Origin: a virus
DNA length: 35,166 bases
IMG/VR virus record: IMGVR_UViG_3300031707_000085
Location: 1-35,166 of that record
Reading direction: 5' to 3' (one strand)
Both the position numbers and the translations under genes were made by a program. A model generated the notes under the pieces. The model did no database searches. It was not told the origin of the DNA and was given only the letters and a program-made list of their open reading frames with translations. Within the stretch, counting starts at the first letter, position 1. Each line of letters starts with the position of its first letter. Of this stretch, positions 1 to 35,166 are shown in pieces.

Positions 1-750
1 CAGGTTGATCTCGTGACCACAGGCCTGTGCAACCCGCGCAGTAAGTGTCTCGAGTTCCGCGGTCATTACAATCTCTTGTTCCGCAAGAAACTCCCGGTCA
101 ACAAGCACGCCTACCTCTTCCATTTTAACCAGAAGGAGCAACAGGTCAAGTTCAGTTGCGTAGAGATCATGCAGGCCCGAGCGCTTGATCTTCGGTTCAA
201 AGTGCTCGTGAAGCCGCCAGCCCAGATTGCAGTCAGTACGACAGTAGGGTTCCATGATCTCGCTCGGGATCTGGCCGTAGTTCTTAAGATGACCATCGCG
301 CTTGCGACTATGCACCTTGATGTACTCGTCCTTAGCCGCTTCCTGTGCGCCAAGCGATGGATCGTTGAACTCCTTCATGGCCCTAACCTTCAGGGCCTTG
401 GGTTCATTCTCATCGAGTAGATGCGCCATGACCAACGTGTCCCCGATGCGTCGCCCGGGCCGCACACCGAAGGTCTTACGCACCATGTGCAAGTCAAACT
501 TAGCGTTGTGCGCCACTACCATGCCCGGCCCGTTGGGTCCCAGCATGTCGGTCAAGAAGGCCGCCAGGCCCGGCGTCGTAGCCGGCAAGAATGCACTCTG
601 TTCGTACTTGGGACCCCAAGCAAATCCGATACTAACCACGTTGTCACGAACCCACGATGGGCCGCTCGCACGGATAGGAGTATCTGTCTCAGTGTCAAAG
701 ACAGCAACACCTGCGCTCCAGAGTTTCTGTTTCAAGTCAACTAGTTGCAT
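1..750 (-). CDS. DNA polymerase family A, N-terminal 250 residues (partial, cut by window edge)
   Basis: The minus frame is open from an ATG at 750 to the left edge, giving 250 residues with no stop. The N-terminal part is a DEDD 3'-5' exonuclease: motif I FDTETD near residues 18-23, motif II VAHNAKFDLHMV near 80-90, and motif III PYCRTDCNLGWRL further on. It is followed by MEEVGVLVDREFL, the segment that links exonuclease to polymerase in Pol I enzymes. The polymerase domain lies outside the window. There is no 5'-nuclease domain in front, which is usual for phage family A replicases. The start overlaps the hydroxymethylase-like gene by 14 bases, so the two are translationally linked. It is the likely replicase, working with the helicase, primase and SSB encoded upstream. 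Confidence 0.9.
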   Translation of the reverse strand, partial: MQLVDLKQKLWSAGVAVFDTETDTPIRASGPSWVRDNVVSIGFAWGPKYEQSAFLPATTPGLAAFLTDMLGPNGPGMVVAHNAKFDLHMVRKTFGVRPGRRIGDTLVMAHLLDENEPKALKVRAMKEFNDPSLGAQEAAKDEYIKVHSRKRDGHLKNYGQIPSEIMEPYCRTDCNLGWRLHEHFEPKIKRSGLHDLYATELDLLLLLVKMEEVGVLVDREFLAEQEIVMTAELETLTARVAQACGHEINL

Positions 751-1618
751 TGTTGTTCTTGTGTTCTCCGAATGCAGACCAGACCTCTAGCGCCGGCCGC
801 CATGTTCGAAGCGGTTCCTCAGCCGCCGCGTCAGTCTTGAACACGCCGCCGAATGGAACCTCGCGTTCCCACGCCAACAGATACCGAGCGGCCTTGCGCG
901 TGTCATCCATACCGGTGTGACTACCTACGCAGGGCAAGGTTGCCGAGGTTGTTTCCACCCGGGTCGCGAGATCCCAGTGCCGTTCGTAAACGTGCCCGCT
1001 CGAAGCAACGTGCGTGTAAGAGCCAGGGTCCAAGTCCAGCGCCCGCGCCAATGCCAGTTGCACCGAAACGAAAGCCGGTATGTCATACGACAGGCCCCAC
1101 ACGAGGTCCCATGACCGCATGAAAACCGTCATCTCGAGCAGGTTCTTGCGGCGCTGGAAGTGCCACCCGACCGTGCAAACCATGTCTAGGTCCTTGGCAT
1201 ACCGCAGGTCCTCGGGTCTTCCGACGTAGACCATGCCACGCCGCGAGTCCCCGTCACGTTTGAGTTCACGTTCTACGTCTAGCAACTGCTCGCCGATACG
1301 TGGGCCGTAGGATCCATAAGCGTTGTTCATCTCGGCCGCCCGCGGCGAGTAACGCGCCAGCAGTTCGCGGTCGAAATCACCTGCCAGGTACTGCGCTATT
1401 TCCATCCACATGTAGGCCTGGTTAAACCCGGGACGCCTGACGATGCAGTGGTAAGGACTCTGAAGTCGCAACACCAGCGGCCGCGCCTCACGTGTCTTCA
1501 GGCCTCGCGGTTCTACTGGATCGCCGCAGGATATGACCTGTCCGAGCAAGTCCCGATACGACTGTCCAAGACAGTAGGTCTCACAGACGAGCATCGAACC
1601 AAACCAGGAATGTTCCAT
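737..1618 (-). CDS. Thymidylate-synthase-like pyrimidine hydroxymethylase (probable dCMP hydroxymethylase)
   Basis: The 293-residue protein follows the thymidylate synthase fold: DSRR at 124-127 (phosphate-binding arginines), catalytic Cys148 in MVCTVGWHF, MRSWDLVWG at 167-175 and GHVYERH at 208-214 (His and Tyr that bind the deoxyribose). At the position where TS has the Asn that reads uracil, this protein has Asp179 (LSYDIPAF). That Asn-to-Asp change is known from T4 dCMP hydroxymethylase, which makes 5-hydroxymethyl-dCMP. The family is seen directly; substrate and product are inferred. It could instead act on dUMP. Its ATG shares a base with the stop of the upstream kinase gene (TAATG). 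Its neighbours, a DNA kinase, a transferase-like gene and a dNMP kinase, fit a base-hypermodification pathway. Confidence 0.75.
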   Translation of the reverse strand: MEHSWFGSMLVCETYCLGQSYRDLLGQVISCGDPVEPRGLKTREARPLVLRLQSPYHCIVRRPGFNQAYMWMEIAQYLAGDFDRELLARYSPRAAEMNNAYGSYGPRIGEQLLDVERELKRDGDSRRGMVYVGRPEDLRYAKDLDMVCTVGWHFQRRKNLLEMTVFMRSWDLVWGLSYDIPAFVSVQLALARALDLDPGSYTHVASSGHVYERHWDLATRVETTSATLPCVGSHTGMDDTRKAARYLLAWEREVPFGGVFKTDAAAEEPLRTWRPALEVWSAFGEHKNNNATS

Positions 1619-2508
1619 TACAGCGCCCTCTCAATCAACTCTGAGTACCCCTCCAGGTCGCGGTAGAAGAACCGCTTCCAGTACTGCGGATGGGGCAGCG
1701 CGGCTACCGGCTCGATGCCGACAGTTTCCAATGCCTCTTCGGCGCGCCGACCCAACGCGATAAACCGCCGATCACGCCAACGCCGCAAGATATCATGCGG
1801 CCGCACGGTGCCATCTTCGTTCCAGAGCCAACCATTGAGCACGTGGTAGGTCCCTGTCGGCAAACCCGTGGCTATAATCGCACGGCGCAGATAGTCGCCA
1901 CACGCTGACCTGAAGACGAATGGTACGCCACACGGACCCCGACACTTACCATGCCGGTCACCGACGAAGATGTACCGCGGGTCGGACGAACCGATTCCCT
2001 CATGGTCTGCCGGCAGTGACCCGGTAAACGGTAGTCGTCGCAACAGGTGAGTTACCTTCTCGCCCGTGTAATCGTACGTGAACACCGGTAGGTCAGTTGA
2101 CCATTGACCTTCTGCAAATGCGCTGTACACGGCGCGTACAAGACCTTCGTCTGCATGATTCGTTGCCTCACTGTCCAGCGCCACGTTCTGAAGCACCGTC
2201 TCGAGCGGTGGCAAACAAAGAACAACTACGGCCTTATGCGACGCCAACCAGCCCTCGAGTAACCACCGGTCAAGATCATTCAGTGCCGAACCGTCTCGCA
2301 CCAGCGGTCCATAAACATCTTCGCTCAGGTGCATTCGGTCAATGACCAATGGATGCGGCACGTTCTTAAACCGCGCCAGCCAGTAGATGAGCGGATCCTT
2401 GGCCGGGCGCGGAACCGACATGTGGACATAGCGATAGCCACACAGCATCAACGCCTTGGCCAACGTTGTCTTGCCAGCGCCGTCAGGTCCTTCCAAAAGC
2501 ACAATCAT
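1618..2508 (-). CDS. Deoxynucleoside monophosphate kinase fused to a UDG-superfamily-like domain
   Basis: From the ATG at 2508 the protein has 296 residues. The N-terminal half is a P-loop kinase of the thymidylate kinase type: GPDGAGKT at 7-14 and DRMHLSEDVYGP further on, like the DRxxxSxxVY segment of dTMP kinases. The last 120 residues look like a uracil-DNA-glycosylase fold: a GDRHGK loop, VPFVFRSACGDYLRR, a LNGW strand, FIALGRRAEEAL and a closing PHPQYWKRF. The likely job is to phosphorylate a modified dNMP toward the triphosphate; the role of the second domain is unknown. The longer open frame to 2553 was not used: it lies inside the methyltransferase gene, and the P-loop begins right after the ATG at 2508. 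No Shine-Dalgarno is seen; a TATAGT box lies 9 bases upstream. Confidence 0.75.
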   Translation of the reverse strand: MIVLLEGPDGAGKTTLAKALMLCGYRYVHMSVPRPAKDPLIYWLARFKNVPHPLVIDRMHLSEDVYGPLVRDGSALNDLDRWLLEGWLASHKAVVVLCLPPLETVLQNVALDSEATNHADEGLVRAVYSAFAEGQWSTDLPVFTYDYTGEKVTHLLRRLPFTGSLPADHEGIGSSDPRYIFVGDRHGKCRGPCGVPFVFRSACGDYLRRAIIATGLPTGTYHVLNGWLWNEDGTVRPHDILRRWRDRRFIALGRRAEEALETVGIEPVAALPHPQYWKRFFYRDLEGYSELIERAL

Positions 2509-2510
2509 AT

Positions 2511-3617
2511 CTAATCTACTATACCTCGCTTGACGTACCGGCCGGGACTCCAAGGCCTAGCAATCCCGAGTCTGTTGATAACCCTGAAACTGCCGGGTTC
2601 AGCCCGCGCACTGTCAAGACTTCGCAACACGAGTTGCCCTAGGTGATAACCCATCGGTGGCAACACGGCCTGCGAGACATCTGTAGAACAACCATCGTGT
2701 GCATCGGGCCTTGTGGTCAGCGCGAACACGAAGTCATCCGGATAACCACTCAGTCGTGCACCCTCACGCAGCGTCAACGGTCTGTCGACGTAAGGATGAA
2801 CCGTCGTAGTAAGGTCAAAGAGCGTACTACATGGGGCGTTCCCCCGCAGTCGACCCGTGCTCAAACCACGCGCCTTCCTAAACGGCAGCCCCTGCGCGCG
2901 TGCCCGATCAACGCCACCCATCACACCTTCACCGGGCAGCATGTTACGAAGCACATTGAGGGCGATCTCGTCTGGGCGACGCACGACGTGATTGGGAACC
3001 AGAGGTTCCTCGCCCAACCACCGTGCTGTAATCGCTAGATCATTGATCATGTCCCACACCAACGGCAGGTCATCAACCGTGATCGTGGGTTCCGGGATCT
3101 CGAGTTCACCACGATGCGCAATGAAATGAAAGCGCTCGCGCCACTGCGGCCCACCCACCAACAACCCGTTGGTCAGGTAGATCGTCACGGCATAACCGAC
3201 ACGTTGAAACGCCTCGGCGAACGTCTTATAGAATGCCTGCCCACCGTTGAGAGACCAGGCCCGGGGCACGCTCTCGACGATCAACGCCTCCGGTCGAAGT
3301 TGAAGCGCCAGATCAAAGACATTACGGGTAAACCCTAGTCGCGGGTCGGCCATGCCAAGACGACCACCGGCAGTACTCCAGGGTGCGCACGGTGGGTTGG
3401 CATAGATGAGATTCACGTGCTCGAGTTGCGAGACCGGCCAGTCCTCAAGGGTAAGAGGGTGCGGCACCTTGGGAAAGTTCAGATCAAACGTTGCGGCGCC
3501 CCACGGTCCTTCCTCCCACTGACCAGCGATCTTAAAGCCGGCGCGCTGGATTCCGAGAGAAAACGCGCCAGAGTAGATGTGGCACCCTAGGGCCTTCGGT
3601 CGTTTCACGGCTGCCAT
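2511..3617 (-). CDS. DNA (cytosine-5) methyltransferase-like protein
   Basis: The 368-residue protein has C5-methyltransferase motifs in order: SAM loop GCHIYSGAFSLGIQRAGF at 11-28, the catalytic loop IYANPPCAPWS with Cys77, motif VI VESVP with Glu115, motif VIII QWRERFHF near 158-165, a variable target-recognition region about 180-275, then motif IX/X RPLTLREGARLSGYPDDF and a C-terminal VSQAVLPPMGYHLG. All catalytic residues are present, so it should be active on cytosine C5 or be a closely related modification enzyme. An AAGGAGGA ribosome site precedes the ATG at 3617, and the gene overlaps the upstream kinase by 13 bases. Beside a hydroxymethylase it may protect DNA at specific sites or act in the same modification scheme. 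The target site cannot be read from the sequence. Confidence 0.85.
   Translation of the reverse strand: MAAVKRPKALGCHIYSGAFSLGIQRAGFKIAGQWEEGPWGAATFDLNFPKVPHPLTLEDWPVSQLEHVNLIYANPPCAPWSTAGGRLGMADPRLGFTRNVFDLALQLRPEALIVESVPRAWSLNGGQAFYKTFAEAFQRVGYAVTIYLTNGLLVGGPQWRERFHFIAHRGELEIPEPTITVDDLPLVWDMINDLAITARWLGEEPLVPNHVVRRPDEIALNVLRNMLPGEGVMGGVDRARAQGLPFRKARGLSTGRLRGNAPCSTLFDLTTTVHPYVDRPLTLREGARLSGYPDDFVFALTTRPDAHDGCSTDVSQAVLPPMGYHLGQLVLRSLDSARAEPGSFRVINRLGIARPWSPGRYVKRGIVD
2518..2523 (-). promoter_or_regulatory. GGTATAGT -10-like box before the kinase-UDG gene
   Basis: The minus strand reads GCGAGGTATAGTAGATTAG, ending at the ATG at 2508. Transcription would begin near 2511, almost on the ATG, and no Shine-Dalgarno is seen. 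The box lies inside the end of the methyltransferase gene. Confidence 0.3.
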
Positions 3618-4177
3618 CCGTAGTCCTCCTTGTAGATCCTGATGACGTCTTCTACCGGATGCCTGTGATCGATCGTGTAGACAATCTCGCCCTCTGCACG
3701 AAATCTCTCAGCCAACCGTCCGATGAAACGGTGATGCTGTACGACCTGCCACTCCTTGATCGGCCGTCCACCGTTGCGCTGGAGAATGCGCTGAACACAC
3801 AGGTCCACCGGCGTGTCCAGAAATGCGAACACGACCTGGCCGGGGTTCTTGGCTGAGAATTCCTGCCACCAGATCCGCGATGACGAGATCGTCAGTGACT
3901 CGCCAAACACGAACGGAGCGGCCTGCATTGCCTCATCGATAAGTCCGTAGAACTTGTCGCGCGTTCGTGTCAGCAAGTAACCGTCTAGGCCGCCACCGGC
4001 CGCAGTATACCGGCCCAGCAGTAGCATCCCACCCGGCAGGTCATAGCCGATCAGTTTCTTGTGCGGCGGTTTGTTCCAACCGCTAACCCAGATCGGAGTG
4101 TTGGGGTAACGTTCAAGCAACTGGTGCCCGACGTATGACTTACCGCTGCCTCCGCATCCACGGAGAGTCAGAATCAT
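3605..4177 (-). CDS. P-loop kinase resembling 5-hydroxymethyl-pyrimidine DNA kinase
   Basis: The 190-residue protein opens with MILTLRGCGGSGKS (Walker A at 7-14). After it come GYDLPGG and LLLGRYTAAGGGLDG, a segment I associate with phage kinases that phosphorylate 5-hydroxymethyl-dU in DNA in thymine-hypermodifying phages. Then comes FVFGESLTISSS, a Walker B-like strand VVFAFLDTPVDLCVQRILQRN and a C-terminal helix pair. The start is the ATG at 4177, which overlaps the phosphatase stop as ATGA and has GGAGG just upstream; the 63 extra residues of the longer open frame are out-of-frame sequence from that gene. The inferred role is to activate hydroxymethylated bases for substitution. A free-nucleotide or RNA kinase role cannot be excluded. 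Confidence 0.6.
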   Translation of the reverse strand: MILTLRGCGGSGKSYVGHQLLERYPNTPIWVSGWNKPPHKKLIGYDLPGGMLLLGRYTAAGGGLDGYLLTRTRDKFYGLIDEAMQAAPFVFGESLTISSSRIWWQEFSAKNPGQVVFAFLDTPVDLCVQRILQRNGGRPIKEWQVVQHHRFIGRLAERFRAEGEIVYTIDHRHPVEDVIRIYKEDYGWQP

Positions 4178-4602
4178 TCCGCGTCCTCCAGTAGATACCG
4201 TTCCATTGCCTTGTTCTGAACCGCCTTCGGTCGCGCCGCCCGAAGACGCGCGAGCGCCTCTGCGCCCGGTATTTCGTAGATCGCCGTTAACGCGAGCGCC
4301 GCAACAAACGGCGAACGCGAGTGCGCCCCGATGCAGTGCACTAACACGGTATGTCCCTCTCGCCACCGAGCCACGACAAACCTAGTCGCCGCAAACGCGG
4401 TCTTTTCGTCGACCGACCGAGCGTCTGGCAGCGGAAACTGCTTGTACTCGATGTCAGGCAGGTTCAGCATGTCGGGGTCAGTCAATCGCAACATGCAAAC
4501 CACCACGTCGATGCCGGCGGCGCGCAGTTCCTCGAGCTTATTCGGACGATTGTTGAACATGCCCCGGATAAACAGCCGTGGTGCTATCTCATACATGTGC
4601 AT
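4174..4602 (-). CDS. Dual-specificity (tyrosine-type) protein phosphatase-like
   Basis: The 142-residue protein has the compact cysteine phosphatase fold: an N-terminal PRLFIRGMFNN strand, DVVVCMLRLTDPD, a possible general-acid loop PLPDARSVDE, and the P-loop VLVHCIGAHSRSPFV with the CX5R signature (Cys then Arg six residues on, followed by Ser). Helices LALTAIYEI and LARLRAARPKAVQNKAMERYL complete the small DSP type. GGAGG lies 9 bases before the first ATG. It is coupled to the downstream DNA kinase by a 4-base overlap. Such phosphatases act on phosphoproteins, phosphoinositides, or nucleic acid 5' phosphates. In this setting it may remove a phosphate from a modified base, sugar or inositol phosphate, but the substrate is not visible. 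Confidence 0.75.
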   Translation of the reverse strand: MHMYEIAPRLFIRGMFNNRPNKLEELRAAGIDVVVCMLRLTDPDMLNLPDIEYKQFPLPDARSVDEKTAFAATRFVVARWREGHTVLVHCIGAHSRSPFVAALALTAIYEIPGAEALARLRAARPKAVQNKAMERYLLEDAE

Positions 4603-4608
4603 CAGTTC

Positions 4609-5616
4609 TTACCTCCTGACGGGATGCGCAAGATCCGTCGTCTTGTTCCAATCAAACAGAAGGTCCGACCAGAAGTAGCCCTGCTGTGCGAACACGTGCT
4701 TCAATGGAACGCGCACGTCGTCCCAACCCTGCAATTCGCCCAGGCACTCGGCCGGAAAAGCCTCGCGCCGCGCCTGAAAGAAGGCCCGTTCCAGAGGCAT
4801 GTCACCACCTAGGGAAGCCATGTACTTCGCAACCTTGTGATAGTAGGCCAGTTCCGAGTCGATGGTTCGACCCACGTAGAGCGTGCCATGCTGCGTCTGC
4901 CGCCAGTTGCAAAGAAGCACCTCGAGCAGGTAGTAACTCACCTCACGACCTAGTTCCTCGGCGAGCCTATCCCGAACGGCCTCAGCAACCAGGTTAGTCA
5001 GAGCGATCGTAGAACGCGAGTTATCGTGCTTATCTCCAACAGTCGACGCCGTCTCCGGCACCAACATACCCAGAGCACGTCGCGGCGACCACGCGCCCGA
5101 TGGCCGAATATCGGGTGGAACAAGGTGCTCGAATCCTGTCAAGCGACGGAAGACCTCGAGCGTCTTGATGATCACGTACCGGCCGCAGTACTTCACGTTA
5201 TCCGCAACCGAAGACCACGCTTCCTCGTACGACATTTCCCCGAGGCGTGGCACATACTCTAGATCCCACGCCGCGAAGTCCTGAAGACACTTGACCAACT
5301 TAGGCTTCGAACGTACTGGCCGGCGCTGGGTACGGATCGGTAGTCCTGCCCAGTGTTCATGGACCCAATCAAGTAGTTCGTCAGAACTCGCAACTTCTCC
5401 TGGGTCGGGCCAGTTTGCGATGATCAGCAGGGCAGGCGGTACAGAACAGAACGTCATGTAGGCGCACAGCCACCACCCTGCACGTTCTCGCAGCCACGAC
5501 GAGTGTTCCAGCAGTTGATGCGCCTCGTGCATGTGCACATCCGGTCCGCCGACCGCTAACTTGAGTTGACTGAACTCGACGAAACTACGCATCTGAACTG
5601 GGTCCAACTGTACCAT
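4609..5616 (-). CDS. Probable amino acid:DNA transferase (ADDT)-like base-modification protein
   Basis: This is a 335-residue, helix-rich protein without transmembrane segments. Several blocks match my memory of the ADDT family predicted by Iyer, Aravind and co-workers in phages with hypermodified thymines: VKYCGRYVIIKTLEVFRRLTG in the middle, then VSYYLLEVLLCNWRQT with YVGRTIDSELAYYHKV, and near the end FFQARREAFPAECLGEL. Those enzymes couple an amino-containing group to phosphorylated 5-hydroxymethyl bases in DNA. The match is from recalled patterns, so the call is moderate. The gene sits between a HAD phosphatase and a DSP/DNA-kinase pair, which supports the role. ATG at 5616 overlaps the HAD stop as ATGA; a GTG at 5619 is an equally possible start, with AGAGGG upstream. 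Confidence 0.5.
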   Translation of the reverse strand: MVQLDPVQMRSFVEFSQLKLAVGGPDVHMHEAHQLLEHSSWLRERAGWWLCAYMTFCSVPPALLIIANWPDPGEVASSDELLDWVHEHWAGLPIRTQRRPVRSKPKLVKCLQDFAAWDLEYVPRLGEMSYEEAWSSVADNVKYCGRYVIIKTLEVFRRLTGFEHLVPPDIRPSGAWSPRRALGMLVPETASTVGDKHDNSRSTIALTNLVAEAVRDRLAEELGREVSYYLLEVLLCNWRQTQHGTLYVGRTIDSELAYYHKVAKYMASLGGDMPLERAFFQARREAFPAECLGELQGWDDVRVPLKHVFAQQGYFWSDLLFDWNKTTDLAHPVRR

Positions 5617-6245
5617 CACGCATTTCCCTCTGGATCACGAACCCAACATGCTGCGTATATCGACGAGATGGTTTGAATATCGATAGGAAACTTAGACCAC
5701 GGCGCGCCGAGCAAACCGATGAACCGCACATCAACGGTGTGCGCCAACTCGCAGTCGTATGGGGCATCTCCGATGTAGGTCACGCAACCCCATCGTTCAC
5801 GTAGACCCATGAGTTGACTCGCCTTTGAGCGGCCGGGTTCCAGGCCCAGGGTCTCAGTGAACTCCAGACTACTGATCGCCTGCCGCACGAGATTCTGACG
5901 TGTACTACTCACCAAGGCCGTAAAGATGTTCTGACACCGTAGTACCGCCAACGTTTCTTTAACGTCGTGAAACACCTCGCATGACGGGTAGAACATGTCC
6001 TTGTAACACTCAAACCGGTACGCCGCGCTGAGATTCAGCGGATTCTGTGGAAACAACATCTCGAGTTGCTCACTGAACGGGCGCCCCACCGTACCCCGGT
6101 AAGCACACCGAGCCTGATGCGCGCCCATACGATAACTTCGCATCAGTTCCGTAACGGCGAGTGACTCAAGCAGAGGCATGGAATTCAAGACCGTGCCGTC
6201 AAGATCAAAGGCAAACAGCACCCCTTGTTCACGACTAGATTCCAT
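5616..6245 (-). CDS. HAD-superfamily phosphatase
   Basis: From the ATG at 6245 the protein has 209 residues and carries all HAD motifs: [10 protein letters not shown] near the N-terminus (nucleophile Asp and acid/base Asp), VSSTRQNL for motif II, the Lys in GRSKASQ for motif III and [12 protein letters not shown] for motif IV. The helical cap lies between motifs I and II, as in phosphoglycolate phosphatase-like and nucleotidase-like members. The gene overlaps the inositol-phosphate synthase by 11 bases and the transferase-like gene by one codon, so the three are expressed together. It may dephosphorylate a nucleotide, a polynucleotide end or the inositol phosphate made next door; the sequence does not decide. 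The longer frame to 6395 is only overlap with the upstream gene. Confidence 0.85.
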
Positions 6246-7314
6246 TGATGTACCTCTCTGTGCCCTCACGGGCCTCATCGTCGGTGACCTGGATCGGGGG
6301 CGACTTAAAGAAGTATCCCGACGGTGCGATGATAGGTCCATACAGATGACGATCCAGGGCAATCCGCGCACAACGAATGGCGTCAATGACCACACCCGCC
6401 GAGTTGGGACTATCCCAGACCTCCAACTTCAGGTCTACATTGATGGGCGAACCACCGAATCCCTCGCCCTCAATTCTGATATGGCAAAACTTACGGTCCT
6501 TGAGCCAAGGCACGTAATCGCTAGGTCCTACGTGAACGTCATCGTCAGGCAAGACCTCGTCTATCTGGGAAGTTACCGCGCGTGTCTTGGAGATCTTCTT
6601 GGAGATCAACCGCTTCCGTTCTAGCATGTTCAGGAAGTCGGTGTTGCCACCGAAGTTGAGTTGATAGGTCCGCTGGATCGGCACACCTCGGTCCTCAAAC
6701 AACCGCGCCAGCACGCGATGAACAATGGTTGCTCCGACCTGTGACTTAACATCGTCTCCGAGGATGGGCACCTTGGCATCACTGAACCGGTTAGGCCAGT
6801 ACCCTGATTCGTCCGAAGCGATGAACACAGGAATGCAGTTGACGAAGGCGCACCCGGCCTCGAGTACCTGCTCGACGTACCACTTGGTCGCCTCCTCGCT
6901 GCCCACCGGCAGATAGTTCAAGACGACCTGTGTGCGCGTGTTCCTCAGTACCTGCGCCACATCGGCGCTAGGTCCCTTGGCCTTCTCGATGACCTGACTC
7001 AGATACTTCCCCAGCCCATCGTGCGTCATGCCGCGTTTCACCGGCACTCCCATCGACGGCACATCACAGAATCTAAGCGTGTTGTTCGGGGCCTCAAAGA
7101 TGGCCTCGGACAGGTCCTTACCCACCTTGTTTCGGTCAATGTCAAAGGCAGCCACAAACTCGATGTCACCGATGCGGTAGCCGCCTAAACTGGCATGCAT
7201 GATGCCCGGTACTTGATCGCCATCTTGAACATCGCGGTAATAGTGCACGCCCTGCACGAGCGCTGACGCACAGTTCCCGGCGCCGATGATCGCTACTCTG
7301 ATCGGTGAAGTCAC
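6235..7314 (-). CDS. Myo-inositol-1-phosphate synthase (inositol-3-phosphate synthase), actinobacterial type
   Basis: The 359-residue protein aligns by eye over its full length with the short actinobacterial/archaeal form of the enzyme. Visible are the NAD-binding [18 protein letters not shown] at 6-23, [92 protein letters not shown] and a closing YFFKSPP. It converts glucose 6-phosphate to inositol phosphate with NAD. All motifs I know are intact, so it is likely active. The start is a GTG at 7314 (GTGA overlap with the upstream stop) with AAGGAGA seven bases before it. Such a gene is unexpected in a phage; it sits inside the modification cluster, next to two phosphatases. Confidence 0.93.
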
Positions 7315-7961
7315 GAACCCATCTCCTTCTGGTTGACGCCCTCGCGTAACCGCTCGAAGTTCTTCAGGTGCACGTCGTGCACGGCTGCCATGACGTCAGA
7401 TTCTCGCAGTCCAACCACGGCAATGATGTTTAACATGAAGACAAAGAGGTCCCCAAACTCCTCGAGCAAGTTGGGCGTGTCGATCTCATGATTCTCGTAG
7501 ACTCGGTGCCACTTCCAGGGCGTAGCCTCCAGCAGTTCACCGATCTCTTGGTACGCTCGCAGCACATTCCGCCGGATCTGTTCTAGGCGATCCTCAGGAG
7601 TCAGTTCCCGATATCGGACGCCGAGACACAGTTGGTAGAGTCGCTGCACCATGTAGGCCATCCCGAGCCAGTTGATGTCACGTACAACAACCAACTCATA
7701 CGGATACTCCTGCCTAAATGCTGCCAACTTCTCGGCTGCGTTCGCGTGTTCGTACCCCTTGACCTCCAGATAACATGCCGCCTCGTCTATCCAGAAGTCT
7801 GGAATGAAGCCACCGGCTGACGTACGAAACTTCCGGGGTTCATAGATCCACGTCAACTGGAGTTCATCTAGGATCCGCGCGACCTTGACCTCCCAAGAGG
7901 AGTGCATCTGGATCTTGCCGCGCGGTCCCTCGTAAGCGTACCCCTTAGTCCTGGGGCTCAA
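7311..7961 (-). CDS. PD-(D/E)XK nuclease fused to dimeric-dUTPase/MazG-like domain
   Basis: The 216-residue protein has two parts. Residues 1-100 look like a phage endonuclease of PD-(D/E)XK type: [29 protein letters not shown] with Asp55 and CYLEVKGY with Glu66 and Lys68. Residues 118-216 look like an all-alpha NTP pyrophosphatase of the dimeric dUTPase kind: [18 protein letters not shown] (Glu139, Glu142), then [16 protein letters not shown] (Glu168, Asp171). Such enzymes hydrolyse dUTP or dCTP to the monophosphate, which would feed the downstream TS-like enzyme. The start is TTG at 7961; the family's SSWE segment is usually preceded by residues like those gained from this start, but ATG at 7907 is possible. 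It overlaps the upstream gene by 17 bases. Confidence 0.65.
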
Positions 7962-8598
7962 CCTCGCCCTCGAGTCTCCGACGCAATGAGCGCCTGGGCG
8001 CAGGATCGTCAGACTCGACCTCGCCCGGTGCCTTTAAAGGCGCGGCGGGATCGTGGATCGTCTGACTCGGTTTGGAGTCCGTCGCTACCGCCGGGATCTC
8101 GGCGGCGTCTGCGGGAGCCTGTGGATCAAGTACTGGCTCACGCATGTCGTTGTCTTCACGTTCCTGCTCATCGACAGGACCCATTAGCGGCGGCTCGTCT
8201 GCGGGATTGATCAGGGCGGGCGCTGGCTCACCGGTCAAACGAGTGTGTATATCCAGCGCCGGCTTCTCGCCAGCCAGTGACTCTAGAACGTCCTTCTGGC
8301 GCTTGACTTCCCGGGCGAGTTGTGTGATCGCAGTCTTCGCCTGGTCTCTGAACGCGATGAATTCCGGGGCGATCCCGACTCCCTCTACGGCCAATCCCGA
8401 GGCATCAGAAGCAACTTGTGCCAGTGTTTTCTCTGACCGCTCGGCTGCTGCCAGCGCGACCTTGTCGCACTCCTCGAGTTGGGCTCCTATGTCGCCCTCG
8501 GTGTCGATGTCGGTGTACCGGATCTCAACCTTGAGCATCCCGTAGTCTTGTCCGGGAATCTTGGTCGTGAGTCCCGTCATTACCGAGATCTTAGGCAT
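7945..8598 (-). CDS. Uncharacterised phage protein with acidic, proline-rich C-terminus
   Basis: I do not recognise this 217-residue protein. Residues 1-40 form a likely beta-rich start (KISVMTGLTTK, MLKVEIRYTDID). Residues 40-110 are helical and coiled-coil-like with many Ala, Glu and Lys. From about 115 to the end the chain is low-complexity, rich in Pro, Ala, Asp and Glu, and closes with a mixed [14 protein letters not shown]. No catalytic motif or membrane segment is visible. GGGAGGT precedes the ATG at 8598, making the start secure. It lies between the tRNA and the nuclease/dUTPase gene, downstream of the ssDNA-binding protein, which suggests an accessory role in DNA replication or recombination; this is context only. 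Confidence 0.75.
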   Translation of the reverse strand: MPKISVMTGLTTKIPGQDYGMLKVEIRYTDIDTEGDIGAQLEECDKVALAAAERSEKTLAQVASDASGLAVEGVGIAPEFIAFRDQAKTAITQLAREVKRQKDVLESLAGEKPALDIHTRLTGEPAPALINPADEPPLMGPVDEQEREDNDMREPVLDPQAPADAAEIPAVATDSKPSQTIHDPAAPLKAPGEVESDDPAPRRSLRRRLEGEVEPQD

Positions 8599-8628
8599 TC
8601 TGTCGACCTCCCTCTTCTGTTCCTAAAA

Positions 8629-8703
8629 TGGCAGGCGCCGGAGGACTTGAACCCCCATCTCCGGATTTGGAATCCAGCGGTTTGCCAGTTAACCTAGACA
8701 CCT
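8629..8703 (-). tRNA. tRNA-Trp (anticodon CCA)
   Basis: A complete cloverleaf folds on the minus strand: acceptor AGGTGTC with GGCGCCT (two G-U pairs), D-stem GGTT/AACC with loop AACTGGCA, anticodon stem CTGGA/TCCGG with loop TTCCAAA (anticodon CCA), a 4-base variable region, T-stem GGGGG/CCTCC with loop TTCAAGT, discriminator G and an encoded CCA tail. It reads UGG. The 5' end overlaps the TAG stop of the ssDNA-binding protein gene by two bases, so it must be cut from the operon transcript or from its own RNA. Confidence 0.93.
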
Positions 8704-9484
8704 AGTACTTGGGCGGATCGTTGAACGGGTTGCTCAACCAGTCGTCGCCCTCGCTCTCTGCCTCAGAATCATTGGGCGGCGGTGCCGCCTCGCTCTGCGG
8801 AACCTGAACCGTGCGCCTCGGCGCGCTCTCCCGTGTCTTGCCGCCGGTCTGTCCGTCCAATGACCGTACTCGGCCCAGAGCGATGTCCTCGAGCTTCGGC
8901 AACGTACCCCGTAGTTTCTCCAGGTCCGGCGGTAGGGCCACGATCGTGCCCTCCACGGGTTCCAAGATGTACGTCGGGCGGTTAGTGCCCTTGACGCCTG
9001 TGCGAATCCACTCGTAGTCGCGGTCGGTCAGGTTACCGTACCGCTGAACTCGCATGTCAATCGAGCCCTTGTGCATGTGCGAGTAGTGCATGAGGCGCGC
9101 CTCGCCGATCTCTTCCTTGAAGCGCACCAGTCCGTTCCAGGTGATCCGCTCGCGCCCCTCGCCAGCCAAGGCCATGAACTGCCGGTACTCGTAGACCCAG
9201 GCCAAGAACATGTACGACATGCTAATGTCTTCCTGGCAGTACGGGCACGACTGGTGCAGTTCCTCCAGGCAGAACACGGGCTCGTAGTACGTGACGCCCT
9301 TCTGACTACGCTTCATGACCCGGTGAAAGTTACCCCAGAAGACGTCATCGACGTCAGACAAGAACCGGATGACTGCGCTCTCTTGGTCATCGTAGAGGCG
9401 CAGGTGCCGAATGAAATCACCGCCGCCTGTCGGCATTCCGGCAGCGGCCTCGCTTCCCTGTTTCCAGCCAGTCCCATGCGTCAT
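8702..9484 (-). CDS. Single-stranded DNA-binding protein, gp32-like with zinc site
   Basis: The 260-residue protein has a beta-rich N-terminal core (FIRHLRLYDD, AVIRFLSDVDDVFWGNFHRVM), then a probable zinc site made of His54, Cys72, Cys80 and Cys83. This His-Cys-Cys-X2-Cys order resembles T4 gp32. Aromatic and basic residues continue to about 190. The last 60 residues are disordered and acidic (SEAESEGDDW), the usual tail through which phage and bacterial SSBs hold partner proteins. It is encoded between the sigma factor and the tRNA, in the replication operon. A GGGTATAG box lies upstream at 9523-9528, and AGGAGGGG precedes the ATG. The family call is from this pattern rather than a confirmed homologue; other zinc-containing replication proteins are possible. 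Confidence 0.55.
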   Translation of the reverse strand: MTHGTGWKQGSEAAAGMPTGGGDFIRHLRLYDDQESAVIRFLSDVDDVFWGNFHRVMKRSQKGVTYYEPVFCLEELHQSCPYCQEDISMSYMFLAWVYEYRQFMALAGEGRERITWNGLVRFKEEIGEARLMHYSHMHKGSIDMRVQRYGNLTDRDYEWIRTGVKGTNRPTYILEPVEGTIVALPPDLEKLRGTLPKLEDIALGRVRSLDGQTGGKTRESAPRRTVQVPQSEAAPPPNDSEAESEGDDWLSNPFNDPPKY

Positions 9485-9522
9485 AGGTACATTCCCCTCC
9501 TATTGAACCGCTTCCCGATCTA

Positions 9523-9528
9523 ACTATA
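9523..9528 (-). promoter_or_regulatory. GGGTATAGT -10-like box before the SSB-like gene
   Basis: The minus strand reads GCTGGGTATAGTTAG just after the sigma factor stop at 9536. It would give a leader of about 32 bases with an AGGAGGGG ribosome site. It matches the boxes at 2518, 13115 and 14556. No -35 box was found. Confidence 0.4.
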
Positions 9529-9535
9529 CCCAGCC

Positions 9536-10012
9536 TTAGACCATGGGCAGGTGCCGTCTGAGCTCGGCCTTAACGCCCTCGAACTCATCTGGTGACACCA
9601 GCGCCTTCAGTTCCTTGAGGGTCATCCCCTGGTCTAGAACCGACCTCACTATCTTGCGGCAGGTAGAACTGAGCCCTGCCTCTAGTTCCACCCGCTCGAA
9701 TCCCGACTCATGACTGGGCGCATCAACACCTTCCAGCGGCATCTGCATGGTTAGGGGTACCCGCTTTCGTGCGCGGGGTCGACACGCCAACTGACCCATG
9801 CGGTTCTGAAACGCGCAGTACAGGAAGTGCATGAATCCACTCTCGCCACGATTAGGGTCGTAGTTCCGCTGGGCACGCGCCAACACAACGCGCAGTTCCT
9901 GAGCGATGTCGTCGGAATCCATGCCCGAGACGTACGAGCGAGAGAACTTGATGATGAGCGGGGTGTAACGCTTCTCGAGTTCGCTGTAGGTCATGTCCCT
10001 TACACTACTCAA
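9536..10012 (-). CDS. Phage sigma factor (sigma-70-like, regions 2 and 4)
   Basis: The protein has about 158 residues. Its first half resembles sigma region 2: LEKRYTPLIIKFSRSYVSGMDSDDIAQEL, then ARAQRNYDPNRGESGFMHFLYCAFQNRM. The second half, SSTCRKIVRSVLDQGMTLKELKALV, fits the helix-turn-helix of region 4. It would direct host RNA polymerase to phage promoters, perhaps the GGGTATAG boxes listed here. The longest frame starts at 10039, but that ATG lies in the -10 box of a strong promoter (10035-10063). A TTG at 10012 has AGAGGAG eight bases upstream and is preferred; ATG at 9994 is a third choice. A recombination or DNA-binding protein of similar helical make-up is the main alternative. Confidence 0.7.
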   Translation of the reverse strand: MSSVRDMTYSELEKRYTPLIIKFSRSYVSGMDSDDIAQELRVVLARAQRNYDPNRGESGFMHFLYCAFQNRMGQLACRPRARKRVPLTMQMPLEGVDAPSHESGFERVELEAGLSSTCRKIVRSVLDQGMTLKELKALVSPDEFEGVKAELRRHLPMV

Positions 10013-10034
10013 AGTCGTATCTCCTCTCGTGATC

Positions 10035-10063
10035 ATCATAACACAAGTTGGGCCTTTTGTAAA
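10035..10063 (-). promoter_or_regulatory. Sigma-70-type promoter of the sigma factor gene
   Basis: On the minus strand TTTACA (10063-10058) and TATGAT (10040-10035) are spaced by exactly 17 bases, close to the consensus TTGACA-17-TATAAT. The -35 box falls within one copy of an 18-base direct repeat. Predicted transcription starts near 10028, upstream of the AGAGGAG site that serves the TTG at 10012. Confidence 0.7.
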
Positions 10064-10096
10064 TAGGTCTAGGAGACTTTTTGTAAATAGGTCTAG
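10055..10096 (-). repeat. 18-base direct repeat next to the sigma-gene promoter
   Basis: The motif CTAGACCTATTTACAAAA occurs at 10096-10079 and again at 10072-10055, a spacing of 24 bases (just over two helical turns). The upstream copy includes the TAG stop of the primase gene; the downstream copy contains the TTTACA -35 box. The layout is that of an operator pair. Confidence 0.85.
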
Positions 10097-11043
10097 AGGT
10101 CACTAGGCAAGAGAATCGGACGTACCGTTGCCAAGACCTCAGAGAGCCGCTCGGCAGCAACCTCCTGAATGTCCTTAACGTCTACCGGCAAGGACACCAA
10201 GGACACGCCGTAATTCCGAATCAACTGTCCCACGAGCGTCTTTGTCGACTGTCGCCCAGCCTTATCGTTATCAAGGCAGAGGGCGATCTGTTTGACGTGC
10301 GCCCGTAACCAATCTCGCTGTTCCTGCACAAGGTCTGCACCTAACATGGCCAACGCATTGGCGTGCCCGTTCTGGTGCAACCACATCGCATCAAGTGGTC
10401 CCTCGACCAGTAACGGAGCCACACCACGGTACAGATGTAGAGGAAAGAACGTCCGTCGAAAGCCGGATGGGTAGAGATACTTGCGTGCCAACGGCAAACC
10501 GCGGTCAATTCGCCGACGTACAAAGCCGACGATGTTCGCCTGCCCATCGCGTACCGGAAAGATCAGCGAGTCGTCTTCCTCGTCGTAACGCACCTCAAAC
10601 TGCCGCATTGTCGCGGGCGTAAAACCGCGGTCAAAGAAATACTGCTCCATGGTGTCAAGCGATAGCGCCTCGTAGACTTCGTTCCAACGTACCAGACTCT
10701 CAGCGTACTCGTCGTCACCGCCAGTGATCTTGTACAACCGCGCCAATAACGCTGCCGTACTCTCATGTATGACGGCCCGATGTTCACGCAACCAGGCGAC
10801 CGCTGCCGCCCCATCAATCTCCAGTATCAACGCGACCAGCGCCAGCAGTCCACCAGTCTCGCTCGAGTGCCGGTCTATCCAGCCGCCGTGTTCCAAGTTG
10901 ACACTGAAACTAGGGTTGTGCTCGGGGTGAAACGGACAGAGAGTATCGACCCAATCACCACGGGCCCGTTCTGTTAGAACGATCCCGAGTTCCTCAAGCA
11001 CCTCGGGAATGTCAATCTCAACGTCAGCGATCAGCGTCGTCAT
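10093..11043 (-). CDS. DNA primase (DnaG-like, with TOPRIM domain)
   Basis: The 316-residue protein starts with a primase zinc-ribbon-like region: CPFHPEHNPSFSVN with Cys36 and His39. The second metal-binding half, normally a Cys pair, is replaced by WIDRHSSETGG, so the site is partial. After a helical linker comes the catalytic core: LIFPVRDGQANIVGFVRRRID near 159-179, TOPRIM motif LLVEGPLDAMW with Glu213, and ALCLDNDKAGRQ with Asp257 and Asp259. This fits a short phage primase making RNA primers. It follows the helicase gene with no gap, the usual pairing. ATG at 11043 directly follows the helicase TAG. The start is clear but its ribosome site is weak, so translation probably depends on the helicase gene. 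Confidence 0.88.
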   Translation of the reverse strand: MTTLIADVEIDIPEVLEELGIVLTERARGDWVDTLCPFHPEHNPSFSVNLEHGGWIDRHSSETGGLLALVALILEIDGAAAVAWLREHRAVIHESTAALLARLYKITGGDDEYAESLVRWNEVYEALSLDTMEQYFFDRGFTPATMRQFEVRYDEEDDSLIFPVRDGQANIVGFVRRRIDRGLPLARKYLYPSGFRRTFFPLHLYRGVAPLLVEGPLDAMWLHQNGHANALAMLGADLVQEQRDWLRAHVKQIALCLDNDKAGRQSTKTLVGQLIRNYGVSLVSLPVDVKDIQEVAAERLSEVLATVRPILLPSDL

Positions 11044-12348
11044 CTAGTACGCCGGCCCCTTCGGCGGTAGCGCCTCATCGGTCTCGTGTGTTATCATCGC
11101 CAGTTCCTCAATGTGCCCACGATCCACGTCCCAAAGTAGTTCATGACGCCGGATAGACCGTTCGTCGTCTCTGACCTTACGCGTGAGGTAGGATCGGTGA
11201 CCTGAGTCGTAGGGCTTACTGTGTGAAAGCGCAAAGACATAGTCGGCAACCTGCGCAATCGAGTACCCATAACCGATCTGTGCTATTCCCGGCGGAGTCG
11301 ATTCATCTTTCCCAGCCTCACGCGTGGCCTGATGAACCGCGAGTACAGGAATGTTATCATGTTGCGCCAGGGCCTTAAGCATCTCGACGCCTTCTTTGAG
11401 CACTTCCCAGCCAGCCTTACCGGCGCCCTTGATACCCAGCAAATGCAGGCCGTCAATCACGACCTCATCTGGCTTGTACTCTGCGGTCAATGCCCATACG
11501 TCATCAAACGTGAACGGCCGCCGCGCGCTCGGTGCATCGAGAATAACAAAGTTCTCGCCCTGCGCGCAGTAATGAAGCCACGCCATGTAACGTTCGCGTG
11601 TCTCCTCACCGTGACGCAGTTTACGATGCGAGAGTTCGATGTGCTTGAGGTGTGCGCCCATCACATCGAACCGCAGGCCTTGCTCGGCTATCGTCATCTC
11701 TGGCGAGATCATCAGTACTCGTTTACCGGCGTTCCAAGCCGTCACAGCCATGTGCATAAGCAACCACGACTTGCCAACGCCCAGGGTACCGAAGACAATG
11801 ACCACGTCGCCGCCGACGAACCCCATGTTCTGACAGTCAAAGTACTCTAGTCCGGTAGGAATTCCTATGAACCCGCCCCTTGCTCGAACCCGCTGTGCCT
11901 CATCAAAACGATCCAAACGTTCCTTCGCACCGCTGTCCAAGAAATGCTGACGTCGACGACCCCCATCGATGTGCAGCGCTGAAAGATCTTCGATTAGTCC
12001 TGCAATGGCCTCCGTGGGTTTGACCTCAAGATCGGCGCCCCGACGCCACACCGCGCTCTTCGCCAGACGGTAGACCTCACGTTCACGCACGCGCCGGGCA
12101 TACTCTTCTAGATCGCCGGGTTCCGTCGCCTCAAACCCAAACAGTTGCCGCAGGTCTTCTACCTTAGGCAGTTCGTCTTGCCGCCGCAGATAATCGTCAA
12201 GGTAAGTCCAGACCTTGGCATGCAACTCGGGTACCGCGTCGAAACTGTCGGCCGAGATCCCGAGTTCCTTGCACAAACGCACATCGCCCGGCGTCCGTAG
12301 ACTTGACAATAGCGTCGCCTCAAGTACAGCAGGTGCGGGTTCGCTCAT
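11044..12348 (-). CDS. Replicative DNA helicase (DnaB-like)
   Basis: The 434-residue protein has an N-terminal helical part (LEATLLSSLRTPGDVRLCKELGISADSFD), as in the DnaB N-domain, and a RecA-like motor. Walker A is FGTLGVGKSWLL near residues 187-194. LMISPEMT follows, then the Walker B strand EVVIDGLHLLG, the sensor region VLAVHQATREAGKD and an arginine-rich end. It unwinds DNA at the fork with the adjacent primase. The longest frame begins at 12411, but GGAAGGGA lies about six bases before ATG 12348 and no ribosome site precedes the outer ATG, so the shorter form is used. Confidence 0.88.
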   Translation of the reverse strand: MSEPAPAVLEATLLSSLRTPGDVRLCKELGISADSFDAVPELHAKVWTYLDDYLRRQDELPKVEDLRQLFGFEATEPGDLEEYARRVREREVYRLAKSAVWRRGADLEVKPTEAIAGLIEDLSALHIDGGRRRQHFLDSGAKERLDRFDEAQRVRARGGFIGIPTGLEYFDCQNMGFVGGDVVIVFGTLGVGKSWLLMHMAVTAWNAGKRVLMISPEMTIAEQGLRFDVMGAHLKHIELSHRKLRHGEETRERYMAWLHYCAQGENFVILDAPSARRPFTFDDVWALTAEYKPDEVVIDGLHLLGIKGAGKAGWEVLKEGVEMLKALAQHDNIPVLAVHQATREAGKDESTPPGIAQIGYGYSIAQVADYVFALSHSKPYDSGHRSYLTRKVRDDERSIRRHELLWDVDRGHIEELAMITHETDEALPPKGPAY

Positions 12349-12472
12349 TGATGTTCCCTTCCGACGTGAATTACCCTTAGCGTTTTCCAGATGTAGACTT
12401 GAGAGAGCCATCCATATCTACACACGATAGGTAATCCAGATACGGAGACGTTCTCCAACACAAAAGCCGCGC
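12349..12472. other. Intergenic region between unknown gene and helicase gene
   Basis: This 124-base gap holds the GGAAGGGA ribosome site of the helicase gene and a small 5-bp inverted repeat (GGAGA-ACG-TCTCC on the minus strand, about 12454-12466). It has no T-run, so I do not call a terminator. No promoter with good -35 and -10 boxes is seen. Confidence 0.4.
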
Positions 12473-13105
12473 TCACTCGCGTACCAACTCGGCCAGGTAG
12501 TGCAACTTGAACGTGTACCCTGGGGCGTCCGCCCGCCTGGTTAGACCAGTCTGCTTCCGCAGGCACAGTCGTTCATTCTCCAGTTTCACCAACTGACGTT
12601 CAGCCCGCTCGGCCATCTCGTAGTCAATCACCTCAAACGCCGTCAGCGCATCCTCCAGAGCCCCCAACCACTTCTGGCAGTAGGCTGCCTCGGCATCGTC
12701 ATCACACAGACGTGAGAGCCAGACGTGCCGCCAGTAGGCCTTATTCCGCGGCATCAGTGCGCGGATGGGCGCGAGTAACTTATACGGCTTGGCACAGAGC
12801 CAAGGGTTGACTGTCACTTCCTCGTCTATGACCGCCAGCGCTGACTTTACCTCGCGTACCCACCGCATGGCCAGCAGATCAAGAGCGCACGCCAATAACC
12901 ACGGATCCAGTCCGTCCTCAACCAACTCGGTAAAGAACCGCATCCAGTCACGTCGCAATAACCGCGGTTCCCGGCCGGTCTCGCGCTTGACGGCCTGCTT
13001 AAGGTACTCGAACCAGACAGTACCCTGGTGGACCTCGCGCGCTAACTCGTCTGGAAAGCAGGCAGGGACCAGCATCGTCTCAGACGGGGTTTGTTCTTCA
13101 GCCAT
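12473..13105 (-). CDS. Uncharacterised protein upstream of the helicase
   Basis: I do not recognise this 210-residue protein. It looks all-helical, rich in Leu, Trp, Arg and Glu, with blocks RDWMRFFTELVEDGLDPWLL, LDLLAMRWVREVKSALAVIDEE and, after about 180, KLENERLCLRKQTGLTRR. No signal peptide, membrane helix or known catalytic motif is visible. Being first in the replication operon, just before DnaB-like helicase and primase, it could be a helicase loader or origin-binding protein, but nothing in the sequence proves this. No Shine-Dalgarno precedes its ATG; a GGGTATAGTT box starts about ten bases before it, so the mRNA may be nearly leaderless. Confidence 0.75.
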   Translation of the reverse strand: MAEEQTPSETMLVPACFPDELAREVHQGTVWFEYLKQAVKRETGREPRLLRRDWMRFFTELVEDGLDPWLLACALDLLAMRWVREVKSALAVIDEEVTVNPWLCAKPYKLLAPIRALMPRNKAYWRHVWLSRLCDDDAEAAYCQKWLGALEDALTAFEVIDYEMAERAERQLVKLENERLCLRKQTGLTRRADAPGYTFKLHYLAELVRE

Positions 13106-13114
13106 GACATATCA

Positions 13115-13120
13115 ACTATA
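13115..13120 (-). promoter_or_regulatory. GGGTATAGT -10-like box before the replication operon
   Basis: Minus-strand GGGTATAGTT has TATAGT at 13120-13115. Transcription would begin about seven bases later, near 13108, only three bases before the ATG at 13105. There is no Shine-Dalgarno, so a leaderless start fits. No -35 box is seen. Similar boxes lie before three other minus-strand genes. Confidence 0.4.
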
Positions 13121-13129
13121 CCCAGGAAG

Positions 13130-13138
13130 TGATACAAT
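13130..13138 (+). promoter_or_regulatory. Extended -10 promoter of the plus-strand gene
   Basis: TGATACAAT matches an extended -10 element (TGn plus TACAAT). It lies in the 19-base element GTGATACAATGGACTCGAG at 13129-13147, whose near twin is found before the gene at 35146. The expected start site near 13145 gives a short leader holding AAGGAGA before the ATG at 13165. Confidence 0.6.
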
Positions 13139-13164
13139 GGACTCGAGTAAGGAGAGACTGAGTA

Positions 13165-13470
13165 ATGGATATAACAGAGATCCTCAAGTGCGTAACTGAA
13201 CTGACCGGAGTCGGTCTCGCTGGTCTCGTCGTCATTGTTGGCTACTTTCTCGGCCGACTCGTCATCAACCTCGGACGCAACCATCTCGAGCACATGGAAA
13301 AGGCCTACGATAAACTCACCGAGAGCGTAGATCTAGCAGCAAGGGCGCAGGAAATATCGTCGAAGGCGCAGGAAATGCAGACCGATCTGATACGGCTTCA
13401 GAGCATCGCCCTCACGGTTAACACCTCCGCACTTCAAGCCCTACGCGACCTCATCGAACGCAAGACCTAG
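13165..13470 (+). CDS. Small one-TM protein with coiled coil; holin candidate
   Basis: This is the only gene on the plus strand. The 101-residue protein has one clear membrane segment at about 14-36 (GVGLAGLVVIVGYFLG) followed by a charged, heptad-like stretch to the end (MEKAYDKLTESVDLAARAQ and onward). AAGGAGA lies nine bases before the ATG, and an extended -10 promoter lies upstream, so it is a separate transcription unit. It converges on the endolysin-like gene with five bases between the stop codons. Position and make-up suggest a holin or another lysis membrane protein. A one-TM spanin or an anti-superinfection membrane protein are alternatives. Confidence 0.7.
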   Translation: MDITEILKCVTELTGVGLAGLVVIVGYFLGRLVINLGRNHLEHMEKAYDKLTESVDLAARAQEISSKAQEMQTDLIRLQSIALTVNTSALQALRDLIERKT

Positions 13471-13475
13471 ACCCA

Positions 13476-14534
13476 TCAATCCTTGTAGGCCGGGCGGTTT
13501 AGGGCGTTGATCACAGCGTCAAGCGCTGAATCAACCGTAGAAGACAAGACCCCTCTCGACTGACTAACTAATGTTTCCAAACTACGAAGCGCCTTGATCC
13601 TGTTATCCGCCACAACCAGAGCGTTGTTAAGCGTAAGCTTCAAGACATCGCGCTCGCTGATGAGGGCCTCGACTTGACGCCGCAGGTCATCACGCTCAGT
13701 CAGTGCCACCGCAAGTTCCCGACGCAGTCGCTCTAGTTCGTCGGGCTTAGGTACTACCGGCAAGAACGCATCGCGCATAGCCTTCATGGCAACCCACGTT
13801 GCAGCATCCATTTCCTGATAGTCCCAGGCGCTGACGCCAGCGCAGCCGGTCTCTCGGCACCGCGTTCCGAACAGCACCAACTCATCCTTTGTAGGCATCG
13901 GATGCTGCGGTTCGGCCCAGCAGTCTGCTGCAACAAGTAGTTTCTCAGGACCAATTCCGATCGCCCGGTGCTGAGCAACCATCGCGTCAACCGCAGCCGC
14001 GGCGTTAGCGAACAGATTCCCCGTCGGCGGCGTCCAGTACTTGAAGTACAACTGCGGCACGAGACCGTTGCAGTACTTCTCGAACACAGCGTAAGGAAAC
14101 GGACCGTGGTACGCCGGCAGGGCGAACGCCGAGTAGAGAATGTCAGTGTTAGGAAGAGCCGCGCGGATCGGCCTGCACAGAGCCTCGGCGGCATCCGAGC
14201 GACCCTCGAACTCTGCTTCGACATCGAGAACAAGTCCATCAGCCAGGCCGTAGGTCACGCACTCGATAGCGCGTTGAGCATCGGCCGCCACGTTGTTCCG
14301 ACGCTGATACCAGCAATAACCCCAGGCGTAGATGGCCAACTCTGGCATCTTGGCCTTGAGCGCATCCCGGATCTGCTTCCAGTTGATCTCGGTCATCCAG
14401 GCACCGGAGTCCCAAGCCTTAGGGCCGATGAGCATCGTTACCCCGGCGGCGCGAAGGCGGGTAACCACGGCGTCGATGTTACCGCCATCGGTCTTGCTCC
14501 AGACCCATGACCAAACCGATACTCGCTTATCCAC
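13476..14534 (-). CDS. Endolysin-like TIM-barrel glycosidase with C-terminal coiled coil
   Basis: The 352-residue protein has an N-terminal TIM-barrel-like domain of about 250 residues. Repeating strand-helix units are visible: VSVWSWVW, TMLIGPKAW, LAIYAWGYCWY, DGLVLDVEAEFEG (acidic residues at a strand end, the likely catalytic site), ILYSAFALPAYHG, LVPQLYFKYW and AGVSAWDYQEMD. This resembles glycosidase-like domains found in phage lysins and tail hydrolases. Residues 255-330 form a coiled coil (LRRELAVALTERDDLRRQVE). It probably cuts cell-wall polysaccharide, either at lysis or at entry. GTG start at 14534 with GAGGAG seven bases upstream. It stands between the tail fibre and the holin candidate, which favours lysis. 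Confidence 0.65.
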   Translation of the reverse strand: MDKRVSVWSWVWSKTDGGNIDAVVTRLRAAGVTMLIGPKAWDSGAWMTEINWKQIRDALKAKMPELAIYAWGYCWYQRRNNVAADAQRAIECVTYGLADGLVLDVEAEFEGRSDAAEALCRPIRAALPNTDILYSAFALPAYHGPFPYAVFEKYCNGLVPQLYFKYWTPPTGNLFANAAAAVDAMVAQHRAIGIGPEKLLVAADCWAEPQHPMPTKDELVLFGTRCRETGCAGVSAWDYQEMDAATWVAMKAMRDAFLPVVPKPDELERLRRELAVALTERDDLRRQVEALISERDVLKLTLNNALVVADNRIKALRSLETLVSQSRGVLSSTVDSALDAVINALNRPAYKD

Positions 14535-14555
14535 GTTGTTTCTCCTCTCGGGTCA

Positions 14556-14561
14556 TCTATA
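14556..14561 (-). promoter_or_regulatory. GGGTATAGA -10-like box before the endolysin-like gene
   Basis: On the minus strand TTAGGGTATAGATG lies between the tail fibre stop and the lysin GTG, about 20 bases from the start codon, and is followed by GAGAGGAG. It matches the boxes at 2518, 9523 and 13115. No -35 box was found. Confidence 0.35.
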
Positions 14562-14573
14562 CCCTAATCTACC

Positions 14574-17500
14574 TTAGACGTTCGGGTTCACGCCCCGTAC
14601 GAAGTACATTTGCCATGCCTTGAGAGCGGCCGTCTGAGTCTCCACTCCAACCACCGGCCACAGACCTGTCGCCGTTGCGGGCAGGTTAGCAATGAACGTG
14701 TAGGTTGCCACTACCGCGTAGTTCGAATCCAGCAACTCTGCCAAGATATTCGGCACCGAGTCGTTGAGCGTGAACCGTGCATAGACGGCATTCGTACTGA
14801 CCGCAATCCCGGTGTCATGGATATTCTGAGTCACGTTATCCTTGCACACGAACTGCCAGTTGGCATCCGCACGCGGAGAGGAATACTGTAGGCCGATGTA
14901 AGAACCAGCCGGATCATCGGAGCCGCACGAGTTTGCCAAAGTCTTGTCAATCAATCCCCAGAAACCACGCACGAGAGCCGTGCTTACAAGCTTAAGTTTC
15001 ACGATAAAAATCGAGTTGTGCCGCCTAGCGTGTACAGGGTAACCGGCGGCCCATCCTCCCTCGTTACCCGAGGTAGCACCACTACTCATCTTATCGTAGA
15101 TACCATCAGCGTCTTCACCTATGAGTACGGTTCCGGTTGCGGTAGCACCATCATATAAACCGATCAATATTGCCGAGTTACTCGCCTGTCTCGGTGTGAT
15201 CTCTCCCCACTGCCCACGACCGATCATGACAGCAGCGAGTGTAGGCGCAATAGCGGCAGGAAGCGTCAGGTTAAGTACCTGGCCTTCTGCCAACTCAAGG
15301 GCTGGATCGCAACCGACGTCCAGTGTTATCGCCGGATGGTGGGGCGAATCGTCCCCGATATCATCATGCTCATCCGGGGTCAGAACATCGGCTAGGGTAA
15401 GTTCCTGCCCATCCAACTCAAGCGCGGGGTCACTGCCTTCGCCCAAGGTAACCTCGGCGTGAGCACTTCCACCCAGGTCCTTCCAGACGGCCGCATCATT
15501 TGTAGAATCGACGCACTGCCAAACCTTGTCCAACGTGATGTTGATCCAGACCGAACCAACGGAGTATCCCGCGTCAGCGTCATCATTCACCCCGGGATCA
15601 GCGTTAGAATCGAGGTTCGACTTAAGGGCAGTGTATGTCCCAGCCCCTGTCTTACGAAGGAAGCCTTCGTCAGGAGCAATGTCGCTGTCAACCACGGCCT
15701 CAACTGGAAGATCGTCGGCTACCAGTACCCGATACCCGGGTGGGGCGGCGGGAGCAGTCGCAGGACCAGCGAACACAGTGTTCGGATCTTCATCGTCAAT
15801 CTGCGCAAGTTTCTTGAGAGCTACTGTCTTAGCAACGGTATCAACCACGAGTACCTCGGTTAGGTCAGACGCGGCCACAACGAAGGCCTCTTCGTCGTCA
15901 GTGATGATCCGAACGCCGAACACGAACTGCTGCTTGCCTGGAATGACAACGCCAGTCGTCGGGTTGATCGGATTCAGCGCCCCACTTCCTGTACTACCCG
16001 ACGCGCTTCCGGCGCTCAGTCCGTCAATCAGTCGCTTCACTCGGATTGACCACTCGTAGTACAAAGAGTTGAACGCGACGGTCCACGTCACCGTGCCCTC
16101 ATCCTCAACAGTCATCGTGATCGCTCGAACTCGGAAGCGTTCCATGTCATACTTGCCCGGGATATCTACATAGACCCAGTCGCCGATGTCAAAGTCCTCG
16201 AATACCTCTGACACATCGTAGATAGATTCGACCACCGAGTCAAAGCCCTCGCTCGCCTCGCTAAGCAAAGCCAGCGCCAGTGCTGCCGCCCGGCCAGCCG
16301 TAGAGATATCCTGGTTGGTGGCGTTCATAAACGTCTCACGCCGTGGGAAACTGCTTCCCGTGGCAAACTCGCTCAGTCCCGTATCAGCCGCCACAAGAGC
16401 GATGGTCTTGACAGAGGCCGACGAACTCTTGCGCGTCTTGCTGTACAGGTTGTACCCCTGACGGAACACGGTCGGGGCCTGCCCGAGAGTCCGATCAATG
16501 CCGCGCGACACGTAAACCTTAAGCTTGATCCCGCTCGTCACGTAGGCGTTGTAACCCATGGTGACAAACTGGTCCAACAAGGACATCACTGTGATACCCG
16601 GTTCGACATCCATTGTGAATGTCTCTGGCCACAACTCGCCATTACTGTCTACCGTGTCGGTGAAGTCTGCGGTCATACTGAGCAAGGCGCCGCGGGCGAC
16701 CGCCTTTGTAATCTGATCTGCAAGAATGTACCCCGGAGTCTTGTCGACATAACTCGTGAGTAGAGGATCACGGATCGGCCAGTCCGGCGGGTAAACGATG
16801 GCGCCCTCAAGTAGTGCAAATGGACCACGTCCAGTGATGGCGAGCGTCTGTACAGACTCCTCGCCCTCGCCCAGTACCACCTCATCGACCTGCTCGATCA
16901 GAAACGCGCAGCGCTCAATCCCGTCATAGTAGACACGAACAAGGTTACCGTGGGCAAGGTTGACATCTGTCGCCTTGGGATCCGAGGCATGAAGCGAGAA
17001 TGCCCCAGCCCCCGCGCCGTCTAGTTCTAGCGAGATCCCGATACCGTAAGCGTTCTCGAGAATCGCGAGCAGTGTTCCGAAGTTATTGCGATCGTAGATA
17101 CGGATCTCGACGCCAATCCCTCTGAGCGGTTCCTCTGCCAGTACCGTAAACGTACGTGAGTTGGACACGTCCTCGTGCACTCTGGTGTGCCACACGTAGA
17201 CCTGGCCCGACTCAGCGTCTGCCGGCACAGTAAAGATCCCGCGGCGATTACGAACACCGGTCGGTCCACCACAGACCAACTCATTGAGGAGCACCTCCAG
17301 TTCAAAGTCCCAGTCAGTCCAATTGTAGTCGTCGCCCTCAAGTACAAGATCTGAGTCGTTTCCACTGAAGTCAGCGACTGTAGCACCAGCGCCATCGTTA
17401 AAGTGCCACAGACCAACAGTGGATAGGTTGGGCACATACTCCCATGCCGGGGCATAGTTGCTCGTTCCGAGATTGGCCTGAACGATCTGAAACTCACGAA

Positions 17501-18347
17501 CATCGGCCTCAACGTAACTCGCGATACCGCCTACTCGCACGTAATCAATGGCGTGGTTGGTAACCGCGGCAGAAGAGATCGGGACACCGTCCACCAACAG
17601 AGAGAGCGAACTACCGGCGTAGACCATGCGGGCACTGTGCCAGTCGCCATCATCATAGTGATCCAACGTAGTAAGGATCGTCGCCCCTGCCTTTGCGCGC
17701 ACGTGTCCTTGGTCAAGTTCAAGAATGTAGCGAGTAATGATCGGAGCACCGATCGTACACAGTTCCACCAACGAACCGGTACTCTCACCGGCCGGATCCT
17801 CGTATGGGCCCTGCCGCTGACTTCTAAACCAGATCTCCGCGGTCCACGTCGACTGCGTCGCAGTGAACACTCCGTAAGCGTGGCTCGTTCCCAGTACCCA
17901 GTTACCGTCGACTCCGTACGCGTCGTATTGTCCAAATCGAAGGAAGACACACTCGTCACCGAAGCCTAGTCCCTCAAAAGCGACCGCATTACCGAACCTG
18001 CCGCAGGACGGGATCAGACGATCTACACGTGGAGCGAACGCAAACTCAGGACCCAACTGATCATTGACAGAATCCGCAGCGTAATCACCCGGGTTCTGCA
18101 CGAGGACAAGACTCAACTGAGTGCCCACAAGATGTTCAAGACCGGCATTCTGCGCCACGTAGTCTGAAGGCGTGTCGGGCATTAAGACTTCGATACCGGC
18201 GTTCTGAGCGACGGAAGCCGAAGGAACAGCAATAGGTGCCAGGACTTCAATGCCGATGTTCTCGTCAATGTAGTCCGAAGGAACGGCAATAGGGGCCAGA
18301 GCCCCAATGCCGATGTTCTCGTTGATGTAGTAACTGACTTCGGCCAC
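14574..18347 (-). CDS. Large tail fibre / receptor-binding tail protein with ReqiPepy6 Gp37-like region
   Basis: This 1257-residue virion protein is modular. Residues 6-80 hold four degenerate repeats of about 19 (Y-x-x-N-x-G-I-x-x-L-x-P). About 95-345 resembles a LamG/concanavalin sandwich (WTAEIWFRSQ, YILELDQGHV, LSLLVDGVPI, TVGLWHFNDG). About 420-560 matches my memory of siphovirus ReqiPepy6 Gp37-like proteins (GVEIRIYDRNNFGTLLAI, LVRVYYDGIERCAFLIEQVD), a tail-tip component. The C-terminal third has fibre-type segments (NTVFAGPA, YRVLVADDLP, HHPAITLD) and a final beta domain that may bind the receptor. The start is GTG at 18347 with GAGG eight bases before it. It follows the distal and minor tail genes, as expected for a host-recognition protein. 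Confidence 0.82.
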   Translation of the reverse strand: MAEVSYYINENIGIGALAPIAVPSDYIDENIGIEVLAPIAVPSASVAQNAGIEVLMPDTPSDYVAQNAGLEHLVGTQLSLVLVQNPGDYAADSVNDQLGPEFAFAPRVDRLIPSCGRFGNAVAFEGLGFGDECVFLRFGQYDAYGVDGNWVLGTSHAYGVFTATQSTWTAEIWFRSQRQGPYEDPAGESTGSLVELCTIGAPIITRYILELDQGHVRAKAGATILTTLDHYDDGDWHSARMVYAGSSLSLLVDGVPISSAAVTNHAIDYVRVGGIASYVEADVREFQIVQANLGTSNYAPAWEYVPNLSTVGLWHFNDGAGATVADFSGNDSDLVLEGDDYNWTDWDFELEVLLNELVCGGPTGVRNRRGIFTVPADAESGQVYVWHTRVHEDVSNSRTFTVLAEEPLRGIGVEIRIYDRNNFGTLLAILENAYGIGISLELDGAGAGAFSLHASDPKATDVNLAHGNLVRVYYDGIERCAFLIEQVDEVVLGEGEESVQTLAITGRGPFALLEGAIVYPPDWPIRDPLLTSYVDKTPGYILADQITKAVARGALLSMTADFTDTVDSNGELWPETFTMDVEPGITVMSLLDQFVTMGYNAYVTSGIKLKVYVSRGIDRTLGQAPTVFRQGYNLYSKTRKSSSASVKTIALVAADTGLSEFATGSSFPRRETFMNATNQDISTAGRAAALALALLSEASEGFDSVVESIYDVSEVFEDFDIGDWVYVDIPGKYDMERFRVRAITMTVEDEGTVTWTVAFNSLYYEWSIRVKRLIDGLSAGSASGSTGSGALNPINPTTGVVIPGKQQFVFGVRIITDDEEAFVVAASDLTEVLVVDTVAKTVALKKLAQIDDEDPNTVFAGPATAPAAPPGYRVLVADDLPVEAVVDSDIAPDEGFLRKTGAGTYTALKSNLDSNADPGVNDDADAGYSVGSVWINITLDKVWQCVDSTNDAAVWKDLGGSAHAEVTLGEGSDPALELDGQELTLADVLTPDEHDDIGDDSPHHPAITLDVGCDPALELAEGQVLNLTLPAAIAPTLAAVMIGRGQWGEITPRQASNSAILIGLYDGATATGTVLIGEDADGIYDKMSSGATSGNEGGWAAGYPVHARRHNSIFIVKLKLVSTALVRGFWGLIDKTLANSCGSDDPAGSYIGLQYSSPRADANWQFVCKDNVTQNIHDTGIAVSTNAVYARFTLNDSVPNILAELLDSNYAVVATYTFIANLPATATGLWPVVGVETQTAALKAWQMYFVRGVNPNV
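18108..18332 (-). repeat. Four degenerate ~19-residue repeats at the tail fibre N-terminus
   Basis: Units begin YINENIGIGALAPIAVPSD, YIDENIGIEVLAPIAVPSA, then VAQNAGIEVLMPDTPSD and YVAQNAGLEHLVG. The first two are close to identical, also in DNA, which suggests recent duplication; the later ones have drifted. Confidence 0.8.
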
Positions 18348-18364
18348 GACTTTACCTCAGGAGC

Positions 18365-19243
18365 TTAGACCCAGGCGGCGACGGAAGGAGTGATCCTACA
18401 AGACAGGGTTCCTAGTTCAGCGTTGGTTGGAGGCGCACAGCGAATGGAGATCACAGCACTAATCTGTCCCGGGGCAAGATCGCCGAGCGCCCTGGTCTGA
18501 GCATAGGTGATACCGTCGAGACTGAGCAACGTCCACGACGATGCATTACCATAACTCGGTCCCTGCTCCACCGAGAGCACGATGCCCTGAGCCGTCAGGC
18601 CACCGGACACGTTCTTTACATAGAACGTATGCACGTCGCTGGCTCCACGGGCGCACTCTTCAAAGTCCAAGTCTATCGGTAGTTCAGTACCGGCACCGTC
18701 GGTGAACGAGAGACGATCTGCCGCGCCGGCTTCCAAACCGTAGAGATGAACCGCTGCCAGGTAAGCGTGATTACCAGAGGCGGCCGCGAAACTAAGTTTG
18801 AGACGGTATGCGGCATGCGGGGCAGCCGCGGCGGCCGCCTGAATGTCCTCGCGATAGTTCGGACGCATGACAAATGTCTCGTCCATGGCCAATCCTGCCG
18901 CGACCGAAGCCCACGAGCCGTCCTGTCCAGTGGTAGTGTCATCAGAGTACTCAACATCAAATGTCCCAAACCGTCCTGTCAGGTCAGTATCACCGATGAC
19001 CTTAAGATCGCCGAGTTTACGCACCTCAGGAAAGAGGTAACACAGGTACACAAACTGGCCCGAAGCGATCTGACCGCCTCCAAACAGCACGTCGACCTTG
19101 TCGTCGTCCTCGTCATTGAGAGCGTTGATCTGGGAGCCGGTAAGCTCGTCGATTCCCTCAACATCTGTGCGCCAGCACGTGACCTGAGTATTGTCTCGGT
19201 CGTATGCCCAACGTCGCGATGGTGGTGTTGGATAGTTACCCAT
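18365..19243 (-). CDS. Minor tail protein, beta-rich
   Basis: The 292-residue protein has an N-terminal half like a discoidin/carbohydrate-binding sandwich (GQFVYLCYLFPEVRKLGDLKVIGD, FGTFDVEYSDDTT, AAYRLKLSFAAASGNHAYLAAVHLYG) and a C-terminal half like an Ig-type domain (DVHTFYVKNVSGGLTAQGIVLSVEQ, AVISIRCAPPTNA). No catalytic residues are evident. GGGAGGA precedes the ATG. It lies between the distal tail protein and the fibre, so it is probably part of the tail tip or a sugar-binding adhesion protein. Confidence 0.72.
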   Translation of the reverse strand: MGNYPTPPSRRWAYDRDNTQVTCWRTDVEGIDELTGSQINALNDEDDDKVDVLFGGGQIASGQFVYLCYLFPEVRKLGDLKVIGDTDLTGRFGTFDVEYSDDTTTGQDGSWASVAAGLAMDETFVMRPNYREDIQAAAAAAPHAAYRLKLSFAAASGNHAYLAAVHLYGLEAGAADRLSFTDGAGTELPIDLDFEECARGASDVHTFYVKNVSGGLTAQGIVLSVEQGPSYGNASSWTLLSLDGITYAQTRALGDLAPGQISAVISIRCAPPTNAELGTLSCRITPSVAAWV

Positions 19244-19256
19244 GTGCCATTCCTCC

Positions 19257-20084
19257 CTACAAATATCTCGGTTGATACGTTATCGTAGCTACCGCAACCG
19301 GCGCAGAATCGGAGTGCAACGAGAGCGAGTTAGAGCCAGGCAGTAGTTTCATAAACGCCGGATCTCCGGCATGGCGCAACGAGCCGATGACGCTATCGCC
19401 ATTAAGCGTCGCGGTAAAGTTCTCACAGTCAACCACAAGGACATCACCCTCGAGCAGAGTAGTCGATACCTCGAGGTACGTTCCCGAGTCATGAGTTAGT
19501 CTTGGATTCTCGCACGCGCCGACGATCTCCAGCACCAGATTTGCCGTCTCGAACGTTCCCGGGTGTATGATAGTCCACGCCGTTGGGTCCTCATCAAATA
19601 CAACTGACTCTACTGCTGTCGACCCGTACCAGAACGGGTCGGGCATGTTGAGGTCCACCGCAAAACGCGCCATTCCACCGGCCACCGTAGCAAAGTCCAT
19701 GGACCCGACGACCTCTGCATGTGCCGTACGTTGTTCGCCGTTGGGCAAGATGTGCACCAACTCGAGAAGTCTATCGGTACGTCCGAAGACCTCACGCAGT
19801 CCGTCTAGATGAGTGTAGAGCCTTGCCAACAACGCCTGATCACCCTTCGGTACACTGCCGTCGTCGGGATCACACCCTACCACAAACATCGCCAAGGTCA
19901 GCGCTCGCTGGTCGTAGTACTTCTTGTAGGACCGCGCGCCGTGCCTAAACGGTATCCGCAGATTGTCACCACGCCGGGGAGGTAGCCCCTGCCCCGCGGT
20001 AACCGCCTCGATGTTCCAGGCGTGCGTCCTCAAGTCGACTCCGTCGACCACCCAGATGTCCTGTGCTCCGATGATACTACCCAT
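19257..20084 (-). CDS. Distal tail protein (Dit-like)
   Basis: The 275-residue protein is placed directly after the tape measure gene, the standard site of Dit. The N-terminal part has the typical pattern VVDGVDLRTHAWNIEAVTAGQGLPPRRGDN, IPFRHGARSYKKYYDQRALTLAMFVVG, then FGRTDRLLELV, DFATVAGGMARFAVDLNMPDPFWYG and a C-terminal jelly-roll-like domain (TANLVLEIVGACENPRLTHD). Dit forms the hexameric hub joining the tail tube to the tip. The DPFWY segment is characteristic of actinophage Dit/minor tail proteins. Confidence is high for the role and lower for the exact family. Confidence 0.85.
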   Translation of the reverse strand: MGSIIGAQDIWVVDGVDLRTHAWNIEAVTAGQGLPPRRGDNLRIPFRHGARSYKKYYDQRALTLAMFVVGCDPDDGSVPKGDQALLARLYTHLDGLREVFGRTDRLLELVHILPNGEQRTAHAEVVGSMDFATVAGGMARFAVDLNMPDPFWYGSTAVESVVFDEDPTAWTIIHPGTFETANLVLEIVGACENPRLTHDSGTYLEVSTTLLEGDVLVVDCENFTATLNGDSVIGSLRHAGDPAFMKLLPGSNSLSLHSDSAPVAVATITYQPRYL

Positions 20085-20085
20085 A

Positions 20086-23000
20086 TCAAATCCCCAGATG
20101 CGAGAACGTTATCAACCGTCGCCTAATGCTGTCTTCGGCAGCCATCGGTTGCGGGTTATGAATTGTGACGTTGTATGTCTTGCCGCCACCGCCACCCGCT
20201 ACCTGCGGCTGAAGTGCTGACCCACCCTTAAGTCCGCGCAGCCAGTCTGGCGCGCCGACTCGCAGCGGGTCAAGTTGCTTCATTCCCTCGAGGAAGTCAC
20301 TCAAACTATGTTCCCATCCCAACGTTAGTCCGGCGCCCATCATACCGCCGATCCTGGCAAACTTGGTAGACGGCGACGCGGTGCCGGCCGCGTCCTGAGC
20401 CGCCTGGATCGCCGAATCAATGATCTGCCGGATCCTGTCATACAGAGCGCCCTGTTCTGCATCCAATCCGGCGACCACGCCGTCAATCAGCGCCCGGCCG
20501 GTACCTTCTACATAGGACCGAGCCTCGCCGCCAACGGCGTACTGGTACATGCCAGAGGCACAGTACGCTACGACCGCGCCGCCCCACTGACTAGCCTGCC
20601 CGGAGTAACCGGTCATTGCCTGGCCGAGAGTTTGCATCAACGTGTCGGCCGTGTTCTGTCCCTGCGCCGTACCCTCGGTCTGCATCACGCCACCCGTGGT
20701 AGTCACGGTCGCCTTGCCAGCCGCTTCAATTGCGGGCGCCGCCGCGGTAATCGTATCACTGAGTTTGGTGGCCAGCGCATCACCACTCAGTTCGCCCGAC
20801 AGTTCGGCATCGCGGATCAACTTGAGTTGGTCCAACAGTGTCTTGAGGGCGGTGGTTGCCGGTTCTGACTGAGCCCCGAATGATGCGATCAGTTGTTCCA
20901 CGTAGGTAACAGCCGCGTCAGTGCCGCTCTGTCCAGCGACATTACGCACAACGCCCAGACACGCTGACATTTCCTGCACCCAAGCATCGCCCACTGCGCC
21001 CATCTTAGCAAGGGCCTCAGGACCGCCCATCCCGGCAACAAAGGCCTCGAGACACGACTGCGTGGCAGTAAGTACTCCGGGCGTTCCAATCTGAATGCCA
21101 CTCGCCAAAGCAGTTGCTGTATCTGTACCGGCGGCCAACGCGGCCGGTGCGAGCCCACCAAGTCCAGTCGGTCCAGTCCACAAGGCAAGGGCGTTGTTCA
21201 ACTCAGTTTGCAACGCAGGGATCAAGTCCTGCTCGCCGCCAGTAGTCAATACCGCGGCTAGTTCGCCGAACAGTGTCTGAGCCTTAGTAACCGCCGAATC
21301 AGCACCCTTGGTTGCAAACACATCTGCCAACGCCGTGCCGAGATCCTGAGTAAGCGCAGTCGCCACTCCCTTCAAGTCGTCTGGCAACGTACCAAGCGCG
21401 CTCGCGAGATCCCCCAGCAACTTGTTATGATCGGCCAACGATGTCTGCAATGCGTCAAGATCGATGGTCTGACTCTCGTACAGTTTGTTAGCTTCCTCCA
21501 GAAGCGGGTTCAGATAGGTCAACTTACCCTGCGCTGCCGTGATACCATCGACGATCTCCTGGAAGGTGAGTTCCTTGGTGGTACTCAGCATCGCGTCAAT
21601 CTGTCGCTGGGGCTTGTCAAGTGCAAGACTCTCCTCGAGTTGCACGTTCGAAGCCCTCAGACGTAGTTCGGACATCTCGTCACCCAGGGCCTTGATCTGG
21701 TCGTCTAGGTCCTTGGCCTTTTTGCTCTCAGGATCCAGTCCGAGTTTCTGTAGTTCAAGCTTGTTGATCTTGAGTTGAAGGGTATCCATTGACTGGCCCA
21801 GAGCAAAGGTCGCGTCAGAGAACTTCTGCGTACCCACGAGCGGGGCACTGGCAAAGTAGTCCAGACTTCCCTTGGCGGTATCGATGGCCGTCTTGATACC
21901 GGTGATAGACGTGGCGATCGCGTCATGACTCTGTTGCAACACGCCTAGTTTCCAGGTCAGATCCTCAACTACCGTTGTCTCCCACTTGAACGCCTCAGTG
22001 ACCGCCGGCATACCCGCCGCGATCCCGGCACCGACTGCTCCCACAACGCTAGTCCCCGATGCCGTGGCGGCCGCTTCGGCCACGGGCGTCGCCTGCGTGA
22101 CTCCGTCAGAGAGACTGGTCATGAGGTCGGAACCGTCGCTCTGAACCGTACTCATTAGCGGACCCATGGTCATCAGGAGTCCAGCCTCAACCGCCGGCGC
22201 GACACATGCACCTACGTTTTGAGCAGCGTTAACAATGAAGTCCGCAGAGTTCCGGATTCCCTTGTACGCGCCCATCATCATTACGTCGGCACTCTGGTAG
22301 ATTTTAGGAGCACCGGCGCACATTCCGCCGGCGATCTCACCGGCGATCTCACCGCCATACTCATAGGGCACGGACCATGGCAAGTCAATCTTCGCGGGAT
22401 TTGGAATTCCCTTAACGATCCCGCCTATCATGTCTCCTGCCGCGTTGCCGAGCGCACCCGCCCCATCCCTGAGACCCTTGCCAATAAGATCCGGAAATGA
22501 CTTAGCCCACTCTGTGACCCGGGCGATCACGAGATCCTTCTGATTCAAGATGCCCTGCCAGATCAGATCGGGAATTGACTCGCCACGCATGATCAGACCG
22601 GGCGAACCGAACCAACTGCGTGGATCAAGGACACCCAGAATCTGAGGAATAAACGAGCCCGTTAGCCAGCTGTTGAGCGCCGGGAACGCCGCCTGAGCAC
22701 CTTCCCAGAGCATCTGGAGCATATCGAAGCCGCACTGCGTGGGAGTTTTACAGAACCAACCACGGGGGTCAAGTTTGCCCAACAATCCAGGAACAAATGA
22801 CCCGGTCAACCAACTGTTGAGCGCAGGGAAAGCCGACTGCGCACCTTCCCAGATCATCTGTATCAGATCGAAACCACACTCGTTAGGCGTCTTGCAGAAC
22901 CAGCCGCGCGGGTCAAGTTTGCCCAACACGCCGGGAACAAATGAACCGGTCAACCAGCTATTGAGTGCCGGGAACGCCGCCTGCGCGCCTCCCCAGATCA

Positions 23001-25410
23001 GTTCTATCAGTTTCATACCGCACTCATTGGGCGACAACGAGTGCCACTGTTGCGGATCTAATTTTGCTTCTACCCCAGCAACCGCTACGTCCAAGTTAGC
23101 CAAAAGTTGTGGATACGTTGTCGCGATACCGTCCCACAACATTCCGGGGATCAGCGCACCCTGTCCCACTATCCCGAGAGAGAACCAATTACGCGGATCA
23201 AGTTTACCAGTCAGTTCGCCAACAAGGCCGCCGATCTGATCAAGGAACCAGCCCTTCATGGACTCAAGGCCCTGCCAGATAAGACCAGGAATCGACGCGC
23301 CCAGCGCGATAAGTTGAGTACCGATAGCCTGCAAGCCGGTCATAAACCAGCCCGCAATGTTGGTCGCGGCTCCCGTGATCGTGCCGGCGATCCCCTGCAC
23401 AGCGCCCCAGAACTGATCCCTAAACGTCGCAATCAGTAGACCAGGGATCCCTGTGAAGACACCGATCAAAATCGTCTGCCAGTTGTTCTTAAAGAAGTTC
23501 GGAATGTCCACCGTAAAAAAGGTGGTTACAGAGTTCCAGGCCGACAAGACCGCGCCTGTAAATGCACCGAAGATCGCCGCCGGGATCCCTATGAAGATCC
23601 CAGTCAACAACGGGATGAATGTACCCTTAAAGAACCCGGGAATCGTATCAGTAAAGACGCTCGTCACGGTTCCAAATGCGCCCATGATCTGATCACGGAA
23701 GGCCATGAAGAGTAGACCCGGGATGCCCGTGAAGATGGTCACGAGAATAGGCACCCAGTTGTCCTTAAAGAAGTTCGGAATCGTGTCAGTAAAGAACGGG
23801 ACGACGTTGTTATTCCAGACGCCCATGAGCGCCGAACCGAGACCACCAAAGATCCCAACCGCGCTGTCGAGCATTCCCTGGAATAGTTCTACCAACTTGG
23901 TACGAAGTCCGAAACTGTCTCCAGCAAGCATACCAGCGAAGATGCCCAGCGGACCGAGAAGAATCCCGGCCAGCATGGGCCAGTTATCCTTGATCCACTC
24001 GAAGGCGACCTTCACGCCGCCCATGATCCACTGACCAAGCTTCTGAAAGGCTGCTCCGACTGACTGAAGGAGAGGTAGAATCTGATCCCAATATCGGATG
24101 ACTAGGTAGACAGCAGCCCCCAACGCCACAATCGCTACAACAACGAGAAGGATAGGGTTCGCAGACATGGCCACGTTTAGCAACCACTGAGCCGCTGCCC
24201 ACATCTTAGTGCCGATGGCTATCGGGTTCAACATCGGGCCTATCTTACCGAACGCCCCTACCATGCCGCCCATCATGGCACCCATCTTCGGTCCCATGAT
24301 GCCGACCACCTGAAGCGCCGGTGCGAAGTCCTTGGTCAGGTCCATGGCCGTGCCCTTGACCTGGTTACCCAACAACTTCAACCTATTCGTAAGCGTACTC
24401 TCGATAGCGTGCGCTGCCTTCTCAGATGCGCCGGCAGCCTCCTCTTCAGAGATCATAAACTCATCAAGGCTGCCGCCAGATTCACGCAACGCCTGCGCCA
24501 ACTTGATACCGGCCTTGGCCCCGAACATGTCAATGGCGACCTGAGTTCGCCTGGTAGGATCCTCAATCTCGCCGATAGACTTAGCGATAATGTTGAACTT
24601 CTCTTCGGGCGAGGAGGCCGTAAAGGCAGCAAACTGCTCGCTCGTCATCCCGATCTCCTGACCGATCAGCGCAAGCTTCTTGTTGCTCATGTCCGTGTTA
24701 TCCGTCAGGAGCATGACCGCCTTAGAAAACGCACCGGCCGTAGTCGCGGCGTCGATACCAGATGCCTCAAACAAGTTGAGGTACCCGATAGAAGTGTCCA
24801 TATCCACACCTAGAACCTGAAACATCGGGCCAAGTTTGCTGAGGGCTGCCGAGCTCTCACCAACGTTTGTACCGAATCGCTGGTGTGAAATGACCAACTT
24901 ATCCATGATAGCGCCCGCATCTGCGGCCGTCAGACCCCACACATCAAGGACCTGGTCAAAGTCCTTGACGCTCTGCACCGCATCGAGTCCCGTGGCCGTG
25001 GAGAACTTAAGGTACTGTTCTGTTAGACTCTTAACCTCTTCCTTGTTACCGGCAGCCACGTCCTGCATGGCAATGAGGTTCTCAGCAACCCCAGCGATGG
25101 CCGTCTGGCTCTGAAGGTTGCTCTTGGAGAGATCAATAACTTCGCCCTTGATACCCTTCAGGTCGCTGCCGGTTACGCCGGTCTGCGCAGACAACTGGGC
25201 CATGGCCCCATCAAGCTGGTTAAACGACTGACCTAGTTCACCGATGGCAAAACCCATACCGGCACCGATCGCACCCTTGAGCGCCGGTCCCAGCATGTTA
25301 CCAATCGAACTCGACTTAGCCTTCGCCGACTGTTCGGCCTTGCTAAGACCCGCGTCAAACTCGCCGGTCTCAGTCGTAAGCTTAAACTCAGCATGGCCCA
25401 GGGTTGGCAT
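20086..25410 (-). CDS. Tape measure protein
   Basis: The 1774-residue protein is the longest gene. Residues 1-330 hold the phage tail tape-measure domain (TGEFDAGLSKAEQSAKAKSS, MAQLSAQTGVTGSDLKGIKGEVIDL, FGTNVGESSAALSKLGPMFQVLG). Hydrophobic stretches follow at about 380-450 and 490-690 (NPILLVVVAIVALGAAVYLVI), with four FFTDTIPNFF-type units. About 783-926 is a 48-residue tandem repeat. The rest is helical, with a terminal Pro/Gly segment. It sets tail length and passes into the host membrane with DNA. At about 0.15 nm per residue a tail near 260 nm is expected. The ATG at 25410 overlaps the chaperone stop as TAATG. Confidence 0.95.
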   Translation of the reverse strand: MPTLGHAEFKLTTETGEFDAGLSKAEQSAKAKSSSIGNMLGPALKGAIGAGMGFAIGELGQSFNQLDGAMAQLSAQTGVTGSDLKGIKGEVIDLSKSNLQSQTAIAGVAENLIAMQDVAAGNKEEVKSLTEQYLKFSTATGLDAVQSVKDFDQVLDVWGLTAADAGAIMDKLVISHQRFGTNVGESSAALSKLGPMFQVLGVDMDTSIGYLNLFEASGIDAATTAGAFSKAVMLLTDNTDMSNKKLALIGQEIGMTSEQFAAFTASSPEEKFNIIAKSIGEIEDPTRRTQVAIDMFGAKAGIKLAQALRESGGSLDEFMISEEEAAGASEKAAHAIESTLTNRLKLLGNQVKGTAMDLTKDFAPALQVVGIMGPKMGAMMGGMVGAFGKIGPMLNPIAIGTKMWAAAQWLLNVAMSANPILLVVVAIVALGAAVYLVIRYWDQILPLLQSVGAAFQKLGQWIMGGVKVAFEWIKDNWPMLAGILLGPLGIFAGMLAGDSFGLRTKLVELFQGMLDSAVGIFGGLGSALMGVWNNNVVPFFTDTIPNFFKDNWVPILVTIFTGIPGLLFMAFRDQIMGAFGTVTSVFTDTIPGFFKGTFIPLLTGIFIGIPAAIFGAFTGAVLSAWNSVTTFFTVDIPNFFKNNWQTILIGVFTGIPGLLIATFRDQFWGAVQGIAGTITGAATNIAGWFMTGLQAIGTQLIALGASIPGLIWQGLESMKGWFLDQIGGLVGELTGKLDPRNWFSLGIVGQGALIPGMLWDGIATTYPQLLANLDVAVAGVEAKLDPQQWHSLSPNECGMKLIELIWGGAQAAFPALNSWLTGSFVPGVLGKLDPRGWFCKTPNECGFDLIQMIWEGAQSAFPALNSWLTGSFVPGLLGKLDPRGWFCKTPTQCGFDMLQMLWEGAQAAFPALNSWLTGSFIPQILGVLDPRSWFGSPGLIMRGESIPDLIWQGILNQKDLVIARVTEWAKSFPDLIGKGLRDGAGALGNAAGDMIGGIVKGIPNPAKIDLPWSVPYEYGGEIAGEIAGGMCAGAPKIYQSADVMMMGAYKGIRNSADFIVNAAQNVGACVAPAVEAGLLMTMGPLMSTVQSDGSDLMTSLSDGVTQATPVAEAAATASGTSVVGAVGAGIAAGMPAVTEAFKWETTVVEDLTWKLGVLQQSHDAIATSITGIKTAIDTAKGSLDYFASAPLVGTQKFSDATFALGQSMDTLQLKINKLELQKLGLDPESKKAKDLDDQIKALGDEMSELRLRASNVQLEESLALDKPQRQIDAMLSTTKELTFQEIVDGITAAQGKLTYLNPLLEEANKLYESQTIDLDALQTSLADHNKLLGDLASALGTLPDDLKGVATALTQDLGTALADVFATKGADSAVTKAQTLFGELAAVLTTGGEQDLIPALQTELNNALALWTGPTGLGGLAPAALAAGTDTATALASGIQIGTPGVLTATQSCLEAFVAGMGGPEALAKMGAVGDAWVQEMSACLGVVRNVAGQSGTDAAVTYVEQLIASFGAQSEPATTALKTLLDQLKLIRDAELSGELSGDALATKLSDTITAAAPAIEAAGKATVTTTGGVMQTEGTAQGQNTADTLMQTLGQAMTGYSGQASQWGGAVVAYCASGMYQYAVGGEARSYVEGTGRALIDGVVAGLDAEQGALYDRIRQIIDSAIQAAQDAAGTASPSTKFARIGGMMGAGLTLGWEHSLSDFLEGMKQLDPLRVGAPDWLRGLKGGSALQPQVAGGGGGKTYNVTIHNPQPMAAEDSIRRRLITFSHLGI
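22633..23064 (-). repeat. Three 144-base (48-residue) tandem repeats in the tape measure gene
   Basis: The unit starts KLDPxxW and continues xxSPNECG or CKTPNECG, then IWEGAQxAFPALNSWLTGSF. The first Lys codon of each copy lies at 23064, 22920 and 22776, exactly 144 bases apart. Degenerate half-units flank both sides (LDPRNWFSL before, LDPRSWFGS after). Confidence 0.92.
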
Positions 25411-25745
25411 TAGTTACTCTTCCGGTCTGGTTCTCGCCAGGTAACGCCCATGGCCAACATTCTAGACCTGTACATGGCCTGGGACATCCTCGGACGCTTC
25501 GTCTGCGAACGCTTCGCTGCGTCACTCCGCAGTCTACGCTGTATGTTGCGCTGGTCTTCCTTTCGCATGTAGGGGTAAGACGCCGCGAGAAGGTGCATGG
25601 ACTGATACTCAGACAGCAACCCGGGCAGCGCCTCGGCGTAGAGCCAAAGCGCCCAATTAGGCATGCGCATGAGCTCTTGATAGCTCATGCCATACCAGAA
25701 CGTCAGGGTCGGGAAGACCTTAATGTCTTCGTGCGGTACCTTCAT
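25410..25745 (-). CDS. Tail assembly chaperone, downstream frame
   Basis: This 111-residue frame runs from ATG 25745 (MKVPHEDIKVFPTLTFWYG) to the tape measure start. TFWYGMSYQELMRMPNWALWLYAEALPGLL is typical of the second tail chaperone frame in long-tailed phages; the end is basic (LRSDAAKRSQTKRPRMSQ). The frame stays open to 25832, overlapping the upstream chaperone by about 80 bases in the +1 frame, so it may also be made as a fusion by frameshifting. Chaperones of this pair bind the tape measure during tail assembly. The own ATG has only a weak TGGAG upstream, which slightly favours a frameshift. Confidence 0.75.
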   Translation of the reverse strand: MKVPHEDIKVFPTLTFWYGMSYQELMRMPNWALWLYAEALPGLLSEYQSMHLLAASYPYMRKEDQRNIQRRLRSDAAKRSQTKRPRMSQAMYRSRMLAMGVTWREPDRKSN

Positions 25746-25752
25746 GGGGAGT

Positions 25753-26118
25753 CTACTCCAGTCCGAAGTCCCTCCCGATCCGCCGCAGGATGGTGAGTTG
25801 AGCGCTGAGGCCCACCTTCTCAATGACGTCATGCGGGCAGTCTGTCATCATGCCCAGGACCTCTACACGCACGTCACGGAGTTTGCTCACCAGTTCCTCG
25901 CCACGCTTGTCTTCGTCGGGGGTAAGCGCGTCGAGCCGCTTGAGAAGACCCTCTTCACGCTTGAGCAGCCAGCGTACCCGGATCTCCTTCTCCTTGGTCA
26001 GATGGGCGAACGTGAACAAGGAGTACTCCTCCTCATCCACGATGAAGGTACATGCCGCTTCTACCTTGGTGGAAATGTCAAAAAGCGGTTCGGTAGATCT
26101 GGTCTCGTCTTCACTCAT
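25753..26118 (-). CDS. Tail assembly chaperone, upstream frame
   Basis: The 121-residue acidic, helical protein has FTFAHLTKEKEIRVRWLLKREEGLLKRLDALTPDE and a C-terminal ILRRIGRDFGLE. It sits between the major tail protein and the tape measure gene, the position of the gpG-type chaperone. AAGGAGG precedes the ATG at 26118, which overlaps the previous small gene as ATGA. Near its 3' end, ATC GGG AGG GAC could be a place for a +1 shift into the next frame. Confidence 0.8.
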   Translation of the reverse strand: MSEDETRSTEPLFDISTKVEAACTFIVDEEEYSLFTFAHLTKEKEIRVRWLLKREEGLLKRLDALTPDEDKRGEELVSKLRDVRVEVLGMMTDCPHDVIEKVGLSAQLTILRRIGRDFGLE

Positions 26119-26321
26119 GACTCTGAACCTCCTTCGTTCTCTGTCATTTGAATCTGAACCTCGATGCCATATCGCGCAAAGAACGTGCGCAGATCACCTA
26201 ACGCCTGCATGCAATCGCGCGCCTCACGTCGACAACGCCGCTCAGTTTGTTTCCACGAGCGTGCCGACCTAAGAAGCGCGTCACGCAGACGTCTCAGTTC
26301 GATTTCAGCGGGCTGTGCCAC
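26115..26321 (-). CDS. Small basic helical protein between tail tube and chaperone genes
   Basis: The 68-residue protein (start GTG at 26321, GAGGAGG upstream) is arginine-rich and helical at the start (EIELRRLRDALLRSARSWKQTERRCRREARDC) and acidic at the end. It overlaps the tail chaperone by 4 bases. No family is recognised. Position suggests a role in tail assembly, but this is context only. Confidence 0.65.
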   Translation of the reverse strand: MAQPAEIELRRLRDALLRSARSWKQTERRCRREARDCMQALGDLRTFFARYGIEVQIQMTENEGGSES

Positions 26322-26351
26322 AGGGGCTATGCCTCCTCTCTTTGATTTAGG

Positions 26352-26936
26352 TTACTCGGTCGCTGCCAGGTCCTGTGCCGTGACCTCGCAAACTGTGCCG
26401 TCGTCCAGGTCGTACAAGGCCTTCCACTCAGTGTCGAAGACGACCTTGTCATCCTTGACCAGGGCGATCTTGGGAGCGCCGGTCATCACTACCTGTGCAA
26501 ACAGGAACTGCATGTTGTAGTCCCCGTAGGGCGAAGGACCTCGGATAAGCAGACCGTGCTGCTTCATAGGACCAGCACCACGAGCGAGGTTGAAGTGGCG
26601 GTAGCCAGCCGTGCCCTTTCCAGGCGGAACGACCGTGACCTCCAGGCCATCCAGGATCAGGGCCAGATTCTCAAGCGTGGCTTCCGCCATTGAGAAGGTG
26701 ACCGTGATACCCTCGCCTGTCCGGATGATCTTGACAGCGGCGATCTTCTGGTCGGTACTCAGTTCGGTCGTGTCCTGGGAGATGTCCACACTGACTCCGC
26801 CCTCGGTGTCGCCTACGTCTACCCAATCCTCGGGGTCGGGAACCACATCGATGAGAGGCGCATCTACGCCAACCTCACCCAGATAGATGGTTGCTGGACC
26901 CGTAAGGATCTCAAAAGGCTCTTCATTGTAAGCCAT
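26352..26936 (-). CDS. Major tail protein (tail tube)
   Basis: The 194-residue protein has the features of siphophage tube proteins: ATIYLGEVGVDAPLIDVVPDPEDWVDVGDTEGGVSVDISQDTTELSTDQKIAAVKIIRTGEGITVTFSMAEATLENLALIL is split here into several blocks of that kind, notably the GxTEGGV, TTELSTDQ and EGITVTFSMAEATLEN segments, followed by KIALVKDDKVVFDTEWKALYD. It polymerises into the tail tube. A TGATATAAT extended -10 box lies 64 bases upstream, inside the preceding gene, as expected for a protein needed in many copies. Confidence 0.85.
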   Translation of the reverse strand: MAYNEEPFEILTGPATIYLGEVGVDAPLIDVVPDPEDWVDVGDTEGGVSVDISQDTTELSTDQKIAAVKIIRTGEGITVTFSMAEATLENLALILDGLEVTVVPPGKGTAGYRHFNLARGAGPMKQHGLLIRGPSPYGDYNMQFLFAQVVMTGAPKIALVKDDKVVFDTEWKALYDLDDGTVCEVTAQDLAATE

Positions 26937-26941
26937 GTTCT

Positions 26942-27256
26942 CTACTCCTCCTCTTGTTCAAAGACAACGGCACCTTCGGGTGGTACCTCTTGTATGGACA
27001 TTATATCACTTCCCGAGCCCAACGGAATGGGTTCCAAAACAGATGGTGGCTCGGGCTCAAGTTCAACTGGTACACGACGAGAGTTCCAGTGGTGACTAGA
27101 ACGAGTACGCCGACTGGTTGACTGTACAAGACAGCGCTCTGCGATCTCGTTGTCAACAACACGCTCGACGCCGCGCTCGAGCACGATCCCGTCTATGACC
27201 ACCCTATGGCACGGACCCAGATACGTTAGTGCCGTTCGGTACTTACGCTTTCCCAT
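26942..27256 (-). CDS. Unknown small protein with SH3-like beta start and acidic tail
   Basis: The 104-residue protein begins with a beta-rich piece (LTYLGPCHRVVIDGIVLERGVERVVDNEIAERCL) like short domains seen in many phage head or tail proteins of unknown role. The middle is basic (SRRTRSSHHWNSRR) and the last 40 residues are acidic and Pro-rich. It lies just upstream of the major tail protein, and its 3' end contains an extended -10 promoter. The GGAG ribosome site is distant, so expression may be low. Confidence 0.65.
   Translation of the reverse strand: MGKRKYRTALTYLGPCHRVVIDGIVLERGVERVVDNEIAERCLVQSTSRRTRSSHHWNSRRVPVELEPEPPSVLEPIPLGSGSDIMSIQEVPPEGAVVFEQEEE
27000..27008 (-). promoter_or_regulatory. 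Extended -10 promoter before the major tail protein
   Basis: Minus-strand GGAAGTGATATAATG gives TGA plus a perfect TATAAT (27005-27000). The flanking GGAAGTGATAyAATG is shared with the plus-strand promoter at 13130, and GTGATAyAATG also with the one at 35156. It lies within the end of a small gene, 64 bases before the major tail gene. No good -35 is present. Confidence 0.55.
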
Positions 27257-27271
27257 GAGTTATCACGCTCC

Positions 27272-27721
27272 TTACTGTCCTTTTCCGCGAGGTGCTGCAA
27301 CATCGCCGACAGGCATCGTATGCACCCACATCTCGACGAACACGAGCATTTCCCACGTGACCTCGCTGTCGCGGTGCAGCGTCGGTCCACCATTAACTTC
27401 CATGAAGATGATGAGGTAGATCTGACCGTCGCTAGGAAGACGCTGTTGAATGCGACGCTTACGATGACATGCCTCAATCACCGCGCATGAGAGCCGTTCA
27501 GATTGATCAATCGTTGGCGCCAGACAGCGAATCGAGATCCGCCGGCGAGTTGTGTTCGTGTACAACTCACGTCCAGCAATGCCAGCATCAGACAACTGGA
27601 GCACGCCGTTCTCCTGCTGAAAGTTGGTCGCCGGTCCAACTACCACGCCACCGCTAGCCACGTCAGCCAGACCACCCCAATCAAGGAGATAAGTCATCAG
27701 CAGTTCACTTACCGACAACAT
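27272..27721 (-). CDS. Tail terminator-like protein
   Basis: The 149-residue protein has the alternating strand pattern LSVSELLMTYLLDWGGLA, ELYTNTTRRRISIRCLAP, RLPSDGQIYLIIFMEVNGGPTLHRDS and EMLVFVEMWVHTM. In siphophages a protein of this size between the gp10-like protein and the tail tube usually caps the tail tube and joins it to the head. The call rests mostly on gene order. ATG at 27721 shares a base with the preceding stop (TGATG). Confidence 0.6.
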   Translation of the reverse strand: MLSVSELLMTYLLDWGGLADVASGGVVVGPATNFQQENGVLQLSDAGIAGRELYTNTTRRRISIRCLAPTIDQSERLSCAVIEACHRKRRIQQRLPSDGQIYLIIFMEVNGGPTLHRDSEVTWEMLVFVEMWVHTMPVGDVAAPRGKGQ

Positions 27722-28137
27722 CAGGCTAGACCTTCCTCGCGAAACGCCTGCTGAAAGACGCCCAATACCCGACCCATGGCGACCTCAATCGCCGGTGCCA
27801 TGTAAGGATGACGACCCTCCTCGACACAGGCATAAGGAATCCAGGAACCAACCAGGATCACGGCCTTATTCTTACCAACCCATGTGGGCAATTGTGCAAC
27901 CGCCGCACCCGCAGCAAGATCCGCCTCCTTGGCCTGCTCGTAGTCACCCGTGCCCATGTAGTTATCGGGCGCCGCGTGAATACTGCGTGACAACGTACCT
28001 GTCAACCGGTGCACGCGTTGCTTGGCCTCAGAAGACACGGTCTCACCCAACGCCACCATGCTACGTGCCACGGCCCGGTGGACTGCAACCACAAGTTCAT
28101 CGCCCTTCCAGACGAACTTCGTTAGTTCGGCACCCAT
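27721..28137 (-). CDS. HK97 gp10-like neck protein
   Basis: From ATG 28137 (TAATG overlap) the protein has 138 residues. AVHRAVARSMVALGETVSSEAKQRVHRLTGTLSRSI near the start and ILVGSWIPYACVEEGRHPYMAPAIEVAM near the end are the usual HK97 gp10 pattern (a TGxLxxSI segment, then a VG strand and a PAIE helix). These proteins sit at the head-tail neck. Thirty-three bases of the longer frame overlap the upstream gene and are not used. Confidence 0.8.
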   Translation of the reverse strand: MGAELTKFVWKGDELVVAVHRAVARSMVALGETVSSEAKQRVHRLTGTLSRSIHAAPDNYMGTGDYEQAKEADLAAGAAVAQLPTWVGKNKAVILVGSWIPYACVEEGRHPYMAPAIEVAMGRVLGVFQQAFREEGLA

Positions 28138-28505
28138 TAGGTCTCGGCCCTCGTGAGCATACACGGGCACTCAAGATGATGCGACTGGCCATCCATGCCA
28201 CCCACGGTCTTGACTAGCAGAACCTCGAGATCAACAGCAAGCACAGTCCCGGCCCGGTCAACGACCTCGGCTACGCGGTCACTCTCACAAATGTCCGTGC
28301 CCGGCGGAAAGTAGAGGGTGTAATCTGCGCGCACAACGCCGCGTGAACGATCGGTAAAGACCTCGCCGCCGCGCGGGTCACTCAGACGACAGGGCACATC
28401 GTGGGCCTTCTCTTCCCAGACCTCACGCGTCTGACCCAGGCGGTCCTCCCGTTTCGTACGCGCTTCAATTCGCGCACGATGTGCAAGCAGACTGACGTAA
28501 CTCAT
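28137..28505 (-). CDS. Head closure / head-tail stopper-like protein
   Basis: The 122-residue protein starts MSYVSLLAHRARIEARTKRED and has VPCRLSDPRGGEVFTDRSRGVVRADYTLYFPPGTDI, the pattern seen in SPP1 gp16-like head-closure proteins (short helix, then a beta barrel with a PxxTDI turn). Order after the connector and before gp10 fits. The outer start at 28574 overlaps the preceding gene and has no ribosome site. Confidence 0.68.
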   Translation of the reverse strand: MSYVSLLAHRARIEARTKREDRLGQTREVWEEKAHDVPCRLSDPRGGEVFTDRSRGVVRADYTLYFPPGTDICESDRVAEVVDRAGTVLAVDLEVLLVKTVGGMDGQSHHLECPCMLTRAET

Positions 28506-28510
28506 AGGAC

Positions 28511-28867
28511 CTACAGTTCGTATACCGTCACAGAGAAGTGGGCATGTTCTCCTGCCTCGTAGTCGAAGTAACACATCCCCTCGTCTGTTCCGCTCACCGC
28601 GTTAAAGACATCGCTCGGCCAAGGCCCTATCAGATGTCCGGTACTGGCCTTTGGAATTACCACCGCCTTGTCACCGACTGGTAGTCCCAACACGGTCTTT
28701 TGCGAGATGACCGTTATGGTATGCGGGTTGTCTTCGTCGGCGTTCTGAACAATGGCAAAACATCGACCGTTGTTAAGAAACTTGTGACCGTCTGCAACGC
28801 CCGTCGCAACGGCGTGAAACGCGCCCTCGCGCGTGATCTGCGTGACCGTAAGTTCTTCACGCGCCAT
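28511..28867 (-). CDS. Beta-rich paralogue 3 of a tandem triplet
   Basis: The 118-residue protein has the plan shared with the next two genes: VTQITREG, DGHKFLNNGRCFAIVQN, TITVISQ, VVIPKASTGHLIGPWPSDVFN and a final CYFDYEAGEHAHFSVTVYEL. It is the most diverged copy. All three look like small virion proteins (decoration or neck). No enzyme motif is visible. AAGGAGA stands before the ATG. Confidence 0.75.
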   Translation of the reverse strand: MAREELTVTQITREGAFHAVATGVADGHKFLNNGRCFAIVQNADEDNPHTITVISQKTVLGLPVGDKAVVIPKASTGHLIGPWPSDVFNAVSGTDEGMCYFDYEAGEHAHFSVTVYEL

Positions 28868-28882
28868 TTGAAGTCTCCTTCT

Positions 28883-29239
28883 TTACCCCAGTTCGATCAA
28901 GCGGATCTTCAAGTCTGCGTACCCCACCTCAGGGTAGTCAATGTAGACCATGTGAGCCGCCTGGTTAAAGACCTTCGGCGGAAGTGGACCAATGATCAGG
29001 GTCGTCAATGCAGGAACTGATACGGTGTGCTCAGCCACAGCAAGGATACCGAGTACCTTGCCCGGAGTCTGAAACGTGATCACGCGTGCGAGAGTGCCGT
29101 GAACGTTCTCGACTTCGATTCGCACACGCCCGTCGTTCCTGAACTTGTGCCCATCAGCCACCACGCCCGCTGTCTGCGCCGGCCGCGCCACGCCCGCTAC
29201 CTTGACGTGCGTGACCAGAACTTCTGCTCTTACTGCCAT
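28883..29239 (-). CDS. Beta-rich paralogue 2 of a tandem triplet
   Basis: The 118-residue protein shares VVADGHKFRNDGRV, ARVITFQTPG, HTVSVPALTTLIIGPLPP and MVYIDYP with its upstream neighbour. Conserved Gly, Asn and Pro positions suggest a single compact sandwich. Likely a virion surface or connector component; the role is unknown. The start has GGGAGGAA upstream. Confidence 0.75.
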   Translation of the reverse strand: MAVRAEVLVTHVKVAGVARPAQTAGVVADGHKFRNDGRVRIEVENVHGTLARVITFQTPGKVLGILAVAEHTVSVPALTTLIIGPLPPKVFNQAAHMVYIDYPEVGYADLKIRLIELG

Positions 29240-29256
29240 GTCAATGTTCCTCCCTC

Positions 29257-29610
29257 TTACGCCAACGCAGTTAGACGGATCAGCAGGTCCGCCTCATTCC
29301 CAGCCGGATAGTCAATGTAAACCTTGTGGTCCAGCCGGTTAAAGGTCATCGGTGCAAACGGACCAATGAGTACAACCGAAGCCTTCGGCACCGACACAGT
29401 GTGCTCAGGCACTGGTTCACCGTGCAAGTTGCCTGGGGTCTGGAACGTGATTATCCGAGCGGCATCGGCATCGATGTTCTCCACCTCAACCATCACACGC
29501 CCATCGTTCCTGAACATGTGTCCGTCGGCCACCACGCCCTCTGTCTGTTCCGGCTGCGCAACACCTGTTAGCTTAGTGCGCGTAACCGCGACGTCTACTC
29601 TGTCTGCCAT
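29257..29610 (-). CDS. Beta-rich paralogue 1 of a tandem triplet
   Basis: The 117-residue protein shares with paralogue 2 EGVVADGHMFRNDGRV, ARIITFQTPGN, HTVSVPKASVVLIGP and KVYIDYPAGNEADLLIRL. The two are clearly duplicates of one gene. It lies directly after the head-tail connector gene. AGGGGAGG precedes the ATG. No match to a known fold is claimed. Confidence 0.75.
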   Translation of the reverse strand: MADRVDVAVTRTKLTGVAQPEQTEGVVADGHMFRNDGRVMVEVENIDADAARIITFQTPGNLHGEPVPEHTVSVPKASVVLIGPFAPMTFNRLDHKVYIDYPAGNEADLLIRLTALA

Positions 29611-29628
29611 GTCAAATATTCCTCCCCT

Positions 29629-30246
29629 TTAGGTACTTCTGATCCGCGACTGACAGTATGACCCCAGCAGTTGACGTACCGCCTCGGGTACGCCAGACTC
29701 ACTAGCGTTAACGCTGTATGAGTAGTCACCTAGCCGCTCACTAGACAGACCACTTGTCGCCATTCCGCTTGTCTTGTACATGTGTGCAGCCCAACAAGCA
29801 CAGGCCTCACGCACTGACGCGGGTATCACTCCACTGGCCACATAGGCCACCACTACCCGAACGTAATAACCTGGCTGCCGTTCCACAGTACCACCACCGA
29901 GTCCAACATCGGACTCGTAGCGCGAGTAGATGAGCTGTACCCGACCGCGCTCGAGCATCTGGTAGCCGACGCCTTCAATCACTTCGGAACCGAGTTCCTC
30001 GAGATCAGACGTCAGGTAAGCCGTAATCACCACATCGGTGGGGTTCCTGTCGCGCATGTTGAGAATACTGCCTTGACGCACATTGGTAAACGTCTCGGTC
30101 AGTTCCTCGTCTTCATCAGCGAACGCCAGGCCTGTGTAGTCACGCACTCGCTCCTCAGCAACCTCCAGCCACGAGGCCAGGTCCTCTTCCTTGACAGTAG
30201 GATCCTTGAGCCAGCGCTTTACATCAGCGGTCGTTGCCAGAGGCAT
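29629..30246 (-). CDS. Head-tail connector (adaptor) protein
   Basis: The 205-residue protein starts with ATTADVKRWLKDPTVKEEDLASWLEVAEERVRDYTGLAF, the helical start of the gp6/gp15 adaptor family (xDVxxYL...Y-T-G). Beta strands follow (TDVVITAYLTSDLEELG, GYQMLERGRVQLIYSRY), then YYVRVVVAYVASGVIPASVREACACWAAHMYK and a C-terminal SYSVNASESGVPEAVRQLL, also usual for the family. It joins the portal to the neck proteins. ATG overlaps the previous stop as TAATG. Confidence 0.85.
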   Translation of the reverse strand: MPLATTADVKRWLKDPTVKEEDLASWLEVAEERVRDYTGLAFADEDEELTETFTNVRQGSILNMRDRNPTDVVITAYLTSDLEELGSEVIEGVGYQMLERGRVQLIYSRYESDVGLGGGTVERQPGYYVRVVVAYVASGVIPASVREACACWAAHMYKTSGMATSGLSSERLGDYSYSVNASESGVPEAVRQLLGSYCQSRIRST

Positions 30247-30611
30247 TAGTCCTTACCTTTCGTTTTCTGACCGAGTCTGTGCCCATGATACCGTTCACGG
30301 TGCTGGCGCAGGGCGTCGGCGCTCACAAACGTTGTGGCCGGGCAGTCCTTGACCTTGCACTTGTACTCGTGTTTTTCGGGATTCTTGAGGTCGCGCAACT
30401 CGAGTACGCCCGTCAAGGGGCCATCACCCGAGTAAAACCGCGGTTCTCTTGCGACCTCGTCGACCTCATAAAGCGCAACACCTGGAGGCGCACCTTTGAC
30501 CGCCCTAGTCAACGCATCACTGAAGACAACTGGGTGGACACCCGGCCGGTAGATCTTACCGGCGAATCCCCAGCCCGAGAGTCGGTCGGAGACCTCAAGT
30601 TCCCACGGCAT
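30246..30611 (-). CDS. Head-region protein with C-terminal C2H2 zinc finger
   Basis: The 121-residue protein has an N-terminal part of about 80 residues with strands (GFAGKIYRPG, VHPVVFSD, GVALYEVDEVAREP, GVLELRDLK). It ends in a zinc-finger-like segment: Cys85, Cys90, His104 and His109 (C-x4-C-x13-H-x4-H) within EYKCKVKDCPATTFVSADALRQHRERYHG. It is placed between the repeat protein and the connector. It may bind DNA or the capsid; no homologue comes to mind. Confidence 0.7.
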   Translation of the reverse strand: MPWELEVSDRLSGWGFAGKIYRPGVHPVVFSDALTRAVKGAPPGVALYEVDEVAREPRFYSGDGPLTGVLELRDLKNPEKHEYKCKVKDCPATTFVSADALRQHRERYHGHRLGQKTKGKD

Positions 30612-30696
30612 CGGCTAGCACCTTCCCTTGCATGATCCATGATGGCTGTGTCATCGTCTGACTATGCCTCTTCATTCAGAATCTGTCGGTTAACTG
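30612..30696. other. Short gap between the repeat protein and the zinc-finger gene
   Basis: This 85-base stretch carries no clear promoter or hairpin. It holds GGGAAGG close to the following start (ATG at 30611) and a weak CATAGT box. Confidence 0.3.
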
Positions 30697-31359
30697 TTAC
30701 CAGCCCCCGCCACCGGTGTAGTGTTCAAACGGAACTCGCAGTGCCGCAAACGAGAGCTGCAACCTGCGAGGTGTGTCCAACGGCGTCTGCAATACGGCCC
30801 ATGACATCATGAGTCGACGCGGCGCGGTCGGAACCTCGAACTCGCCCTGAGAAACCTGAGCGGCCCGTCCAGCACTAGGAGTCTCCAGTTCTACCCAGGA
30901 TGACTGTAGCCTACGCTGTTCAGTCGGGACCTGCATTTCAACCCAGGACGCCTGAAGTTTGCGTTGACCGGTTGGCGTCTCCAACTCGGTCCACGACAAC
31001 TGAAGTGCATACTGTGCCGGCGGACTCTCCAACTCGGCCCACGATAGACCAAGCTGACGAGGCGCCGTCGGAACCTGCATCTCAGCCCAAGACGCCTGCA
31101 ACTGGCGCGGTACGGTCGGAACCTCGAGTTCTGCCCATGACGCCTGCAAGGCGTACTGAGCGTCAGGAACTTCTAGTTCCGCCCAGGATGACTGAAGTTG
31201 ACGTTGCTCAGATGTGACCTCGAGTTCCGCCCAGGACGCCTGGAGGTTGCGCTGTGCTGTCGGTGCTTCTAGTTCTGCCCATGACAACTGGAGCGCATAC
31301 TGGGCGTCTGGGGCCTCGAGTTCTGCCCACGAAAGCCGAAACTCACAGGGATGCCCCAT
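30697..31359 (-). CDS. 16-residue tandem-repeat virion protein (SWAELE repeats)
   Basis: The 220-residue protein is almost wholly made of 13 tandem units of 16 residues (one of 17) with consensus LSWAELExPxxxRxLQ. The conserved Trp falls at 11, 27, 43, 59, 75, 91, 107, 123, 139, 155 and 187; units 11 and 13 have Gln and Phe there instead. The alternation of Trp, Glu and hydrophobic residues suggests one beta strand plus a Pro-containing turn per unit, as in a beta-solenoid, propeller or fibre. The end is FEHYTGGGGW. A strong AAGGAGG precedes the ATG. It is in the head-completion area, so it is probably a capsid or neck appendage; no function is known to me. Confidence 0.85.
   Translation of the reverse strand: MGHPCEFRLSWAELEAPDAQYALQLSWAELEAPTAQRNLQASWAELEVTSEQRQLQSSWAELEVPDAQYALQASWAELEVPTVPRQLQASWAEMQVPTAPRQLGLSWAELESPPAQYALQLSWTELETPTGQRKLQASWVEMQVPTEQRRLQSSWVELETPSAGRAAQVSQGEFEVPTAPRRLMMSWAVLQTPLDTPRRLQLSFAALRVPFEHYTGGGGW
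30712..31335 (-). repeat. Thirteen tandem 48-base coding repeats
   Basis: Each unit of the SWAELE array is 48 bases (one of 51). Units differ at both silent and amino-acid-changing sites, so the array is old rather than a fresh duplication. Some pairs (starting SWAELEVPDAQYALQ) are closer, which suggests later shuffling among units. Confidence 0.88.
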
Positions 31360-31371
31360 AATGAGGCCTCC

Positions 31372-31836
31372 TTATGCCAGCGCCTGAGATGCAACGATCC
31401 GCAGGTAGAGGTTGGTGTAGTCGGTGATGTCCCCAGCCTCGCCCACAGTAAGTTCGATCTCCTTGGTCGTCCAACCGTTGGCGACGTCTTCGTACGTGCG
31501 AGTAGCGATCAACGTTCCGGGACCAGTTCCCTCCCCCGGCTCTCCCTCGTCGAAGTAGTCCTGACGAAGTTCAACGTCGCAATCGATAGTGGATCCACCA
31601 GCGAGTTCCTTCTGGATCCGAACGCGCAGGACGTGACCAGTGTTGATCACCGGGTCCTCGAGCGTGGTCAACTTCGTGACGTAGACCGAGGCATCTGGCG
31701 CTTCCTCGCTCGTGATGAAATCCTGGTCGTCGAGTACCACCTCATTGATGGCCTCGAAGATGTCCACGTCAAGTCCGTCATCATCAGTCCAGGCACCGAG
31801 CGTGGTGTCGGCAGATGGGCGTGCAAACTGTGGCAT
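31372..31836 (-). CDS. Beta-sandwich virion-associated protein
   Basis: The 154-residue protein starts FARPSADTTLGAWTDDDGLDVDIFEAINEVVLDDQDFITS. That pattern, an RPSaDt-GxWt start followed by a DDxDfI piece, is common in phage virion proteins. HVLRVRIQKELAGGSTIDCDVELRQ and TNLYLRIVAS complete a sandwich. It stands after the major capsid gene cluster. A decoration or head fibre role is possible. AAGGAGA precedes the ATG. Confidence 0.72.
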   Translation of the reverse strand: MPQFARPSADTTLGAWTDDDGLDVDIFEAINEVVLDDQDFITSEEAPDASVYVTKLTTLEDPVINTGHVLRVRIQKELAGGSTIDCDVELRQDYFDEGEPGEGTGPGTLIATRTYEDVANGWTTKEIELTVGEAGDITDYTNLYLRIVASQALA

Positions 31837-31852
31837 TGTTCTATCTCCTTGT

Positions 31853-32218
31853 CTACTTGACTAGCAGAATGACCGTGACGCCCTTCGGGTCAGGATCACC
31901 CTGTGAAACATTGACTATGACCTCGCCAGCCAGCCGCGGTGGAATAAGGACGCTAGTCGGCGCTCCGAGATCATCCAGCACCGACTCGCCCACCGCCTGA
32001 AGTGGCAGGTCGTCGTTGTTGTCGGTAAGCGTAAGGATCAACTTCTCCAGACCGTTCAGCTTGGATGTGACCTCAACATCGGTTGTCACTGGTTGTTCGT
32101 GGTACTGAACCTGGATGCCCTGAAGTTTACACGCCAGGACACCGAACGTGGCAGAACCACTTGCGGCTCCGGCGTCGCCGGTCAGGACGATCACCCTACT
32201 GAGCGTTCTGTAAGACAT
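31853..32218 (-). CDS. Beta-rich virion-associated protein
   Basis: The 121-residue protein begins SRVIVLTGDAGAASGSATFGVLACKLQGIQVQYHEQPVTTDVEVTS, a recurrent small-virion-protein plan with TGDAG and TTDV segments, and ends VTVILLVK. It is encoded with its sandwich-like neighbour. The role is unknown; decoration of the capsid is the simplest guess. The ATG has AGGAGGG further upstream and AAGGA directly before it. Confidence 0.68.
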   Translation of the reverse strand: MSYRTLSRVIVLTGDAGAASGSATFGVLACKLQGIQVQYHEQPVTTDVEVTSKLNGLEKLILTLTDNNDDLPLQAVGESVLDDLGAPTSVLIPPRLAGEVIVNVSQGDPDPKGVTVILLVK

Positions 32219-32273
32219 TCCTTACTCGCCCTCCTCTGTAATGGATTACGCTATTTGACAGGCCGACCTACGA

Positions 32274-32801
32274 TTACGGCGTGTGGTTGATCCACCAAAC
32301 CTCGTACTGGTTGTTGGTGTTGTTGGCCTTGTTCGCCACGACTGTCAGGTTGTCTGCGCCTACCGTGAAGTCGGTCAAGGCGCGCTGGGTCTTGGTAGAG
32401 ATGGCCGCCTTGGTCACGTACACGAAGCACGCCACCAACTCATCGCCGACCGCCAATCCCGTCACTGGGATCGTGTCGTCGCCGGTCTCGTCCTGGCCGT
32501 TCACCAGTTCCACCGTTAGAAGTCCGGTAGCCACCTTGTCGCCCCGCAGGTAACCAGCCGCCATCAATCCACGGCCAGGCGCATCTGCCGAGATGACCCC
32601 TGCCTTGTAGGCTGCAGCAGTGGCGTTCGCGAGAGCGGTCGTGTCAGCGATCGGAGCGCCATTCCCGGCGGTGCCATCGTGTGTGTGACCCTCAGCCTCG
32701 TCGAAAGCATCGCTCAGGGTCGTGAAATAGCCCCTGATCTTGTTGAGACGCGCGAGTCCGCGGCCCAAGTCGAACGGAAGCACTAGTTTGAAACTCGCCA
32801 T
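32274..32801 (-). CDS. Virion structural protein with HTHDG segment (decoration or fibre)
   Basis: The 175-residue protein has a helical start (LARLNKIRGYFTTLSDAFDEAEGHTHDGTAGNGAPI) with an HTHDG turn often seen in phage fibres and decoration proteins. The second half is beta-rich (KVATGLLTVELVNGQDETGDDTIPVTGLAVGDELVACFVYV), closing with YEVWWINHTP. GGGAGGA precedes the ATG; two hairpins stand in front of it. It follows the major capsid gene, the usual site for a decoration protein. Confidence 0.7.
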   Translation of the reverse strand: MASFKLVLPFDLGRGLARLNKIRGYFTTLSDAFDEAEGHTHDGTAGNGAPIADTTALANATAAAYKAGVISADAPGRGLMAAGYLRGDKVATGLLTVELVNGQDETGDDTIPVTGLAVGDELVACFVYVTKAAISTKTQRALTDFTVGADNLTVVANKANNTNNQYEVWWINHTP

Positions 32802-32826
32802 GTTGATTGTCCTCCCTTATGATCGC

Positions 32827-32854
32827 AGCCCGCGGGACAGTGCCAACGCGGGCT
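32827..32854 (-). repeat. 8-bp inverted repeat (hairpin) before the decoration-like gene
   Basis: AGCCCGCG and CGCGGGCT pair perfectly around a 12-base loop. The hairpin stands 26 bases before the ATG at 32801, close to the ribosome site. There is no T-run, so it may protect or process RNA or limit read-through. Confidence 0.6.
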
Positions 32855-32862
32855 ACGGTAAC

Positions 32863-32880
32863 AGGCTAAACTCTTAGCCT
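32863..32880 (-). repeat. 7-bp inverted repeat (hairpin) downstream of the capsid gene
   Basis: AGGCTAA and TTAGCCT pair around a 4-base loop; outer ACAG/CTGT bases extend it with a bulge. With the neighbouring hairpin it fills most of the 166-base gap after the major capsid gene (32802-32967). No U-tract follows, so a classic terminator is not supported. Confidence 0.55.
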
Positions 32881-32967
32881 CTGTCCCTCAACGAGAACCG
32901 GCCGCTGCGGCTCCCATCAGTCCTTTGTTTGCCCATGATAGGCGGCGGGCGTTATTCAGTTGTTGGT

Positions 32968-33954
32968 CTACGCAGCAACGAGAACGTTGTAGGCGAGGGC
33001 CGTTGCCGGTAGGTGTTCCACCTTGGCGTCCACGCGGCAAGTGACGATGTAACTCGTCTGGCCTTCACGTGGGTCGCGGAAGGACTCGAACTTGACCATC
33101 CGGCGGTAGCCAGCCATCAGGTTGAGGCGGTGGCATAGCAGGATGAAACTCGTCTCGTCGTCCTTGACGTTCATGATGGGAACCGCCATGATGGGGATGC
33201 CCTGGTACTTAACGGGCCGGTCGCCCTCCAGCATCAGGTCACCCAGCGGGGTGCCACGGGCGGTCAGGGAGTCGCGGTACTTCTCGTCCAGCCGAGACGG
33301 AACGTAGAACCGCATGTTGGGCTTGTCCTTCTTGAAGCGGTCGGGGATGGCCTGGAGCATCTTGGCAAAGATGACCTGGAAGTCCTGGCCGTCAGGCTCG
33401 GCGTCGTAAGAAGTAGAACCAGCGTCGTCGTAGGCCTGCTTGATCCAGCCGTCCAACAGGTTCATGTAGTCGGAGTCATCGTGGCCGACGATGTCGTTGT
33501 TGATGTCGCCGTTGAGGAAGAGTTCCTCGAGGTCACGGCCCACGCGCTGAGCGATCATTGTCTGAAGGGTACCGGAGAAACCGGCCCGCTCGACATTGTC
33601 CTCGAGCACCTCGTCCGTGATGGGGACCTCACCGCGAACCAGCACCGTCGACATCTCGACAACGCCAGTTACCGGCTTGGAACGGTCGCCCGACTCCAGA
33701 CGCGCGCCTTCAATACCCGGGCGCAGAACACGGCTGGAGAAGTCTAGCTTTGATTCCTGCCACTTGTTGGCAGCGTTCATGACGGTCCGCACGTCGGGCA
33801 GGATGATCTGGGCGTCGATGGCCACCTGGTAGAAGACCGCCACCTGTTCGATGGTGAGCGGTGCCCCGCCGGTGTCGCCAAACTCGGCCGTGGTCAGAGT
33901 TCCCGTGGTATCCCCAACTGCCTTCCGCAGAAGTTCTTCGTTACTGAGTCCCAT
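32968..33954 (-). CDS. Major capsid protein (HK97-fold)
   Basis: The 328-residue protein has the capsid pattern: an N-terminal arm region (ELLRKAVGDTTGTLTTAEFGDTGGAPL), E-loop and spine-helix blocks (SKPVTGVVEMSTVLVRGEVPITDEVLEDN, LQTMIAQRVGRDLEELFLNGD), the P-domain (MRFYVPSRLDEKYRDSLTARGTPLGDLMLEGDRPVKYQGIPIMAVP) and a closing LMAGYRRMVKFESFRDPREGQTSYIVTCRVDAKV. It builds the icosahedral shell. The scaffold-like gene stands just upstream, and a strong AGGGAGGA is present. Confidence 0.92.
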   Translation of the reverse strand: MGLSNEELLRKAVGDTTGTLTTAEFGDTGGAPLTIEQVAVFYQVAIDAQIILPDVRTVMNAANKWQESKLDFSSRVLRPGIEGARLESGDRSKPVTGVVEMSTVLVRGEVPITDEVLEDNVERAGFSGTLQTMIAQRVGRDLEELFLNGDINNDIVGHDDSDYMNLLDGWIKQAYDDAGSTSYDAEPDGQDFQVIFAKMLQAIPDRFKKDKPNMRFYVPSRLDEKYRDSLTARGTPLGDLMLEGDRPVKYQGIPIMAVPIMNVKDDETSFILLCHRLNLMAGYRRMVKFESFRDPREGQTSYIVTCRVDAKVEHLPATALAYNVLVAA

Positions 33955-33994
33955 GTTACGTTTTCCTCCCTTGTCTTAGGATCGGTACTGGTCC

Positions 33995-34519
33995 CTAGAC
34001 CAGTGTCAACGAACTGCCGGGGTTCTTGGCGAGGTGGACGAGTCCGGCGGAAATAGTCTCGGTACCCTTGGCCTTCCGAAGCTTTTCCTGCTCTTCGGGG
34101 GTACCCTTGTCTGTGCCCTTGTCGCCTTCGTCAGCACCGGCAACACTCTTCCGCACGACGCTGCCCTTTTCCAGGGCCTCGATGCGTGCGAGCACCTTCT
34201 CCAGAGCGTCACGAGTTACCTCGCCGTTCGCGCTGAGATCCGTGATGGCCTTCACGATGGCGCCGGGCTCTTCGCCCTTGTCCTCGTCCTTGGCCTCGCG
34301 ACCAGGGGCAAGTGCCTTGGCAATGGCGTCGATCTTCACACCCAGGTCACTGACTGCGCTACCGATCGCCTTCTGAACCTCTTCGGCCACGTTGATCTCG
34401 GGCTTAGGGTCCTCAACCTTGGGGGCGTCGACCACGGGGTCAACGACCTTAGGGGCGTCGGACTTCTTAACCGCTTCGGTCAACTGGTCCGCTAGGTTCT
34501 TGAACAGTTCTGTATCCAT
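33995..34519 (-). CDS. Scaffold-like head protein
   Basis: The 174-residue protein is highly charged, with Pro/Val/Asp-rich low complexity at 20-45 (APKVVDPVVDAPKVEDPKPE) and two helical stretches (EEVQKAIGSAVSDLGVKIDAIAKAL, ALEKVLARIEALEKG). This charged coiled-coil make-up directly before the capsid gene is usual for scaffolding proteins or capsid delta-domains, which guide shell assembly and are removed later. AGGAGGAG precedes the ATG. No protease motif is visible here. Confidence 0.65.
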   Translation of the reverse strand: MDTELFKNLADQLTEAVKKSDAPKVVDPVVDAPKVEDPKPEINVAEEVQKAIGSAVSDLGVKIDAIAKALAPGREAKDEDKGEEPGAIVKAITDLSANGEVTRDALEKVLARIEALEKGSVVRKSVAGADEGDKGTDKGTPEEQEKLRKAKGTETISAGLVHLAKNPGSSLTLV

Positions 34520-34540
34520 GTCGCTGTTACTCCTCCTCTT

Positions 34541-35146
34541 CTAGGATTGCGGGGTGATCTGAGTTTCGATGTCACCCTTCAACGTCGCAACGCGCTCACG
34601 CATCTTGATGACCCGATCCTCCGCACTCTCAGGTGAGTGCCAAATGTTCGCTACGTCTTGACAGAAGGCAGGCCATAGTTCCACGAGAGCCTTCTCTTCA
34701 GCCTTGGCGACCTCTTCCTCCTGGTGCTTACCCTGAAGACGCTCGCGGAACCAGTTCCAGAGTGCCTCCATGGCCTTGGTCCGCGGCTTAGGGTAGTCGC
34801 CCTTAGCCTTGGGTTGCGGATACCCGGCGCCTGGTGTACTCGGTTGGTCGCCGCCGTACCCGTATCCGTAGCCATACTCCTGAAGCCAGCCCAGCAACAG
34901 CGTTACCGCGTCCTGAACTTCCTTCGGAGCACCGGAGAAGTCGGTGTCTTGAAGAGCACTCGTCAGCGAGTCGAATTGCTTGGCGAACGCCTCTTCGGCC
35001 TTGATAAGATCCTCGAGGTCCTGGATGTCCTTCCCATCAGCAGACTTCATAACTATCCAGCCCTCCTCTTCGTTCGCGGGATGATCCACGCCGGAAGTCT
35101 CGTCCCAGCGCATGTCAACGATAAGCTTGTGAGCGCGATCTGCCAT
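34541..35146 (-). CDS. Head morphogenesis protein with XkdF-like start motif
   Basis: The 201-residue protein starts KLIVDMRWDETSGVDHPANEEEGWIVMKSADG. The core DETSGVDHPAN...VMKS resembles a segment common near phage prohead protease or XkdF-like genes. A low-complexity Tyr-Gly piece lies at about 92-100 (GYGYGYGGD), then a Pro-rich part, and a helical C-terminus (VAKAEEKALVELWPAF, ERVATLKGDIETQ). It has no visible protease triad. It probably acts in head assembly with the scaffold-like gene. No Shine-Dalgarno precedes its ATG; the -10 box of an extended promoter ends nine bases before it. Confidence 0.6.
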   Translation of the reverse strand: MADRAHKLIVDMRWDETSGVDHPANEEEGWIVMKSADGKDIQDLEDLIKAEEAFAKQFDSLTSALQDTDFSGAPKEVQDAVTLLLGWLQEYGYGYGYGGDQPSTPGAGYPQPKAKGDYPKPRTKAMEALWNWFRERLQGKHQEEEVAKAEEKALVELWPAFCQDVANIWHSPESAEDRVIKMRERVATLKGDIETQITPQS

Positions 35147-35155
35147 CTCGAGTGC

Positions 35156-35164
35156 ATTGTATCA
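35156..35164 (-). promoter_or_regulatory. Extended -10 promoter before the head gene
   Basis: TGATACAAT on the minus strand lies within GTGATACAATGCACTCGAG at 35165-35147, one base different from the element at 13129-13147. Transcription should begin near 35149, three bases before the ATG at 35146, so the message would be nearly leaderless. Sequence further upstream is outside the window. Confidence 0.5.
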
Positions 35165-35166
35165 CA

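Follow-up and report, generated by a model that had tools for sequence, protein, structure and literature searches.

The tandem repeat protein analyzed here very probably acts as a polyvalent donor strand, each unit of which completes one molecule of the jelly-roll protein encoded next to it. The window, that is, the whole stretch of DNA that was analyzed (35,166 nucleotides), comprises an entire IMG/VR record and derives from a long-tailed phage with recognizable genes for the capsid protein, head-tail adaptor, major tail protein, tape measure, and DnaB. The proposed donor-strand array protein is encoded on the minus strand (30697..31359) between the genes for the major capsid protein (phrog_1623; 32968..33954, minus strand) and the head-tail adaptor (phrog_442; 29629..30246, minus strand), both assigned by PHROG matches. 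This position agrees with the virion-region location given in a preliminary description of the sequence. Directly upstream of the array gene lies the gene for the proposed acceptor protein (31372..31836, minus strand), and the gap between the acceptor stop and the array start (31360..31371, minus strand) contains the ribosome-binding site of the array, AGGAGG. A small protein encoded beside the array (30246-30611, minus strand) carries a C2H2 zinc-finger-like segment (CKVKDCPATTFVSADALRQHRERYH) with a weak Pfam match. Tandem repeats were also observed in the tape-measure gene (144 bp, 2.5 copies; 22645-23000) and in the gene of a 1257-aa protein (57 bp, 2 copies; 18218-18331).

The array protein has 220 amino acids, for which open reading frame and repeat analyses revealed 13 units of 16 residues. 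Twelve core motifs follow one another at an exact spacing of 16 residues, and the thirteenth (SFAALRVP) lies 17 residues further on. At a lag of 16, 97 residues were identical, as compared to a maximum of 34 at any lag in 2000 shuffled sequences, which bears out the earlier statement that 13 tandem 16-residue units extend over nearly the whole protein. The almost constant SWAELE core reported at the same time was confirmed for units 1-10 (30868..31347, minus strand; residues 5-164), which keep S-W-x-E-[LM]-[EQ], but not for units 11-13 (30721..30867, minus strand; residues 165-213), whose cores are degenerate (SQGEFE, SWAVLQ, and SFAALR). The C-terminal tail that follows unit 13 reads YTGGGGW. 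Each unit consists of a strand of about 10 residues (x-V-S-W-A-E-L-E-V) and a Pro-rich linker of about 6 residues. Identity between the copies amounted to 69% at the first, 78% at the second, and 44% at the third codon position, and the same codon was used at only 37% of the residues shared between units (M and W left out). Since the third positions are less alike and so few codons are the same, the amino acids of the array are kept by selection at the protein level. The TRF program found 68% matches on the array DNA. The array copies are old and do not represent a recent DNA expansion.

The array could not be assigned to any Pfam, PHROG, or PDB family, in line with the initial impression of an unrecognized family. 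The Pfam and PHROG matches of the array and its relatives were weak or repeat-driven, and phrog_32896 was also matched in control genomes. Sequence matches of the array in the PDB were chance hits to keratin, and the array profile gave none. A match to the GenBank phage LR756508 was rejected as a different acidic repeat protein. The protein concerned (L008:5191-9930 in LR756508.1) has 1579 amino acids, is encoded in a phage genome of 484 kb, and carries in its N-terminal half an acidic repeat of about 16 residues (VPEEDEVFDHT...) with a superficial likeness to that of the window. Scans of genome contigs yielded no confirmed relatives of the array, and no array was found among the pattern-scan matches listed. 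Other viral contigs contained relatives, some of them stand-alone proteins of about 100-230 amino acids and others arrays within large fiber-like proteins (L001, L003, and L005). In L003, the arrays flank a segment that resembles, by eye, a right-handed beta-helix of the pectate-lyase type. The number of units varied from 4 to about 20, as had been anticipated for related phages. From 225 two-unit stretches we derived the consensus R-R-A-x-[VI]-S-[WF]-A-E-[LF]-E-[VI]-P-x-A-P, with E at position +2 in 99-100% of the units and W or F at position 0. Most of the relatives are contig fragments.

When all proteins of the window were compared with the relatives' loci, only the acceptor accompanied the arrays at the majority of these loci. 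Many of the loci that had been fetched by a single WAE[LF]EVP match contained no array; there, the match was located just past the end of an acceptor homologue. The acceptor thus occurs in two forms. At array loci it ends with ...LYLRFVANQ[VP]* (strandless form), whereas at array-less loci the domain continues in cis with one segment, ...ITDYADLRLRFTAN-(loop)-xVTWAELEVPD... (cis form), in which the loop before the xVSWAE[LF]EVP strand is short and often Gly-rich. The acceptor of the window, with 154 amino acids and the terminus ...TNLYLRIVASQALA*, is a strandless form. Alignment of the two forms showed that it is without a strand found in complete homologues, and this strand is the last one in the modeled cis fold. 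GenBank phages gave no match to the acceptor family. The cis acceptors of L034, L047, L049, L050, L054, L061, and L074 often run into quite different tandem repeats (e.g., FAGQSNGIAVVTAPYIRRDVP, SPSASLSPSAS, and ADAIVxKGVSDSVTADS), which may be donor arrays or fibers for other partners.

For structural information on the acceptor, a cis form (L022:9671-10141) was modeled with AlphaFold2 on the basis of a 42-row alignment. The model showed eight main strands with a mean pLDDT of 96.2 and a pTM of 0.91. Its last strand (residues 142-151, ATVTWAELEV) corresponds to the repeat core. The closest solved folds were jelly rolls resembling CBM4, CBM16, and CBM35, with a VIA Z of about 10 over residues 1-152 including the last strand; pilins were not among the matches listed. 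At the sequence level, the acceptor had no match in the PDB. Judged by this homologue, the window acceptor would have a jelly-roll domain from which the last strand is missing. Jelly rolls with the canonical strand order (B-I-D-G / C-H-E-F) have their last strand in the middle of a sheet; a chain made without it would therefore be expected to have an open groove.

The preliminary description had considered that the array itself forms a regular beta structure. Modeled alone as a monomer with AlphaFold2, the array reached a pLDDT of 57, and most of its units appeared as a single strand of 10 residues with a turn of 6 residues after it. This low-confidence model shows one beta-strand per unit, and the strand-plus-turn pattern would be as expected for separate donor strands. 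A comparison of the model with solved structures by Foldseek gave no convincing match; fold matches to GlmU, hemolysin, and similar proteins were judged meaningless. A self-contained solenoid or propeller, as once envisaged, found no support. The comparison of relatives points instead to each unit as the last strand missing from the jelly roll of another protein, and a fiber may still be formed, but as a two-component assembly.

These data bear on the better of two alternative explanations, namely that the array folds by itself, e.g., as a homotrimeric fiber shaft similar to a triple beta-spiral or as a beta-solenoid, and that the neighbor is an unrelated head protein. Repeats of 15-16 residues that have a conserved Pro in the turn occur in viral fiber shafts, a period that the 16-residue unit fits, and both the occurrence of arrays inside large fiber-like proteins and the single strand per unit would suit such a shaft. 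The poor pLDDT and the Foldseek result speak against self-folding, though a monomer model is no basis for judging homotrimers. Moreover, self-folding leaves unexplained why the unit equals the last strand of the neighbor in cis when the array is absent, and why the neighbor in phages with an array is without precisely that strand. We therefore consider this explanation very unlikely.

For the association between the array and the strandless form, the loci were re-collected by means of a peptide located in another part of the acceptor domain, so that neither the array nor the strand was used for selection. The resulting 80 loci were merged with the pattern-found loci and dereplicated, at least 3 kb of downstream sequence was required, and units were detected by an HMM search. 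An array of at least three units was present near 42 of the 55 strandless forms and near none of the 13 cis forms (Fisher's exact test, p = 3.3e-7). Both forms are clustered on the tree, and the Fisher p therefore overstates the evidence. Restricted to well-supported branches, the tree gave one independent contrast, as compared to five on the best tree; none was discordant, and their number is too small for a significant sign test. Several of the other 13 strandless loci carried one or two donor-like units nearby or were located on contigs that end as the array begins. Among the array contigs without a complete acceptor, some carry the strandless 3' end of its gene at their edge. In five further loci, the acceptor domain runs on without a recognizable strand motif. 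No clear donor, even with the profile, was detected in at least five strandless loci (L235, L252, L255, L258, and L267), and no acceptor was detectable on the array contigs L057 (26 kb) and L051 (35 kb). Charge complementarity between donor and acceptor was weak in an analysis uncorrected for phylogeny.

The array and the acceptor were linked in different genomic contexts. In addition to the arrangement in the window, the pair was found after the portal gene (L203), between the portal and capsid genes (L198), and near a tail gene (L251). This linkage agrees better with a pair of components of a single device than with two capsid genes that adjoin by chance. Both the linkage and the conservation of donor residues despite nearly saturated synonymous sites are what a continued pairing of array and acceptor would predict. 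The same two observations make it still less probable that the strandless neighbor completes itself, by a segment of its own or by swapping between copies, and that an array born from duplications of the lost strand serves another role or partner, even though the few strandless loci without a visible donor, the few array contigs without a visible acceptor, and the low number of independent contrasts would be compatible with it.

According to the donor-strand model, the acceptor jelly roll would be made without its final, eighth strand, and each strand of the array would insert as the eighth strand of one acceptor copy. The Pro-rich linker of about 6 residues would span the gap to the next acceptor. 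With one array chain as template, up to about 13 jelly rolls could be lined up, and the unit number of the gene would set the number of beads. Assuming that each unit, when extended, lengthens the chain by no more than about 5 nm, we estimate that a string of 13 beads would be up to roughly 60-70 nm long. Arrays inside larger proteins would decorate fiber arms. We infer the insertion of the units in trans from sequence and structure prediction, and we also infer the stoichiometry, the surface location, and the binding of glycans. Because the acceptor fold resembles carbohydrate-binding modules, the virion most likely carries the assembly as a flexible multivalent arm, in this phage on the head or neck. 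Its likeliest use is possibly multivalent, weak glycan binding, although a shared fold shows no function.

Repeats of the type RVSQxxVEVL, which we suspected to behave like the SWAELEVP arrays, were searched for accordingly. The unit of these arrays has 17-18 residues. In all ten array-bearing loci examined (L276, L285, L299, L304, L317, L344, L346, L352, L375, and L376), the array was directly preceded by, or close to, a gene of one family whose proteins have about 335-440 amino acids, phrog_2448 (FDHY), a PHROG of unknown function. Its C-terminal domain aligned with the window acceptor in hhalign with a probability of 92.8 and an E value of 4.1e-7 over 82 columns, a remote similarity confined to the first half of the domain. 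Six additional phrog_2448 loci were identified independently of the repeat, and about four of these had RVSQ units nearby. The phiCbK-like Caulobacter phages contain the pair as well: in CcrKarma, the small protein gp103 with three RVSQ units is encoded directly before the phrog_2448-like gp104 (L394:4523-5822). The published proteome table of phiCbK contains eight virion proteins, and both the 70-aa repeat protein and the phrog_2448 protein are absent from it (PMC3556154). A sequence search of phrog_2448 proteins against solved structures gave no match. Chi-like phages such as Salmonella phage SD-13_S19 (Casjensviridae; L393:3789-5801) encode two successive phrog_2448-like proteins, and no recognizable RVSQ donors were seen in the neighboring gene that was read. 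Like the pair in the window, the phrog_2448/RVSQ pair thus combines a domain remotely homologous to the acceptor with adjoining tandem short strand-like units. It differs in the length and sequence of the unit, in an extra N-terminal domain of about 200 amino acids, and in that no cis form was found. Judging from adjacency and remote similarity, RVSQ/phrog_2448 is likely a parallel donor-strand system.

Taking both systems together, we lean towards a general principle in tailed phages, apparently undescribed before, by which a gene-encoded string of donor strands would template the orderly joining of an exact number of split beta-sandwich subunits, so that the repeat number would determine fiber length or valency. 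At least two systems that are remotely related to each other, SWAELEVP and RVSQxxVEVL, would rely on this principle, and the model phage phiCbK has one of them. If correct, it would explain a class of puzzling short-repeat virion proteins without a domain of their own, and phages could evolve their valency simply by gaining or losing a 48-base unit. The idea is directly testable, given two small genes and the phrog_2448/RVSQ counterpart in cultured Caulobacter phages, and the array and acceptor parts could serve as a modular display scaffold.

Donor-strand complementation and exchange have been described for chaperone-usher pili, including type 1, P, and archaic CupE pili (PMC10104325), and for TasA fibers (PMC9674648). 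The literature searched, with most subscription journals outside its coverage, contained no report of a donor strand or such a repeat array in phages. Our model would extend this type of complementation from pili and biofilm fibers to phage appendages, in a polyvalent and templated version. As in pili and TasA, sequence and model point to a beta-sandwich subunit that is short of one strand and would be completed by the strand of another polypeptide, resulting in beads joined in a fiber. In those systems, however, each subunit combines an acceptor with one donor strand, whereas here a separate, domain-less protein contains the donors in concatenated form and the length would be set by the gene. 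Furthermore, chaperone-usher pilins are Ig-like, while for the acceptor a CBM-like jelly roll is predicted. The predicted fold of the complete acceptor is shared with CBM4, CBM16, CBM35, and galactose-binding-like jelly rolls, but carbohydrate-binding modules are complete single chains. Cellulosome scaffoldins likewise recruit many partner copies by one chain of tandem units, through cohesin-dockerin pairs, and their units are folded domains. The array would share with them a valency set by the unit number, yet its unit would be a single strand that completes the fold of the partner.
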